A DNA stretch of 64,000 bases, taken from Methanobacteriota archaeon. GTDB lineage: Archaea; Halobacteriota; Methanomicrobia; Methanomicrobiales; Methanomicrobiaceae. Of this stretch, positions 1 through 64,000 are shown one piece after another. The notes beneath the pieces are model-generated. The model was not told the DNA's origin, searched no databases, and saw only the letters and a list, made by a program, of their open reading frames with translations. Each line of letters begins with the position of its first letter. Within the stretch, counting starts at the first letter, position 1. The position numbers and the translations under genes are program-made. Location: positions 83,376-147,375 of the forward strand of contig JAENYT010000003.1 of the NCBI GenBank assembly GCA_016841665.1, written 5' to 3'.

Positions 1-955
1 CGTCGTATCCCATGTCCCTGAAATATTCACCGATGGTGATTCCCGTATAAATTGAGGCTTCCCGGGCTGCAACAGGCATGTTCGACGTATTCGCGATCAT
101 GACGGTGCGGTGAATCAGCGGTTTTCCGGTCCTCGGATCGACCAGTTCGGGGAATTCGGTGAGCACGTCGGTCATCTCGTTTCCCCGCTCCCCGCACCCG
201 ATGTACACGACGATCTGGGTGTCCGCCCATTTTGCGAGGGTCTGTTCGGATACGGTCTTTCCGGTTCCGAAGCCGCCGGGGATCATTGCCGTTCCCCCTT
301 TCACCAGCGGGAACATGCTGTCGAACACACGCTGTCCCGTGAGCAGCGGCACTGTGGGGTCCAGCTTTCTCGTATAGGGGCGGTTCTTCCGGACAGGCCA
401 GCGCTGCATCATGGTCAGCTCGGTGCCGTCCTCGAGCACGCAGACAGTGTCCTCGACCGTGCACGGTCCTTCGTGGATGTGCTGCACGACGCCGGAGACG
501 GTGGGGGGAACCATGATCCGGTGTTCGATGTGGTACTCCTGCACCGTGCCGAGGATATCTCCCGGCCCGACGGAATCTCCTTTCCTGACCGCAGGAGAGA
601 AGTCCCATTTCCGTGATCTGTCGAGCCCCGGAACGGTAATTCCCCGGGAGATGAAACTCCCGCTCATTTCCGTCAGTGCCGGGAGCGGTCTCTGGATTCC
701 GTCGTATATGGAGGAGAGCAGTCCCGGTCCCAGCTCCACGCTCAGCGGGACATCGGTTGTCGTCACCTTCTCCCCGACTTTGAGCCCTTCCGTGTTCTCG
801 TACACCTGTACAACGGCCTCGTCGCCGTCGAGTCTGATGATCTCGCCGTTCAGTTCCTCGTCGCCCACAAGGACCACGTCGTACATCCTTGATCCTTTCA
901 TGTTCCGTGCAACGACCACAGGACCGGAAATTCTTGCCACCAATCCCTCTGCCAT
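1..955 (-). CDS. atpA: A-type ATP synthase subunit A (catalytic), partial, runs off the left edge
   Basis: Reverse-strand reading from ATG at 955 gives [58 protein letters not shown]...[46 protein letters not shown] with a P-loop; not in the ORF list because it is open at the window edge. Confidence 0.97.
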
Positions 956-960
956 GTCCT

Positions 961-1278
961 TCACCCTACCACGATGTTGTACCCGATCGCCCTTCTGAGC
1001 AGTTGCTCGATGTACCGGGACCGTTCAGCCCCCCTCGTTCCCACGGGAATAGGAATGATGATGGGCCGGAAGGTCTTCTCGATTCTATCCATCAGCCGTT
1101 CATCGACCATTGCCATGAAATCCTCGTTCACCGCGACGATGCCCGTATCGTCCTTCAGCAGCAGGGTGGGGAGCAGTTTTCGTGCTTCTTCAAGGTCGGA
1201 TATTTCCATTACATCCACCCCCGCCAGACGAAATCCCGGAGCGGTGTCCGGATCAGTCACCACGACAAATCTATACAT
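961..1278 (-). CDS. atpF: A-type ATP synthase subunit F
   Basis: [26 protein letters not shown]...; position between atpC and atpA; start trimmed from the longer listed ORF (961..1395). Confidence 0.93.
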
Positions 1279-2332
1279 AGAGCACCTCCTCCCGGATCTC
1301 CTCTTCCGGCAGGTAGGCGCCTTTACAGTGGGAAATGATCCGGATATTGGTGATTTCGTTGTTTTTTGCCGCGATATAGCCGATTGTTCCGGCAATGCTC
1401 AGCGGATCGCCTTTGAACATCCCGATCCCCTGTTCGATGAGATATCTGTCGAGCTCTTTCTCATATTCCGAAATTAATTCATTTCCCTGTCTTTTTTTCG
1501 TCAATGTGCTGAGAAACGAATACGGTGTATCCTTCAACGCCGCTCTGGCAGCGCGAACGGATGCGGTGTTCAGGAGATCGAGCAATGCCTGCATATCCAG
1601 GATCTTGCCACCGTCGATGAGTACGTTCTTTCCGTCCTCGGGTTTCACCCCGTCCCGGATAAGCCGCAGAACGCTCTTGATATTGACTACGTCGATTTCC
1701 ATGGTGATAAGATCCCGGACATTGCGGTCATCGATGGATCTCCTGGCAAGGAGCTGGAGAGCACGCTCGTAATAGAACCGATCGAGGGCGTATTCCAGGA
1801 TGGCGAGATCCTTTTTTTCCGCGTATTTGCCGAAACGTTCCGTCAATGGCCGTGCATAGGCAATATCCCACGTTGCGAGGAGATCGATCACGCCCCGGAC
1901 ATCTGGCTGCTTGATCAGTTCTATCAGGGTCACCTCGTCCAGCTGTCCTGCCGGCACCAGGCAGGCCAGAATCTCATCTCCGGGGACATGGACATTTTTT
2001 CCCCTGATAATGGTCTTTATATTCTGTATATCCCATTTTTCGAGGAATATCCGTACGTGTTTCTCAAACGCCTCGTCCCTGACCAGGGATAATATCAGCC
2101 GGTATGTCTGCACGAGATTGAAGCGCAGTGCCTGATCGATGAGGCGTATTCCTGAAGACTGGACGCTCGCCTTTTCGATCGCCTCGTGATAGGGTGTTTT
2201 TTCGAGCTCGGTGATGATCGCATCGATATCAGGCTTGTTCATCAGTTTCTCAAAGAACTCCCGATCCATCAGATGGCGCTTCATGCCCCGCACCCGTGCA
2301 TTGACGTACTCGATGTACACGCTAATCACCAA
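1271..2332 (-). CDS. atpC: A-type ATP synthase subunit C
   Basis: 353-aa ORF MVISVYIEYVNARVRGMKRHLMDREFFEKL..., V-ATPase d/AC39-like, operon context. Confidence 0.94.
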   Translation of the reverse strand: MVISVYIEYVNARVRGMKRHLMDREFFEKLMNKPDIDAIITELEKTPYHEAIEKASVQSSGIRLIDQALRFNLVQTYRLILSLVRDEAFEKHVRIFLEKWDIQNIKTIIRGKNVHVPGDEILACLVPAGQLDEVTLIELIKQPDVRGVIDLLATWDIAYARPLTERFGKYAEKKDLAILEYALDRFYYERALQLLARRSIDDRNVRDLITMEIDVVNIKSVLRLIRDGVKPEDGKNVLIDGGKILDMQALLDLLNTASVRAARAALKDTPYSFLSTLTKKRQGNELISEYEKELDRYLIEQGIGMFKGDPLSIAGTIGYIAAKNNEITNIRIISHCKGAYLPEEEIREEVLYV

Positions 2333-2939
2333 AGAGCGTCGAAAAAACCTCCAGTCTCATCGTTTCCTTTGACCGTTCAAGCCTCGATTCGAGGGTGTTG
2401 TGGACGGTGATGCGTCCATCCGGCGAACTGGCGTCCACCCCGCCAATGCACGTAATGTCCTGGAGAATCTCGGATTTCAGGCCGAGCTCCTCCACAATGC
2501 TCCGGCAAAGATCCACATCCCTTGGGTCGATGTGCAGTCTAATGCGCTGCTCATCCAGTGTCTGCACCGCTTCTTTGAGCAGGAGTCGAAATATCTTCTC
2601 GTAGGAGGCTGTGTGACGGATCCCTTCCAGATCGCGCCGTGCCCTGCCGAATGCCAGATCGAATACCCGATTCTGCTCCTGGGTCGTGGTATTTTTTGCC
2701 TCATTTGAGGCTTCATAATGCTGCACTATTCGTTCCCGCTCAACCGTTCTGGCCGCCTGTTCCATGTGGTGCCGCACTATCGTCTCTGCTTTCTTGCCTG
2801 CCTCTTCCCGTAACTTTTCCGCCTCTTTCTCACTGCTCTTCTTGATCCGACTGATCTCTTCTGAGGACTGTTCCTCCATTTCCCGCTTCAACTGCTCAAG
2901 TCTCATAACCTCATCCACAATTCTCAGGCTTGTCCTCAC
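2322..2939 (-). CDS. atpE: A-type ATP synthase subunit E
   Basis: 205-aa ORF, coiled-coil N-terminus (EQLKREMEEQSSEEISRIKKSSEKEAEKLREEAGKKAE), operon context. Confidence 0.92.
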   Translation of the reverse strand: MRTSLRIVDEVMRLEQLKREMEEQSSEEISRIKKSSEKEAEKLREEAGKKAETIVRHHMEQAARTVERERIVQHYEASNEAKNTTTQEQNRVFDLAFGRARRDLEGIRHTASYEKIFRLLLKEAVQTLDEQRIRLHIDPRDVDLCRSIVEELGLKSEILQDITCIGGVDASSPDGRITVHNTLESRLERSKETMRLEVFSTLFGD

Positions 2940-3032
2940 ATATGCATCCGAGATTAAAATGGAGAATTACACATGGAATGGCTGCCCTTTTCAGGTTCAC
3001 ACCTGAACGAATGACCCGCCACCGTGCCCTTC

Positions 3033-3245
3033 TCACAGGATCAATATCATAGCGGCTATCACGAATCCTAAAATTACCATCGTTTCCGGGATCGCTTCAA
3101 GAATTATCACCGATCCCGTAAGTTCAGGATTTTCTGCAATTGTTCCCGCTCCGGCGGCTCCGATACGACTCTGAGCCCACGCAGTACTGATTGCGCAGAC
3201 ACTGATTGCAATTGCCGCTCCGATTGCTACTCCCATCTCGACCAT
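3033..3245 (-). CDS. atpK: A-type ATP synthase proteolipid subunit K (single hairpin)
   Basis: MVEMGVAIGAAIAISVCAISTAWAQSRIGAAGAGTIAENPELTGSVIILEAIPETMVILGFVIAAMILIL; two TM helices with a conserved acidic residue. Confidence 0.95.
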   Translation of the reverse strand: MVEMGVAIGAAIAISVCAISTAWAQSRIGAAGAGTIAENPELTGSVIILEAIPETMVILGFVIAAMILIL

Positions 3246-3394
3246 GCTAAAACCACCAGATATACAATTATTTATTATTAATAGCTCTCATATAAGAACA
3301 TAATGATTAATAGTTATAATTAAAGTTTGGTCCCTCTACCCACCGTCCTGTCCGAGGGGTGCGATGAAAAAAATCGTTATCGGGGGTAAAAGCT

Positions 3395-5317
3395 CTAATG
3401 GGTGAGCTCCTGTCGTTTAAAGGGGTCGTAGAACTTGCCGCCCCCTTCGTAAAATTTTGAAAAGCACTCCACCACATGGAGACGTATTGAATGCAGTGAA
3501 GGGCTGAACATTGCCAGAACAATATTCAGGGTATGCAGAAGCATTGCCACCACCACCCCCAGAAGCAAGATGCCGAGCGCGTCCCCGAGGGTATTTGCCA
3601 CCACTGCCAGAATGACGGACGCCATGCCAATCGCCATAAGTCGTGCATAGGATAAAATGTTCCCAACGGTTCCCATGATTTCGAGCAATCCCATCGGTCC
3701 GGCGCCGTAGATGATCAGGGGCACCCCCATGATGAGTGCACCGAAGCCCGATTGGAGCAGAACCGGGGGGAGCGCCCCGGCAGCCGCGCCTAATATGAGG
3801 ATCAGACCGGAAATTGCGAATATCATGCCTGCTTTTTCGGCAGCATGCTTTATGCTCCGCATGGTGATGGCATTCATGATCCCGAGGCCCAGCCCCAAAA
3901 ATACATGGACGACCCCGACCGCCACGGCAATAATCAGCATGGGCAGCATCGCCTCCATCCGGTTCCAGGTGATCCCCATGAGGTGGACAGGATGGATCCA
4001 GCCCATCATCTCACCCAGATCCCCGAAAAACTCTCCGTAGAGGAATCCGAAGAAGATGGTGGGAATAGAGCAGATGATCATGATGTTCATGAGGCTCCGC
4101 AACCAATCGAGATCGGAAAACCGCCGTTTCATGAAGAGGGCGAATCCCAGGATCACCAGGCCATAGCCAATATCCCCTACCATGAGGCCGAAAAAAAAGG
4201 GGAAGAAGATGGCGAGAACCGGACTCGGGTCCACTTCAAGGTATTTGGGGGGTCGTACCAGCTGCATGAAGAACTCAAAGGGTTTGACAAGCCTCGAGTT
4301 TTCGTAGAATGTGGGGGCCTGATTATAGTCTTCACGGCTCAGGCTGAGTTCGGTGACGACCACCCGATCCCCGAACTTACCTTCAAGCGCCTCCCTGGTC
4401 GCGGTCAGGTACTTCTCGGGCACCCAGCCCATGAACATGCAGGTATGGTCCGTATACCCGAAGTGACCGAAGGCTTCAATCTCCTTGTTTTTATCGAGAA
4501 GAACCTTTTCCAGGACGGAGAGCTCAGGATACCACTCATCCGACAGAGACGCAAGCTGCGTATTGACGGACTCCATTTCCGCAGTCGCCTGACGGATCTG
4601 CTCATCGATCAGCACCAGCACTTCGTTGAAAGGCCTGCCCACGTATTCGGGAGGAAGGCGGACTTCATTGACATTCTTGGAAAAGATAAACGAATGGACG
4701 GCATCGGAGTATCGCTTGCTGAATACGGTGATGGTTGCGAGCGTATACTCATCGATCTCGGCAGATATCAGCTCAAACTGGTTGTTGGTGATGTTCACCA
4801 GCTCATCCTCGATGAGTGCGATTACATCCTCAAATTCCTTCTGGATCAGGAGAACCGTTACCTCAAATCCCTTCATTAACGGCAGTTGCTCCTCCAAAGG
4901 CTGGATTTTTCGAATGGTCTTTTCATACCTTATCAGGGAGGCAATCCTGAACTGGAGATCGCTCTTTTTCGCAGCCAGATCCCGCGTTCTGGATTCCAGT
5001 GTGTGAACTACCTGATTCACTCGCTCGACAAGATTGCCATGGTCCATCCAGTACAGGTTTTCATAGATCTTTCGTTGATGCTCCCAGAGGGTCTTGATGG
5101 CGGGAAGAGTTCGTATAAGCCCGCCGATTTTTACCAGCGACGCAGTGATGTCATCTCCGTATCCGCTCTCCCATTTTTCAAGGTTGATGGTCTCATGGGA
5201 AAGCCGGTCGGTCACGTCCTCAAGGTGCAGGGTCCCTGTATGGTACAGCACGTCCACGATATCATGGAATTCCCTTTTCGGGCCGATGACCAGAATTCCA
5301 TTCATCCTATGAAGCAT
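3395..5317 (-). CDS. atpI: A-type ATP synthase subunit I
   Basis: 640-aa ORF, cytoplasmic N-half and multi-TM C-half (LAIFFPFFFGLMVGDIGYGLV...). Confidence 0.95.
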   Translation of the reverse strand: MLHRMNGILVIGPKREFHDIVDVLYHTGTLHLEDVTDRLSHETINLEKWESGYGDDITASLVKIGGLIRTLPAIKTLWEHQRKIYENLYWMDHGNLVERVNQVVHTLESRTRDLAAKKSDLQFRIASLIRYEKTIRKIQPLEEQLPLMKGFEVTVLLIQKEFEDVIALIEDELVNITNNQFELISAEIDEYTLATITVFSKRYSDAVHSFIFSKNVNEVRLPPEYVGRPFNEVLVLIDEQIRQATAEMESVNTQLASLSDEWYPELSVLEKVLLDKNKEIEAFGHFGYTDHTCMFMGWVPEKYLTATREALEGKFGDRVVVTELSLSREDYNQAPTFYENSRLVKPFEFFMQLVRPPKYLEVDPSPVLAIFFPFFFGLMVGDIGYGLVILGFALFMKRRFSDLDWLRSLMNIMIICSIPTIFFGFLYGEFFGDLGEMMGWIHPVHLMGITWNRMEAMLPMLIIAVAVGVVHVFLGLGLGIMNAITMRSIKHAAEKAGMIFAISGLILILGAAAGALPPVLLQSGFGALIMGVPLIIYGAGPMGLLEIMGTVGNILSYARLMAIGMASVILAVVANTLGDALGILLLGVVVAMLLHTLNIVLAMFSPSLHSIRLHVVECFSKFYEGGGKFYDPFKRQELTH

Positions 5318-5323
5318 GGCTCT

Positions 5324-5644
5324 TCACTCAAACGCAACTGCGGAGAGGATCTGCCGTACCGCAGCGGGGATGTTCTTTTCCCCACGCGTTATTGCCGTGT
5401 TTCTCGCCCCGGCAGCCTCCTCTCTGAGCGACTCAATTTCCTGCCTCAATGTAATCCTTTCTGTTTCGGAGTACCGTTGCGCTGCGTCTTTTCCTTCATG
5501 CTCGGCCTGCGCAATAATACGTTTATGTTCCTCTCGTGCTTCGGCAATGGTCTGTTCCGCGTTCCGTTTGGCTTCTTCGAGCCGGATGCAGCATTCTTCC
5601 TCTGTAGTACTAATTTCCTGAAGCAATCCTTTTTCGGCCTCCAT
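5324..5644 (-). CDS. atpH: A-type ATP synthase subunit H
   Basis: 106-aa coiled-coil ORF upstream of atpI. Confidence 0.88.
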   Translation of the reverse strand: MEAEKGLLQEISTTEEECCIRLEEAKRNAEQTIAEAREEHKRIIAQAEHEGKDAAQRYSETERITLRQEIESLREEAAGARNTAITRGEKNIPAAVRQILSAVAFE

Positions 5645-5656
5645 TGTTCCTCCCTC

Positions 5657-5830
5657 CTAAAGTCCATGCCGATGTTTCAGTATAGACGTCATGCCATGCT
5701 TCCGCGTGCTCAGATCCACAACTGATAATGCCTCCCTCTTTGCTTCACGTGCCTTTTGTATCCGATCCTCGCACCTCTCCAGAGCCTTCCTTTTCAGATT
5801 CTGGATCAGCAGCAGTGTTTTTTGGTCCAT
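5657..5830 (-). CDS. Small basic protein (57 aa) at the head of the ATP synthase operon
   Basis: Read directly: MDQKTLLLIQNLKRKALERCEDRIQKAREAKREALSVVDLSTRKHGMTSILKHRHGL*; followed by GGAGGGAGGAAC-ATG of atpH; below the listed ORF size cut. Confidence 0.65.
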   Translation of the reverse strand: MDQKTLLLIQNLKRKALERCEDRIQKAREAKREALSVVDLSTRKHGMTSILKHRHGL

Positions 5831-5880
5831 TCTCTTTCCCTGACAACCTGTCCAAAGGCACGTATCAATTAACTTGAAAT

Positions 5881-5890
5881 TATTTATATA
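5881..5890 (-). promoter_or_regulatory. Candidate archaeal TATA box for the ATP synthase operon
   Basis: TATATAAATA on the minus strand about 50 nt upstream of the 57-aa leader ORF. Confidence 0.4.
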
Positions 5891-6040
5891 TTCCTATAGA
5901 AAGAGCAGATTTAATTTCTGTCGAATATGGGGTAAATTAATTGCATTACCTGCGCCTCCTATCCGCACGTGATAGGAAAAAGTGATGAGCAAAAATATAT
6001 AAATAAAAAATGTTTATCAAGAGAAATTTTGGAAAACGGC

Positions 6041-6325
6041 TTAATGCATCTCCGGAAATAATTTCCGAAGAGCACGGCTCGATATCGTGGCCGGATCTGA
6101 GGCAAGTTTCGTGAGCCTCTGACCTGCATCATAGTATTCGCCTTTTTTTGAGAGCATGGTTGCAGAATCGAGGCCGTTGATAATGTTCTGGAATTGCTCT
6201 TCATGTGTTATCGCCAGAGCATTCCTGGCCTCATTCAGGACTGACGACATCCCGGTGATGGCAATCTCCGATGCCGTACCATCCCCTTTTTGCGCCCTTT
6301 CTTCGTAAAGCCGGAGCGGAATCAC
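6041..6325 (-). CDS. Hypothetical protein (94 aa)
   Basis: Intact ORF with no overlapping better ORF. Confidence 0.45.
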   Translation of the reverse strand: MIPLRLYEERAQKGDGTASEIAITGMSSVLNEARNALAITHEEQFQNIINGLDSATMLSKKGEYYDAGQRLTKLASDPATISSRALRKLFPEMH

Positions 6326-6528
6326 TCTCCATGATCCCTGCCCGAGGAGAGAATACAGCGGCGGCAGGTAACGTCCCCAATACCCTGTTCGGGTGCCTTT
6401 TCACGAACGTCTCCGCATGGGGTCGTAGCTACCGATCCCCCCGGGTCGCCTCCCCCTTGTCCCGGTAATCTGCGGAATTCGCGCACCTTCCGCTGCGGAA
6501 TGAGAGGGGAAAAAGTGTGATCCCGCCC

Positions 6529-7065
6529 CTATCTCCCCGAATGGGCCATCATGTCGAGCGCAGTGCTGATGGCGAGCATCAGGGCGTCGTCCTGGTCCGG
6601 GGCGACTTCCACCCCGTAGGTGTCCCGGACGCGGAACCACTTTTTGGATACCTCGGCAACCTTCGTCCGCCCCTCCTCGATGCGGTACTCGTGGTCGAGG
6701 ATGTTTCCCTTCACCTCCAGATCGGGCCCGTCCCTGATCTTGACCGACCAGCGGTCACGGATCGGGGAGATAATGGCCTTCTTCACCGTGGCGGCCACTT
6801 CGTCGCCCCGGTAGATGTCCATGGTGTCCTTGATGTGGAGCAGTTTCTCCTTGATGGTGTAGAGGTCGTTGCCCTGCATATCTTTAAACACCAGCGTCTC
6901 CCGGACCCGCAGAGCCTTGCCGTCCACGTAGAAGGCCCGCTCGCCCGCCTCGTTCTCGATAAAGAAGTCGTCACCGATGGAGACCATCTTCTGGCGCATC
7001 TTGTAGTGTGTGGCCTGTTCGCCTTCGCGGCGGAGCACACCCGCACCTCTTCTCAATGGTGGCAT
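6529..7065 (-). CDS. LURP-one-related (LOR) family protein
   Basis: MRQKMVSIGDDFFIENEAGERAFYVDGKALRVRETLVFKDMQGNDLYTIKEKLLHIKDTMDIYRG: tubby-like LOR pattern. Confidence 0.8.
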   Translation of the reverse strand: MPPLRRGAGVLRREGEQATHYKMRQKMVSIGDDFFIENEAGERAFYVDGKALRVRETLVFKDMQGNDLYTIKEKLLHIKDTMDIYRGDEVAATVKKAIISPIRDRWSVKIRDGPDLEVKGNILDHEYRIEEGRTKVAEVSKKWFRVRDTYGVEVAPDQDDALMLAISTALDMMAHSGR

Positions 7066-7101
7066 ATTCGTTCCCCCTTCAGAAAAAAATTGAGATTCCG
7101 G

Positions 7102-7665
7102 TCAGCGTGCAGGGGCGGCGACCTTCTTTTTCTCCATTGCCTGCTCTTCCCGCTCCGCCGCCTCCACCGCATCGGTGAGTGCCGCGCCCACCGAGAGCAG
7201 TAGCTCCGGCGTGATCATGCCCTGGGAGATCAGCACCCCGCCGGCACTGCGGAGTGCATCGCGGAAGTCGATGGCCCAGCGGTGCTCGATCAGCAGGAAC
7301 GCTGCAGCGGAGTTCCTGGGGATGGCATCGCCGATGGCGTCGATATCGACTTCGGCGATCCCGTAGTCGTGCTCTGCCACCCGCATGGCGCCGAGCTCGG
7401 CACCTGCACGCTCCCCCTCCTCGCCTGCGGCGCCGTACCCGATCAGCCCGCCGACGACGGCACCGAAGCGTTGCCGCTCCTCCTCGGAGAGATCGGTCGC
7501 CTCGAGGGTGTCGATGTTACCGTCCTCGTCCTTGTACACGAACTGGAGATCGATCAGCCTGATGATCCCCGCCTCCCTGACCTTCTTGAGTTCCTCGTAG
7601 ATCTGCCCGTGAAAGTCAGGGTTCTCAAATCCGATGACTAGCATCTGTACCGGTCCAATTGCCAT
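7102..7665 (-). CDS. DUF1269/DUF6325-like protein
   Basis: MAIGPVQMLVIGFENPDFHGQIYEELKKVREAGIIRLIDLQFVYKDEDGNIDTLEATDLS... typical N-terminus. Confidence 0.7.
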   Translation of the reverse strand: MAIGPVQMLVIGFENPDFHGQIYEELKKVREAGIIRLIDLQFVYKDEDGNIDTLEATDLSEEERQRFGAVVGGLIGYGAAGEEGERAGAELGAMRVAEHDYGIAEVDIDAIGDAIPRNSAAAFLLIEHRWAIDFRDALRSAGGVLISQGMITPELLLSVGAALTDAVEAAEREEQAMEKKKVAAPAR

Positions 7666-7771
7666 TTTTCATCACCTTTTTGTCTTTGTTTCCCGGCATG
7701 CCGGGGCAGTGCCGCCCCGCCCTCCCGGGATGTTCTCAATTCAAATCCTCATGCGGTCCTGCCGTACCCGC

Positions 7772-8197
7772 CTATCCGCCGCAGTTTGCCGAGGTGAACA
7801 CCTGCTGCCAGGCCTGCTTGACCGCATCGATCTGGGGCTGCAGCTGTGTCCTGGCCTCGCTGACGGTGATATCATTGGGGAGGCCCTGCACGGCATTGTC
7901 CAGGTCGGTGTAGGCGGCCTCGAGCTGGTCGGTGTTCACGTCTCTGCGTGTTTGTGCGGAACTCCTGACGTCGTTCCAGGCGCTGGTGACATTGGCTTCT
8001 GCCGCCTTCACATCGCCTATGGTTGCGGTTTCATTGAGGCTCTCGAGTTCCTGCAGCGACGTCTGGAGGTTGGTCAGATCCGCACAGAGCTGCGCCTCCG
8101 CCTCCTGCGGCGACGGCTGGGTACACCCCGCGACACAGAGGAGCAGGACTGCGGCACCGAGCACCAGGATCCATTTCATGTAACTGTCCATTCTCAT
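7772..8197 (-). CDS. Small coiled-coil lipoprotein
   Basis: MRMDSYMKWILVLGAAVLLLCVAGCTQPSPQEAEAQLCADLTNLQTSLQELESL...; lipobox VAGC; start trimmed from listed ORF (7772..8542). Confidence 0.75.
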   Translation of the reverse strand: MRMDSYMKWILVLGAAVLLLCVAGCTQPSPQEAEAQLCADLTNLQTSLQELESLNETATIGDVKAAEANVTSAWNDVRSSAQTRRDVNTDQLEAAYTDLDNAVQGLPNDITVSEARTQLQPQIDAVKQAWQQVFTSANCGG

Positions 8198-8555
8198 TCC
8201 TCCCGCGACCGCAGGGGGATTCCGCCGGCCGCTGTACTGTGCGTGATCGGGCTCTGGTGAGCAGAAGGTTGTGGCGAATGGCGATATTTTCGACCCCACC
8301 GGGGTCTGCATGTTCATGAAGGCGCTGGACGTGTGCTGGACTGGGTCCCCTGCCCGATCCTTCCGTGGAATATGGCGATACGATATATAAATATAGCTGA
8401 ATATATTGGAATGAAAGGGATTTTTGCATTTATCGCTCAGGCATGGAGATTTCATACCGTCCCATTCATCCCATGGGAAGGCGGTCCAACTCCTGATCCG
8501 CCGATAGTACCGCTCCTTACAAGGGAATATGGAAACGAACACCTGATCGTGACGT

Positions 8556-9107
8556 TTACCGGAGTATCGCCGCGAGACCGAGGGCGCCGATCGCCACGCC
8601 CAATGTTGCGAGGAAGAAGCCGAGGGTGATCAGCAGGACGGATTTCATCTTCTCCCACCGGAAGAGCCACGCGATAACCGGGCAGGCATAGAGGCCGAGC
8701 CCCGGGATCCAGGAGATAAAAATGAGTGAATAGATGCCGAATTTCTCCAGTCGTTCGAATTTTTTCATCTTTTCTACGATCCCATCGACCCTTGCTTTGA
8801 CCCATTCTGACTGGTAGTAGAGGGTGTCGAGGATCTCGTAGATGGCGAGCACCATCCCGAAGGCATACGAGGTCATCACCGCCAGCACCAGTGACGCAGT
8901 GAGACCCGTGGCGAGCCCCACCGTCACCGCGGTCGCCTGCAGGATGAGGGTGGAGAACACCAGGCCCAGGATTCTGCCCGAAGGAACACCGGCCAGCGCA
9001 CCGAGGATCAGGGGGATCACGAGAGCGAACAACATCACAATGAGGAGCGCTTTCGAAATCTGGCGCAACCATGCGAAAAGACCCTGTATTTCCATGAAAA
9101 TCTCCAC
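8556..9107 (-). CDS. Small multidrug export-like / VTT-like membrane protein
   Basis: Multi-TM ORF with FGIYSLIFISWIPGLGLYACPVIAWLFRW. Confidence 0.6.
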   Translation of the reverse strand: MEIFMEIQGLFAWLRQISKALLIVMLFALVIPLILGALAGVPSGRILGLVFSTLILQATAVTVGLATGLTASLVLAVMTSYAFGMVLAIYEILDTLYYQSEWVKARVDGIVEKMKKFERLEKFGIYSLIFISWIPGLGLYACPVIAWLFRWEKMKSVLLITLGFFLATLGVAIGALGLAAILR

Positions 9108-9241
9108 ACCTGATCGTGAGGTGCGCTACCGCACGGAAGGGGCGAGCAGGTGATACATTACACAGAACGATGCTATAAAAATATTTTTATAATATATGGT
9201 GGTGGGGATACTCACAGCTCAACGCACAGGGAGGAGCTGCG

Positions 9242-9448
9242 ATGAACAGAACGATGTGCTTGATTTTAGTGGTGCTCTGCATCGCGGGCCTGGTCCTGAT
9301 TGCAGGGTGCACACAGGAGACTCCGCCGGAGACAACTCCGACGCCGACATCGACAGTAGAACTGCCCACCGAAGTCCCCAATGTCTCTCCCACGGAGGCA
9401 ACGCCGGCAGTTGAGGTGACCGCGGAACCGACGGTGAACCAGACCTGA
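9242..9448 (+). CDS. Small lipoprotein
   Basis: MNRTMCLILVVLCIAGLVLIAGCTQETPPETTPTPTS...; lipobox and Thr/Pro-rich tail. Confidence 0.6.
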   Translation: MNRTMCLILVVLCIAGLVLIAGCTQETPPETTPTPTSTVELPTEVPNVSPTEATPAVEVTAEPTVNQT

Positions 9449-9627
9449 ACCACCAATCTCACCTTTTTTTCAGCCCTCAGCACGTCGGAGGGGAACCCGG
9501 GTCCGGAAGCGATGTTCTTTGCGATGTACATTGGAGGGAGGTCCCCTGGTTTTTCCCGCTGTGCTGTAGTAATTATGCGATCCGTGTCCGTTCCGGCCAA
9601 TGAATCCCATGGTCATTTATTTGTCGC

Positions 9628-10485
9628 TTATCTCTCCAGTTCTTCCTGCCTGTTACGCAATTCCCCCTCGATCTTCTCAAGCCGGCTGAGAATCTCGGCA
9701 TACATCTTCTCCTGCTGCTCCATCAATTTCCTGATTTCCGCGCTATTTGTGCCCTTATCTGGTTTCGTGGATGCGTGTTGGTCCCTGTGCCTCCGGGGGG
9801 CGATCAGCTTGTTGGAGAGAAACCCTGCCAGCGTACCAAAAATGCTCACGCCTGCGGCCATGAGAAAGACGCCCACGATCCGGCCCCGTGGGGTGACGGG
9901 GTACTGATCGCCGTAGCCGACGGTGGTGGTGGTTACGTAGGCCCACCAGAGGGCATCGCCTGCGGTCCTGATGTTTGCATCCGCAGCAGAGCGCTCCGCA
10001 TGCAGCACCAAAATCGAACATAATTCGATGAGAGCGATGATGAAGAATATGACGAAATAAAGCGCTCCTGACGCTCGTTCTTCGGAAAAGTCATATTTCA
10101 ACCGCCTGATGCCGAACTTTCGCATCAGCGAGACGATTCTCCCGATGCTGAAAAGGCGGAAGATCTTCATGCCCGGCAACGGGACCGAGGAGAGGAGGTC
10201 GGCCCAGCCCCAGTCCCGGCTGACGTAGTAGGCCTTCGATTCTGCGGTGAACAGACGGTACAGGAAATCCGCGAAGAACACGGCGGAGAGGAAGATATCG
10301 ATGACCAATGCCACTGCCGTTGCATCAGGGTAGAACGTGGGAAAGATGAGAAAGATGATGTTGCACACTGCGAGCAGGGAGGTGAGCAGGATGAAACCCT
10401 CATAGCTTGCTCCCTTGAAGCCGATGGGAGGCGTTGTGGGCTCGGTCATCGATATTCCCTCGTGGTGAGGCTCAGAATCCGGCAT
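9628..10485 (-). CDS. Voltage-gated-type potassium/ion channel
   Basis: TTTVGYGDQYPVTPRGR selectivity filter, multiple TM helices, C-terminal coiled coil. Confidence 0.9.
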   Translation of the reverse strand: MPDSEPHHEGISMTEPTTPPIGFKGASYEGFILLTSLLAVCNIIFLIFPTFYPDATAVALVIDIFLSAVFFADFLYRLFTAESKAYYVSRDWGWADLLSSVPLPGMKIFRLFSIGRIVSLMRKFGIRRLKYDFSEERASGALYFVIFFIIALIELCSILVLHAERSAADANIRTAGDALWWAYVTTTTVGYGDQYPVTPRGRIVGVFLMAAGVSIFGTLAGFLSNKLIAPRRHRDQHASTKPDKGTNSAEIRKLMEQQEKMYAEILSRLEKIEGELRNRQEELER

Positions 10486-10488
10486 ACT

Positions 10489-11805
10489 TCATCTGCCGCA
10501 GCACTTTTTGTATTTCAGCCCGCTCCCGCAGGGGCAGGTATCATTTCGCCCGATTTTTGCCGTTCTTTTCCCTCCTGCTCTCTCCTCAGCGGCGAGCATC
10601 GGCATCACCTCGTCGGCGTAGCGCCCCTGCCGGAGCAGGTCGGCCATCATCCGCATGGGGCGGTCGATGTGGGAGAAGAACATCCGGTAGCCCTCGCAGA
10701 GGTAGTTGAGGCCCGGTTCACCGTCCGGCGTCGTGGCAAACCGGTTCCTGGGGCAGCCGCCGTGGCAGGCGAACCGCACGGGACACTCCCGGCAGAATCC
10801 AGGGAGTGCGTTTTGCTTGTCCTGCCCGAATTGCCGCTGCTTTGCCGAGCCGACGAGTTCTGCGAGGGGTGTTGCCGTGATGTTACCCAGAAGGAAGCCC
10901 GGCTCCACGAAATGGTCGCAAGAGTAGAGGTCGCCGTTGTGCTCCAGTGCGACAGCGGCGCCGCAGGTGGGTGCAAACGTGCACAGCCCGGGGGGGTGGC
11001 CGATCCCTGCCGCGAGGGCAGCATCGAAGTGCTGCACGAACATCTCCCCCACATCATTCCGCACCCACTCGTCGAAGACGGTGCAGAGGAACCGCCCCCA
11101 CTGCACCGGCCGGACCGAACGGTCAGTGGCCGTAGCTTCCTCCTGAACGCCGGCCCCGTTGTGCCGCTCGACGATGGGAATGAACTGGACGAATTTTGCC
11201 CCGGCCTCGTCGCGGAAGAATCGGTAGACGTCGAGGGGGTGGTCGCCGTTTGCGGCGTGCACCGCGCTGAGGATGTTGTACTCCACCCCGTGCTTTTGCA
11301 GGAGGCGACGTCCCTCCATCACCCGATCAAAGGTCCCCCGCCCCTTCCTGTCCACCCGGTAGGCATCGTGCAGCGCCTTCGGCCCGTCGATGCTGATGCC
11401 GACGAGGAAGTTATGCTCCTGGAAGAATGCGCACCACTCGGCATCCAGGAGGGTGCCGTTGGTCTGGATGGTGTATCCCACCTGCATGCCGGGTTTGCGG
11501 TAGTGCTCCGCCAGCTCCACGGAGCGGCGGTAGAAATCGAGGCCCATCAGGGTGGGCTCCCCCCCCTGCCAGGCGATGGTCACGGCGGGCACCTTTTGGG
11601 CTTCGATGTACTGGCGGAGAAACTCCTCCAGCAGCGAATCGGACATGCGGAAGGTGCCGCCGGGGTAGAGCTCCTGTTTCGAGAGGTAGAAGCAGTAGCG
11701 GCAGGCGAGATTGCAGCGCGCACCGGCGGGCTTGGCGAGCACGTGGAAGGAGGGAGGTGGGGTGTTCACGGGCTCCTTCACCTCGTGTTCCCGGATATTC
11801 CGCAT
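10489..11805 (-). CDS. Anaerobic sulfatase-maturating enzyme (radical SAM, SPASM) with C-terminal SEC-C motif
   Basis: CNLACRYCFYLSKQELYPGG (CX3CX2C), SPASM-type Cys clusters, C-terminal CPCGSGLKYKKCCGR. Confidence 0.92.
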   Translation of the reverse strand: MRNIREHEVKEPVNTPPPSFHVLAKPAGARCNLACRYCFYLSKQELYPGGTFRMSDSLLEEFLRQYIEAQKVPAVTIAWQGGEPTLMGLDFYRRSVELAEHYRKPGMQVGYTIQTNGTLLDAEWCAFFQEHNFLVGISIDGPKALHDAYRVDRKGRGTFDRVMEGRRLLQKHGVEYNILSAVHAANGDHPLDVYRFFRDEAGAKFVQFIPIVERHNGAGVQEEATATDRSVRPVQWGRFLCTVFDEWVRNDVGEMFVQHFDAALAAGIGHPPGLCTFAPTCGAAVALEHNGDLYSCDHFVEPGFLLGNITATPLAELVGSAKQRQFGQDKQNALPGFCRECPVRFACHGGCPRNRFATTPDGEPGLNYLCEGYRMFFSHIDRPMRMMADLLRQGRYADEVMPMLAAEERAGGKRTAKIGRNDTCPCGSGLKYKKCCGR

Positions 11806-11806
11806 T

Positions 11807-12349
11807 TTACCGCATCATGAGGCCCGCCACGATGGCCATGATCCCGCCGAAGATGGCGAGGATGCCGAAGGTCCAGGGCAGGATGATGGCGCCGGAGATG
11901 GGGTTGACGAGCAGCAGGATGCCCAGGATCACGATCAGGATGCCGAGGACTGCCGATCCCCAGCCCCCGCCCTTGAATCCCCAGGCGAGCCTGACCGCAC
12001 CATAGATGATCGCCCAGATGGCGATCATGATGACGAAGAACGACAGCAGAAAGATGGTGCTGTAGATGGGATACGCCAGTATGGCGAGTCCGGCGAGGAT
12101 GCCCAGCACCCCGCTGAGCATCTTCCATCCCCAGTTCGATCGGTCGACAAATAGCCCGACCAGGGCGAATATGCCGCCGAACAGCCAGAAGATCCCCAGC
12201 ACGGTGATGAGCGTGACCGTGGTGATCCCCGGGGCAAATATCAGGAAGAGGCCGACGATGAGGGCGATGATCCCCTCCAGCAGGACCAGCCACCAGGGAA
12301 CGGCCATCGCTTCATACCCCAGTCCGTATGTGGTTGCAGATGATTCCAT
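11807..12349 (-). CDS. HdeD-family (DUF308) membrane protein
   Basis: Six TM helices; WWLVLLEGIIALIVGLFLIFAPG... repeated DUF308 pattern. Confidence 0.85.
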   Translation of the reverse strand: MESSATTYGLGYEAMAVPWWLVLLEGIIALIVGLFLIFAPGITTVTLITVLGIFWLFGGIFALVGLFVDRSNWGWKMLSGVLGILAGLAILAYPIYSTIFLLSFFVIMIAIWAIIYGAVRLAWGFKGGGWGSAVLGILIVILGILLLVNPISGAIILPWTFGILAIFGGIMAIVAGLMMR

Positions 12350-12840
12350 CGAGTTTCACTCCAGAGTTCCTTTTATTTTCATTCTCGTGTGGTAATCGTG
12401 CCCTACCGAACGTCCGAAGGTCGAGAAAAATGGATTATCTGTGTCTGCATGCCTGGACAAGGCGTATCTTTGTGCGGGTATCCATGAGGGTCATGAGGTA
12501 TCGCTTCGGTAGAATGAGCCTACTGTGCGCCTTCGCCATATAAGGATTGCCCCCACGTGGAGAAATCAGTGAAACGCCGCATTTTCCTGTATTTTCATGT
12601 ATCTAGAGTGTTTTTCAGGTACGAGCCGCATGGATCCCGTCGCCCGGGTTGCGATGGACTTCGGAGCGAGAGGCGTGTGCATGAAGGTATCCGGCAACAG
12701 CGTGCTCACCGCTAGAGGCAACGATAATTTGCCCGCAACCGTGTCATACACTCTCATCAGCATTCCTGTGCGGCCGCGGAAAAACTCTACCGGTTTTCAA
12801 TGACCGGGATAGTGCTGAAGCTCCACATTCATTCAGCCTG

Positions 12841-14079
12841 CTATCCGGGCTCGTGCTCCTGCAAGACAAATGTCCGCAGGAGAGACATCGAGAGGTGGGA
12901 AGTGACAACGGCAATGCCAATCGGAGCCATTGCGATTGGACCAATGCCAATCGTGCCGGCCGCTATCAGTATCAGGGAAACCGGTGCGCTCAAGAACGCA
13001 CCGGGAATCGCCGCCAGCAAACATCCGACACACAGTGTAATGGGGAGCGCAGGGAAAATGCTGTGTACCAGGAGTCCCGCTGTCCCCCCTATAAAGATGA
13101 TGGGAAAGACGATACCCCCTAAATAGCCGCTCGATTCACTGAACGCCACTGCGAACATTTTGGCGATCAGGACGGCAATAAGAAAACCCGCTCCGAGTGT
13201 GGCGGAAATCTGAAGTTCGGTGGTAAGCTGGCTGCTGCCGGAGGTCGCCGTAAGGGGGAGGGCGAATGCGATCAGCCCGACGAATGCACCACCGATCATG
13301 CCAGCCACAAGAGGATTGGAGATGCGCGCGAATACGGCTGAAACCACCTTTCTAATGAGGATTAAGAGCAGCAGCACGAATGCGGACAACACACCGAGCA
13401 GTGCTCCTACCAGCAGATGACTGAAATTAAACTCATACGCCGGAAGAGCATAGGAACCCAGCATCGTGCTGCCGGTCACGCCAAAAAAAATCGCAAATCC
13501 GACGGTTGCTCCGAACAGTGCGGGAATGAACGCAACCAGATAGTACCGCTTCGGGGTCGGTCCGAGTTCAGACGCCAGCACTGCCGCAAACAGGGGGGCG
13601 CTGAAGGCGGCTCCCATACCACTCGCCATACCGGTTAGCGCATACTCATGCTTTGCTTCTTTATCCCGTATTCCCAGGCGGGTTACAAACCATGAGCCGA
13701 TACCCCCACCCAGCATGGTGAGGGCAAAAAACGGGCCCAGACTTGCGCCGGCAATAAGTGAGACTGCTGATATCGCAACCAGGGGGAGTACATTCCCCGG
13801 CTCGACCCACGCCTGGTGAGCGAGTGTTATTGGATCGGTGACTTTTTTTGGAATCTTCCAGAGTTTGCGTATCACGGCAACCGTAAGCCCCCCAAAGGCT
13901 GTCAATGGTATCCACCACCAGTTGCCGGTCCACCAGTCAGTACCGGAGTCACCGAAGAAAAAGTCTGTTCCCGTACCGGTAATTCCCATGAAGACGAGAG
14001 CTGATACGCCAGCAGCCACCCCGAGTACGAATGCATGCACGAGAAGTCGTTGGTACCACGATTGGTCAACCGGAAGCAT
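12841..14079 (-). CDS. ClC-type chloride channel/antiporter
   Basis: GASLGPFFALTMLGGGIGSWF, TGMASGMGAAFSAPLFAAVLASEL, SSGYLGGIVFPIIFIGGTAGLL motifs. Confidence 0.9.
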   Translation of the reverse strand: MLPVDQSWYQRLLVHAFVLGVAAGVSALVFMGITGTGTDFFFGDSGTDWWTGNWWWIPLTAFGGLTVAVIRKLWKIPKKVTDPITLAHQAWVEPGNVLPLVAISAVSLIAGASLGPFFALTMLGGGIGSWFVTRLGIRDKEAKHEYALTGMASGMGAAFSAPLFAAVLASELGPTPKRYYLVAFIPALFGATVGFAIFFGVTGSTMLGSYALPAYEFNFSHLLVGALLGVLSAFVLLLLILIRKVVSAVFARISNPLVAGMIGGAFVGLIAFALPLTATSGSSQLTTELQISATLGAGFLIAVLIAKMFAVAFSESSGYLGGIVFPIIFIGGTAGLLVHSIFPALPITLCVGCLLAAIPGAFLSAPVSLILIAAGTIGIGPIAMAPIGIAVVTSHLSMSLLRTFVLQEHEPG

Positions 14080-14526
14080 ATCTGAATCCTGTCACTCTCT
14101 CCATGCCCCAGTATAGTTCCCGAAGCAGCGGATTGCAGTGGTGCGGAAATGCCCGGCGATGTTCGTGGGAATTGCCAGTATCTAGCCGAAATCGGAATCG
14201 ACCGGGCTATTCCCGGTGCTCACCGAAGCTGTCATTTCACTATCTTTTGGGGAGCAACTCTGATGCACATGGGTGTTCGCACATTTACGCACTTTACGCC
14301 CATTTTGGACGGTCTGAACCTTGATTTCGGGGCATTTTCCAATTTATTTACTAATATAAATATATTATTGCAGGCAGGCGGTACACGAACTCCGCAGCAA
14401 TGGTTCGGATAGAACTGCGCAATACCGGGTTCTCTCAAGGAGGAAAGAGCGGATCCGGGAGAGGAGGCGGTAGCCAAACTTTTTTTACCTCTCTTTCCGT
14501 TCATGCTTGCATGAAGGTGAGAGGCG

Positions 14527-15204
14527 ATGGCTGCCCCCGATGAGAACAGGGAGACCTCCGGCCGGACCCGGCTGACCCATATTCTTCCCACGGACCGGCT
14601 GAATGCGTTCGCCGACGGCGTGTTCGCGATCGTCATCACGCTGCTCGTGCTCGAAATCCCGGTGCCGGAGGTTGCCGACGGCCTGTTCTGGGCACTCGTG
14701 GAACAGTGGCCCGACTTCCTCGCCTATCTCATCAGTTTTGTGTTCATCGGCGGGTTCTGGATGACACACGCAGCCATCACCCGGCTCACGGCGCAGGAAG
14801 ACCAGGTCACCTTCCGCCTGACGCTTATTGCGCTCTTCTTCGTCTCCCTGATCCCCTTCTCCACGAGCCTGATGGCCACGCACCTCACCGGGCCGGGTTC
14901 CCGGCTATCGGTATCCATCTACGGGCTGGACCTGCTCATCGCCTCGATCATGCTGAGCGGGATCATGCGCTACCTTGCCCGGCGCCGTGAGCTGCTCGTG
15001 GACGGCCTCGCGGAGGAGGATTTTGATGATATGGAACGAAAGCGGCGGTCGGGCATCATCTTCAACGGCATCGGGGTGCTGCTCGCCCTGCTCTTCCCCC
15101 CGCTGGCGGTCGCCGTGTACATCGGGGTGGCGATCTTCTTCTTCGTCCAGCCCCTGCTGTATAAACGGATTATACGGCGTTCTTTGAAAACGCACGGGGA
15201 GTGA
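14527..15204 (+). CDS. TMEM175-like (DUF1211) potassium channel
   Basis: RLNAFADGVFAIVITLLVLEIPVPE signature in TM1. Confidence 0.9.
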   Translation: MAAPDENRETSGRTRLTHILPTDRLNAFADGVFAIVITLLVLEIPVPEVADGLFWALVEQWPDFLAYLISFVFIGGFWMTHAAITRLTAQEDQVTFRLTLIALFFVSLIPFSTSLMATHLTGPGSRLSVSIYGLDLLIASIMLSGIMRYLARRRELLVDGLAEEDFDDMERKRRSGIIFNGIGVLLALLFPPLAVAVYIGVAIFFFVQPLLYKRIIRRSLKTHGE

Positions 15205-15245
15205 AAATCCCGCTCGCCGGGAAAAGCGGGAATATCAACCGTGAA

Positions 15246-16577
15246 TTATTTCTCTTCGCCTTCACCGGCCCCGGCATATTCGATTGATGCGTATTCAAGG
15301 ACTCCGACCACGCGTCCCCGCCGGTCGGGAAGCTCCGGCACCTCCTCCTTTTCGGGCGCGGTATCTTGGAGAGTCTCTGCATACCGGGTGTAGCGTTTGA
15401 TCGCGGGATTCGCCGAGATACCGTGGGCAAACACGCTCAGGATGACCGTTGCCGTGACGGCAAGGGAGATGGTCTGCATTCCCGGGAGCGTTCCCGCTTC
15501 CCCGAGAACAGCGAGCAGCAGCACGATGGAGGCGAGGCCCCGGGGGCCGAACCATCCCAGAAACAGGACCGTAGCGGTGCCCAGGCGGGAGCCAATCAAG
15601 GCGATGGCCACCGGCAGCATGCGGACGAAGGTGAGACTCAGCACCGCATAGAGGGCGAGGACGAGGCTGAAGTGCTGGATCAGGACGTAGGAGAGGATGC
15701 CGAGGATGAAAAAGATGGCATGGCCGAGGATCTCGCCTTCGGCCTCGGTGAAATCGACGAGGGATCGGACGACGTTCCGGTATACCGCTCCTGCGAAAAA
15801 ACCGGCGATAAATGCGGCGATAAACCCGGATGCCCCCAGGAGATCGGCGAGAATCCAGGCGATGATGGCGATACCCATCAGGGCAATCCACTCGTAGATC
15901 TGCTCCATCCATCCGTGTTCCACCGCCCTGTTCATTAACCAGCCCCCGGCAAGTCCGACCATCGCCCCCACGATTACGGCCAGCCCGATCTGGACGATTG
16001 CGGAGACGATCCAGAACCCGGGGGTAAGCTGCAGCTCTTCCGTGATAGCGATCGTTACCAGGACGGTGAGCACCGGGATCACCGCCCCATCATTGAGGCC
16101 TGCCTCCACGTTGAGCGCCTGGCGTATCCGCAGGGGCACCTTCTCGCTGGACACGATGGCCTCGCCGAGCGCCGCATCGGTGGGCGAGAGGAGGCAGGCG
16201 AGGATTCCCGCTTCAAGAAGGGTGAGATCGGAAAAGAGGAGGACGCCCACCACAATGCCGGCCGCAATGGTCAGTGGCAGCCCGATCACGAGCAGACGTG
16301 CAGGGAGATCGCCGCTCCCTTTCAGCGCACGGAGGTTGATGCGGGAGGCATCGGAGAACAGGGTGAGCACCAGTGCGATCTCTGCGATCAGAAGCACGAA
16401 TTCTCTCTCGGCGGTGAGCGTGACAAGATCGATGCCCCCCGGCCCGAGCAGCAGGCCCGTGGTGAGAAACACCATCGGTGCGGTGAGGAACGTCCCCTCG
16501 ATCCGGCGGGAGACGAGGCTAAAGAGGAAGAGCACCGCCACAAAGGCGGCGAGAAAGATGATGACTTCTTCTGCCAT
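15246..16577 (-). CDS. Cation:proton antiporter (CPA1/NhaP type)
   Basis: GLLLGPGG..., LSPTDAALGEAIVSSEKVP, LNVEAGLNDGAVIP motifs. Confidence 0.92.
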   Translation of the reverse strand: MAEEVIIFLAAFVAVLFLFSLVSRRIEGTFLTAPMVFLTTGLLLGPGGIDLVTLTAEREFVLLIAEIALVLTLFSDASRINLRALKGSGDLPARLLVIGLPLTIAAGIVVGVLLFSDLTLLEAGILACLLSPTDAALGEAIVSSEKVPLRIRQALNVEAGLNDGAVIPVLTVLVTIAITEELQLTPGFWIVSAIVQIGLAVIVGAMVGLAGGWLMNRAVEHGWMEQIYEWIALMGIAIIAWILADLLGASGFIAAFIAGFFAGAVYRNVVRSLVDFTEAEGEILGHAIFFILGILSYVLIQHFSLVLALYAVLSLTFVRMLPVAIALIGSRLGTATVLFLGWFGPRGLASIVLLLAVLGEAGTLPGMQTISLAVTATVILSVFAHGISANPAIKRYTRYAETLQDTAPEKEEVPELPDRRGRVVGVLEYASIEYAGAGEGEEK

Positions 16578-16741
16578 ATCGTCACGGTCGTTTGCCTTTT
16601 ACGGGGAGTATTCAATGCCTGCCCGGCCCCACACCTCCACTATCAGCTCCTTGCTGCTCTCCTCGCTACGAAACGTGTCTCGTCGAACGACCGGAAGAAC
16701 ACGGTCCCGGACGCCTTCCCGCCGTGTATAAAGGCCCTCTC

Positions 16742-17221
16742 CTATGCGGGAGTCTTTGCACTGATGCCGAAGGCCTCGGAGATCTCGTCAAGGACCGCCT
16801 TTTCCGGATCGCTCACGGCAACACCATGCTCTTTTGCCGCTTCGGCCACCTTTTGACCTATCGCCAATGCCCACTTCTTATAGGCCATTGCCTCGTCGGG
16901 AGATACCTTGGACAGCGCCGCAGAAGCGGATTTTGCTGCCTCGATGGTCGTATTCCGATAGCCCGTCTGGTTATGCCTCAGCAGATCCTGTTGCTCTTTA
17001 ATCAACGCCTTCTCCTCTGATTGCATCTCGGCGGATACCAGGCCGACCAGGGCACTCCCGCTTTGGGCTGCCAGCGTAACGGGTTCCTGGATCATGGCTT
17101 TCGTCTCGCCCCATGCGCCCAGGAACGATGGCGCTGCCGCAATGACCGTCATTGAAATTGCGAATGGCAGACGTACAAGGTTCTTCCATTCTTCATCCGT
17201 AAAATTCTCCTTTAGTTCCAT
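16742..17221 (-). CDS. Hypothetical protein (159 aa)
   Basis: Intact ORF, no competing ORF. Confidence 0.6.
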   Translation of the reverse strand: MELKENFTDEEWKNLVRLPFAISMTVIAAAPSFLGAWGETKAMIQEPVTLAAQSGSALVGLVSAEMQSEEKALIKEQQDLLRHNQTGYRNTTIEAAKSASAALSKVSPDEAMAYKKWALAIGQKVAEAAKEHGVAVSDPEKAVLDEISEAFGISAKTPA

Positions 17222-17559
17222 GTCCCACCACCGGGAAGGTCTATATCAGTGCATATTATAAGAGAATTTCTATAAATCACCTCGATATCAAGGGAATGGT
17301 ACATTGCCAGACGAGGTGGCCGCACAGATGCCCGTCCGTCCGGCATCCGCACTCCCCGTCGCCTCCAATGAGACGAGCAGCACCTTGACCGGCCCCCTCC
17401 CGATGAAGATGATCAGGAAGAGGTCAATGAGGGGGAAGATCGATTGCCATTACCGTATACCTCCCCGCATCAACACCCCTGGCGGAGCCGGTTGCCCGCC
17501 CATAGAGGCACGGATTCGCTCACCCGGCTCCTCCTCCCCCGAGGTACAGGGGCGGGATA

Positions 17560-19908
17560 TTAATCCCGCATGACCCAGGCGGTCACCTGTTTTTCGAAGT
17601 CGATATAGGGTTCGCCGCTCACATCAATCACCACCCGGTCGATGGTTCCGCCTGAAAAGGCGAACGGTGCGGCGTAGTCCGGCGATACCGGGGACCCGCT
17701 GTCACGGCCAATGCAGAGACCGTCGCCGGTGAGAGAGAAGTATCCAGGCTGGGTCTTGATCCGGCCCTCGCCCACCTTCTTCATGTCCATGTACAGGGTG
17801 AGGGTGCCCACAGGGCTCTTTGTCTCCGTATCCTCCCCGTCCTTGGCGAACTCCGCGGTGAAGACGTGCCGGCCGGCGGGCACGGCGCGTTCCGAGGAGA
17901 TCTTCTGGATGGCGTCCCCCAGCCAGTTGTAGACATAGTGCAGGCGTCCATCGGCGATGTACAGGCTGTGGCCGCCGGCCACACCTCCGTGGGCAAACAG
18001 CACACCCTGGACATCCGGGCCGTCGATAACCGCGCCGGCGGCGATGGTGTACGATCGCCCGCGGATATTGACGGCCACCGACTCGGGAACCTCGGCGGTG
18101 CCTGGGTAGTAGACATAGCGGTTCCTCGGCCGGGAGGGCTGGGGCCGCGGCGTGGTTAAGAGCTCCAGCGCGCTGCGGTCATCAAGCGGCATACCATGGT
18201 AGACGCCCGCATAGTAGAACCAGAGCCCCTTGAGGAGCTCCAGCATATCGGGGTTCTGGTCTGCAAGGTTCTGCATCTGGGCCCGGTCCTCCTTCAGGTT
18301 ATAGAGCTCCCAGACATCGTGTTCGAAGTTGCTCCAGCCGGAGAGAGGCGGGTGGAGGGTGTTTGCCAGCCAGCCCTGGTGATAGATTGCCCTCATGCCG
18401 AGCATCGCGTAGAACTGGGTCTCCCGTCCCGGTGCGTCGGGATTCTCAAAGCTGGCGTGGAAACTCTCCCCCTCGATCGGGCTCTGGGTGTAGCCCTTCA
18501 GCACCTCCGGCGGCTCGATTCCCAGCAGTTCATAGAGGGTGGGGACGATGTCCACGGCGTGGATGTACTGGTGGCGGATCTCGCCATGGGCGCGGATGCC
18601 CTGAGGCCACGCAACCAGGCACATGTCCGCGAGTCCGCCCTCGTATCCGGCGAACCGTTTCCAGTACGGAAACGGGGTATCGAATGCCCACGCCCACCCG
18701 GTGCAGTAGTGGTTGTATGTCCCCGGCCCCCCGAGCTCGTCGATGTGGGGGAGGTTTGCCTCGAGCGTATCCGGTACATTGTTGAAGAACTTGTTCTCGT
18801 TGAACGATCCGCTGGGACCGCCCTCGGCGCTGGCGCCGTTGTCGGATACCACGACGATGATGGTATTGTCGAACTGGCCGGACTCTTCCAGGTAGTCGAG
18901 GATCCGCCCGATCTGGGCATCGGTATACGTGACATAGCCGGCATAGACCTCTGCCATACGGATAAACAGCTTCTTTTCGTCCTCGTTCAATGCATCCCAG
19001 GGCGGTACGAAGTCGAGGGCGGGCCAGGGCTGCCCATCGGGCCCGGTCGTTGCCGGTTCGCCATGGGGATTGATGGGGGATAACCTGGTGTTTTCCGGCA
19101 ACAGCCCCATCTTCTTCTGGTTCTCCAGGATCTGCTCACGGATCTTCTCGTAGCCTATATCGAACCGGCCCCGGTACCGGTCGGCCCACTCCTTGAAGAC
19201 GTGGTGCGGGGCGTGGGCACACCCGGGACAGAAGTACATGAACCAGGGCTTTTCGGGAGCGATGGTCCTCGAGTCGCGGATGAACTCGATCGCTTTTTCG
19301 GAAATATCTCTTGAGAAGTGGTAGCCCTCATCCGGCCGATACCGTTGATCCATGGGGTGGTTGTCGTAGACAAGGTCGGGGTACCACTGGTTGGTCTCCC
19401 CGCCCAGGAATCCGTAGTAGCGCTCAAATCCCCGCCCGAGCGGCCAGCGCCCCTTCCATGAGGACATGTCGGTCTCTTCTCCCGGGGTCAGGTGCCACTT
19501 GCCGATGGCGTAGGTGTTCCAGCCCCGTTCGTTCAGCACCTCCGAGATAAACCCGTTCTCGAAGGGGATTCGGGAGGAAAGCCCCGGGAAACCGGCCGAA
19601 GCCTCCGTGATGCAGGCCATGTTGTTACTGGTGGCGTTGCGGCCGGTGAGCAAAGAGGAGCGGGTAGGTGAACAGAGCGCGGTGGTATGGAAATTGCCGT
19701 ACCGTATGCCCGCATCGGCGATACGCTGCATGGTGGGCGTCTCGATGGGCCCCCCGAATACATCCATGGCCCCGTAGCCCACATCGTCCCAGACGATCAT
19801 CAGGATGTTGGGGGCCCCCTTCGGTGCCTGCGGCTGCAGGAAGGGGTCCCAGTCCGGCACCGAATCCCGGATATCGAGATTGATTGTTCCATTAAATTGT
19901 TTTGCCAT
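17560..19908 (-). CDS. Arylsulfatase, Cys-type
   Basis: MAKQFNGTINLDIRDSVPDWDPFLQPQAPKGAPNILMIVWDDVGYG...HTTALCSPTRSSLLTGRN: CxPxR sulfatase signature; start chosen after the listed upstream Met. Confidence 0.95.
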   Translation of the reverse strand: MAKQFNGTINLDIRDSVPDWDPFLQPQAPKGAPNILMIVWDDVGYGAMDVFGGPIETPTMQRIADAGIRYGNFHTTALCSPTRSSLLTGRNATSNNMACITEASAGFPGLSSRIPFENGFISEVLNERGWNTYAIGKWHLTPGEETDMSSWKGRWPLGRGFERYYGFLGGETNQWYPDLVYDNHPMDQRYRPDEGYHFSRDISEKAIEFIRDSRTIAPEKPWFMYFCPGCAHAPHHVFKEWADRYRGRFDIGYEKIREQILENQKKMGLLPENTRLSPINPHGEPATTGPDGQPWPALDFVPPWDALNEDEKKLFIRMAEVYAGYVTYTDAQIGRILDYLEESGQFDNTIIVVVSDNGASAEGGPSGSFNENKFFNNVPDTLEANLPHIDELGGPGTYNHYCTGWAWAFDTPFPYWKRFAGYEGGLADMCLVAWPQGIRAHGEIRHQYIHAVDIVPTLYELLGIEPPEVLKGYTQSPIEGESFHASFENPDAPGRETQFYAMLGMRAIYHQGWLANTLHPPLSGWSNFEHDVWELYNLKEDRAQMQNLADQNPDMLELLKGLWFYYAGVYHGMPLDDRSALELLTTPRPQPSRPRNRYVYYPGTAEVPESVAVNIRGRSYTIAAGAVIDGPDVQGVLFAHGGVAGGHSLYIADGRLHYVYNWLGDAIQKISSERAVPAGRHVFTAEFAKDGEDTETKSPVGTLTLYMDMKKVGEGRIKTQPGYFSLTGDGLCIGRDSGSPVSPDYAAPFAFSGGTIDRVVIDVSGEPYIDFEKQVTAWVMRD

Positions 19909-20037
19909 AATTCTTCCCCCAATGTGCTGCGATGCCAGCATTGGATTGGGGCAGATACTATTCGAGGATATTTATATTGGTTGTGCGATGGGTGACGCGA
20001 ACCGATCGGCGTGGAGCACCCTATCACGGGGACCGCA

Positions 20038-21123
20038 TTATCTTCTCCCCCCTCGCATGGTGAATCTCCCGAACAGTCCCGATGCCGCGGGTGATTCCGC
20101 CTGCCCCATCAGCGCTGCGATCCAGCGGGTCTCATCAAAGCCTGCCAGCAGGTACTTCACCATCAGGGTGAGGGGGACGCCGAGAAACATGCCCGGCACC
20201 CCGAGCACCCATGTCCAGAAGAGGATCGAGATGATCACAACAAGCGGGGAGATATCGAGCCGTTTGCCCGCCATCTGCGGGAACACGATGTTCTCTGCAG
20301 CAAAGTTGATGGCGCCGATGCCTACAAGGACAACCACCGCCCCCCCGAGACCGAGCTGAAGCCAGGCGATCCCCACGGGGGGGATGGAGGCGAGGGCGAG
20401 CCCGAAGTAGGGGATGAAGCTCATTACGAAGACCACGAGCCCCCAGAGCAGGGCCGACTGGATCCCCATCGCCCACAGCAGGACGGCCGTCGCCGCCCCG
20501 GTGATGAGGTTGATCTGGATCCTGATGACCACGTACTCGATGAGCTGGTCGCTAAAATTGATGAATTGCCCGAGCACAGTTTGTGCGGCTTTTGGTGTTT
20601 GATCCAGAGTGGCTCCCCATTTCGATACTTCAAGCAGCATGAACACGCTGAGGATAATAACCAGGAGCACATCGATGAGGAACTGGATCATCCCGGCGAT
20701 GATCGTGGTGATGGTGGGAATGAGGGAGGTGGTGCTGCTGATAATATCGATCTCCCTCATATCCGGGATTACGAGGCCGAGTGGTGCGATCAGACCCGCA
20801 ACGCGGGCGATCTGCTCGGCGAGCAGGTCCTGGTATGCCGGGAGTGCCCCCTCCAGTTCGGGGACAGAGAGGTTGAGAATGGCGATGAACAGGATCGCCA
20901 CGAGGGCGAGGCCGGCAATGAGGATGAGGACCGCCCCGAGCGTGGGGATCCCTCGCGCTTCGAGCTTTCGAAGCCAGGGAAGTGCGATGATGGCCAGAAA
21001 AAAAGAGAAAAGAACTACATTGACAATGGAAGCGCCGAAGTGCATGCCCGCAAGCAGCACCACGGTGCACGCCGCCGCAATGAGGGCCCGCGCCGGTGCG
21101 GAGAGAGCCGCTTCCGCTGTCAT
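20038..21123 (-). CDS. AI-2E family transporter/permease
   Basis: Multi-TM; FVMSFIPYFGLALASIPPVGIAWLQLG...VFPQMAGKRLDISPLVVIISILFWTWVLGVPGMFLGVPLT. Confidence 0.92.
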   Translation of the reverse strand: MTAEAALSAPARALIAAACTVVLLAGMHFGASIVNVVLFSFFLAIIALPWLRKLEARGIPTLGAVLILIAGLALVAILFIAILNLSVPELEGALPAYQDLLAEQIARVAGLIAPLGLVIPDMREIDIISSTTSLIPTITTIIAGMIQFLIDVLLVIILSVFMLLEVSKWGATLDQTPKAAQTVLGQFINFSDQLIEYVVIRIQINLITGAATAVLLWAMGIQSALLWGLVVFVMSFIPYFGLALASIPPVGIAWLQLGLGGAVVVLVGIGAINFAAENIVFPQMAGKRLDISPLVVIISILFWTWVLGVPGMFLGVPLTLMVKYLLAGFDETRWIAALMGQAESPAASGLFGRFTMRGGRR

Positions 21124-21160
21124 GGTATCTCAGTACACGGTGGCCGTGCAGCGCACACCC

Positions 21161-21673
21161 TCATCCCCGCGGCACAGGCGTGACTTCGCGTCCTCTGTAC
21201 AATTCTTCGGGGTTTTCACGCAGCCAGTCCCAGGCGTCAACGATCTGCTCTTCGCTGAAGTAGCGGATATCGGTATGCGAGATAAACCCGAAGATCTTCG
21301 AGATCCAGGTCATCAGCTCCTCCCTTGAGTTTTCGCCGACCACTGCAATCCGCTCGATATTTTCGAGTTTGGACCAGAGTTTGAGGTCCTCCCATGCGGC
21401 CTCTGCGGTCCAGCCCTCGAAGTGCTCTAATTTGAAAAGCAGCCTGACATCCCCGTACTCGTCGATTGCCTCCTCGAGCAGGGGAATGAAGTAATCAGCA
21501 TAATCGTCGTCGGTCAGTTTCTCTGAGGCCTCAAACCCGATCACTTTTCCTGAAGATCTCTCCATCCACCGGATCATGTGCATCCACCCTGATTGGATTT
21601 GGTTTTTCTGGAAGCGATACGGAGGTGTGGCGGGGAAAGCCCCGCAACCCCTGCCGGACAGGTATTGGATCAC
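21161..21673 (-). CDS. SpoIIAA-like / STAS-like protein
   Basis: VIGFEASEKLTDDDYADYFIPLLEEAIDEYGDVRLLFKLEHFEGWTAEAAWEDLK. Confidence 0.8.
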   Translation of the reverse strand: MIQYLSGRGCGAFPATPPYRFQKNQIQSGWMHMIRWMERSSGKVIGFEASEKLTDDDYADYFIPLLEEAIDEYGDVRLLFKLEHFEGWTAEAAWEDLKLWSKLENIERIAVVGENSREELMTWISKIFGFISHTDIRYFSEEQIVDAWDWLRENPEELYRGREVTPVPRG

Positions 21674-22191
21674 CCCATGGGCGGTATGCCCTCAACCGCT
21701 CGTGAAGGCGCTTCGCTGAACGCCTCCCGCAGTTTTTCCTCGTTCTCCTCCGATAGCGAGGTCTGGATGACCGTGCCCTTGAACTCGGTCAGCCCGGCGA
21801 GCACCTTGTCGGGCGTGGATTCCTTGATGAGCATGAAGACCGCGGAATTGCCCGGCTGAATCGTCTCTGCAATCTGTTCGATAAATTTGTCATCGATCCC
21901 GTAGTCGGAGAAATGTCCTGCAAGCGCACCGGTGATAGCACCGATTGCAAGGCCGAAGAGCGGCATGAAGAAGATGAGGCCCAGTAACAGCCCCCAGAAG
22001 CTACCGCTGAGTGCGCCGACCCCTGCCATACTTACCGACTGTTTGATATCGGGTTTGCCGTCCTGGTGGCGGACGACAACGACCAGATCCTCCAGTTTGA
22101 TGATATGTTCCTTCTGCATCTGTTCCAGCCGGTCCTTCACCTGGAAAGCCGTCTGTTCATCATTGAATGCAACAACCACTAAATCACTCAT
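21670..22191 (-). CDS. DUF1269 domain protein
   Basis: LVVVAFNDEQTAFQVKDRLEQMQKEHIIKLEDLVVVVRHQDGKPDIKQSVSMAGVGALSGSFWGLLLGLIFFMPLFG. Confidence 0.9.
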   Translation of the reverse strand: MSDLVVVAFNDEQTAFQVKDRLEQMQKEHIIKLEDLVVVVRHQDGKPDIKQSVSMAGVGALSGSFWGLLLGLIFFMPLFGLAIGAITGALAGHFSDYGIDDKFIEQIAETIQPGNSAVFMLIKESTPDKVLAGLTEFKGTVIQTSLSEENEEKLREAFSEAPSRAVEGIPPMG

Positions 22192-22829
22192 TGTCCCACC
22201 CCACGATGGTCTCTACTCACCGTGCGATCAGTGCGAGGTAGGGGAACCATGCGCAGTGCCGTGTCTGCAACCGCCTGTTGTCCCTCACGCTGCTGAGTGT
22301 CATTGCAAATTATTTATATTAATTGGTGAATACCCATGGCGGGGGAGAGAGTACGCTTGCGAGATAATGACGCCATCCAATATTCATCGTGCAGGACGGA
22401 GCGTGGAAAGGACGGTATCGACCTGACATCGCAGATCCTGCATGTGCAGGAGCGGATCATCATGACCGACGGGTACGGCCCTCCCGCCCTGCTCCTGTTC
22501 TGGATAGGGCTTGCCGCGTTCTACGCACCGAAAATACGCCGTGTCTGCAGTCCCGGCCTGCGGCGGGTCTCGCACAGCATTCCGCGTCCTGCCATCCTCA
22601 CCCTGTCCGGCAGAAGGCGGTAACCCGGAGTGGGTACGCAGCGATCGGCCCTGTGTTCCTGCCTTTTGCGGTCTTTGTCGTGCCGAATCCCTCTTAAGCA
22701 TGCCCTGACATGACCAGTCGAGCCACGCCGGGCAACGGCAGTTATAACTGTGTAAATATTAAATGAACTATTATACTTGCTGCCGGGCGATGGCCGGATC
22801 CTCCGGACCACCGGAGCAACCAGGGGAAT

Positions 22830-24086
22830 GTGTTCATGCGACGGCGAGTGTGCGGGCGGATGCGAGAGCTCGGAATGATAGCAGGTACCTGCATGCTGGT
22901 GCTGGCGCTGGTCTGCAGCGGGTGCATCGAGCCTTCGGTTCCCGGGCGGAATGGCGGCGCAGCGGGAAGCATGCCCGAAGACCTGACCGGGGGAACCTGG
23001 GTGCTGGACCACTATATGGCGGGTGACACCCAGTTTAAACCGGTGATCAACGGCACCCAGATCACCGCTATGTTCGGCGCAGACGGTTTGTTGAGCGGAT
23101 CCGGGGGATGCAATATCTATGCCGCCCAGTACGACGCCGGGGAGGAGCTGCTCTCCATCGGCCCGGTTGCCTCGGCAAAGACCATCTGCTCCCAGCCTCA
23201 GGGCCTGATGAACCAGGAGGCCGCCTATCTCACTGCACTCGACTCGGTTGCTGCCTACACGTTCTCCGGTGATGAATTGAGTCTGCTGGACGAAAAGGGC
23301 AGAACCGTTCTCGTCTTTTCCCGCGGCGACTTCTCCGCTCCAACCGAGCTTACCGGAAGGACATGGCGGCTGACGCATTTTGACAACGGGATGGGGAAGA
23401 TCCTGCCGGTCGTCGACGGCACGACGGTGACGGCATACTTCGACCACGAGGGATTCCTGCGGGGATCGGCCGGGTGCAATGCCTATGCAACAACCTGCAA
23501 TGCCAACGGAGAAACGCTGGACATCGGAATCGTCGACGTCACGCAGACCTTCTGCAGCCGCCCGACGGGAATCATGCAACAGGAGGCTACCTATCTCTCC
23601 ATGCTCAAACAGGCCGACACCTATGAGATCGACGAGAACCACCTGGTCATCAGGGATAACGAAGGGAATACCATCCTCATCTTCGAGAGCGCCAGATCCG
23701 AAGCCTTCATCTCGCTGACCGGGAAGCTGACCGGGAGGGCGTGGCACCTGCGGCGCCTTGCCGATGACGCCGGCGATATGGTGCCGGCCCTCTCGCAGGG
23801 CACCGTGACCGCGGTGTTTTCCGAGGATGGCCATCTGAGCGGGGCGGCCGGGTGCAACTGGTACGGGACCTACTACCGCCTTGAGGGGGACCGGTTGTTC
23901 CTCGAAGACATTGCCTATACCGACTTCTACTGCTCCACTCCCGAGGGCATCCTGCAGCAGGAACGGCAGTATTTCTCTCTTCTGAACCGCGTCGCGGCAT
24001 ACGAGATCAGGAGCGGCACACTGATCCTCTACGATGAGAATGACACACCCCTGCTGGAATTTTCGGGCGGCCCGCTGGGAGGATGA
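22830..24086 (+). CDS. Lipoprotein with three tandem META (HslJ-like) domains
   Basis: Lipobox VCSGC; three repeats of LTGxxWxLxxx...G(C)N(I/A/W)Y...; 418 aa. Confidence 0.85.
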   Translation: MFMRRRVCGRMRELGMIAGTCMLVLALVCSGCIEPSVPGRNGGAAGSMPEDLTGGTWVLDHYMAGDTQFKPVINGTQITAMFGADGLLSGSGGCNIYAAQYDAGEELLSIGPVASAKTICSQPQGLMNQEAAYLTALDSVAAYTFSGDELSLLDEKGRTVLVFSRGDFSAPTELTGRTWRLTHFDNGMGKILPVVDGTTVTAYFDHEGFLRGSAGCNAYATTCNANGETLDIGIVDVTQTFCSRPTGIMQQEATYLSMLKQADTYEIDENHLVIRDNEGNTILIFESARSEAFISLTGKLTGRAWHLRRLADDAGDMVPALSQGTVTAVFSEDGHLSGAAGCNWYGTYYRLEGDRLFLEDIAYTDFYCSTPEGILQQERQYFSLLNRVAAYEIRSGTLILYDENDTPLLEFSGGPLGG

Positions 24087-24104
24087 AAAGAGGCGTAAAT
24101 ACGA

Positions 24105-24176
24105 TGGGCCCGATGCGATTCGAACGCATGACCGTCCGGTTATGAGCCGGACGCTCCACCACTAAGCTACGGGCCC
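24105..24176 (-). tRNA. tRNA with CAU anticodon (elongator Met or Ile2)
   Basis: GGGCCCGTAGCTTAGTGGTGGAGCGTCCGGCTCATAACCGGACGGTCATGCGTTCGAATCGCATCGGGCCCA; perfect acceptor, anticodon and T stems. Confidence 0.93.
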
Positions 24177-24311
24177 GCACGGTGCGCACCATTGCGGATT
24201 ATGATGCGTGTATATATACAGCAATCGGTGGTAAAAAAGGTTGCCGGGTTTCGGGGTGCACAGTGTGCGCCGATCGTGCTCTACCCCTGCCCGGGAGGGA
24301 TTTTCTCCCTC

Positions 24312-25691
24312 CTAGAACCCTTTTCTCCGCTTCAGGTTCCTGCTGCGCACCACCTTGATGCCCGCTCCCACCAGGATAATGCCTGCCACGGAGAGACCGG
24401 CGAGCCCGAACAGTGTCAGGTCGAGCTCTTTTTCGAGGGTGATGGTGACCGAGCGCTCCCCTTCGCCAGGCTCGATGCCGATTGCTGACCAGGAGGTTGT
24501 GTAGCCCTCCACCGATGCGGTGAAATTATAGGACTCGGCCGGCGGAAGGCTGTCGGTGATCGTTCCCTTGGCATCGGTAATCCCGAACGTATCACCATTG
24601 ACGGCAACATGCGCCCCGGCGATCACCTGGTGGTCCTGGTCTTCGACCAGCACGCTGACCGTCGCCAGCTCCCATGCCAGCTCGGCGGCAAGGTCCTGTC
24701 CCGCCTGGTCGATCATTTTCTCCTCTTCCCAGGCGACGTAGCCGTCCTTGGTGATAGCGATCGCGTAGGTTCCTTCCAGTACGTCCTGGAGGCTGAACCG
24801 GCCGTAGGTATCCGTTTCACCCTCTCGCTCCCCGTCGAGGAAGACCGCTGCACCCGCAACCGGGACTCCTGCGGTGTCGACCGCGATCAGGGAGACGGGG
24901 TAGGTGGCCAGCGCGAGCGAGAGATCCAGGATCAGGTCATCGTCGTCAATGTACCTGGCGAGCGTGAGATCGCGGAAGCCGTCGGCCTCAACTCGCAGCT
25001 GCACCTGTTCGCCCCGTTCGAGGCGGGTGATGAGGATGCCGCTGCTGCCGGTCACCCCGGTGCTCTTCCCATCGATGAAGACCTCGGCACCCGCGATGGG
25101 CGCATGGTCTGCAGCGCTGAGCACCCGCAGGGCAAAGCGCTCATCGTGCACGATCCAGCGATGCAGCGTGACGGTATCGGCATCGACTTCGTACTCCCAG
25201 GATTCGGGTGCGTAGTCGTCCGCCTCGATCTCGATGGTGTACTCCTCCCCGTTCACGAGGTCGAAGGTGACGCTACCGTCCGTGCCCGTCCGCTCCGTCT
25301 CCGTATCGTCGCTGCCCGTCGTGGTCACCCGTACGCGGGCGTTATATACCGGGCGGAGCGTGTCGGCGTCGTAGACCACAATCTCGATGCTCGCAGTATC
25401 CAGGACCAGGTCCACATCGACGGAGGTGTCGTCCTCGTCGATCCAGTCGCTCCAGTCCTCATATCCGCTCTTCTTCACTTCGAGCTCGAAGGACTCATCG
25501 AACGAATGGGAGAAGGAATAGTCCCCCTCGCTGTCGGTCTTTCCCTCGTAGTCCCCGTCGATATAGATGGAGGCCCCCCCGATCGCAGTTCCGTCGTCGT
25601 CATCCTGGACCGTTATTTCCAGTGTTATTGCCTGGACGGCACAGACCAGCACCGAACACACCAGAAGGGCTAAAAACAGGCGAATTCGCAT
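24312..25691 (-). CDS. Exported surface protein with tandem carboxypeptidase-regulatory/PEGA-like repeats and C-terminal TM anchor
   Basis: N-terminal signal; repeats such as GGASIYIDGDYEGKTDSEGDYSF, GAEVFIDGKSTGVTGSSG, GAAVFLDGEREGETDTYGRFSL; C-terminal TM. Confidence 0.75.
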   Translation of the reverse strand: MRIRLFLALLVCSVLVCAVQAITLEITVQDDDDGTAIGGASIYIDGDYEGKTDSEGDYSFSHSFDESFELEVKKSGYEDWSDWIDEDDTSVDVDLVLDTASIEIVVYDADTLRPVYNARVRVTTTGSDDTETERTGTDGSVTFDLVNGEEYTIEIEADDYAPESWEYEVDADTVTLHRWIVHDERFALRVLSAADHAPIAGAEVFIDGKSTGVTGSSGILITRLERGEQVQLRVEADGFRDLTLARYIDDDDLILDLSLALATYPVSLIAVDTAGVPVAGAAVFLDGEREGETDTYGRFSLQDVLEGTYAIAITKDGYVAWEEEKMIDQAGQDLAAELAWELATVSVLVEDQDHQVIAGAHVAVNGDTFGITDAKGTITDSLPPAESYNFTASVEGYTTSWSAIGIEPGEGERSVTITLEKELDLTLFGLAGLSVAGIILVGAGIKVVRSRNLKRRKGF

Positions 25692-25875
25692 GAAAATGTA
25701 TTTTCATCTATGGATTTGAATTCATCGGTTTGCATTGGAGGTGCTCTGGTGTCGGGTTTGGCCAGGGGCTCATCGTTCGGTGGTCGTGGCGTGCCGCCCC
25801 CTGAGTATCGATTCCGCGGGTGAGCCCCGACGGACTGATACATTAATCCGGGTGTACGTGCCATTCGGGGACGCC

Positions 25876-27057
25876 ATGAACCATACCGCATCAACCGCGT
25901 TTGTCCGGGAGATCATGATGGATTTTGCCGGTCTGACCGGACTGGAGCCTCCCGGTGCACGTCCGATGCGCTATCTATGGACGGATGCCTTTGCGGTCTG
26001 CGCCTATCTCGAACTCTTCCGCCGGACCAATGACGAGACCTGCCTGGACCTCGCGTTGCGCCTCGTCGACCAGGTGCACCACATCCTCGGCCGGCACCGG
26101 GATGACGATGCACGACGCGGCTTTATCAGCGGGCTGTCTGAGACGGAGGGGGCGCTGCACCCGACCGCGGGGGGCTTGCGGATAGGAAAGCGCATGAACG
26201 AACGCAAGGCCGGCGAGCCGCCCGACCCACGGCTTGAATGGGACCGGGACGGGCAATACTACCATTATCTGACAAAATGGATGCACGCACTCAACCGTGT
26301 GGCCGCTGCCACCCGGGATCCGGTGTATCTACGGTGGGCGATGGAGCTCGCGCAGGCAGCGCATGCCGCGTTTACATATGCCCCCCCGGCCGGCGACAGG
26401 AAGAGGATGTACTGGAAGATGAGTATCGATCTTGCCCGCCCCCTCGTCTCCTCCATGGGCCTGCACGACCCGCTCGACGGCCTTGTCACCTACCACGAAC
26501 TGCAGACGGCGGTTGCGAGGAATTTTGAGGGATCGGTGCAGCTCGATCTGTTCCATGAGAGTGCCGATGCGGCCGCGATCTGCCGGGGCATGAGCTTCGC
26601 CACGGACGATCCGCTCGGGACAGGCGGGCTCCTCTTCGACGCCTGGCGCATCGCGCAATTGATCAGGGAGGGGGGGTTTTGTGACGAAGGTCTCCTCGCA
26701 TCCGTCATGGATGCAGCCCTGTTCGGCCTGGAATCCTTTGTTGCAAGCAATACTCCTGCGCTGCCCGCCGACGTTCGCCTGGCGTTCCGTGAGCTGGGGC
26801 TTGCGATTGGGCTGAAAGGAGTCGAGAACCTTCAGGAAGAGATCAGGGAGCATCCGGGCGTTTTCGGCCGGAGCAGTTCCCTTCAGCAACGAGCCGAATT
26901 TCTCATGGGCTATGTGCCGCTCGCGGACACGATCGATCAGTTCTGGATGGATAAGAGAAACCGGGAAGCCAGCACCTGGATCGAGCACCGTGAAATCAAC
27001 ATGGTGATGCTCGCTATCAGTCTCGCTCCCGGGGAATTCCTGAGGGTACAGGATTGA
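25876..27057 (+). CDS. Hypothetical alpha/alpha-barrel (six-hairpin-glycosidase-like) protein
   Basis: 393 aa from ATG 25876; helix-rich, DGQYYHYLTKWMHALNRVAAATRDPVYLRWAMELAQAAHAAF. Confidence 0.6.
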   Translation: MNHTASTAFVREIMMDFAGLTGLEPPGARPMRYLWTDAFAVCAYLELFRRTNDETCLDLALRLVDQVHHILGRHRDDDARRGFISGLSETEGALHPTAGGLRIGKRMNERKAGEPPDPRLEWDRDGQYYHYLTKWMHALNRVAAATRDPVYLRWAMELAQAAHAAFTYAPPAGDRKRMYWKMSIDLARPLVSSMGLHDPLDGLVTYHELQTAVARNFEGSVQLDLFHESADAAAICRGMSFATDDPLGTGGLLFDAWRIAQLIREGGFCDEGLLASVMDAALFGLESFVASNTPALPADVRLAFRELGLAIGLKGVENLQEEIREHPGVFGRSSSLQQRAEFLMGYVPLADTIDQFWMDKRNREASTWIEHREINMVMLAISLAPGEFLRVQD

Positions 27058-27303
27058 CTTCGAGGGAAAATGGCCGGATTACAGACTGTCTGGTACCGTT
27101 TCTCAGCGCCGGTGTTCGGTCGATTTTTCCGGAGCAGGGCAACTGTGCCCCCCTCTCTCCAGTAGTAGATCGCGAATCGGGCGCGGCCGATGATGTGATC
27201 CGACTGCGACCATTGCTCGGTGAACTGGGTTGCCCGAAAGGGAAAACAGTATGAGAAGATCCGTTGGATTTTTGGGCGGGCGGGGATCTGAGAAGCTACC
27301 TTT

Positions 27304-27744
27304 ATGTGCGTTGAAGTGATCAGAAGCCCGGCGATCTGTATGATCGGAGAAATGATTGGAGAGATGACAGGCAAAGTGACCGGGAAGCGCCTTGTCCACC
27401 ATTACGGGGGAGACCTGAAGCTCGAGACGACCATTGAGTCGAAAGGGACGATTCTCGGAACCGAAATCACCTTTATTGCCACATTCTGGTCGAAGGAGAG
27501 GCGTCAGGGCGGCAAGTTCTCGAAAGGCAACGGGATCATGATGACCGACTCCGGTGAAATGGCCGTGCTGCATGGCTCCGGAATCAGCATGCCGGGAAAA
27601 GGCCCCGCATGGAACCTGCGTGGAGTCCGGTATCTGCAGACCTCTTCGCCGGCCCTGAGCCGCCTCAATGATGTGGCGCTGGTCTTTGAGATCGAAATCG
27701 ATCCTGACGGGACGGTCCACGACAGGATGTGGGAGTGGAAATAA
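27304..27744 (+). CDS. Hypothetical protein (146 aa)
   Basis: Intact ORF, beta-rich GKVTGKRLVHHYGGDLKLETTIESKGTILGTEITFIATFWSKER. Confidence 0.55.
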   Translation: MCVEVIRSPAICMIGEMIGEMTGKVTGKRLVHHYGGDLKLETTIESKGTILGTEITFIATFWSKERRQGGKFSKGNGIMMTDSGEMAVLHGSGISMPGKGPAWNLRGVRYLQTSSPALSRLNDVALVFEIEIDPDGTVHDRMWEWK

Positions 27745-28016
27745 CTTCTTCACCAGAACGGCATGGGACAACGGAAAGGTTTGATCGGCAGTGCCCGGTG
27801 CACCCTGAGAGAGCGCGTCGCGGGAGTAACGGGCATTCTTTTCTGGAAGTCATGAACCCGTGATATCGGGTCCGGAGAGGGATTTGGGGCGTGTCAAGGT
27901 GCATAGGGAGAAATATTGGAGGCCATGCACCGTTATTCCGGGATCGCGGGTGAGAGAAGGCCCCCTCCACCCGGATCCGCGCCTCAGACCGGCACCCGGA
28001 CTTCCCGGGAGGGCGT

Positions 28017-28358
28017 TCACACCGGTTGCGTGATCTCCGGCTTTACTTCCTTGGCTCTGGCCGCATAGACCTTGAAGTCCTTCACCTCGGGCGGGCCCGT
28101 GAGGTACTTCTCCAGCTCCTCAAACGGCCCCTTCAGGGTTCCCCCCGGATGGAAGATCTGCTCTGCAGAGGCTTTCATCGCCTCCTCGTCATCCCAGAAC
28201 GTGAGAATAACCTCGGAATCAGGATCCTCCCTCGACAGCAAGATGACATCCCCCCGAAACCCTCGCATGCCGGTTGCCATAATTTTGTCGAGCGTGGCAA
28301 GCGCCCGTTCCCGCTGTCCGCTCTTGTACTTCCAGACAGTCATCCGTGCAACTACCAT
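28017..28358 (-). CDS. ABM-like small protein (dimeric alpha/beta barrel)
   Basis: MVVARMTVWKYKSGQRERALATLDKIMATGMRGFRGDVILLSREDPDSEVILTFWDDEEAMKA. Confidence 0.6.
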   Translation of the reverse strand: MVVARMTVWKYKSGQRERALATLDKIMATGMRGFRGDVILLSREDPDSEVILTFWDDEEAMKASAEQIFHPGGTLKGPFEELEKYLTGPPEVKDFKVYAARAKEVKPEITQPV

Positions 28359-28504
28359 GGTAACCGGGATTACGGATGGACGGATCAATTATATACGTTC
28401 TGCCGGCTGGTTGCGGGGTGTCCTCCAATCCCTGTACCTGAGATTGCAGGGGAACCGCTCCATGGTGCGGGCCGGAATGGGCGAGGAACGGAGGGGCTGC
28501 CCTT

Positions 28505-28927
28505 TCAGCGCGGCCCTGTCCGTCCTGCACCGCCGCACACGGTGCACGTCCCGGTCTGCACGCAGAGGACCCCGCCGCACTGCGGGCACCGCCATTGCTC
28601 CCGCTGGGCTTCGAGGAATCGTTCGACACCCACATCCCGGATCCGGAGGAGGGTGTCGATCACGCTCAGGTGGTATTGCTTGCGGAAGCGGCGATCCAGC
28701 CGTTGCAGTCGTTCGCAGGGGAACTCCCCGCATTCAAAACAATAGGAACAATCCCCCTCACGAAGGTGACGACAGTAGCGCTTGAGGGCCCAGCACTTTT
28801 TGTTGTCGTTCCGGCAGCCGCGGCAGGGGGTGAGCGTCCATTGGTTCCGCACCCAGTCCTGGTACCTGCTGCAGAGGGCGCAGTTCATACCGCAGGGGGC
28901 GATGAGCTCCGCGGACATCCGGATCAT
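28505..28927 (-). CDS. DUF3795 Cys-rich protein
   Basis: LIAPCGMNCALCSRYQ...CRGCRNDNKKCWALKRYCRH...CFECGEFPCERL. Confidence 0.85.
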   Translation of the reverse strand: MIRMSAELIAPCGMNCALCSRYQDWVRNQWTLTPCRGCRNDNKKCWALKRYCRHLREGDCSYCFECGEFPCERLQRLDRRFRKQYHLSVIDTLLRIRDVGVERFLEAQREQWRCPQCGGVLCVQTGTCTVCGGAGRTGPR

Positions 28928-29196
28928 ATTGGTAAATAGGTATTCTCATAGCTGAAATTATTGATTGGTGGTTATAATGGGGCATGCAGAATGGCCGGGA
29001 AATGGGTGCGGCGGTAGCGGGGGTGGATGGTGGAGGCGGGGGGAGACGAGCATCAGCCGGCCTGCATCATCGGACGGTGGCGGCACATCGCCCCAGGATT
29101 CACGGTTCTCTCCGGGAGCACCCCCGCCCCTTATGGTGCGCAGAAATAAATCCCTGAGTACCTGACGAACCATTGCACAGGGAGGAATTCTGGGGT

Positions 29197-29712
29197 ATGG
29201 AACGGGGATATATTCACCTATATACGGGAAACGGCAAAGGGAAGACGACTGCGGCACTGGGGATGTCGCTCCGGTGCGTCTGTGCCGGCAAACGGGTGTT
29301 CTTCGGCCAGTTCATCAAGGACTGGGCATACAGCGAACTGAAAGCAGGTACCCTGCTTCCGCGTTTCGAGATCGTCCAGTTCGGGCGCGGATGTTTCATC
29401 GACCGCGACCCCGATGAAGGGGATTTCATTGCCGCCCGCGAGGGCCTCGCACGCTGCGACCGGATCCTCCAGTCGGGCGAGTACGACCTTGTGGTGCTCG
29501 ATGAGGTCAACGTGGCGCTCTCCTACGGCCTCTTCGGCGTGGATGATGTGATTGCGGTGCTGGAGAGGAGGGATCCTCGCGTGGAGGTGGTGCTCACCGG
29601 AAGGTATGCACCACAGGAGCTGATCGATGTCGCGGACCTGGTGACCGAGATGAGGGAGGTCAAGCACTATTACCACGAAGGGGTGGGGGCCCGCAAGGGC
29701 ATCGAACGCTGA
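29197..29712 (+). CDS. cobO: Cob(I)yrinic acid a,c-diamide adenosyltransferase
   Basis: MERGYIHLYTGNGKGKTTAALGMSLRCVCAGKRVFFGQFIKDWAYSEL...YDLVVLDEVNVALSYGL. Confidence 0.93.
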   Translation: MERGYIHLYTGNGKGKTTAALGMSLRCVCAGKRVFFGQFIKDWAYSELKAGTLLPRFEIVQFGRGCFIDRDPDEGDFIAAREGLARCDRILQSGEYDLVVLDEVNVALSYGLFGVDDVIAVLERRDPRVEVVLTGRYAPQELIDVADLVTEMREVKHYYHEGVGARKGIER

Positions 29713-29885
29713 CGGATCGGCGATCTGCCGCCTGCATCCCCGTTTTCTATGTCCGGCGCAGGATCAGCGCGAAGGATCGGTGCGCGTGTGAGAGCGGCGC
29801 ACTGGGTGCAGGAATCCGGGAAGACGAACATTCCGGACGTATCCCGATCCGTTCAGATCCACGGCGGGGACGCGCAGCCCCAGGA

Positions 29886-31592
29886 TCATTCCTCCCGGAG
29901 ATCTGAGATGGCGGCCGCAACCTCTGCCGATGCCTGCTGCAGCCGGGCGAGATCAGCCGCCGTTTCATTCAGGTGCTCCTTCCTCTTCCGGTAGGCGGCG
30001 GTGATGCCGCCCTGGGTGGTGTCGATGTTCTGGAGCGTCGCCCACCGGAGGTTCTCGGCGTTCCTGACCGCGAGATAGGCGATCTGCTTATCCAGCCGCC
30101 CCCGGATCCGCTTTTCCCGCATCGCACGGGGCAGGGCGCGGTCGAGGAGTTCCTTGGTGATCGGGCTGAAGGTGCTCTCCCAGCCCTTTCGAGAGACCCA
30201 GTACGGTTCCTGCCGCATCGAGAATACCCTGGCGCTCTCCGGAGCGCGATAGGGAATATCGAAGAGGTCTTGGGCGGCAAGCCGGATCGACTCGATGAGG
30301 TCGTCGGCCCGCTGCTGGTGGGATTGCAGGAGTGATGCCACCTCCCGCTCGATCGCGGCGGTTGTCTCCCCGAGTTCATGCTCGTAGAACGGTGGGATGG
30401 CGGCAGAAACGGCTTCCTGTGTCGCCTCCTCGTCCGGCCCGGCGGGATCGGCGAGTGCCCCCTCCGCTGCGTCCCGGAAGTGCACGAGTGACCGCTCCCG
30501 GAGCGCATCCACCTGCGCTTCAAGCCGCGCCACCACCCGTCTGCGATCACCTTCCAGGATGTCGGCGGCATGCCGCCGCTGCAGCTCCGCCTCACGGACC
30601 TTCCCCTCGAAGGTGCGCATTCGATCTTCGAGGGTATCGAGCGGCATCTCCAGCGCCCGCCTCGAGAGCCCTATCCGCAGTGCGACATCGCCCAGCAGAT
30701 CCAGGGCTTTCTTCCGGACCGCATCCCTGAGCACGGCGTTTTTCTCTGCGGCGAGGAACCCGATCAGGTGTTCCGAGACCGCCGCCATCCCGCTTGACTG
30801 CCAGAGGTCTGCGTCAGCGGCCGTTGCAGCGGCAAGCCCCTGCTTTGCCGATACCGGGAATACGGTGACCGCCCCTTCGATTCCTGCCCGGTCCCGGAGC
30901 ACCGCCTCGAAGAAGGCGAGCGCCGTCTCCTGCTCGTCGTCGCTGAGGTAATCCACCTTGTTGAGAACGAAAAAGACCCTGGCGACTGTATCCCTGATCA
31001 TATGGAGGAATTCGACCTCCACCTTGGTGATCGGCGGATCTGCGGAGACCAGAAAGAGCGTCGCGTCGCACTGGGCAAGAAAATTCAGGGTCATCTCCGT
31101 ATTGTGCTGGTGGACGGACCCGATCCCCGGTGTATCGATCAGGACGACACCCTTTGCCAGGATCGCGGCGGGGTGGGTCACCTCCACCTGCAGGACGCCC
31201 CGCTCGTTGTTCGGGTTGAACTCTTCCGAGACATACCCGAGGAGCGCCTGGTGCAGGTCCCGGGTGCTGTCGCTCTCGACGACCTCATCCTCGCGGTCGC
31301 CCTGGAAGCGGACGCGGACGCACCGCCGGTTGCCATGGAAGATGAGTGTGGGGATGGCGGTGAGGGGGATCACCGAGCTCGGGAGGAGGGCTTCGCCGAG
31401 AAGGGCGTTGATCAGGGTGCTCTTCCCCCGCTTGAACTGGCCGAGCACGGCGAGGTGGAACCGGCCGGTGTCGAGACGGTCCACCAGTGCCCCGAGCATC
31501 TCGGCACAGGGCGCATACTCAGGACCGAACGACCGGATACGGTTAACCTCCAGGGCAAGGATCTCGGGCAGAGACCGGATGTGGCTACTCAT
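29886..31592 (-). CDS. Dynamin-family GTPase
   Basis: LGQFKRGKSTLINALLGEALLPSSVIPLTAIPT (G1/G2), LIDTPGIGS (G3), FFVLNKVDYLS (G4); long helical C-terminus; start trimmed to MSSHIRSLPEIL. Confidence 0.88.
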   Translation of the reverse strand: MSSHIRSLPEILALEVNRIRSFGPEYAPCAEMLGALVDRLDTGRFHLAVLGQFKRGKSTLINALLGEALLPSSVIPLTAIPTLIFHGNRRCVRVRFQGDREDEVVESDSTRDLHQALLGYVSEEFNPNNERGVLQVEVTHPAAILAKGVVLIDTPGIGSVHQHNTEMTLNFLAQCDATLFLVSADPPITKVEVEFLHMIRDTVARVFFVLNKVDYLSDDEQETALAFFEAVLRDRAGIEGAVTVFPVSAKQGLAAATAADADLWQSSGMAAVSEHLIGFLAAEKNAVLRDAVRKKALDLLGDVALRIGLSRRALEMPLDTLEDRMRTFEGKVREAELQRRHAADILEGDRRRVVARLEAQVDALRERSLVHFRDAAEGALADPAGPDEEATQEAVSAAIPPFYEHELGETTAAIEREVASLLQSHQQRADDLIESIRLAAQDLFDIPYRAPESARVFSMRQEPYWVSRKGWESTFSPITKELLDRALPRAMREKRIRGRLDKQIAYLAVRNAENLRWATLQNIDTTQGGITAAYRKRKEHLNETAADLARLQQASAEVAAAISDLREE

Positions 31593-32036
31593 AGAATCTC
31601 TCCTTGACAATCGGCATGCATCGATGGGCATTCGGCGTCCCGTATCCCCCGATGTACGGTAGGAGTCATCAGCCACAAAAGCGGTTAGAGGTGAACTCCA
31701 TCACCTTAATCTGTATCATCTGTATCTCGCATTGCAGAACAATTAATGCTTTGTCCTTCGACACCCTGCATCGCCGTTGCTGCCTGCGTCTCCCAACCGG
31801 TTCGCCTCCTCATCCACCACATTTCCGGCGATGCGCACAAATGAACAGGTTTTTCCCGCCCGTTGCGCTATCTCGTTGTATGACGGATGTGATCGGCAAG
31901 CTGATCCGGCTCGTGCTCATCCTGGCCGCGGCCTGTGTGGTGTTCATCATGGTGCTGGTGATCGTGTAGCCGCGCCGGACCCGCCTTCGGCCCTTTTGCG
32001 CCTCAAGGGAACGCACTGGGAGGGGTGGAGGGTGCC

Positions 32037-32232
32037 GGGAGGATTTCAATACCTTTTTGACACGATATGCCGACCCTTTTTCCAGGAAGGGCACATCGGC
32101 AATACCTTCCGTCTCCCCCCAAGGAAGAATCAAGTGTCGAATCATGTGCAACCTGATTTCAGCACCCCCCCAACGTAGGCCAGTAATTGATTCTCTTACC
32201 ATAATCTCTCCAGTGTGCCCTTCCTGCCCTAT
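32037..32232. repeat. Dispersed intergenic repeat, copy 1 (pair with 63181-63390)
   Basis: gaggatttcaatacctttttgacacgatatgccgaccc...ggccagtaattgattctcttaccataatctctccagtgtgcccttcc closely matches 63181-63390. Confidence 0.8.
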
Positions 32233-32515
32233 CGTGGCTGTCTTTTAAGTCTTCTGGAGGGTTACTGCGGCACATCGGGAACGGTTCGGCGGCCGATGTG
32301 GTCCAGTCAGCGCATCATCCATTGAAATGCCCTGATTAGCCGTTTTCATCGGAACCAGTACGCTGAATCAGGGATAATGGAACACCTGGCTGATCAGTAC
32401 GGGCTTTGAAGTTCCCACAACAGGGAAATAATGGCCTATTTATAAAAAGGATATATTATAATCACTTTTTTATCTCCTTGTGATGATTGTTCTTACTGCA
32501 TACCGGAGCTGATTT

Positions 32516-32791
32516 ATGATCCGTCTGCTGCTTGTCGACAATGAATCCATTGCTCTCGTCATGACCAAAACATTTCCTGGAAGAGACCATGCTGATATCG
32601 AGTGCGATACCGCCAATTCTGCACGGGAAGCTCTGGATAAACTGGCTGCTTCACCCTACGATGCCATCGTCTCCGACTATGAGCTGTCGAAGATGGACGG
32701 CGATGCCCTGAACCCTGTTGCGATAGAAGATCTGGTTGCGGTACTGAAGGGAAATAGGGCCAGGACCACCCGAAGCCGGGTTCCGGAGTGA
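32516..32791 (+). CDS. Truncated response-regulator receiver domain protein (91 aa)
   Basis: MIRLLLVDNESIALVMTKTFPGRDHADIECDTANSAREALDKLAASPYDAIVSDYELSKMDGDAL then divergent tail; parallels the N-terminus of the 40229 ORF. Confidence 0.75.
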   Translation: MIRLLLVDNESIALVMTKTFPGRDHADIECDTANSAREALDKLAASPYDAIVSDYELSKMDGDALNPVAIEDLVAVLKGNRARTTRSRVPE

Positions 32792-32795
32792 AGCG

Positions 32796-33812
32796 ATGCA
32801 AAAAAAGCGCGTGATAGCCGGACTTGCAGTCATCGCCATGCTAATGTTGGTCGGATTTGGCGTATGGCTTGTTCTCGACTCCCAGAAAACCACTGCAGAA
32901 CCTGTGGAATCGATCACGGTTGCGTATTCGCCGTTCGAGTTGACGGCACTGCTCTGGATCGCCGAGGACCGGCATTTCTTCGAGGACAATGGCCTTAACC
33001 TTACCCTGCGGAAATATGATTCCGGGGCCGGTTCAGTGGAAGGGGTCCTGAACGGCGAAGCAGATATTAGCGTGGGTGTCACGGAGTTCCCCCTTGTCGG
33101 GAAGGCATTTCAGGACGCTCCCGTCCGCGTGATCGGGAACATCGACAAGGGCGATATCATCTATATTGTGGCGCCAAAGGACCGGGGAATCAGAAATTTC
33201 TCCGACCTCAAAGGAAAACGGGTCGGAACCACTATCGGAACGGTCGCAGAATTCCACCTCGGAAGGTTTCTCACGCTGCATGGCATGACCCTGGGGGATA
33301 TCACCCTCGTCGACGTAAAAACCCCGGACGGTTGGGTAAATGCGGTTGCCGAAGGTGAGATCGATGCGATTTCGACCGCTCAACCATATGCCAATGCAGC
33401 CTGCGTTCGTCTCGGGGATAACGCGGTTTTCTGGCCCGCACAGAGCGGCACGCCAGTGTTCTCGCTGGTGGCCTCCACTGATGAATGGATAGCAGGGCAT
33501 CCTGTACAGGCGGAGCGGTTCCTCGAATCCCTCGTACAGGCAGAGGAGTACACCATCATGCACCCTGCTGAAGCCCGGGCCATCGTGCAGAAACGGCTGA
33601 ACCTCGATGCCGGGTATATGGATACTGTCTGGGAGCAAAACCAGTTCTCGGTCTCGCTCGACCAGTCGCTCGTCCTTGCGATGGAGGACGAGGCGCGGTG
33701 GATGATCAGAAACAACCTGACGAACGCAACGTCGGTGCCGGATTTCAGGCATTATATCCACACGGAGAGCATGGAAACCGTACGACCCGGTTCGGTGAAT
33801 ATCATCGGGTGA
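32796..33812 (+). CDS. ABC-type solute-binding protein (NMT1/NitT-TauT type), membrane-anchored
   Basis: N-terminal TM; ESITVAYSPFELTALLWIAEDRHFFEDNGLNLTLRKYDSGAGSVEGVLNGEADISVGVTEFPLVGKAF. Confidence 0.88.
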   Translation: MQKKRVIAGLAVIAMLMLVGFGVWLVLDSQKTTAEPVESITVAYSPFELTALLWIAEDRHFFEDNGLNLTLRKYDSGAGSVEGVLNGEADISVGVTEFPLVGKAFQDAPVRVIGNIDKGDIIYIVAPKDRGIRNFSDLKGKRVGTTIGTVAEFHLGRFLTLHGMTLGDITLVDVKTPDGWVNAVAEGEIDAISTAQPYANAACVRLGDNAVFWPAQSGTPVFSLVASTDEWIAGHPVQAERFLESLVQAEEYTIMHPAEARAIVQKRLNLDAGYMDTVWEQNQFSVSLDQSLVLAMEDEARWMIRNNLTNATSVPDFRHYIHTESMETVRPGSVNIIG

Positions 33813-33825
33813 GGGAAGGAACGCC

Positions 33826-35796
33826 ATGAAAGTCAGGACACAGTTGATCGCCGGACTGGTCATCTTCGCCCTTCTCCTAGCGTTCATATCCGGTCTGGTG
33901 ATCACGACAAACCAGCAGGTTGACCAGCTCGTCGCACAGGAGCGGATCGCAAACGAGATCGCTCTCGAGGTCGGCGAGCTCGGGTACCTCTCAAACGACT
34001 TTATCCTCTACCGCGAGCCCCAGCAGGTCCAGCGGTGGGAAGCGAAGTACGCCTCACTCTCCGACCTTATCGCAGGTCTCTCCGTTGAACCGCCGGAGCA
34101 GCGCGCGATCGTACGCAACCTTGCAGCAGACCTCAGGAACACCAGATCCGTCTTTGGCGACATCGTGTCAAACCCCGTGCAGCCCGGTGGGACGGATACC
34201 GAATTTGCCCAGCTTTCGTGGAGCAGGATGGCGGTCCAGAACCAGGGGATGGTCTTTGATGCGGTGAAGCTCGCCACCTCCCTCGGCGACCAGGCCGACG
34301 AACTGAGACAGGCACGGAACCTGTTCATCTTTGCGCTGACAGGAGCGTTCGTCGTGTTCCTCCTCACCAGCTACTTCCTCTTCTCGCGGCGGACGCTGAA
34401 GTCGATTGCGGACCTGCAGGAAGGGGCACGGATCATCGGGTCCGGGAACCTCGATTATACCATCGAGGTGAAGGGGGACGACGAGATCAGCGCACTCTCC
34501 CAATCGTTTAACCGGATGACATCCGATTTACGACGCGTTATCGCCACCAAGGCCGACCTGGAGTGGGAGATCGCCGGCCGGAAACAGGCCGAAGAGGAGC
34601 TGATTCGTGCCAACGCACAGCTCGGCCACAGCGAACAAAACCTGATCCAGCAGAATATCGAGCTCAACGCGCTCAACGAGGAGCTCACTGCAACGCAGGA
34701 AGAGCTGGAGCAGAACATCCACGAGCTCACCCGTGCCGAAACAGAGCTCCAGAGGCTCGCCGAGCAGCGCCAGGTTGCGCTGGATGCCGCCCGCATGGGC
34801 TGGTGGCACTATGACCCGATTACGCGTACAGGGTCGTGGGACGAACGCTACAGGGAGATCTTCGACGTTATCGGGTATCAGGGATCCAACGATGAGATCC
34901 TCGCCACCCGCATGCATCCTGAGGACCTTCCGGGTGTCTGGGCCAGTGTGGAGGCGGCCCTGGACCCGGTCCATCCGCAGTTCTATTCGGCGGAGTACCG
35001 CATCAACCTGCCCGACGGGTCGGTGCGATGGATCGAGGCGCATGGGATCGCGTCGTTCGAGGGGAACGGCGAGAACCGCCGGGCAACGCGTCTCGTCGGC
35101 ACAGTCGCCGACATCACCGACCGCAAGCAGGCCGAAGGAGCCCTCAAGGAGGCGAGCAAAAAGCTCAACCTGCTCACCAGCATCACCCGGCATGACATTC
35201 TCAACCAGATTACGGCACTGAAGGCGTTTCTCGTCCTCCTGGAGGATCTGCAGCACAGTGAAGGCGGAGCAAGGGAGATGTTCCACAATGTAGAGACGAT
35301 TGCCGATACCATCCGCCGCCAGATCACGTTCACCGGCGATTACCAGGATATGGGCGAGCGCGATCCCGAATGGCAGCATGTGGAATGGGTGGTGATGCGG
35401 GCGGCAGCAAGTGTGCGGCGAAACGGGGCAGCGCTCACGGTGACCACCGGTTCCCTGGAAATCTTTGCCGATCCCATGTTGGAGAAGGCCTTCTATAACC
35501 TGCTGGACAATGCCGTCGTCCACGGAGAGGGGGTGACGAATATCAGCGTATCGTTCCGAAATGAAGCAGACGCCGGAGTGCTTGTGTTCGAGGATGAAGG
35601 CGTGGGCGTGCCCGCGTCCATGAAGGACGATATTTTCCAGCGAGGGGTTGGTAAAATCACCGGGTACGGGCTGTTTCTGGTAAAAGAGATCCTCGATATT
35701 ACGGGTATGTCCATCCGGGAGACCGGAGAGGAAAAGAAAGGGGCGAGGTTCGAGATCGAGGTGCCGGCCGGGAAGTGGCGGATTGCTGAGAATTGA
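33826..35796 (+). CDS. Sensor histidine kinase (TM-HAMP-coiled coil-PAS-HisKA-like-HATPase)
   Basis: HAMP after TM2, PAS (WWHYDPITRTGSWDERYREIFDVIGYQG), SITRHDILNQITALKAFL H-box, HATPase motifs. Confidence 0.92.
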   Translation: MKVRTQLIAGLVIFALLLAFISGLVITTNQQVDQLVAQERIANEIALEVGELGYLSNDFILYREPQQVQRWEAKYASLSDLIAGLSVEPPEQRAIVRNLAADLRNTRSVFGDIVSNPVQPGGTDTEFAQLSWSRMAVQNQGMVFDAVKLATSLGDQADELRQARNLFIFALTGAFVVFLLTSYFLFSRRTLKSIADLQEGARIIGSGNLDYTIEVKGDDEISALSQSFNRMTSDLRRVIATKADLEWEIAGRKQAEEELIRANAQLGHSEQNLIQQNIELNALNEELTATQEELEQNIHELTRAETELQRLAEQRQVALDAARMGWWHYDPITRTGSWDERYREIFDVIGYQGSNDEILATRMHPEDLPGVWASVEAALDPVHPQFYSAEYRINLPDGSVRWIEAHGIASFEGNGENRRATRLVGTVADITDRKQAEGALKEASKKLNLLTSITRHDILNQITALKAFLVLLEDLQHSEGGAREMFHNVETIADTIRRQITFTGDYQDMGERDPEWQHVEWVVMRAAASVRRNGAALTVTTGSLEIFADPMLEKAFYNLLDNAVVHGEGVTNISVSFRNEADAGVLVFEDEGVGVPASMKDDIFQRGVGKITGYGLFLVKEILDITGMSIRETGEEKKGARFEIEVPAGKWRIAEN

Positions 35797-35992
35797 TTGT
35801 ACTTGTCATGGGTGAATGTGACAAGGAAGATCTTCGGGCGGGGTCGGGGAGCGGTTCATAGTCAAGTTTTTCCATCCTTGTTGTCCAGGACAGCGGCCCG
35901 TTCTGGGCCAAGATACCCCTGATGGTACACTAAATGCAAAATCAAAGGGAAGATAAGACGATGATTTTCTCGCCGTTTCTCGATCGGTCGAT

Positions 35993-36290
35993 CTTGCTCG
36001 CTCGCTGTGGCGGGCCTCCGCTCACTTCGCATGAACAGAGTTCATGCTCGAAGCCGGAATCCATGGATGGATTCCGGCATTTCGCAACACCTCCCTTGTT
36101 TTTACCCGGCTGACGGGATCGGTGACGCCCTCACGCGTCGCATCTCCGCTTCGCTCCGGTGCTCTGCGTGACGGCTGCTCGTACACGCCGCTCTCGCAGA
36201 CTGCTCCGCGGCTGTGTTCTGGTGGAGTGCGAACGCCGCCAGGAATATCAGGTCTGCCGCCCTTCGGCGGCACCGCTCCATGGACAATTT
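35993..36290. repeat. Dispersed GC-rich repeat, copy 1 (carries a nested palindromic insertion)
   Basis: ttcgcaacacctcccttgtttttacccggctgacgggatcggtgacgccctcacgcgtcgcatctccgcttcgctccggtgctctgcgtgacggct... shared with copies 2 and 3. Confidence 0.9.
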
Positions 36291-36363
36291 CCGAGTCTGA
36301 GAGAGAGGGGACGATATCCCTGCCCGGTGTTCCAGGTGGCCCTCTCTTGAAAAAAATGGTATA

Positions 36364-37626
36364 TTATCCCGCAACAGGTTCTGCAACCCTTCCCATGAAG
36401 AGCACATTGCCGTTTTCGTCGTCTATGATCATGAAGACGAAGGGGTGGTCGGCCCGAAAGACCGGAACGGGTTCTTCTTCCATGGCTGCGCTCTTTCCAA
36501 ACACGACCGCGGTGGCAGCGGCGGCCTCTGTCCCCTCCTCGTTCACCTCCACGAAGGCCTTGTGGATCACATCGGTGATGAAGAGTTCATGCGTCCCATC
36601 CAACCCCGAAAAATCGGCACCGGGGCCGAACGCGGTCGGCATGCCCATTGCCGGGAGTGTATCGGTCAGCAGGTAGTCGCACTCAAGGGTGAATTTCGGG
36701 AAGTATACACGCACCCGCTCATCTCGCATCCCTGCAATCGCATCGGAAAGCTCTTGGGTTCCGAGGGCCTCTTCCGCCATCCCGATATCGTTCGTCTTCG
36801 GGAGGAGGATAAGCATGGAGAGCGACGTTGTACCCTCGTGTTCATACGGCATCCTCAGGATCTGGAGGCTGTCGGTCTCCGTGTAGTTATAGCGGGCGTC
36901 CTCGTCCGTTCTCTGCATCATATCGACCGTGACTGTCTCTCCCCGGGCGGTCGTAAACGCCCACTCGGAGGTCAGCTCCTCATCGAACTGGAGCACCCAC
37001 GCGCCCTTGAAGTAGACCGCATTGGTGATTACGAGGCGCGTGAGGGAGTCGATGGCCCCGGCGGGGATCAAGTCCTTGATTTTCTCTTCTGTCCGGTCCT
37101 CCACCCACCGGTTGATGGTTTGCCTCGACGCTTCGGGAGCGGATACAAAGTCCATATTTTCCACCTCCGCACCATAGTAGTCCTCTGCGACGGAGATGTA
37201 GCCGGGCAGGAACGCATGGGTTTTTTCGGCCCAGAGCGCATTTGCGGTGCGGAGCGTGAAGTTGCTATCGTTTCTGTTGATACCTGCAATCAGACTTCTG
37301 TATTCCTCCCTGAGAGAACTCTTGTTTTCAGGGAAGTAGAAGACGGAGCGGATCTCGTCCGCAGTCTCTCCCCCAGCCCCCTCGTAGGTCAGCGCAAGGG
37401 CCGTGGAGATGCTGTGGGGCGAGAAGAAGATGTTTTGGCCCTCGTTTCTCTCTTCGTCGCTGAGCGTGCGGTAGAGATCGCAGGCAAAGCGGTTGTTTGC
37501 CTCGATAACCGTCCCTGTGTCTGCGGGGGAGGGTTGTTCCTCAGCGGTCGTGGTGCACCCGCCCGCAAGGATGCCGAAGAGGACAAGTACCGCCAGGGCT
37601 CCGGTCACCATCACTTTGTGATTCAT
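36364..37626 (-). CDS. Serpin (serine protease inhibitor), lipoprotein
   Basis: Lipobox LAGGC; NIFFSPHSISTALALTYEGAGGETADEIRSVFYFP, ANALWAEKTHAFLPGY, VNRWVEDRTEEKIKDLIP, VFRADHPFVFMIIDDENGNVLFMGRV. Confidence 0.95.
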   Translation of the reverse strand: MNHKVMVTGALAVLVLFGILAGGCTTTAEEQPSPADTGTVIEANNRFACDLYRTLSDEERNEGQNIFFSPHSISTALALTYEGAGGETADEIRSVFYFPENKSSLREEYRSLIAGINRNDSNFTLRTANALWAEKTHAFLPGYISVAEDYYGAEVENMDFVSAPEASRQTINRWVEDRTEEKIKDLIPAGAIDSLTRLVITNAVYFKGAWVLQFDEELTSEWAFTTARGETVTVDMMQRTDEDARYNYTETDSLQILRMPYEHEGTTSLSMLILLPKTNDIGMAEEALGTQELSDAIAGMRDERVRVYFPKFTLECDYLLTDTLPAMGMPTAFGPGADFSGLDGTHELFITDVIHKAFVEVNEEGTEAAAATAVVFGKSAAMEEEPVPVFRADHPFVFMIIDDENGNVLFMGRVAEPVAG

Positions 37627-37867
37627 GATGTGTTGTTTTGTGCGGCATCACATAATTCTGGCGTAGATTACGATTTTTTTTGAACTTATCGAGAAGCGGG
37701 GGGTCGTTGTTACTCTGTCTTATCCCTCCTATGGTGCGGCCCCGGTATCGGGAGAGGACGTGGTGGTATACACGATGTGCCGATCGGGCGAGGTCAGCCA
37801 GCTCTGTGATCCGGGCGCCCCGGTGATGGAGCTGCTTGGGGTGGAGGGATGACCCCCTGCCCCAGTT

Positions 37868-38035
37868 TTTGCGATCGGCCGGGCTTGCTCGCTGCGGCAG
37901 GCTTCCGCTCACTTCGCAACACCTCCCTTGTTTTTACCCGGCTGACGGGATCGGTGACGCCCTCACGCGTCGCATCTCCGCTTCGCTCCGGTGCTCTGCG
38001 TGACGGCTGTGTACTGGTGCAGTTCGAACGCCGCC
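37868..38035. repeat. Dispersed GC-rich repeat, copy 2 (shorter)
   Basis: Same core as copy 1 (cttcgcaacacctcccttgtttttacccggctgacgggatcggtgacgccctcacgcgtcgcatctccgcttcgctcc). Confidence 0.9.
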
Positions 38036-38274
38036 ATTTACAGTGGTATTCGATCATGTTTGTTCCAATTCTCGTAGAATAGGGGTATTTTCTTGCAGAT
38101 CAGGGAGGGCGCCGGTCGGAAGCGAACCAGCATTCCGTCGAACCATCAAAACGTGCCAGAGCGCTCATCTGCAGTGATCCGGCTTTTTTCGCAGATGGGC
38201 GTATATTACCGATTTTAAGCATGGTTTCTCTTCCGAACACTATAATTACCATGTATATATTATAGCTAACAAGC

Positions 38275-39618
38275 ATGGTTCGGTTTCCGAACTTCTCGGC
38301 CATTGCCTCCGATCTGGGCCGCATCTTTCTCTTCATGGGCCTGGTGTCCTACCTTCCCCTGCTCGTCGGCCTCTTCTACGGGGAGTACGGCATCCTTCTT
38401 CCGATGATATCTGCCCCGGTGGCTTTCACCGCGCTCGGGCTTCTCCTCCTCCGAATCCGGAGGCCATGTCCGGCTGGACTTCAACCGGTTTATCGCTGAT
38501 TCCCAATGTCGATGCCGTACCCCAGACGCTACTCTTCTGGCGGTCCCTCACCCAGTGGATGGGCGGCATCGGGATTGTTGCCTTCAGCGTGGCCCTTGCG
38601 AGCCGGTCAAGCCTGACAAGTTTCCGGCTCTACCGGGCCGAAGGCCGGAGCGAGACGCTCTGATGCCCAGTGTGGTGGCAACGGCGGCCCAGATGTGGCG
38701 CATCTACCTCATCCTCACCATAGCTGGGGTCGGCCTGGTTATGCTCTCCGGCATCCCTCTCTGGGATGCGGTCAATATCTCCATGACCGCGATAGCCACC
38801 GGCGGGTTCTCGGTGCACACACAGGGCATCATGTACTACCAGACCCGCTGCTCGAGATGCTGATCATCCCCATCATGATCGCCGGCGCACTGCCCTTTAA
38901 GCTCTACTACCTGACGTACTACCGGAAGCAGACTAATTTCTTTGCGGACTCGCAGGCACGACTGCTCTTCCTGCTGATCGCACTCGGTGTCGCGCTCGTC
39001 ACCTTCGACCTCGTCACGCTCACAAAGGCTGTTCCGTTCCAGGCACTCAGGGAAGGGCTTTTTATGGTGACGAGCGGCATCACCTGCACCGGCTTTCATA
39101 ACTCTAACCTGTATACCTGGTCCAGCGTCACGGTGCTCTTTCTCTCCGTGCTCATGCTCATCGGGGGATCGTCGGGGAGCACCGCCGGCGGCATCAAGCT
39201 CTCCCGGGTGAACCTCGGCATCGAGACCCTCGTGTGGTGGTTCAATAAACCGTTTAAGGGTAGTCACGCGCTTACCTCATTCCGCCATAATGGAAAGGCA
39301 GTCGGGATTACCATTGCCGAGTATGAAATCTCCAAGAACATGCTTGTCATCGCGCTCTTTATCCTGACCATCTTTACCGGAACGATCCTCCTCCTTCACC
39401 TGGGGCACACGCAGGGGTTCGACTCGAGCGAAGTGATCTTCGATGTGGTCTCTGCCATATCGAACGTCGGACTATCCAGCGGATTTGTCAACCCGCAGAT
39501 GAGCATGGCTGGGAAATGGCTCTTCATTATCATCATGTGGGCCGGGCGTCTGGAGATTCTGCCCGTGATCGCGCTTGTGATGGGGCTTTCCGGGCAGTTC
39601 AGCCAGAAACGGGGGTGA
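38275..39618 (+). pseudogene. trkH: TrkH-type potassium transporter subunit, frameshifted and internally deleted
   Basis: TrkH-like segments in different frames: MVRFPNFSAIASDLGRIFLFMG...; EAMSGWTSTGLSLIPNVDAVPQTLLFWRSLTQWMGGIGIVAFSVALASRSS; WRIYLILTIAGVGLVMLSG...ATGGFSVH; LIGGSSGSTAGGIKLSRV. Confidence 0.85.
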
Positions 39619-39749
39619 AAGGGGAGCGGTGGGCATATGCCGAGAGCTCCCCTCCCTTCTGAAATGGAGCCACATCCCATCCAGTTGACTGTGATTTGGA
39701 TTGATTCGCTACATACAAATCATGCCCCTGTGTCGGGATATCCTGGTAT

Positions 39750-40034
39750 GCGGGCTTGCTCTCTCGCTCCGGCAGGCCTTTGCTTGCATCGCAACACCTC
39801 CTTTGTTTTCGCCCGGTTGATGGTCATTGGTGACGCCCTCACGCGTCGCATCTCCGCTTCGCCCCGGTGCTCTGCTTGACGGCTCCTCGTGCACGCCGCT
39901 CTCGCAGACTGCTGGCGCAGACTGCTCCGCGGCTATGTTCTGGTGCGGTGCGAACGCCTCCAGGAATATCAGGTCTGCCGCTGTTCGGCGGCACCGCTCC
40001 CTCCGGTCGCTGACCAGATAATCCGGGCGGCTGG
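39750..40034. repeat. Dispersed GC-rich repeat, copy 3
   Basis: Same core and 3' half (gacggctcctcgtgcacgccgctctcgcagactgctggcgcagactgctccgcggctatgttctggtgcggtgcgaacgcctccaggaatatcaggtctgccgc). Confidence 0.9.
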
Positions 40035-40228
40035 CCCTGATAAAATCCCCTCATTTCCTGGGATACTTGAGCCAGAACTCTTGGTTGTGTGAGTTGCGAA
40101 AAGCTGAGTGTCGATACGAGTGGCGAAGATTTCTGGAAGGGAATATTAGAATATTATAACAATAGTGTATCATAATTACGTTTTTATTGCATTAGATTAA
40201 TTGTTCTGTTTAACGTACTGGAGAGTTT

Positions 40229-42613
40229 ATGATCCGTCTGCTGCTCGTCGATGACGAACCCCTGTTTCTCATCGTAAGCAAAAAATTTCTTGAAAAAGAC
40301 GATTCTGGTATCGAGTGTGATATCTGCGATTCTGCTCAGGAAGCCCTTGAAAAATTGGCTACTTCCTCCTATAACGCCGTTGTTTCCGATTACGAGATGC
40401 CGATAATGAATGGTATCGCCCTGCTCAAAGCGGTGCGTGCTCAGCACCCCGGCCTCCCCTTCATCCTTCTGACGGGGCGGAGCCGCGAGGAGGTGGTCAT
40501 CGAGGCGCTGAACGAGGGCGCCGACTTTTATCTGCAGAAGAGCGCGGAGCCGAGCGCGCTCTATGCCGAGCTGGCCTCCAAGATCCGTCACGCAGTGGAC
40601 CGGCGTCGTGCGAGGGAAGCACTGCAAGAGAGTGAGGAGAAAGCGCGTGCCCAGCTCACCGAGATCGAGGCGATTTATACCTCGGCACCGGTCGGGCTGT
40701 GCCTTCTCGGTACGGATACCCGGTATCTGCGGGTCAACGAACAGTTTGCGGAGATGGATGGATTCTCCATTGAGGATCATCTCGGGAAAAAGGTCAGGGA
40801 GCTGGTTCCGGAACTTGCGGATGCGGCTGATGAACTCACCAGAACAGTGGTTGAGACTGGTGAGCCCGTACTCGATATCGAGATCGAGGGAGAGACCCCT
40901 GCACAACCGGGCGTACAGCGTTACTGGAAGGAATCCTGGGTGCCATTGAAGGATGCCCTGGGGCGTGTCAGGGCAATCAACATCGTTGCCGAAGATATTA
41001 CCGATAGCAAGAGGGCGGAAAAAGAGTTACGGCAGAGTCAACAGTCCGTTGCGGCGGAGCTCGACACCGCCCAACGCCTCCACCAGGTCAGCACGCAGCT
41101 GATCCAGGCCGACAGAATCGAGGCGCTCTATGAGCAGATTCTCGATACCGCGGTGATGATCATGCAGTCCGATTTCGCGAGCATCCAGATGCTCTACCCG
41201 GAACGCGGAACCATGGGGGAACTCCTCCTTCTGGGATACCGTGGCTTCACTCCAGAAGCCGCTAGGTTCTGGAAATGGGTGCGCCCGGATTCCGAGAGTT
41301 CCTGTGGAAAAGCTCTACGCACCAGGCAGCGCGTCACAGTCCCGGATATTCAGCACTGCGAATTCCTCGCTGGCAGCGCCGATCAGGAGACATATCTCCA
41401 GACTGGCATCCATGCTGTGCAGACCACACCGCTGATCTCGCGTTCAGGCACCCTGCAGGGAATGATTTCCACGCACTGGCGCGTGCCGCACGAGCCTACA
41501 GCAGATGAGCTGCGTTCCTTCGATGTTCTGGCACGCCAGGCCGCCGATCTCATCGACCGCACGCGGGCCGAGGGAACCCTCCGACATCAGACGGAGATGT
41601 TCCAGCGCCTCATCGATACGATTCCGGCGATGATCGCAATCTTCGATCCGAAGCTACACCGGTTCCGGTTCAACGAGGCGTTCCGGGACATTCTAGGCTG
41701 GACCAAGGAAGATGCCGCCAAAGGCGACTTCATGGCAATGCTCTACCCGGATCCTGCGTACCGGGCGCAAGTCTCGGCATTCATGCAATCGCTGGAACCT
41801 GGCTGGCAGGATTGGAAGGCGAAGGCAAAAGACGGAAGTATCGTGGAGAGCTCATGGGCGACCATCCGCCTCTCGGACGACACCCTGATCGGCATCGGCA
41901 TCGATCTCCGGGAGCGCAAGAACGCGGAAAAATCACTCAAAGATGCGAATAAAAAGCTCAATTTGCTCACCAGCATTACCCGCCACGACATCCTCAACCA
42001 GGTCACGGCACTGAAGGCATTTCTCACCCTGATGCAGGATCCGGACTACAATGAGGGCGAAGCAATGCAAATACTTCATCAATTGGATACAATCGCCGAT
42101 ACCATCCGCCGCCAGATCACCTTCACCGGCGATTACCAGGACATGGGGGAACGCAAACCCGAATGGCAGCAGGTGGAGTGGGTGGTGATGCGGGCGGCGA
42201 AGAGTGTGCGGCTGAACGGAGCTGCGCTCGCGGTGGATACCGGGTCCCTGGAACTCTTTGCGGATCCCATGCTGGAGAAGGCTTTCTTCAACCTGCTGGA
42301 CAATGCGGTCATCCACGGAGATGGGGTCAAAAATATCATCATATCGTTCCGTAAGGAAGAAGGCTCGGGAATGCTTGTGGTCGAGGATGACGGCGTGGGC
42401 GTGCCTGCATCCATTAAAGATACGATTTTCGAGCGCGGGGTGGGGAAAGTCACCGGATACGGCCTCTTTCTGGGAAAAGAGATCCTCGACATCACGGGTC
42501 TGTCCATCAGGGAGACCGGTGAGGAAGGGAGCGGAGCACGGTTCGAGATCGAGGTGCCGGCCGGGAAATGGCGGATGGCGGAGCATGAGTGTGCCTTTCA
42601 TGGACGGTTGTGA
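40229..42613 (+). CDS. Hybrid sensor kinase REC-PAS-GAF-PAS-HisKA-like-HATPase
   Basis: N-terminal REC (MIRLLLVDDEP...SDYEMPIMNGI...LTGRSREE), PAS, GAF, PAS, H-box SITRHDILNQVTALKAFL, HATPase. Confidence 0.93.
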   Translation: MIRLLLVDDEPLFLIVSKKFLEKDDSGIECDICDSAQEALEKLATSSYNAVVSDYEMPIMNGIALLKAVRAQHPGLPFILLTGRSREEVVIEALNEGADFYLQKSAEPSALYAELASKIRHAVDRRRAREALQESEEKARAQLTEIEAIYTSAPVGLCLLGTDTRYLRVNEQFAEMDGFSIEDHLGKKVRELVPELADAADELTRTVVETGEPVLDIEIEGETPAQPGVQRYWKESWVPLKDALGRVRAINIVAEDITDSKRAEKELRQSQQSVAAELDTAQRLHQVSTQLIQADRIEALYEQILDTAVMIMQSDFASIQMLYPERGTMGELLLLGYRGFTPEAARFWKWVRPDSESSCGKALRTRQRVTVPDIQHCEFLAGSADQETYLQTGIHAVQTTPLISRSGTLQGMISTHWRVPHEPTADELRSFDVLARQAADLIDRTRAEGTLRHQTEMFQRLIDTIPAMIAIFDPKLHRFRFNEAFRDILGWTKEDAAKGDFMAMLYPDPAYRAQVSAFMQSLEPGWQDWKAKAKDGSIVESSWATIRLSDDTLIGIGIDLRERKNAEKSLKDANKKLNLLTSITRHDILNQVTALKAFLTLMQDPDYNEGEAMQILHQLDTIADTIRRQITFTGDYQDMGERKPEWQQVEWVVMRAAKSVRLNGAALAVDTGSLELFADPMLEKAFFNLLDNAVIHGDGVKNIIISFRKEEGSGMLVVEDDGVGVPASIKDTIFERGVGKVTGYGLFLGKEILDITGLSIRETGEEGSGARFEIEVPAGKWRMAEHECAFHGRL

Positions 42614-42687
42614 CGCAAAATCGTACGCTGGTCTGGATGAAGACGTAATCATGCATCATGACCGGTGTACCGGTGCGCTTGATTGAG

Positions 42688-43824
42688 CTACCTTGAAAAG
42701 ACATCGGGAAGGTTGGCGGAATTGTCAGACTGTCGGTATTCGTGCCTGTGGCGGTGGTGGATATCGGGCCGGTGGGGATGGGAATGCGTACATACCTCGT
42801 GTGTATGGAGGTGCGAATGAAATCCCCAGGTATCGAGGGGAGGCGCCTCCTCACTGTGCGCATGGTCATGGTGGCCGTCATCATGACTATGGCGGTGCTC
42901 ATGAACCTCGGAAGGATGCGTATGCCTATGGATGTGGTTTTCGGTGATAAGGAGGAAGCATCCCACCAGCATAAGGCCGAATGCGATAAAGAAAAGCGTT
43001 CCCGGCGTGTCGGAAAAGATGAGGAATGCAAACCCTACCCCGAAAAATGGCGAGAGTGAAAAGAGGGCTGCACCTCTGGCCGAACCCAGGCCCCGTATGG
43101 CGAGGACCAGGCAGATGCTCATGAGCCCGCCGAAACTTACCATCCCGATGGCCATGGCGGTCAGGGTGGTTGGGGGGGATGGCAGGGTCTCACCGAGAAC
43201 CTGCGCGAGAAAAAGAGAGAGGGTTCCGGCGCCAAGCCCTTTCACCATAATGATCGTGAAGGGATCCTTCCCCGAGATGCGCTGAATGATATTATTGTCA
43301 ACGCCCCACACGGTGCAGGCGAGGATCACGCCGAGCGCCCCGAGGGATACCCCGTAAGCGGCATCGGGCCTGTAGGTGAGCAAGGCGCAGGAGAGGGTGA
43401 TGAGCACGATCGAAAGCCCGATGCGCCTGTCCACGAATTCTCCCACCAGAAGCGCGGCGATGAGCATGGTGGCCACTCCTTCGAAATTCAACAGGAGCGC
43501 AGCGATTGATGCCGGCGTATGGGGGAGACTGAACATCAGGATCACCGGCCCCAGAAACGAACCCACCACCATGGTTCCCACGAGCCACGGCACATCTTCG
43601 CGGCTCAGGGCAGCTTCATGATGCCTCCGCGGTCTCCCGGACAGGGAAAGGAGAATCCTAATGAGGAGCAGGCTCAAACCACTGCCCAGAAAGAGCAGTC
43701 CGGCCATGGTGGCGGGAGGCACTTCGCCGAGCATATATTTCGAAGCCTGGGCTCCCGCACCGAACAGGAGAGCCGCGAGGATTCCGAAAACCACATAAAT
43801 ATGCCGTGATGACGCAATTGGCAT
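42688..43824 (-). CDS. EamA/DMT-family transporter with His-rich C-terminal tail
   Basis: Ten TM-like segments; C-terminal NHIHRHTHPSEVHEHRHSHDDGHHDHAHSEEAPP...HSHLHTHEVCTHSHPHRPDIHHRHRHEYRQ. Confidence 0.9.
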   Translation of the reverse strand: MPIASSRHIYVVFGILAALLFGAGAQASKYMLGEVPPATMAGLLFLGSGLSLLLIRILLSLSGRPRRHHEAALSREDVPWLVGTMVVGSFLGPVILMFSLPHTPASIAALLLNFEGVATMLIAALLVGEFVDRRIGLSIVLITLSCALLTYRPDAAYGVSLGALGVILACTVWGVDNNIIQRISGKDPFTIIMVKGLGAGTLSLFLAQVLGETLPSPPTTLTAMAIGMVSFGGLMSICLVLAIRGLGSARGAALFSLSPFFGVGFAFLIFSDTPGTLFFIAFGLMLVGCFLLITENHIHRHTHPSEVHEHRHSHDDGHHDHAHSEEAPPLDTWGFHSHLHTHEVCTHSHPHRPDIHHRHRHEYRQSDNSANLPDVFSR

Positions 43825-43933
43825 TAGATCTCACAGTATGTGGAGTTAAAGGAAAAAGTATTGTGATTTCTCTCGAATGCTCCCCCTTATATGAGAATGC
43901 ATCGGGGATGAGATCTCAATAAGAATAAAAGGA

Positions 43934-44130
43934 CGCCCCCGACAGGATCTGCGGAATGGGCTTCAAATGTTCTTTATTTTGCATTTTGCAGCAATTTACG
44001 TATCTCTATTTTAAGCCAAAATGGGAAAAATCTTGCGCGTGCCTGCACCGGTGAGTAGGTCCTCTCCCTCACAAGCCCAAAGCGCCATCGTTTCGTAATC
44101 AGGGCCAATTTTTGCGCACCAATCACCCCT
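43934..44130. repeat. Left direct repeat flanking the AT-rich cassette (tRNA-Asn 3'-end-like)
   Basis: cgcccccgacaggatctgcggaatgggcttcaaatgttc...gtgcctgcaccggtgagtaggtcctctccctc... aligns with 47660-47852. Confidence 0.9.
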
Positions 44131-44350
44131 ATTTAAATCTCTCAAGTAAGCCCGAATAATCCGTATTTTAGCCCGAACGTTCTCATTCACGCCCCTGTCT
44201 ATTATGACATTTTGTTTGACTGCCTCCACCTGCTCGTGCGCGATGGTGCGGTGCGAAAGCCGCTGGTGGGATTATAACCTTCCGCCTTATGAGGTGAAGA
44301 GTTGTTACATGGAGTCTATTCTTGTCAATTCACGAGATATCCCATCAAAA

Positions 44351-45532
44351 TTAGCTATAACAGGGTGAAACAGTATCTTCTCTATTACTGCGAATATTCT
44401 GTTCCGGAACCACTGTTGCAGACTTTGATGTATCATTTATTTTGCTTTGTTTTGGACGAAGCCCAAAAGCTTCTTGGAAGCTCTTGGCATTGACAAATTT
44501 ATCAACCAATCCTTGATATGGTGGGAAAGCTCCTCCAAATCCGATAACTCTACGAGCATCGGCGATTGATTCCAATTGATCTGGATTCCAAAAAGGCGAA
44601 ACATATTGGTTTTTCTTAAGTGATGTCAATGGCTCATATCTCATTGGATACGAAACACACCCCATTTTGGCAATGTCCTGAATTATTTCCAAAAATGAAT
44701 TTGGATCATCCCCATAACCAGTTTCTTGATTATAGAAATTATACAGAGTATAGAAGAGAATTTTCCTTCGCTTAATGCCAGCCTCTTCGAGATGTTTAAC
44801 TGCTCTTTCTACCGCATTTTTTTCATCTTTAAAATCATACGCCATTCGGATTATCGGCGTTTTAATTTCTCCAATAAGTTGAGCCTTTTCTTCATCCATC
44901 AATCTAGCATCGAGACCTTGATTAAAATCAATTTTTAATCCTGTCTCTTTTAAATCGAAAATTGTTTTTTTCCAGAGTGGAGATGCTAGAAAATTGTTAT
45001 CCCATAGGATTACTTGCTTATGATTGGGATGAATAAATTTTTGTATATCCGAAATTGCAACTCTAATTTTACCTTCAAGTTTTGGGACAATACAAAATGG
45101 ACAGTTCCTGATGCAGCCACGTGTAGTGAACAATATCGAACTATCCCATTTTTCCCATTTCTCAATGGTATTCAGAATGTCATATGCGGGCATGTATTGT
45201 TCAGCTGCGTCATGCAATCCTATGTGAACATTAACAAAAGGATAGTGGGCTTTAACTCTATTAGGCATAATTGAAGCATACAGCCCTCCAACAGATATTT
45301 TTGCGTCGGGAAATTTTTCATGATAGAATTCTATTGCTTTGTGCACTGGAGACCAGGCATATGTGAAAAGCGAAGTGATGTATATTTTATCAGGATCGGT
45401 ATTTAGGTTCTGTTCGAGGCCACGAATTAAACTGATCTGATCTCCACGTGAACGATGGTACGAAGCCAGTTTTAATAACCCTAATGGAGGATATTTTGAA
45501 TAATACTGTGGCTCGACGAGAAGAATATCCAT
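44351..45532 (-). CDS. Radical SAM protein (possibly B12-binding N-terminal domain)
   Basis: MDILLVEPQYYSKYPPLGLLKLASYHRSRGDQISLIRG...TTRGCIRNCPFCIVPKLEGK (CX3CX2C). Confidence 0.88.
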   Translation of the reverse strand: MDILLVEPQYYSKYPPLGLLKLASYHRSRGDQISLIRGLEQNLNTDPDKIYITSLFTYAWSPVHKAIEFYHEKFPDAKISVGGLYASIMPNRVKAHYPFVNVHIGLHDAAEQYMPAYDILNTIEKWEKWDSSILFTTRGCIRNCPFCIVPKLEGKIRVAISDIQKFIHPNHKQVILWDNNFLASPLWKKTIFDLKETGLKIDFNQGLDARLMDEEKAQLIGEIKTPIIRMAYDFKDEKNAVERAVKHLEEAGIKRRKILFYTLYNFYNQETGYGDDPNSFLEIIQDIAKMGCVSYPMRYEPLTSLKKNQYVSPFWNPDQLESIADARRVIGFGGAFPPYQGLVDKFVNAKSFQEAFGLRPKQSKINDTSKSATVVPEQNIRSNREDTVSPCYS

Positions 45533-45630
45533 AAGTGGTATGTGTGGGTCTCTGATGTTAAGGATTCCGAAAATCAATCACTTGAGGATCCACATTATTG
45601 TGATTGATAGGATCCTTCGAATACTCGTTA

Positions 45631-47373
45631 TCAAACCTTCTCTGAATGGTCTATCAGACGGTAAAGTAAACCCATTACTGCCACGATTTGCGCCATGACC
45701 TTCAAACGTTCAGCTTCTGTCGTGCCTTCCAACCATTCCAGTGTATCATGCCCTTTTTCATGTTTAAATGAGTTGATGATTAAATCATAAAATGTGTATA
45801 CCATTACACCGAAGCGTCGATTTTTTTCTGGTTTGGGATGGAATTGTAATAGAGGGCCGCCTTTCCTTTCAGTTACGTTCCCAAAACCATAGGCCTTCGC
45901 AATTAAGTCAATAAATTTAGTTGCGTTTTCACCTGTTTTATCTTTAAGCAGTTCTTCAATGGAGTCGGCTACAGAATTTACAGGATTTAACAGTCCTTTG
46001 CCTTTGGATCTCTTTACGGAGTCCTTTACAGGTTTAGGGAGTGTTTCAATCATCTTGTTTAACTCTTCTCTTCTTTGTCGGATTAATTCTGCTTGTAAGT
46101 CTTTTTCTGAAAAATCAACTTGATCTGCAATTTGATCGAGTTCTTCCTTGATCTCTTCTCCGTGGGCATCAATAACGGTTTTAATTGCTAAAAAAGCCGG
46201 GTTTCCGGGGAAACTTCTTGATTTAACAGTGCTCTCTCTAACCTTTTTTATATCTTTTTTAGCTTCGGGTATGTTTCCCTTTTCAATTTTTTGTGAGATA
46301 CTTTTTAATTTACGAGACTTCACGATTTCTGCTTGATAGCGATTTGCAATTTGTAGTTGTTTTACACAATCAGCAACTTGATCAAAAAAAGGCCGAAAAT
46401 CCTCACTGTTGTATTCAAATCCATTTCTTCCTGCATTTTCACGGATATTTTCGGAGATTATGTGAATCTCTCCATATTGCCACTGATTATAAAATTCAGT
46501 ATAAAATGACTTAATTAAATTTTCATCTCCAATAGTCATCCCTTTCTTTTTAAAGAAAATACCGCCGTTTGGCCATTTTAGTACTTTATTTTCTTTTGTT
46601 GTAACAAACCACGCAATTGCAACAATCTTCTCCTTAACGGCAATTTTATATTGGATAATTGGCTCATAGTATAGATTTCCATTGTATGGGGGTCTGTATA
46701 TTTTCTCTTTATTAAACCGAATCTCAACATCAGGGAAGGAAATGCCATTCTCGATTAGATACTTGTTTACTTCTACTAACCGTGGGAATTTCACCAGGTC
46801 AAATGGTGCAGGGGCAATTTTTTGGAGATATTGCACAATTTCGCTATCAGAAAAAAATCGCATCTGATTCGGAAGTATTGTTTCGAGTCTTATTATGGTG
46901 AAGTGATCGTCTTTAAAAGATTCATTCTTTCCTAGCTCAACTTCTTCGATATCAGATGTGGCTTTTGTGAGGATATTTGTTATTGGCTCATTGCTTTGAT
47001 ATGCTTCTCTAAGTATTTCATTATCTATTTCTACCCTCAATTTTGGCTTATTTTTCATTTTCGATATAATTACAATCTTCATTGATGCCGACACGCCACT
47101 CCAAATCCCTAGACCTCTCCATCCAATCTGATCCTTTTCCTTTTTCGATTTGCCGATACTGAGAGCCTCTTTTAGGCCAGATTCGTCCATACCATCGGCA
47201 TCGTCGTGAATAACAAGAGTATTTCCATTTTCAAGATAGATATCGATATTTTTCGCGCCTGAATCTATGCTGTTCTGAATATATTCACGGACACAATTCA
47301 AATTTCCATCATAGAGACCAGAAGTAATTGTTTCAATTAAGCGTGCGCCGATAACCTCATTTGTAAATTCCAT
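45631..47373 (-). CDS. Hsp90/MORC-like GHKL ATPase protein (580 aa)
   Basis: IETITSGLYDGNLNCVREYIQNSIDSGAKNIDIYLENGNTLVIHDDADGMDESGLKEALSIGKSKKEKDQIGWRGLGIWSG: GHKL N-box and G1/G2-like motifs. Confidence 0.85.
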   Translation of the reverse strand: MEFTNEVIGARLIETITSGLYDGNLNCVREYIQNSIDSGAKNIDIYLENGNTLVIHDDADGMDESGLKEALSIGKSKKEKDQIGWRGLGIWSGVSASMKIVIISKMKNKPKLRVEIDNEILREAYQSNEPITNILTKATSDIEEVELGKNESFKDDHFTIIRLETILPNQMRFFSDSEIVQYLQKIAPAPFDLVKFPRLVEVNKYLIENGISFPDVEIRFNKEKIYRPPYNGNLYYEPIIQYKIAVKEKIVAIAWFVTTKENKVLKWPNGGIFFKKKGMTIGDENLIKSFYTEFYNQWQYGEIHIISENIRENAGRNGFEYNSEDFRPFFDQVADCVKQLQIANRYQAEIVKSRKLKSISQKIEKGNIPEAKKDIKKVRESTVKSRSFPGNPAFLAIKTVIDAHGEEIKEELDQIADQVDFSEKDLQAELIRQRREELNKMIETLPKPVKDSVKRSKGKGLLNPVNSVADSIEELLKDKTGENATKFIDLIAKAYGFGNVTERKGGPLLQFHPKPEKNRRFGVMVYTFYDLIINSFKHEKGHDTLEWLEGTTEAERLKVMAQIVAVMGLLYRLIDHSEKV

Positions 47374-47659
47374 TTTCCTTCACCACAATTGGATTTGAAA
47401 AACACCAAAAGGTCTACAATTAAGATCAATGGATAATTGACAAATATAGATATCGATTCTTAAAATGGATATTTCGAAATAATCTGAAATTTTCTAACTT
47501 AAAATTTCAAGAACAAAAACGTTGTCGAATAATGCTATCTTGAGCCTGTTCTCCTGTGGGTTGTTACCCCGTGATCAACAATAAATTCGAGACTCAAGCG
47601 TGCCGAAGAAACGATTGAAAAAAAACAGAGCGGGCCGCAACCGCACCCCACCAAAACAA

Positions 47660-47852
47660 CGCCCCCAACAGGATCTCCGAAATGGGCTTCAAATATTCGT
47701 CACTTTACATTTTGAAGCAATTTACGTCTCTCTATTTTGAGCCAAAAAGGGAAAAATCTTGCGTGTGCCTGCACCGGCGAGTAGGTCCTCTCTCTCGCAG
47801 GCCACAATCGCAATCGTTTCGTAATAAGGGCCAATTTTTTGTGCCTTATCCC
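47660..47852. repeat. Right direct repeat flanking the AT-rich cassette (tRNA-Asn 3'-end-like)
   Basis: cgcccccaacaggatctccgaaatgggcttcaaatattcgtc...; first bases identical to the 3' end of tRNA-Asn at 63948. Confidence 0.9.
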
Positions 47853-47910
47853 CCCGCCCCCTGTCCCTCGATCCATTCCTTGAGCCGGACGGCAATGATG
47901 ATCACCAAGG

Positions 47911-48066
47911 TCAGGCAATCAGGTTGATGATGACGAAGTACGCCATCGAGAGATAGCCGTACGCCGGCACGCCGGTGATCTCGTAAGCGATACGTCCCCC
48001 TATCAGGAGGATGATTGCAGCGGCCCACAGCACCGCGAGGAAGAGTTTGATCCGTTTATCAGTCAT
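47911..48066 (-). CDS. Small membrane protein, possibly frameshifted near its C-terminus
   Basis: MTDKRIKLFLAVLWAAAIILLIGGRIAYEITGVPAYGYLSMAYFVIINLIA*; the next frame continues LTLVIIIAVRLKEWIEGQGAGG*. Confidence 0.5.
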   Translation of the reverse strand: MTDKRIKLFLAVLWAAAIILLIGGRIAYEITGVPAYGYLSMAYFVIINLIA

Positions 48067-48167
48067 TTTTCCCTCCCCTTTCTCTCCCACATAGCGTCTT
48101 TCGATCACTTCCGCCGGAACGCGATGAAGACCATTTTTCCAGGGAAACCAGGAGCACACTGTCACGT

Positions 48168-49517
48168 TCAGCCTGCACACCATCCTTTCCGAACATCACA
48201 TTCATACCAGGTGATGGCGTAGGAGACTTCATCTTCGACCGATTCTCCTGTTATCGCGCAATACCACCGTCCGGGGATAATTCCCGCGGGAGACGTGACC
48301 GAGAGCCTCACCCCTGCATCCATCATCCCGTCATCGCTGTCGGTAAACCGCAACACCGCTCCACCCGGGCCTACGAGCGTGCACGAGAGCGAGTCGTTTG
48401 CATTCTCCCATGAAAAGTCCAGGGACACTCCGGTGGTGCCGGGGGAGATGTCCAGTGCGTACCATCCGCACTCGCCCTCCCGCAGACGACCGTTCTGTGT
48501 CCCCGTCGACACGGGCATGACCGCCGCGGCCGGTTCGACCTTCAGCCCGCTCGAGGGCGGGGATGAAAACGGCTGATACTGGATGGAGAAAACTCCGCCG
48601 TGCACCTCTTCCACCCATGCAATCCCTTCTTCAAGGATCGCCGGCCTCGTCGAGGCCCGCAGCCTTCCTATCCGTGTCGTCTGCCCGTCTGCTAGATCGT
48701 GGCACCGGATCCGGCCGTCTTCCGACCATGCAACGATTGTCTCGCTGATGACCGCGCCGGAACGCTGTGCCGGTCCGCTGGAAAGGGTGTTCACGCCCTC
48801 TTCGGTCGATGCGAGAAGAACCGATCCCCCGTCGTCCCATACTGCCCGTCCCCCGTCGATGCGGGGGGAGACCGGGGCGGTGGTGGTAGCGAGGATGTCC
48901 CGCCGCCCGGATACCAGGTCCAGCGAGACAATTGAGTATGCATCACCACCGGAATGTTCGACCCAGACAACAGTGTTTCCGACGATATCGGGAGCGTAAC
49001 TATCGGTCCTGCCGGTAGAAAGGCACAGGAGATCGCCGGTTTTCGTATCATACATCACGATGCCGCGTTCACCGTCGAAGCCCTCCTCCCAGACAATGCG
49101 GCCGCCGCTCACGCGGGGATTGTGCTGGAGCCCGGTGGTGTGGAGTGCCAGGACCGTTCCGGTGCGAAAGTTATAGAGGACGATGTCGATGGCGGTCCCG
49201 CGCTCCTCCTCCCAGACCGCGAGATCTCCGTCGATATCGGGGGAGCGGGCATTGGTCGCCCGGGAGCGAATGAGGGTTTCGGTCTGCGATGTGGTGTTGT
49301 AGGCATGAATTGCGTGACGGCCCAAAAATGCATAATAGGGGGAGGAGGTGCTTTCGATCCACAGGATGCGGTCTCCATCGGCCGCCGGCGCGGATACGAC
49401 GCTGTTTGGGTGCGCAATCCGGAACGGCCCCTCGTCTGCAAAGGGCACCGCCGCCCCGGTTCCCGCAAAGATAACCGAGACGGCAATGAAGAGCGCAACG
49501 GTTCGTTCCGCCTTCAC
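48168..49517 (-). CDS. Exported beta-propeller (TolB-like repeat) protein
   Basis: Signal peptide; repeated DGDRILWIE / DGDLAVWEEE / GGRIVWEE / GNTVVWVE / DGGRAVWDDG motifs. Confidence 0.85.
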   Translation of the reverse strand: MKAERTVALFIAVSVIFAGTGAAVPFADEGPFRIAHPNSVVSAPAADGDRILWIESTSSPYYAFLGRHAIHAYNTTSQTETLIRSRATNARSPDIDGDLAVWEEERGTAIDIVLYNFRTGTVLALHTTGLQHNPRVSGGRIVWEEGFDGERGIVMYDTKTGDLLCLSTGRTDSYAPDIVGNTVVWVEHSGGDAYSIVSLDLVSGRRDILATTTAPVSPRIDGGRAVWDDGGSVLLASTEEGVNTLSSGPAQRSGAVISETIVAWSEDGRIRCHDLADGQTTRIGRLRASTRPAILEEGIAWVEEVHGGVFSIQYQPFSSPPSSGLKVEPAAAVMPVSTGTQNGRLREGECGWYALDISPGTTGVSLDFSWENANDSLSCTLVGPGGAVLRFTDSDDGMMDAGVRLSVTSPAGIIPGRWYCAITGESVEDEVSYAITWYECDVRKGWCAG

Positions 49518-51538
49518 CTGCTCCCCCTCTTCCAGAGCACAACCACTGCCGCAATGCCGGCAGCCATCACGCCAAATCCTACCGTCGAGGCGTCAGGGAG
49601 CGCACCCGCACCTGTGCCTTCTCCTGTCGCTTCACCAGGCTGTCTCTCCCCGGTGAATGTGGCGAGCCAGAGCTCCCGGACGCCCCGTGATTCATCGGAA
49701 TCGATGTAAAAGAGGTGATTGTCGTCGATGTTTGGATTGAACAATGATGTGCTGTCACTGGATGGCTCGAGAACTGTTCCGGTTGTTATGTCATACGCAA
49801 ATATCCGGCTTGAAGAGCGCTCTATCCTCTCTTCCCAGACAATCAATTCACCGTTTGAATGCGGATTGTATCGGCGTGGCGTTTCCGGGAGAGGGATGGT
49901 CATTGTCTTGATTTCGGGAAGTGTTATCGCCACGATCTCCGTCTTGTACGGCCCGTAGGTTTTATCGTCATAATAATGGAGAGGGGCCACCACCATCCCC
50001 CCGCCCACGAAAGGTGTCCCGTATAATGCACCCTCGGGAGGAGACAGGGTGGTCTGGCTTTGATCGGCCAGCGAGTGGATGGTGATGGGAATGGGCTCTC
50101 CAAATTCTCCTTTCGAATTGAGCCACACAACATACCCTTCGCCGATCGCCGGTTCGATCTGGTGGCCGGATGCATTGCAGAGGACCTGCGTTGTATTGGT
50201 CGAGATGGAATAGAGCATCATATCTCTTTGGTTGGTTTCGTGATCGACAGCAGACAAATCCACCCCTGAAAACGCGATCAGGTCGCCGTCCATTGCAATC
50301 TGGCTGATGTGGTAGCCTTGAAAGGGGATCACCTCAATGGTATCCGTCGAGATGGAATAGAGCCCGATACCGTCCTTCAGGTTGGGATCAACACTTAAAA
50401 TCTCCCACGCGATATGGTCTCCCGAGATGTCCATCGTGGAGGAGAGGTAGGTGGCGCCCTCGACTATCGTGCGTGTGGTGCCCGCCGGGATGTCGTACAG
50501 GTAGATGTTTGTCTTTTCATCCTCTGTTCTCTCGGCCCAGGTGATGTACTCGCCGTCGATGGCCGAGCACCATATCACCGCCTCGTCGGTCGTATAGATG
50601 AGTTCGTCGGTTGTGGGAATCGTTTCATACCCCGTGGTTTCGGCGGAAATCGGCTCCGGTTCGGTCGGCTGGCAGGAGACCTCCTCCGGCCCCTCCTGGA
50701 GCGTCTCGACCGTGATCGCGGGGGTCGGCGGCACGGTAAACCGGTTGTCGCAGAGGACAAACGTCGTGGTGGCGGCGGTGGGGCCGGAATCGAGGTTCAG
50801 TACATACTCCTCGCTATCAAGTTCGCCCGTATCGATATCGACGAACCAGTAGTTGTGGGAACCTCCCTTCACGACCTCGATGGTTCCCGATTCTGCCACT
50901 TCATCCCCCTCACAGGGATTGGCGGAGGCCGGGTAGATCAGGTAGGAAATCTCGTGACCAGGTGGCAGGTTGGTGGATCCTGAGAACCGCAGGAGGTCGC
51001 CCGGGTGACCGGTGGGGGATTGATCGATCCGTATCCATGGCTCTTCCACGAGAAACACCAGCTTCATCGACGCATCGTCGATCTCGGGGCGGTTCAGCGC
51101 TTCTGAGAGTGCCATTGCAGTATCCGAGTAGACGGTCTCGGGATCGTCGAGAGCAAAAAGGGGCATACCCTGGTAACAGACGATGGTCTGTTCGCCATCT
51201 TCGGCGATATCGAGGGCAAATTTCGCGTTGGGGCCCGTATCCTCGATGATCAGGAAATACTGGCCGCTTGCGAGATCGCGCGTCGTTTCCGCCGTGAATA
51301 ATTCTTCCGTAAATGCGTCGTCTTTTGTGGTGAAGGTCCGGCGTTCGTAATGGTTCTTGCCGATGATCCATACGGCGACCCCGGGAAAGTCTGTCTGCCC
51401 GCTGATCGAGAGGGGCAGCCCTTTGGGGAGGATCGGCTGGTTCACCTGTGCGGTAAGCGCAACGGCAGGTGCGATGACCATACACAGCACCAGAATGGCG
51501 GCTGCGCAGCGTGTAAAGTGCGAATTTGCTATCTTCAT
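49514..51538 (-). CDS. Exported DUF3821-like plus beta-propeller surface protein with C-terminal TM
   Basis: MKIANSHFTRCAAAILVLCMVIAPAVALTAQVNQPILPKGLPLSISG...; C-terminal TVGFGVMAAGIAAVVVLWKRGSR. Confidence 0.8.
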   Translation of the reverse strand: MKIANSHFTRCAAAILVLCMVIAPAVALTAQVNQPILPKGLPLSISGQTDFPGVAVWIIGKNHYERRTFTTKDDAFTEELFTAETTRDLASGQYFLIIEDTGPNAKFALDIAEDGEQTIVCYQGMPLFALDDPETVYSDTAMALSEALNRPEIDDASMKLVFLVEEPWIRIDQSPTGHPGDLLRFSGSTNLPPGHEISYLIYPASANPCEGDEVAESGTIEVVKGGSHNYWFVDIDTGELDSEEYVLNLDSGPTAATTTFVLCDNRFTVPPTPAITVETLQEGPEEVSCQPTEPEPISAETTGYETIPTTDELIYTTDEAVIWCSAIDGEYITWAERTEDEKTNIYLYDIPAGTTRTIVEGATYLSSTMDISGDHIAWEILSVDPNLKDGIGLYSISTDTIEVIPFQGYHISQIAMDGDLIAFSGVDLSAVDHETNQRDMMLYSISTNTTQVLCNASGHQIEPAIGEGYVVWLNSKGEFGEPIPITIHSLADQSQTTLSPPEGALYGTPFVGGGMVVAPLHYYDDKTYGPYKTEIVAITLPEIKTMTIPLPETPRRYNPHSNGELIVWEERIERSSSRIFAYDITTGTVLEPSSDSTSLFNPNIDDNHLFYIDSDESRGVRELWLATFTGERQPGEATGEGTGAGALPDASTVGFGVMAAGIAAVVVLWKRGSR

Positions 51539-51703
51539 TGTCGGCCCCTCCTGCACGTTCAACCGTGCAGGCCGTATTGATCGGTATTTCCCGTTGCCAT
51601 ATACCCTTTCTGTGAGAATCGCCAACTCCGGGCTCTGGCGAAGCCGGGATGGTCCGGGAGAGACGATGATTGTCACAGATCATTTTTATTATCCCGATTT
51701 CAA

Positions 51704-52504
51704 ATGCATTGTCGGGAGGCGTTCAGGATGGCTGGGATTTTCCGGATCACGCTGCTGGTTCTGGCTCTTGTCGCGATGGGTGCCGCACCCGTGGCGGCGG
51801 CCGGCATGTACTCGGTGGAGACGTGGGAAGCGCTCCCTCCCGGTGGGAACGTGATGGACGCCATGCCCCTGTCGTGGTGGGAGGTCGCTCCGCTGACGCT
51901 CACCTGGTATACGGTCTGCATGATCTGCCCCCTGTTCTGCTCCCCGGCGGACCTCCTCTACGCGGCCGGTGCATGGTGCTGCCTGGGCTTTCGTCGGGCA
52001 GTGCGCTGTGGCGTACTGAGTCATCCCCTCCGTGCGGATATATACGGCTATATTCGGATGCACCCGGGAACCTCGTTTTCCGTGATTGCAGAAGAAACCG
52101 GCATCAACCGTGGAACCCTGCACTACCACCTCTACATCCTTCTCCGGGAGGGCAAGATTTCGGAGCGGAAGGAAGGTGGGTATACGACATACTTTGAAAA
52201 CGGCGGCAGGTATTCTCCGGATGAACAACGGATCCTGTCCCGTCTCCGTGCAGGCACGGGCGGCGAAATCTGCAGGTTCCTCGCCCTGCGTTGCGGTGCA
52301 ACGCGACCCGAGATTGCCCGCCGGATGGGGATTGCTCCTTCATCCGTCTCGTGGCACCTCTCCCGCCTGAACAGCAGCGGCATCGTTGTTTCGGAAAAGG
52401 TGGGCCGGAAGACAACGTATCGCCTCACGTCCGATGCCGCTGCGCTTCTCTGCACCTGCACCCCCGATGGTGCCCGGGAACCAGTGGAGGAACCCTGCGC
52501 ATGA
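51704..52504 (+). CDS. Membrane-anchored transcriptional regulator with two winged-HTH domains
   Basis: N-terminal signal/TM; SHPLRADIYGYIRMHPGTSFSVIAEETGINRGTLHYHLYILLREGKI and ATRPEIARRMGIAPSSVSWHLSRLNSSGIV. Confidence 0.85.
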   Translation: MHCREAFRMAGIFRITLLVLALVAMGAAPVAAAGMYSVETWEALPPGGNVMDAMPLSWWEVAPLTLTWYTVCMICPLFCSPADLLYAAGAWCCLGFRRAVRCGVLSHPLRADIYGYIRMHPGTSFSVIAEETGINRGTLHYHLYILLREGKISERKEGGYTTYFENGGRYSPDEQRILSRLRAGTGGEICRFLALRCGATRPEIARRMGIAPSSVSWHLSRLNSSGIVVSEKVGRKTTYRLTSDAAALLCTCTPDGAREPVEEPCA

Positions 52505-52596
52505 ATATGGGCATATCACCGGCGGCGGGAGAAGACGGGAGGGCGAGAATGGAAGGCTGCGAAAATGACGAGATCTCTCTTATTGCAGGGAGAAAA

Positions 52597-53805
52597 ATGA
52601 AACCAAATCTCCTGACAGGATTCCTTGCGATCCTCATCGTCGGCTGCCTGCTGTCATCGGGATGCACCGGGCCGGCGGTTTTGGCCGGCGAGCCGGATGC
52701 CGCTCCCGCCCCCCCAACGCCCGTCGCTCGAATCACGCCCCTCTTTTTCACCTCTCTGCATCAGATGCAGAGCATTCTCGACCCAGAGATTACGCTTGCC
52801 CTTCCCTGCTATCTCCCGGAGGGGTATCTCTTTTCAGGCGGTGCCTGGCCTCCAGGGTCTGAAGATGGCTGGCGCCAGGTGTGCTATCTACGCGGCGAGG
52901 AGACACTCGTCCTGATCCAGCAGCCCTCAAACCAGGGGCCGTTCGATTCCGGAAACGACGAATATGTCGTGAATGCGACGGTCGGCGGCGGGCCGGCAAC
53001 CCTCGTCATCGGAGAGAAGACGGAGGTACGGTGGAGCCGGTATAATCTCTCGTTCCGGTTGACGGGAACCCTCCCGCAGGATGAGATGATCGACATCGCC
53101 GAATCCGTCCGTCCCGCCCCCTATGATCCCGACACACTACCTCCGTATGATTACCTGCCTCCTGCAAATCCCATGGAGGAAACGCTCGAGGTTGGCCGGA
53201 CGGTCTCGGCAAATAACCTCACGGTCACCTTCGTATCGCTGGAATGCACCCGGGAGCGGTGCGAGGCGGTGTTCTTTGTCGACCTCGTCGCATCGCCCAC
53301 AGCGCCTGCGCCCCCTGGTGGAACCACTCCGCCGCGCTCGCCCGATCCCCACGGCGAGTTCTGGGTGGACAACGGCACTCCTCTCCGGACCACGCAATCA
53401 TACAGCTACCGGCCGGAGGGAAACGGCACCCTCATCTTCTGGCGGACCGATCCCATTCCCTCCGACGCCGGGGTGTTTCATGCACGGATCACGAAGTTCC
53501 GGAATCAGGAAGGCTTCTGGGAATTTTCTGTCGCGCTCCACAGAGTATATCCGGACGATGCAGGCCGGCCGTATTTCTATGACCGGGAATCGATCTCGAA
53601 TACCGCGTCATTCCTCATCAGAACACACGATCCGCTTACCGAGGAACAGATCGAGACCTTAAGGAGAACCGGGGTCCGCAAACTGGCACCCTCGGAGATC
53701 GACACGATATACCACAGCCTGATCGAAGAAGATCGGGTCGAACGTGTCAGGGAACTGGAATGGGTGGAGGATGTCTATCCCAATAAGCTCAAAGATCAAG
53801 CATAG
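52597..53805 (+). CDS. Lipoprotein, DUF4367-like N-terminal region
   Basis: MKPNLLTGFLAILIVGCLLSSGCTGPAVLAGEPDAAP...; LPCYLPEGYLFSGGAWPPGS. Confidence 0.75.
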   Translation: MKPNLLTGFLAILIVGCLLSSGCTGPAVLAGEPDAAPAPPTPVARITPLFFTSLHQMQSILDPEITLALPCYLPEGYLFSGGAWPPGSEDGWRQVCYLRGEETLVLIQQPSNQGPFDSGNDEYVVNATVGGGPATLVIGEKTEVRWSRYNLSFRLTGTLPQDEMIDIAESVRPAPYDPDTLPPYDYLPPANPMEETLEVGRTVSANNLTVTFVSLECTRERCEAVFFVDLVASPTAPAPPGGTTPPRSPDPHGEFWVDNGTPLRTTQSYSYRPEGNGTLIFWRTDPIPSDAGVFHARITKFRNQEGFWEFSVALHRVYPDDAGRPYFYDRESISNTASFLIRTHDPLTEEQIETLRRTGVRKLAPSEIDTIYHSLIEEDRVERVRELEWVEDVYPNKLKDQA

Positions 53806-53998
53806 ATCACGAGCAACCCCATCGATCTGATGTCATATGTTTCACAAGAGCATTGTCGTCGCAGCACTTGGAAAAGAAATCCGGGTCGTTCATGAAAGCA
53901 TCCGTTCGCGACCTCGATCCTGAAACCCTGTTGGAAGGGTACCTTCATAGGAATCATTAACCGCAATGTTTAAATAGACAACCTCTCAATGTTGACAT

Positions 53999-54445
53999 GT
54001 GCCTCTCCCCTTGAATGACCGCCAGTTTGAGTTCTGGAGGCTCCGACGCAACGGCCTCGCCAATATACGCATCGCGGAGATCTTCCATATATCCCGGCAG
54101 GCGGTCTCAAAAGCACTCCTTTCCATGGATGGAAAGGTCGAGACCACGCTCCTTGAGATGGCCCACGCGAACCAGATCGAGATGGAGAAGCTGAACGCGG
54201 AGAAAGGAGTGCTCTTCGGGCGCTCAATCCCGTTTAATGCAGCCGCTATCGTGTTTATCTCCGTAAAGCACGGGGTACAGGTCTGGTACGAACACGAGGG
54301 AGACTGCGGTTCCTGCCCGCGTTACACGCAATGTATCGAGTTGCTCTGGGATTTTGCCGATGAGATGGGGGTTGAACTGACAACGACCGATGACCCGACG
54401 CGGATGGCGGATGAGCTGTTTGCGAAATTACAGGAGCTCGTGTGA
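53999..54445 (+). CDS. HTH regulator (sigma-70 region 4-like/Tx-type) with C-terminal Cys cluster
   Basis: LNDRQFEFWRLRRNGLANIRIAEIFHISRQAVSKALLSMD...DCGSCPRYTQC. Confidence 0.85.
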   Translation: MPLPLNDRQFEFWRLRRNGLANIRIAEIFHISRQAVSKALLSMDGKVETTLLEMAHANQIEMEKLNAEKGVLFGRSIPFNAAAIVFISVKHGVQVWYEHEGDCGSCPRYTQCIELLWDFADEMGVELTTTDDPTRMADELFAKLQELV

Positions 54446-55086
54446 TCATGCCTCTCACGGACACGATACGGGCGTACCTCGGGTGGTGCCCCGCGGCCGG
54501 ATCAATGCGGGTGAATCGGCCGGTGCACCCGGAGGCCGGAACGGTGGACGCATCGGCTGGGAGGGACGAAGCCCCGGAGATCGTTCATCACTGGCGGAGC
54601 CGCTACCGCAATCAGCTGCTGGTCATGGCGGTAACCATGTCGGTGGCGGCAGCGACACTCTTTCTCCTGATCGAGGAAGTACCTGGATACTATACGGTGG
54701 GCATTGCCATCGGGATTGGCTCAGGGATAGGGTTCCTGCTCAGCTACCAAAAGAGATATGCCCGCGTCGCTGCCGGTGAGTTCGCCAGGGCCCGCGGGAC
54801 CCGGGCACAGCGTGTCATCCGGTATTTAACATCGCTGACGTTGTTTTCCGTGCCGGCATCGTTCGTTGTGATTGTCGCCGGTGTGGCGTGTTTTGCACTG
54901 CTGGGTCTGGTCGGAGCGATTTTCGCATTTTCGCTGGGGATGAGCATTACATGGTGGGCCCTCTATTGCCTCACGGTCTTCTGGGAACGGCGGCACCAGA
55001 CAACCCTGATATCAGACCATGGTTTGATGTATACAATGGATATGGTGGTGCATGGCGACAACAGGTCGGAGGGAGGCGTATGGTGA
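54442..55086 (+). CDS. GWCP-motif membrane protein, paralogue 1 (DUF1673-like)
   Basis: RAYLGWCPAAGSMRVNR...; TM pairs; start overlaps the HTH gene. Confidence 0.8.
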   Translation: MIMPLTDTIRAYLGWCPAAGSMRVNRPVHPEAGTVDASAGRDEAPEIVHHWRSRYRNQLLVMAVTMSVAAATLFLLIEEVPGYYTVGIAIGIGSGIGFLLSYQKRYARVAAGEFARARGTRAQRVIRYLTSLTLFSVPASFVVIVAGVACFALLGLVGAIFAFSLGMSITWWALYCLTVFWERRHQTTLISDHGLMYTMDMVVHGDNRSEGGVW

Positions 55087-55781
55087 CGAGGCTCGCGGAA
55101 GCACTACGAAAATGGGCGGGATGGTGCCCGAATCAGGGCGTGAGTGCGTCGTTTCAGAGAACCAACCGCTATGCCGATTCACATTCTCCAGCACCTCCTG
55201 ACAATGATGCGCAGGTGCTGAGCGGTGTGATCGTGGATTATGGAGGATGGATCAGCACTCCTTCTCTTGTCATTGCGTTGGCTGCAGGTTTCGTCGTACT
55301 TGTCCTGTATCTCTCCGTCATGTATCCTCCCGCAGGCGGCTTTCTGTTCCTGACGCTCTGTCTGGCCTATTCCGGCATGGAACTGTACACGACGTTGCGA
55401 AGAGACCGGATTGAGGTAGCTGGGGATTGCATCGTCTTCCGGCGGTCGCTCCTCCCGTCCGTCACCATTCCGAAGGACACCGTCGTGAAGGCGGAGGTGA
55501 GAGAAAACAAACCCCCCATGCCTTTCTGGCTCCTCGCGGCGGCAATTGTATTGATCCTGGCGTCAGCAGTCGGTAGTATCTACAGAGGATTGGATAATCC
55601 TGCTTCGTTTCGGGTTATATGTGGTTTCGGCGCCGCGGTCTTTTTCCCCGTGATGTTCTACCGCACCTGCATCCGCACACGCTACCCGCAGGTGCTGGCG
55701 CTCACGACTGCACAGAAAAAAATCGCTATGATCTATGCCGATGATCCCGATAGCATCGCAGGGATTCTGGAGGTATCCTGA
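55080..55781 (+). CDS. GWCP-motif membrane protein, paralogue 2
   Basis: MVTRLAEALRKWAGWCPNQGVSASFQRTNR...; ATG overlaps the previous stop codon. Confidence 0.8.
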   Translation: MVTRLAEALRKWAGWCPNQGVSASFQRTNRYADSHSPAPPDNDAQVLSGVIVDYGGWISTPSLVIALAAGFVVLVLYLSVMYPPAGGFLFLTLCLAYSGMELYTTLRRDRIEVAGDCIVFRRSLLPSVTIPKDTVVKAEVRENKPPMPFWLLAAAIVLILASAVGSIYRGLDNPASFRVICGFGAAVFFPVMFYRTCIRTRYPQVLALTTAQKKIAMIYADDPDSIAGILEVS

Positions 55782-56263
55782 TGGCAATCTTTGTGGAATT
55801 TTTCAGGAAAAAACTCGGGTGGTGCCCCAACGCGAATTCCATCAGAACGTCCGGGCACACGGGGCAGGAAACGGAATTCGGAAATGCACGCAAGAAATTT
55901 GATCCAGAAAAGAGTCCGGATCCGGCATCCGCCGGTGCCAGCGGAGGCGTTCAATCCGAATACAAGGAAAACATACTGTTGATCCTCATTGCGGTGGCCT
56001 GGCTGTTTCCGGTCGTCTACCAGCGTGAGTTTCTCCCCATCCTCGCCGTCCTGAGCGCCGTTGCCATGTATTGCGATGCACAGGATATTCATGCCGGCCG
56101 CAATTTCGAGAAAGAGACGTTACTCGGCAATGTTGTCACCTGGCGCCCCCTCACGTGGGGAGCGGCAACGTTCGTAGGCGGGATTATTATTATGGCCATT
56201 TACCTGTTCCACCGAAGGGAGATCTTCAATGCAAACAGGGAGGGCAGCGTTCGTGAACAGTAG
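55781..56263 (+). CDS. GWCP-motif membrane protein, paralogue 3
   Basis: MAIFVEFFRKKLGWCPNANSIRTSGHT...; TGATG overlap with the previous gene. Confidence 0.8.
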   Translation: MAIFVEFFRKKLGWCPNANSIRTSGHTGQETEFGNARKKFDPEKSPDPASAGASGGVQSEYKENILLILIAVAWLFPVVYQREFLPILAVLSAVAMYCDAQDIHAGRNFEKETLLGNVVTWRPLTWGAATFVGGIIIMAIYLFHRREIFNANREGSVREQ

Positions 56264-56822
56264 GTCATGGGTTGAAAGATATGCCGGCTGGTGCCCGCGT
56301 GCGAGTGCGTTCCGTTCTGATCTCGATACCGGCTCGATTCTGCAGGATACGCAAAAAAGCAGGGCTGCGCTGCCTCGGCGGGTCCTCGCACCCGCGCTGG
56401 TATTCCTCCTCCCCCTCCTATCTGCGTTGATTTTTGTGGGTTATACCCTCATGATCCCGGTTCTTCTCCCCTCGACGGAGGTGCAATTGGCGGTGAAATC
56501 CCTCATGGTCGGCATCCCGGAGGCCGTCGTCATCCTGTACGGCCGAAGGACACTCGATGCGATCGGTGCGACGCTCTCGGGTGCGTTCCTGTACCCTCTC
56601 TTCGGGATATACTCCCAGGCCCTTGGTCTGCTATTCATTCCCGGGTTCATGGCAACGCCGGCTATATACTGGCTGCACTGGAGCATGGTCGTCGGCGCTG
56701 TGCCCTTTGTCGTTCTGCTGGGTGCGATGGGCTTTTTCGCATCGAAAAAAACGAGCGGACCGCTTCTCATTGCAGCCATTCTCGGCACGCTGGCGATTGC
56801 GATCGTGTGGGGGCTGGGCTGA
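56253..56822 (+). CDS. GWCP-motif membrane protein, paralogue 4
   Basis: GTG start; VNSRSWVERYAGWCPRASAFRSDLDT...; 5 TM-like segments. Confidence 0.78.
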   Translation: MNSRSWVERYAGWCPRASAFRSDLDTGSILQDTQKSRAALPRRVLAPALVFLLPLLSALIFVGYTLMIPVLLPSTEVQLAVKSLMVGIPEAVVILYGRRTLDAIGATLSGAFLYPLFGIYSQALGLLFIPGFMATPAIYWLHWSMVVGAVPFVVLLGAMGFFASKKTSGPLLIAAILGTLAIAIVWGLG

Positions 56823-56837
56823 ACTCTACGGCAGAAG

Positions 56838-57392
56838 GTGGATGAAATGAATGTTCTAAAAAAATTGAAGGTTTTAATGGGGTGCCCGAACGCAGGCATG
56901 CAGCCGGACCGGAGACCGGTGAGCGATATCGGGTATCCACATCAGGTACTGGTAATGGCAGTAACGATGACCTTAACTGTCACAGCGCTGTTTTTATTGT
57001 TCGACACTACCCCGGATGTACACCGGAAAGCGTCGACTATCGGGATTTCGGTCGGGATTGCAGCAATTCTTGTTACCCTGTGGCATTCCTGGAAGAGATA
57101 TGACAGAATTGATGCAGGTGGATTGAGCAGAACACATGAAACGAAACGACAACGAACTCTCCGGTATATTGGCATTCTTGGTTTTTCCATCGCGGTAATC
57201 GGCTCGATGGCATGGTGGGCATTGAATAGCGACTTTGGTCTCATTCTTGCGGAATTCGTGGGTGCAGGCATGGTCGTCTGGGCGTCATACCTCACCGTGG
57301 TCGTCTGGGAGAGGCGCCATCACAAGGTAGTGATGTCGGAAAAAAAGTCAATGTACACAGTGGATGTGACATTTGGGCGCACTTTGCGCTAA
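56838..57392 (+). CDS. GWCP-like membrane protein, paralogue 5
   Basis: MDEMNVLKKLKVLMGCPNAGMQPDRRPVSD...; body resembles paralogue 1 (HQVLVMAVTMTLTVTALFLLFDTTPD vs NQLLVMAVTMSVAAATLFLLIEEVPG; ERRHHKVVMSEKKSMYTVDV vs ERRHQTTLISDHGLMYTMDM). Confidence 0.8.
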   Translation: MDEMNVLKKLKVLMGCPNAGMQPDRRPVSDIGYPHQVLVMAVTMTLTVTALFLLFDTTPDVHRKASTIGISVGIAAILVTLWHSWKRYDRIDAGGLSRTHETKRQRTLRYIGILGFSIAVIGSMAWWALNSDFGLILAEFVGAGMVVWASYLTVVVWERRHHKVVMSEKKSMYTVDVTFGRTLR

Positions 57393-57516
57393 TATCCCTC
57401 CGCTGGGAATAATTACCTCTCTGGCCTCTCCAGAGCCCGGGGGGAAACATATCCCCAAATTATATAGTCTGCCACTGGGAATAGCGGTACAAGGAATAAC
57501 AGTCGATTATACCGTT

Positions 57517-58203
57517 TTAAGGAATGTCAACCTGATATTTCTCCTCGATCTCCTTTATTCTCTGTTCTCTTTGCCTGATGTGTTCCCAAAGAATTTCTCT
57601 GATGAATTTCTGATCATCATCAGAAAGTGGTGTTGAGAGGTCGATTCCGGCATTCTCCGCATCTCTCAAAACACTCTGGGCATATATGTCCTCAACTTCC
57701 CAAAAATCCAGCATTAATTGAGTATACTCATCGCTATACGAGGGGACTGGAGGGCCATAGGCAAATCCGGTTTCTGCACCATTGGTATCGCTTCCATTCA
57801 CGGCCCTATTCACCGATTCATTTCTCCCGATGTAGCCAAAATCTCCTATTTTGGTTACCGTTTTGCCGAGCAGTTTGTTCGCGCTCACCTGAACCGCGTA
57901 AAAGATTTCGCCATTTTTCTGAACATAAAATCGGTAATATAGGGGATACCCGTTGGAATCGAGCAGGATTGCGGGTTCCGGGGACACCACCGAACCGTTG
58001 AATCTATCATATGTTTCCTGGCTGACTCCGTTGAGGGTGTATAGTTCAAGGATTGCCACTGCTGCCTGATCCCACCCGCGCTCTAAAGGGACGGTTGTAT
58101 TGACGGCTAAACTCTGTTCATCAGGCGCTATACAGCCGCATATGATGGCGCAGGTCACGATGAGTGCTACTGATGCAAGCGAAGGAATTGTGCGGGAGTT
58201 CAT
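57517..58203 (-). CDS. Lipoprotein of unknown function
   Basis: MNSRTIPSLASVALIVTCAIICGCIAPDEQSLAVNTTV...; lipobox. Confidence 0.7.
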   Translation of the reverse strand: MNSRTIPSLASVALIVTCAIICGCIAPDEQSLAVNTTVPLERGWDQAAVAILELYTLNGVSQETYDRFNGSVVSPEPAILLDSNGYPLYYRFYVQKNGEIFYAVQVSANKLLGKTVTKIGDFGYIGRNESVNRAVNGSDTNGAETGFAYGPPVPSYSDEYTQLMLDFWEVEDIYAQSVLRDAENAGIDLSTPLSDDDQKFIREILWEHIRQREQRIKEIEEKYQVDIP

Positions 58204-58320
58204 AAATATGACTTCTATTGAGAGATCTATTCTTGCGTTTATATCATTTGTCCCTCGTCATGGCGGTTGGCCGCAGCTAAGTGGAAGCAAGGTACGCATG
58301 CTTCCAGAAATATCATATCC

Positions 58321-58362
58321 GCCCTCCCTCCGGTCGCTGACCAGATAATCCGGGCGGCTGGA
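58321..58362. repeat. Fragment of the dispersed GC-rich repeat (3' tip)
   Basis: ctccctccggtcgctgaccagataatccgggcggctgg is identical to the 3' end of copy 3 (about 39997-40034). Confidence 0.8.
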
Positions 58363-58406
58363 AAGAGCAAATGTGATACGCATACAGGTCGATGCTGGCC
58401 TGATAG

Positions 58407-58682
58407 ATGTCCCGGATGTCTCACGCATTCCTGCGCACCGCGCTCTGCGCTACCCTGGCCATTGCAGTTCTGCTCAGTATATTCCTGATACTGTCACTGC
58501 TTCCCGTAATGACCGGTCAGATCCTCTATCCCATGGATGGAAAGGATGATATCCCGCAACCGGTGATGAGCGATCCCGGGATCCTTCCGCCCGAACTGCT
58601 CGTACTGTTGTTGATTATCGATGTCACTGCATTTCTTGCGATTTATCTGTATATGCGGACGCAAGGGATGGAAATTCGCTGA
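58407..58682 (+). CDS. Small two-TM membrane protein
   Basis: MSRMSHAFLRTALCATLAIAVLLSIFLILSLLPVMTG...LLVLLLIIDVTAFLAIYLYMR. Confidence 0.5.
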   Translation: MSRMSHAFLRTALCATLAIAVLLSIFLILSLLPVMTGQILYPMDGKDDIPQPVMSDPGILPPELLVLLLIIDVTAFLAIYLYMRTQGMEIR

Positions 58683-59091
58683 TCTCTCTCCCGAATTTCC
58701 CTTCACTGTGATATTATTAAGGGAATGCAGATCTCGTGGTGATTGGTTAAGTAAAGGCTTTATAATAGGAAAATACGTCCAAAACGTCGTTTTTTCGACC
58801 TTCACAGATTGTCTCAGACGGACGATCTCTTCTTTCCCCATGATAAGGTTCGACCGAAGGAAGAAACATCGGGAAATGGCTTTATAGTAAAACCCTCAAA
58901 TTTCGCTCATTTCAACAAATAACCTGTATAGTCTGTATCTTTTCTACAGCCATACAGGTGTGGCATCTCCACCTATCACCAACATCCTGAAATAAGCCCG
59001 AATCTGCCGAATTCAAGGCCGAACAAGAAGGGATATGGTTCTCATGCCGGCGCAGGGGCGGTACGCGTAATCCCGACCACCGCAGAGAATA

Positions 59092-60273
59092 TCATCCCCC
59101 GCGCCTCCTTACCCCGAAGAAAACGACAGCCAGCGCCAGGATTCCCGCAAGGGTCCCAAATCCTGGCGCTGCGATCTCTTCTTTGTTGGGTTCCTCCGTG
59201 GGAAGCGGCAGGGTCGCTTCCGCTTCGGGTTCGAATTCATAGAGATAGAGCCCCTTCTCTTCGGGGTAGAAATTGAACCATACCACCCGATCACCGGAGA
59301 TCGCGGGGTGCACCTGGTTGCCCCACCCGGTATCCAGCGGGAATGACTCTCCCGTTTCCAAGTCGGTGCAATAGATATCGCTCCCGTTGTGCTCAAACAC
59401 CGATCCCCGTTCGCCGAACTCCCAGACGATGCGGGTGCCGTCCATGTCGGGATTTTTTTTCGGAACGGGATCGGCTAAGACCACCCGGTCTTCTCCGGTC
59501 GAGCAGTTAAACCGGTGGATCTCATTGAGTTCCCATAGTTTGCCGGATGCGGATTCCATCCACACGATGCGATCGCCCGTGACATCCAGGATCTGGAGGG
59601 TTGCATTTGTCATGAATACGGGGCTCTCGTTTCCCGAGGCCACGTCATAGCGGTAGATTCCACGTTCTGCGCCGCGTCCCGCAATATAGAAGATGTGGTC
59701 TTCCGAGACGAAAGGCCGGCTCTGTAACTGATCCGGGAGGATTGCCGTCTCCGTTCCCGCAGGAATGGAGTAGTAATAGATACGGCTTGTCTGTCTGCTC
59801 GGGGTTTCCTGCCATGCGACGATATCGCCGGAGATCACGGGAAATTGCTGGTCGCCCGGTCGTGTGCAGACCGGCGTTTCGGTCCCGCTGGTGATGTTGT
59901 AGAGATAGAGATCGCTCCCGGTGGTGCCGTGGGTGCGGTCGTCCTCCCATACCACACGATCACCCGAGATCACGGGAAAGTTCTGGTTTGCAGGATTGGC
60001 GGAGAGGAGGGTCATCTCTCCTGTGGAGAGATCGTAGAGGTTTACGCCGTAGTCTTGCTCCCTGCGATCTTCGTGGGGGTCGTAGGGGTGCTGGAGACTT
60101 GACCAGACCACATAATCGCCGTCGATGGCGAGATTATCGCCGCCGACATTCGCCGTGGCGATCAGGGTGCCATTGCGCTGCAAATCCCCTCCTGCTGTTG
60201 CAGTGACACCCGCGCTGCTTATCGCGAGCAGCAGGGCCACGAAAACCAGCCATTTCATTCCATTGCGCGTCAT
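59092..60273 (-). CDS. Exported beta-propeller protein with PGF-CTERM-like tail
   Basis: Repeated VISGDRVVWEDDRT..LYLYNITSGTETPV units; C-terminal APGFGTLAGILALAVVFFGVRRRGG. Confidence 0.87.
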   Translation of the reverse strand: MTRNGMKWLVFVALLLAISSAGVTATAGGDLQRNGTLIATANVGGDNLAIDGDYVVWSSLQHPYDPHEDRREQDYGVNLYDLSTGEMTLLSANPANQNFPVISGDRVVWEDDRTHGTTGSDLYLYNITSGTETPVCTRPGDQQFPVISGDIVAWQETPSRQTSRIYYYSIPAGTETAILPDQLQSRPFVSEDHIFYIAGRGAERGIYRYDVASGNESPVFMTNATLQILDVTGDRIVWMESASGKLWELNEIHRFNCSTGEDRVVLADPVPKKNPDMDGTRIVWEFGERGSVFEHNGSDIYCTDLETGESFPLDTGWGNQVHPAISGDRVVWFNFYPEEKGLYLYEFEPEAEATLPLPTEEPNKEEIAAPGFGTLAGILALAVVFFGVRRRGG

Positions 60274-60279
60274 ACTTGT

Positions 60280-60570
60280 TCATCTCGTGCGTGGGTGATC
60301 GGTTTTTTCATTCTTCCCTCCGTTCTCTCCTCGTCGAAGGGCATGACGGAGGACATTCGTGATAGTGGGGTCTGTCAATTTTTCTTTACGTCGATACCAG
60401 ACCATGATGAGGAAGTGCAGTGCAGTGGGAATCAATGCCAGGATAAATGTGGAGGATAGTGGTAATGGGAGGTATCCACGTATTATCAGGAAACCAATAG
60501 CGAGAAACGAGATGAAGTATACAGCAATCGAGCGCCACAATTCCTCCCTGATGATAAAATCGATTTTCAT
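60280..60570 (-). CDS. Small membrane protein (96 aa)
   Basis: MKIDFIIREELWRSIAVYFISFLAIGFLIIRGYLPLPLSSTFILALIPTALHFLIMVWYRR. Confidence 0.5.
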   Translation of the reverse strand: MKIDFIIREELWRSIAVYFISFLAIGFLIIRGYLPLPLSSTFILALIPTALHFLIMVWYRRKEKLTDPTITNVLRHALRRGENGGKNEKTDHPRTR

Positions 60571-60700
60571 AGTTCATCAACAATCCTCAGGTGTTCTGAT
60601 TCGTCCCATGCCCAAAAAATAAATCCTCGTTATCTGTTAATTATCCCAACATTTTCTGTACCCGAAAATTCCTCTTTCTCATCCACATCGCGCCTTTCGA

Positions 60701-61927
60701 TCACTCCCGCCGGAACGCAATGCCCACCGCTGACGACCCGCTTCCGGACGGCAGTGCCATCCCGCCGGCAGGACCGTGGGTGACGACGAGGAGATGACCG
60801 CCGTCCTTGGTCCTGACAAATGGCCCGGTCTGGCTCCCTTCACCGAGATCGATGGGGATGTCCAGGATCACCGCCCCCGTCTCATCGAGCTCGACGATGT
60901 GCAGTACGTTCCCGTAATAGAACCAGTCGTTCCCTTCCCTCGGGAACGCGGCGAAGGTATAGCCTCCGTCCGCCGACCGGAGCACCGGGGTAAACGCATC
61001 CAGCATCCGCCGATCGGCAATTGTCCCGTTCTGTTCAATCGTGGCAACGACCGTCTCGCAATCCCCGTCGCATCCCGGCCGGATAACCTCATAGACCACA
61101 CCGATCTTCCCTTCAGTCTCCCAGAGGTCCGAGATATCCCAGATGATCACGGGAACCATCTGATCTCCCTCTTCCAACGTCCGGTCCCAGAGTATCGAGC
61201 CCACCTTGTCTAGCCGTGCAACCCAGGCTGACGAAGGAATCTGCTGCCCATCGCCGGCGGTTCCCGCAACGGCAAAGCCGCCGCTCGCGAGCGGCAGGAT
61301 CCGTTCGGCCGACGCATCCTCAAGACCGCCGAATGCCGTCACCCAGAGCACCCGGCCTGATCCGTCCAGCTGTGCGACCGCGGCCGCTCCGTGCGCAACA
61401 CCCCCGATCAGATACCCGCCGGAGGTGTCCGTCACGATTGTTCGCAGTGCCGTCCAGTCGAGGAGCACCCGTTCCCACTGGACCGTACCGTTCGCATCGA
61501 GGTGCAGGATACTCCCGAAACTGCCGGTGACGGTCAGCCCGCCGTCCGGTGCCGGGGCCGCATCGCCGGCTTCCAGACCAAGGGTCGGCGGGAGTGTCCG
61601 GTTCCAGAGGATCGAGCCGTTTTCATCGAGCATCGCCACGAAGGGGCGGGGAGGGCTGAAGGTCCCCTCGTCCGACACCGTGTTGCCGGTAAGGATATAG
61701 GTGCCATCCGGCATCGGCACCACCGATGATGGCATCGTATCGCGCCCGAGGGTGACACGAGTCTGCCACTCGACGGTCCCGTTCGGATCGAGTTTGATTA
61801 CCGAGGCGTTGCGGATCAGATCCGGAATCTCACCTGCAGGGCCGGGTGAGGATGATCCCATGGAGATGCATCCGGCCACGATGACCATTCCTGCAATAAG
61901 CACGAGAACCGGCAGAAGATACCTCAT
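60701..61927 (-). CDS. Lipoprotein with PQQ/propeller-like repeats
   Basis: Lipobox VAGC; LDPNGTVEWQTRV, LDENGSILWNRTL, LDANGTVQWERVL, LDGSGRVLWVTAFGG, LDKVGSILWDRTL repeats. Confidence 0.85.
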   Translation of the reverse strand: MRYLLPVLVLIAGMVIVAGCISMGSSSPGPAGEIPDLIRNASVIKLDPNGTVEWQTRVTLGRDTMPSSVVPMPDGTYILTGNTVSDEGTFSPPRPFVAMLDENGSILWNRTLPPTLGLEAGDAAPAPDGGLTVTGSFGSILHLDANGTVQWERVLLDWTALRTIVTDTSGGYLIGGVAHGAAAVAQLDGSGRVLWVTAFGGLEDASAERILPLASGGFAVAGTAGDGQQIPSSAWVARLDKVGSILWDRTLEEGDQMVPVIIWDISDLWETEGKIGVVYEVIRPGCDGDCETVVATIEQNGTIADRRMLDAFTPVLRSADGGYTFAAFPREGNDWFYYGNVLHIVELDETGAVILDIPIDLGEGSQTGPFVRTKDGGHLLVVTHGPAGGMALPSGSGSSAVGIAFRRE

Positions 61928-62109
61928 GAACGTTTGCTTTCATTTGCCCATCCAATAGTCTTTTTCTTTTCCTCCAGACCCGCAAGATGGTGGTTTTGCC
62001 CCTGCGAACCGCGGCATATAGACCATCCCGCCGCACTATAACAACAAATTATTATTAAAAATAAGCCCGAATCAGCCCGCTATCAGCCCGAAAAAGAGGG
62101 GGAAATCCC

Positions 62110-62238
62110 CTAATCTCCCCCGGACCGGGCGATATGGTCCAGCACCATATCCCACATGATGAGCAGGCCCGGGATCACGACGTATCCCAGCAGGCCGGCC
62201 CCCACGAAGATCCCGACGATGAGGATCTCGTTGTCCAT
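62110..62238 (-). CDS. Small one-TM protein (42 aa)
   Basis: Read directly: MDNEILIVGIFVGAGLLGYVVIPGLLIMWDMVLDHIARSGGD*. Confidence 0.45.
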   Translation of the reverse strand: MDNEILIVGIFVGAGLLGYVVIPGLLIMWDMVLDHIARSGGD

Positions 62239-62274
62239 CGGCTCACCTCACAAGAGGAGGAGGGGATTGCCCCC

Positions 62275-62775
62275 TCAGGCCAGGGCCGGGACGGTGTCCG
62301 CCCAGGCCTCCACCGTGGTGCGGATGGCATCGTCCTGGTAGGAGGTGATCCGCACATTGTCACGCCCGAAGGTGACGTAGTAGATCTCGCCCGAGGGGTC
62401 GTGACACTTGAGCTGGCAGGAGTAACTCTCGTGCGCATAGTCCCTCACCGGATCGCCGCCCATGGCGGTGGCAAGAGCCGTGTCAGCCAGAATGTCGGTG
62501 GCCACGGTCTCGAACGCAGCTACGCCCGGCGCCTTGGCCGAGATGGACCCGACACGGTTGGCGTCGAGGTCTTCGTAGTTGATCTTGGCCGTGTAGCTCT
62601 CCCTGTTCTTTTCCACGCCGTCGTGGTTCACGCCGCCCTGGATGTAGCCGACACAGCCGAAGGGGTTGGTGTCGAGCACTTCCTGGACGATGGCCGCGAA
62701 GGTGGCAACGTCCGCAATCGGGGCGGCGAGCTCACGCACGGCGGTCCTTGTGTTGTTGGTCTCGATGAAATCAGC
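62275..62775 (-). CDS. Hypothetical protein (MADFIETNNTRTAVRELAAPIADVATFAAIVQEVL...)
   Basis: Intact ORF, probable start at the MADF methionine (near 62777) inside the 196-aa listed ORF. Confidence 0.6.
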   Translation of the reverse strand, partial: ADFIETNNTRTAVRELAAPIADVATFAAIVQEVLDTNPFGCVGYIQGGVNHDGVEKNRESYTAKINYEDLDANRVGSISAKAPGVAAFETVATDILADTALATAMGGDPVRDYAHESYSCQLKCHDPSGEIYYVTFGRDNVRITSYQDDAIRTTVEAWADTVPALA

Positions 62776-62915
62776 CATTGTGGCACGCTCCTGCCTGCCG
62801 GCCCGCAGAATGAGCCGGCATTTCCCCAGTGTCCGACAGGCACTCTTCTTTTCGATCATAAGCAATTTTAATCTGCCTTAACATTGAGGTATTTTCCAAA
62901 ATTAGGGGGCAGAAC

Positions 62916-63191
62916 ATGGCAGACGAGAAGACCACCCGCGAGATGATCTGCGAGACCAGCCGGGACGTGAAATGGATCGTCCACACCCTCGAGCGGATGG
63001 AGACCCGGCATGCCGACTTCGAGGGCCGGCTGCGGGGGCTGGAGGGCTGGAAGCAGGCCAAGGTTGGCGAGGATCAGAAGGCCCGGCAGATTAGCGCAGG
63101 GGCTGGCGGGATCATGGGCGGCGTCGTGGCGGTGCTCTCCCGGGTGCTATTCGGGTGGGAGTGCCGCGGCGCCTGTATCATCAGACCATGA
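62916..63191 (+). CDS. Small coiled-coil plus TM protein, XhlA/holin-like architecture
   Basis: MADEKTTREMICETSRDVKWIVHTLERMETRHADFEGRLRGLEGWKQAKVGEDQKARQISAGAGGIMGGVVAVLSRV. Confidence 0.5.
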   Translation: MADEKTTREMICETSRDVKWIVHTLERMETRHADFEGRLRGLEGWKQAKVGEDQKARQISAGAGGIMGGVVAVLSRVLFGWECRGACIIRP

Positions 63192-63390
63192 GGATAATTT
63201 CAATACCTTTTTGATACGATGTGCCGAATGCTTTTCAGGAAGGGTACTGCGACAATATTTCTCACTTCCCCCCCTAGAGAGATCACATTGTCGATTCATG
63301 TGCGTTCAGCCTTTCTGCACCTACCCAATATTGGCCAGAAATTGATTCTCTTTACCATAAACTCTCCAGTGTGCCCTTCCTTCATTTTAA
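63181..63390. repeat. Dispersed intergenic repeat, copy 2 (pair with 32037-32232)
   Basis: gaggataatttcaatacctttttgatacgatgtgccgaatgcttttcaggaaggg...accataaactctccagtgtgcccttcc. Confidence 0.8.
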
Positions 63391-63487
63391 TCGTGCTTTC
63401 GCTGGTCAGGATCGCGTTTGAAAAGGGGGGATGCAGTTCGTAATGTTGGATTGCGATGAGAAGAGTATAGTAAAAATTATCGTGGTG

Positions 63488-63600
63488 TTATCGCCCCTCA
63501 ACAATTCTGATCCCCTCTTCCGTCAGCCCGTACAGCTCATACACCAGCCGGCTGAGCTCGGCATCGTTTTTCTGGGCCCCGCATGTAGCAAGGGAGATGA
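63488..63600 (-). pseudogene. C-terminal remnant of an Eco57I/PglX-type DNA methyltransferase
   Basis: Minus-strand reading ISLATCGAQKNDAELSRLVYELYGLTEEGIRIVEGR*; resembles the characteristic LDRLVYELYGLTEEEIxIVEG tail; no start or upstream body. Confidence 0.65.
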
Positions 63601-63947
63601 AATTTAAAATTCTGCATAAGATTGATAATTGCCGGGGGAACTGCCATACAAAAAAACCATCAGGTGACCGAGAGAAAATAATTCCGAAACGTTAGGCTGA
63701 TAGGCTCCCCTCCTGCAATTTTCCCTGAGAGAACCAGCTCCACGGCGCCCCCATGGCATCATTGAAGTGTCAACGTCTGTTGACAATCTCAAAGGAAAAG
63801 CTACAATTTGTCAACAATGCTTGACAAACCGGGATGATGATGAAGCACCCTTCAGCCGGGAACATGCCCCGCTCGATGGAGCAACGTGCCGAAGAATTAA
63901 TGAGAGAAAAAACAGCGCGGGACCCCGATCTGCACCCCGCCGAACAG

Positions 63948-64000
63948 CGCCCCCAACAGGACTCGAACCTGTGACATTCTGGTTAACAGCCAGACACTCT
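63948..64000 (-). tRNA. tRNA-Asn (GTT), partial at right edge
   Basis: ...AGAGTGTCTGGCTGTTAACCAGAATGTCACAGGTTCGAGTCCTGTTGGGGGCG; GTT anticodon, T-arm and 3' acceptor. Confidence 0.93.

Follow-up and report, generated by a model that had tools for sequence, protein, structure and literature searches.

A radical SAM protein and a MORC/Hsp90-type GHKL ATPase form a recurrent gene pair and a candidate DNA-modification module of antiviral defence

Two AT-rich genes in the window, which is the whole stretch of 64,000 nucleotides of archaeal DNA that was analysed, stand alone between direct repeats in a GC-rich chromosome, and they raise the question of what a radical SAM protein and an Hsp90- or MORC-like GHKL ATPase do together. 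An earlier note had proposed an undescribed two-gene system with a plausible role in defence or modification. That proposal is supported by the recurrent pairing of the two genes and by relatives that lie with DISARM, Pbe, HerA-NurA and PIN genes, while the activity itself is something that we infer. We consider the chances about evenly balanced that the pair is the DNA-modification module of a restriction-type antiviral defence in which the GHKL protein acts as an ATP-driven clamp or chaperone; DNA as the substrate, this role of the GHKL protein, the chemistry and the antiviral activity are all presumed in this proposal.

The cassette and its two proteins

The GHKL ATPase gene (45631..47373, minus strand; an open reading frame of 580 aa) and the radical SAM gene (44351..45532, minus strand; 393 aa from a conserved ATG) form a co-oriented pair, as had been reported, with 98 nt between the GHKL stop and the radical SAM start. 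An alternative TTG is present at 45577, and alignment with 14 relatives places the start at the ATG at 45532. The composition of the pair is foreign. Its GC content is 0.37 and the GC3 values of the two genes are 0.30 and 0.32, compared with mostly 0.67-0.76 in the large flanking genes measured, and the AT-rich character described earlier is thus borne out (GC3 about 0.3 versus about 0.7).

The cassette is flanked on the left (43927..44113, plus strand) and on the right (47653..47839, plus strand) by direct repeats of 187 nt that are 87% identical (E about 5e-61). These are the two copies found in the whole host genome, and a congener carries one copy at another site (L055). The repeats had been called att-like. 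They are real, but a role as attachment sites finds no support: no tRNA was found at the repeat site in a scan of the window, no tyrosine recombinase was found on the contig bearing the cassette, and no clean empty site was found in congeners, and the integrase reading was rejected on these results. The repeat looks like a degenerate gene end that the copies have in common. The two copies may be a trace of the entry of the cassette, and they are candidate attachment sites at most. Elsewhere in the window, a complete serpin gene (36364-37626, minus strand; PF00079, E 1e-117) was observed in this methanogen, adjoining a region common to the congener (L055).

The GHKL protein consists of an ATPase domain and a transducer or middle domain (about residues 4-404), followed by a helical C-terminal region. 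It matches Pfam HATPase_c_3 (E 5.1e-16). In its structural model (pLDDT 71.8, with the helical C-terminal third weakly modelled and assigned to no fold), about 285 residues within 4-404 align with TRAP1/Hsp90 at Z about 18, and about 285 residues align with MORC proteins at Z 15-17.5 (MORC3 17.5); MutL is also among the near-equal fold matches. The catalytic motifs are conserved in 8 relatives, and those quoted earlier for both proteins of the pair were found to be correct. On the minus strand, they comprise the N-box EYIQNSID (residues 30-37, 47263..47286; E30, Y31, Q33, N34 and D37 invariant), the G1 box DDADGM (residues 57-62, 47188..47205; D57, G61 and M62 invariant), the G2 box GWRGLGIWSG (residues 84-93, 47095..47124; G84, W85, R86, G87, G89, I90, W91, S92 and G93 invariant) and the Lys loop KKKGMTIGDE (residues 275-284, 46522..46551; K275, K276, K277, G278, T280, G282 and E284 invariant). 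By analogy with MutL, GyrB and MORC, the Lys loop is the candidate for the transducer-domain lysine that touches the ATP phosphate. The N-box Glu and Asn, the G1 and G2 boxes, the Lys loop, the Pfam match and the fold place the protein in the GHKL (GHL) superfamily. When the PDB was searched by sequence with the GHKL protein and the radical SAM protein each alone, only weak GHKL-domain or meaningless matches were returned.

The N, G1 and G2 boxes and a transducer-like domain are common to the window protein, to the MORC, Hsp90 and MutL ATPases, and to the HgiDII/BbrUII-type restriction enzymes. The window protein differs from all of these in its own C-terminal region and in that its relatives adjoin this radical SAM family in the examined loci. 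The C-terminus contains a conserved D-[LI]-x-[VI]-N-x-x-K-H-E-x-G motif (window 45690-45790, minus strand), which resembles HEPN-type motifs but has no arginine.

The radical SAM protein is made up of a B12-type Rossmann domain, a radical SAM barrel and a conserved C-terminal block. Its membership of the superfamily is indicated by the CxxxCxxC motif for the [4Fe-4S] cluster and SAM (CIRNCPFC, residues 140-147, 45092..45115, minus strand), in which C140, C144 and C147 are invariant in 15 relatives, and by a TIM-type barrel fold with Z 20-23; the Pfam radical SAM match alone is below the cut-off (E 6e-4). The model (pLDDT 81.8) is most similar to AprD4 (Z 23.1), MgmA (21.8), TsrM (20.8) and MtaB/MiaB (about 20) over most of residues 1-360. 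AprD4 is an enzyme without B12, and MgmA and TsrM are enzymes with B12. The B12-like N-terminal region proposed earlier was recovered as a B12-type Rossmann fold in the model, while the Pfam B12-binding match stayed under the cut-off (E 0.003). The unusual C-terminal domain that had been pointed out corresponds to a family-specific conserved block in the alignment of 15 relatives (residues 291-358, 44459..44662, minus strand; GCVSYPMRYEP ... ARRVIGFGGAFPPYQGLVDKF ... EAFGL), in which Y295, P296, M297, R298, E300, R327, R328, V329, I330, G331, G334, F336 and P337 are invariant. Thus the overall fold, a Rossmann N-terminus with a radical SAM barrel, is that of AprD4, MgmA and TsrM (Z 20-23), whereas the identity to them is only 15-17% and the C-terminal block is a different one; these three enzymes act on an antibiotic, a protein and tryptophan. 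A second radical SAM protein, 50% identical to that of the window, is encoded elsewhere in the host genome (L024, contig C68) together with two DGQHR proteins and an Exo_endo_phos/Lamin-tail protein, and this is probably a separate defence locus.

Pairing of the two genes across genomes

Recurrence of the pair elsewhere had been set beforehand as a test. A total of 84,980 species was scanned with the GHKL alignment as the sole query, so the radical SAM protein could not bias the result. The scan returned 21 loci in archaea and bacteria, and a relative of the window radical SAM gene was adjoining or within 1 kb in 19 of the 19 loci that could be evaluated. The two loci left out were L039, where the GHKL gene is truncated by the end of the contig, and L038, where a transposase-like gene follows a shortened GHKL gene. 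The gaps between the two genes range from -18 to 90 nt, except in L046 (0.95 kb). The gene order of the window is found in the archaeal loci L033-L037 and in L032, whose label is doubtful. Among the bacterial loci, longer forms of the radical SAM protein and shorter ones of the GHKL protein are found, often with two GHKL genes surrounding the radical SAM gene (L040, L045 and L047-L049). In the archaeal locus L021, which came from a separate search, the two genes are 1.5 kb apart and convergent.

The GC content of the pair is below that of its surroundings in every pair measured, including 6 of 6 relatives (0.32-0.42 versus 0.37-0.60). The distance matrices of the two proteins correlate among archaeal members (Mantel r 0.66 for n=8 and 0.73 for n=7, p 0.001-0.005), and common host descent may contribute to this correlation. 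Viewed from the radical SAM side, the partnership is looser. The GHKL gene was found in 3 of the 18 archaeal genomes with the radical SAM gene that were tested, which indicates that the radical SAM protein can do without it. When 45 radical SAM proteins were arranged in a tree, the GHKL label required six changes compared with fifteen for shuffled labels; the partnership is therefore clustered, yet it arose or disappeared on several occasions. The window protein groups with nine others in an archaeal clade, and seven of these ten have the GHKL partner. Deep placement in the tree is unsure because of long deep branches. The radical SAM family as a whole is patchy: within the phylum, 24 of 392 genomes have a match and neither of two congeners does, and this distribution disfavours the housekeeping function that would have spoken against a dedicated system.

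Two of these loci have features of their own. At 78% identity, the pair of L032 (JAAYJG010000296.1) is the one most closely related to that of the window; it lies on a 3.7-kb contig labelled Ruminiclostridium, the other end of which is methanogen-like, and this contig is probably misbinned. In L046, from an unclassified bacterium, a 315-aa gene lies between the GHKL and radical SAM genes, and a gene for a spore-photoproduct-lyase-like protein comes after the pair.

The constant company of the radical SAM gene at GHKL loci would also be expected if the GHKL protein were a dedicated Hsp90-like maturase or chaperone that loads the cluster or cobalamin of the radical SAM enzyme, the product of which would still serve defence. 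The best fold matches of the GHKL protein, Hsp90 and TRAP1, agree with this possibility, but the DNA clamps MORC and MutL match almost equally, and close radical SAM relatives with DGQHR partners have no GHKL gene. We regard the maturase as unlikely.

Defence modules and viruses around the radical SAM family

The radical SAM genes exchange their context among several kinds of module. In 9 archaeal loci, a gene for a DGQHR protein, related to DndB and DpdB (domain E 3e-27 in the one protein tested), abuts the radical SAM gene or overlaps it by 4 nt. Past the DGQHR gene lie DISARM genes in the archaeal loci L021, L022, L025 and L028, and PbeA/PbeC with a DndE-like gene in L023, L027 and L029, also archaeal. 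In L036, Pbe is located directly upstream of the GHKL-radical SAM pair. Methanohalophilus euhalobius WG-1MB is a strain in which Pbe, GHKL and radical SAM genes are all present. DISARM genes further adjoin the radical SAM gene in L091 and L097-L100. A more distant radical SAM gene ends an operon of DrmA, DrmB, DrmC and a large protein in L097 and L099, and a similar operon in L100, where DrmC was not called; in L098 it adjoins the Drm operon. Judged by the joint presence of DrmA and DrmB, all of these nine loci contain DISARM and the window does not, and PbeA together with PbeC was found in L023 and L036 and not in the window genome. The bacterial GHKL-radical SAM pairs are found with HerA (E 9.7e-42 to HerA chains) and an adjoining NurA (E 1.5e-6, with a Pfam match in 2 of 6 members; a search of the PDB with the NurA-type protein gave nothing useful), and others with PIN_8 nucleases and DGQHR genes. 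Radical SAM relatives in L092, L093 and L101-L107 have no defence neighbours.

In terms of modification enzymes, no classical methylase motif was found in the DISARM or Pbe operons with the radical SAM gene. A phosphorothioation (Dnd) partner was rejected, as DndC was below the cut-off in 13 of 13 radical SAM genomes, the host included. The window cassette has no recognisable restriction module, and six of the archaeal pairs closest to it, its own included, lack an adjoining restriction gene. The possibility that the host encodes such a module at another site was likewise rejected: neither DrmA nor PbeC was found in the host genome (85% complete), and no Drm gene lies beside the pair.

The family is also viral. 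Relatives are encoded by 455 IMG/VR stretches, and the window protein belongs to PHROG 9298 (220.7 bits), a phage radical SAM family with no assigned function. Unlike the window protein, the phage copies are mostly without GHKL. In 15 of 71 viral loci (L139:3730-4164 and 14 similar), the radical SAM gene has a small PD-(D/E)XK-like nuclease gene directly adjoining it or overlapping with it, often by 9 nt, and this is possibly a minimal modification-nuclease pair. ParB_N and N6/N4 methylases recur near the radical SAM gene in the 71 loci, as do, by eye and without a Pfam match, PP-loop-like proteins. Phages may use the radical SAM enzyme to imitate a host mark.

Radical SAM enzymes have a precedent in antiviral defence in the viperins (PMC12926258). 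If the window pair were a similar small-molecule system, the radical SAM enzyme would make a nucleotide analogue or signal and the GHKL protein would sense infection, which would suit the stand-alone pairs without a restriction gene. This is quite unlikely, since the architecture is different, with a B12-type N-terminal domain, and the fold resembles viperin far less well (Z 9.2 compared with 23.1 for AprD4). Membership of the prokaryotic viperins was rejected on this score and because no PADLOC viperin model matches, and DISARM and Pbe, the operons of which include members of the family, rely on DNA marks for discrimination. Modification of tRNA or other RNA, for repair or for protection against viral attack on RNA, is suggested by the presence of MiaB and MtaB among the top folds and by weak NCBIfam matches in the same direction. 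It is nevertheless very unlikely: C140, C144 and C147 are the sole invariant cysteines, so the N-terminal cysteines of a second cluster are not conserved and the protein fails as a MiaB/MtaB methylthiotransferase, and its neighbours (HerA-NurA, Drm, Pbe, ParB and DNA methylases) act on DNA. Finally, the ordinary neighbours of the archaeal stand-alone loci (a tRNA synthetase, a Na/H exchanger and an ethylbenzene-dehydrogenase domain) would fit a cassette that is a passenger of a variable region, or serves metabolism, and plays no part in defence. This is highly improbable, given that relatives are found repeatedly in viruses and beside modules of four kinds that are known or probable defence systems.

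A candidate route to a self mark

The DNA-modification module that we favour can be set against known systems. Class 2 DISARM consists of DrmMII, DrmA, DrmB, DrmC and DrmE, and the operons of the relatives hold DrmA, DrmB, DrmC and a large DrmE-like protein; in place of a methylase, which was not found, they have the radical SAM gene, partly with DGQHR, and the window has no Drm gene. PbeA, PbeC and a DndE-like gene, known from the DndCDEA-PbeABCD and CxC-DndE systems (PMC6459918, PMC10853773), adjoin the radical SAM gene in L023, L027, L029 and L036, where, in contrast to Dnd-Pbe, DndC is missing and the radical SAM gene, with or without GHKL, is in the modification slot. According to these papers, Pbe in its known form requires phosphorothioate and solitary Pbe may use other modifications; the other modification genes named there are methylases, and a radical SAM partner of Pbe is not mentioned in the text searched. 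No description of the radical SAM gene with DGQHR, DISARM, GHKL or HerA was found in the literature searched or in PADLOC.

The joining of one radical SAM core to at least four unrelated effector modules is the pattern expected of a modification component. In the proposed mechanism, the pair would arrive by horizontal transfer as a module of a restriction-type system, and the radical SAM protein, with its B12-type Rossmann domain, would be the modification enzyme that places an unusual DNA mark of self, filling the slot of the methylase in DISARM or of DndACDE in Dnd-Pbe. The GHKL protein would most likely be its dedicated partner, a dimeric clamp that closes with ATP or a chaperone of the MORC, MutL or Hsp90 type, which would load, activate or license the radical SAM enzyme on DNA. 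In other loci, the DGQHR protein would replace GHKL as an overlapping partner. Restriction would be provided by exchangeable neighbours, namely DISARM DrmA/B/C, Pbe, HerA-NurA or PIN. Because the window holds the modification pair alone, this pair would be a solitary mark-maker or would work with an effector that is not yet recognised.

More broadly, and with somewhat less than an even chance of being correct, there may be a class of antiviral systems in which self DNA receives a radical-SAM-made mark with the help of either a DGQHR protein or a MORC/Hsp90-type ATPase, and which is combined with four or more unrelated effectors (DISARM, Pbe, HerA-NurA and PIN); viruses carry the same enzyme, perhaps for evasion. 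If this is true, radical SAM chemistry would be added to the enzymatic means of marking DNA as self, and the partner of some 'solitary' Pbe and methylase-free DISARM operons would be explained. It would also give a function to PHROG 9298, a large unexplained phage family, and provide a prokaryotic example of MORC/Hsp90-type ATPases acting together with a DNA-modifying enzyme.

Follow-up and report, generated by a model that had tools for sequence, protein, structure and literature searches.

The DNA analyzed here (the window) comprises 64,000 nucleotides of a Methanobacteriota archaeon and contains an operon of six genes (Table 1). The reading frames overlap by 4 bases (HTH gene and gene 2), 7, 1, and 11 bases, and the last gene follows after a gap of 15 bases. 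All six were found at the coordinates given by a sequence-only reading of the window, which had described one overlapping operon, and they lie on the plus strand. The first gene encodes an HTH protein with a CGSCPRYTQC cluster. It is followed by five membrane proteins, each with several hydrophobic segments, which share a short N-terminal leader (IRAYLGWCPAA, LRKWAGWCPNQ, FRKKLGWCPNA, VERYAGWCPRA, and KVLMGCPNAG). Four leaders thus carry GWCP and the fifth MGCP, its Trp codon being absent. The distance between the TATA-like box and the GTG start codon suggests a leaderless transcript.

Table 1. Features of the HTH-leader operon, with coordinates counted from the first nucleotide of the window
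Feature	Coordinates	Strand	Basis or remarks
TATA-like box TTTAAATA of the operon	53969..53976	+	Sequence; equivalent A/T-rich box in aligned upstream regions
Predicted operator palindrome GACAACCT-CTCA-ATGTTGAC	53977..53996		14/16 positions match GTCAACAT-N4-ATGTTGAC; ends 2 nt 5' of the start codon
HTH regulator, 148 aa, Tfx/EnfR-like organization	53999..54445	+	AlphaFold2 model; weak match to EnfR (8hno)
Regulator motif H99-x3-C103-x2-C106-x5-C112	54293..54334	+	Cys in 103/103, His in 101/103 members
Leader membrane protein 1, DUF1673 type	54442..55086	+	Leader 54442-54501, predicted disordered linker, helical membrane part
Leader membrane protein 2, cluster 2	55080..55781	+	Leader 55080-55139; relatives match PF07895 and, weakly, DUF6585
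Leader membrane protein 3, cluster 6, ~160 aa	55781..56263	+	Leader 55781-55840
Leader membrane protein 4, cluster 10 (rare)	56253..56822	+	Leader 56253-56312; one relative, in L137
Leader membrane protein 5, DUF1673 type	56838..57392	+	Degenerate leader MGCPN, Trp missing

The resemblance to DUF1673 suggested by the sequence-only reading is supported. The product of gene 54442 matched the DUF1673 profile (PF07895) with 42 bits (E = 1.3e-10), above the curated cut-off of 30.4 bits, whereas the products of genes 55080, 55781, and 56838 stayed below it (19–24 bits, E 1e-3 to 5e-5). The profile search gave no match for gene 56253. By BLAST clustering, genes 54442 and 56838 belong to one family, and 55080, 55781, and 56253 to three others. 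Across relatives, the leader of ~18 residues was present on 308 proteins whose C-terminal parts formed 17 groups in BLAST comparisons at E 1e-4, with very distant homology possible between some of the groups. The domains behind the leader include SdpI with DUF1648 (E 3e-17), PLDc_N (7e-7), Yip1 (4e-16), and DUF1673, besides PH-like types and a weak match to GPDPase_memb/DUF6159. SdpI domains occur in 19 leader proteins; the SdpI profile PF13630 reached E 3e-17 for a cluster-4 leader protein of a relative, and no window gene exceeded its cut-off. Given the 17 groups, a single paralogue family was rejected, and the view of the membrane proteins as divergent paralogues is not supported: the membrane domains behind the leader are for the most part unrelated, and the leader is best described as a shared, exchangeable module, separate from the domain that it precedes.

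Two further elements of the sequence-only reading found no support. It had spoken of a paired invariant Cys-Pro motif; each protein has one Cys-Pro, and the Pro is not conserved in the second type of leader described below. It had also considered a pore-forming complex. The DUF1673 model had no fold match in the PDB (best E 1.5), and SdpI, Yip1, PLDc_N, and PH-like types are represented among the membrane parts. A pore or toxin reading found no support, as the model showed no channel-like fold and no defense family matched. The AlphaFold2 model of the gene 54442 product comprises a leader helix at residues 5–12, a stretch with pLDDT below 50 at residues 20–42, and a confidently predicted helical bundle, an arrangement that would suit a flexibly tethered peptide. 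Elsewhere in the window, a leaderless relative is encoded at 60280-60570 on the minus strand; it is 57% identical to a leader protein of the Methanoculleus type in the membrane part of the latter.

The arrangement of an HTH gene followed by GWCP genes recurs, far more often than chance would allow, in nearly all of the sampled genomes with DUF1673. Of the 232 genomes examined within the class, 84 had DUF1673 and 104 had the HTH protein. Both occurred together in 81 genomes, DUF1673 alone in 3, the HTH protein alone in 23, and neither in 125 (Fisher p = 5e-37, a value that treats related genomes as separate and overstates their independence). All three DUF1673-only genomes are drafts of 290–330 contigs. 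In a phylum-wide sample, the HTH profile retrieved full-length members from Methanosarcinaceae and other families. Outside the class, 19 of 20 sampled DUF1673 loci had the regulator, two of them only partially (L157, and L164 at a contig end). The one locus without it (L163/L246 of genome G529) has four leader genes, with neither HTH gene nor operator found within 12 kb. The regulator heads nearly every array in Methanomicrobiales, Methanosarcinaceae, and Methanoperedens-type archaea; the following gene usually overlaps the end of the regulator gene by 4 bases, and the number of leader genes per array ranges from 1 to 12. A second search covered 80 named loci from Methanoculleus, Methanoregula, Methanolinea, Methanospirillum, Methanosarcina, Methanolobus, Ca. 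Methanoperedens, ANME-2, and others, and a recognizable leader gene came next in 68 of the 78 loci with enough downstream sequence. Among the other ten were one GRCP, one GWFP (Methanolinea), and one GWCL variant, at least two apparently truncated or frameshifted genes, and about five loci with no leader gene next door. The sequence-only reading had been staked on co-occurrence with the HTH gene elsewhere and on conservation of GWCP in orthologues, and both hold.

The AlphaFold2 model of the regulator (pLDDT 91, pTM 0.84) shows two helices, a long helix, strands, and two further helices. The best PDB match found by Foldseek was EnfR (8hno), a weak one with a probability of 0.85, an E-value of 0.12, and a TM-score of 0.35. 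The Tfx profile TIGR00721 matched residues 5–38 only, with 14 bits (E 0.034) against a cut-off of 60.25. Because this cut-off was missed and the EnfR match is weak, we call the regulator Tfx/EnfR-like rather than a member of Tfx. Its closest relatives come from a Methanomicrobiaceae MAG (90%) and from Methanoculleus (about 80%). Cys 103, 106, and 112 are invariant in all 103 full-length members, His 99 is present in 101 of them, and the three cysteines also occur in 80/80 regulators of the second search. The resulting pattern, H-x3-C-x2-C-x5-C, has the ligand spacing of the His-Cys3 [4Fe-4S] region of NuoG (PF10588). The PF10588 profile matched 44 of 58 regulators weakly (best E 5e-4), and the window regulator reached 13.5 bits, below the membership cut-off of 27. 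The sequence-only reading had suggested a redox- or metal-sensing complex; for the HTH protein, a site of this kind is plausible.

The predicted operator, an 8-4-8 palindrome that separates the TATA-like box from the regulator's start codon, exists in two versions. The type I operator, GTCAACAT-N4-ATGTTGAC, precedes 82 type I regulator genes with 13 to 16 of 16 matching positions, and the type II operator, GTAAATGT-N4-ACATTTAC, precedes 21 type II regulator genes with 12 to 16 of 16. The distance from its end to the start codon is 2 nt in 99/103 regulator genes and 3–4 nt in the other four. In the second search, which shares some contigs with the first and is only partly independent of it, the operator was found in 80/80 loci with at most four mismatches, 2 to 4 bases from the start codon. 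The genome from which the window derives has exactly one site at up to two mismatches, located 5' of the HTH-leader operon, and no site for a control pattern even at three mismatches. The fixed distance to the start codon and the control pattern rule out a chance origin of the operator. Operator-based autoregulation of the operon is thus strongly supported at the sequence level, in line with the earlier proposal that the HTH protein controls the array. Since the operator lies across the presumed transcription start, the regulation is probably negative.

The two operator versions go with two types of regulator and leader. Type II regulators form one clade inside type I (support 100/100) and differ from type I at positions 32, 35, and 38 of the recognition helix and at 107, 108, 111, 115, and 116 near the Cys site. 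The type II leader reads GLC[RP]K, and an acidic residue replaces the Arg/Lys four positions before the Gly. Leader proteins of type II operons carry GLC or GFC in 35/35 cases, and those of type I operons carry the Trp in 271/273, one exception being the degenerate MGCPN leader of the window. Because either leader type would have passed the motif filter in either operon, this agreement was not built in; the near-invariance of the leader Cys and Pro partly was. In the largest membrane-domain family common to both operon types, at least four moves between the types are needed to account for strongly supported branches. Likewise, cluster 2 and cluster 6 proteins have GLC leaders in type II operons, and their type I kin have GWCP. 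Because the leaders match the operon type despite these domain moves, we conclude that the leader travels with the regulator rather than with the membrane domain, and we regard this as the chief argument that leader and regulator are physically linked.

The type II regulator arose once, and the switches in helix, operator, and leader therefore count as a single event, in which a duplicated regulator switched its recognition helix, operator, and cognate leader. A charge change from R108 to E108 in the regulator is mirrored by a change from N(+4) to K in the leader. It is compatible with direct contact, but it reflects this one event. Identical codons at shared leader residues amounted to 0.56 within arrays and 0.50 between arrays, with 0.41 expected. 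Re-matching of leaders could have occurred by recombination within arrays. Gene conversion may even be the sole cause of the matching, but only mild homogenization was seen.

Further operator sites point to a regulon beyond the array. With at most one mismatch, type I sites precede a Yip1 gene (Pfam E 7e-25) in eight genomes, which belong to two genera (G172, G180, G181, G192–G195, and G207). They also precede orphan leader genes (G195 and G172) and a lipoprotein gene (G110). A gene for an 8-helix membrane protein has such a site in G193 and G194 (0 or 1 mismatch) and in G192 (2 mismatches). Chance probably accounts for some of the trans sites that have 2 mismatches, with about 0.6 expected per 2.2 Mb, and such sites occur also in genomes without the HTH regulator. 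At 12 loci adjoining type II arrays, type II sites lie exactly 2 bases 5' of the starts of genes for exported proteins of 300 to 615 aa, which are probably anchored. Apart from regulator genes, the interpretable targets are, by prediction, membrane or exported proteins.

On balance, we lean towards a self-controlled membrane-sensing module, in which a Tfx/EnfR-like autorepressor is set by membrane sensors that dock through a common leader, a logic akin to that of SdpR/SdpI. The protein, probably a dimer, would bind the palindrome between TATA box and start and repress its own operon. Unlike membrane proteins would share the leader, a short amphipathic helix followed by G-W-C-P, as an N-terminal docking element, with a flexible linker behind it as predicted in the one protein that was modeled. 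The leaders would dock on the regulator, most likely around the His-Cys3 site, and the state of the membrane proteins, and hence of the envelope, would decide whether the regulator resides on DNA or at the membrane. The output would be more of these membrane proteins and, in relatives, other envelope proteins too. Sequence comparison supports a dedicated operon under its own control, the shared leader, the two matched channels, and the envelope targets, and from these we infer repression, docking of the leader on the regulator, a metal in the regulator, and the state of the envelope as the signal.

Alternatively, there might be autoregulation only, in which the regulator responds to a metal or redox site of its own. 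The leader, unrelated to the regulator, might then be a tag for targeting or assembly that directs unlike membrane proteins into one complex or to one insertase. The operator and the His-Cys3 motif need no leader, the occurrence of the leader on unlike membrane domains is what a sorting tag would give, and the regulon has exported and membrane targets without it. A general sorting tag should not switch with the regulator type, however, and the leaders match that type even on a membrane domain from the other type. We therefore consider this explanation unlikely, although it deserves to be kept in mind. Improbable in our judgment is a clasp in which the three regulator cysteines and the leader Cys form one metal site whose metal or redox state alone decides on tethering. 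His99 (101/103) already completes a NuoG-like set of four ligands, and the idea of the leader Cys as the missing fourth ligand was weakened once this residue proved almost invariant. Moreover, one leader (L292) has lost its Cys, and the invariance of the others is partly a product of the motif search. What speaks for the clasp is the invariance of the regulator cysteines (103/103; 80/80), the single Cys in nearly every leader, and the position of the type-differing residues around the Cys site. Very improbable, finally, is a defense or self-immunity cassette with a dedicated repressor, protecting like SdpI from peptide toxins or killing the cell upon phage attack, because the six window proteins had no match in PADLOC-DB (E up to 0.01), genes for Yip1 and exported proteins also have operator sites, and a non-systematic look at the neighborhood of the array revealed no toxin gene, even though SdpI domains, patchy presence, variable copy number, and the inclusion of DUF1673 among families of archaeal dark-matter islands would fit.

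Beyond the sequence-only reading, the analysis adds the operator, a second type of regulator, leader, and operator, and the leader as a shared, exchangeable module. DUF1673/MGWCP is one of the larger unexplained families of methanogens, and the operator, the regulator, and the leader types turn it into a testable regulatory system, which is present in tractable Methanosarcina, in Methanoculleus, and in methane-oxidizing Methanoperedens. The genetically tractable Methanosarcina acetivorans is among the species whose genome matches DUF1673. Little is known of how the archaeal envelope signals to transcription factors, and the system suggests an undescribed way to sense its state. If docking is true, the two matched sets offer a ready test of specificity and might also yield parts with which methanogen genes could be controlled orthogonally. 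More tentatively than the module itself, we propose a general archaeal design, in which one regulator reads many membrane sensors through a detachable docking peptide. New sensors might join by acquiring the peptide, and two orthogonal regulator-operator-leader channels might have evolved and operate side by side in the same cell. Docking may take place at a metal cluster in the regulator, which the leader Cys possibly completes or contacts.

Several parts of the system resemble known ones. DUF1673/arCOG06827 has been listed as a "membrane protein expansion in Methanosarcina, MGWCP motif" (PMC4158269) and ranks among the largest superclusters without COG counterparts (PMC4390880). The MGWCP motif was encountered in the former paper only, and in the searched text of both papers neither a regulator nor an operator is mentioned. 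The accessible literature yielded nothing on the regulator or its partnership with leader proteins. DUF1673/MGWCP appears there only as an uncharacterized expansion, consistent with the earlier impression of an undescribed function. Gene 54442 belongs to DUF1673 by the curated cut-off, and the leader is shared, with GWCP in four of the five genes and MGCP in the fifth. In Pfam, a single family covers both leader and membrane part, whereas here the leader is separate and found also on SdpI, Yip1, PLDc_N, and other domains.

The His-Cys3 motif of NuoG (PF10588) shares the identical ligand spacing and a weak profile match to 44 of 58 regulators, but the putative metal motif described here lies in a DNA-binding protein and stays below the Pfam cut-off. 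EnfR of Thermococcus onnurineus (TON_1525, PDB 8hno) is a dimeric Tfx protein whose pseudo-palindromic binding site lies near the start codon; for want of a visible effector domain, an unknown antirepressor was proposed for it (PMC10570040). Our regulator resembles Tfx/EnfR in its length of about 148 aa, its predicted order of two N-terminal helices, a long stem helix, and an alpha+beta C-terminal domain, and its pseudo-palindromic operator near the start codon. In contrast to EnfR, whose description never mentions cysteine (PMC10570040), it has a near-invariant His-Cys3 motif, and it comes with dedicated membrane partners.

The SdpR/SdpI pair is similar in that a repressor gene adjoins the gene of a membrane protein under its control, and some leader proteins contain true SdpI and DUF1648 domains. 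In one view of this Bacillus subtilis pair, SdpI holds SdpR at the membrane. SdpR has been described as a repressor and SdpI as conferring autoimmunity and sequestering SDP (PMC13343845). Unlike SdpR, the regulator described here is not ArsR-like, and each regulator has many unlike membrane partners that share a common leader and fall into two insulated types.

The clearest exception to the partnership between regulator and leader genes is locus L246 of genome G529, where neither the regulator nor the operator was found in the 12 kb read around four leader genes (table). Separately, a contig labelled Caldiserica bacterium UBA646 (L322) carries a regulator and a GWCP gene; this contig is probably archaeal and misbinned.

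The leader itself varies. Downstream of the Methanolinea regulator gene (L292), it reads GWFP instead of GWCP, a natural loss of the leader cysteine. The last leader of the window array lacks the Trp codon of its relatives, which read LMGWCPN, and is perhaps in decay. On the opposite strand, 3 kb from this array, a leaderless ORF shares 57% identity with cluster-8 leader proteins from Methanoculleus-type arrays over their membrane part. This ORF represents a module that has either become detached or decayed.

Operator sites also precede other genes. A type I match with two mismatches (L240, site 2207) lies 76 nt upstream of an archaeal pilin-like protein gene and may have arisen by chance. The type II operator sits exactly 2 nt upstream of the start codon of exported proteins (300–615 aa) of the KPFVTIVAKGDQSYYMGEKVVFSG type.

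Leader genes, leader relatives and operator-preceded genes
Feature	Locus	Position	Strand	Remark
Leader of last array gene	window	56838-56897	+	LMGCPN
96-aa ORF	window	60280-60570	-	similar to cluster-8 membrane part
Four leader genes	L246 (G529)	8626-11429		
Exported proteins, type II operator	L037, L041, L042, L090, L092, L111, L119, L124-L126, L128, L131			KPFVTIVAKGDQSYYMGEKVVFSG type
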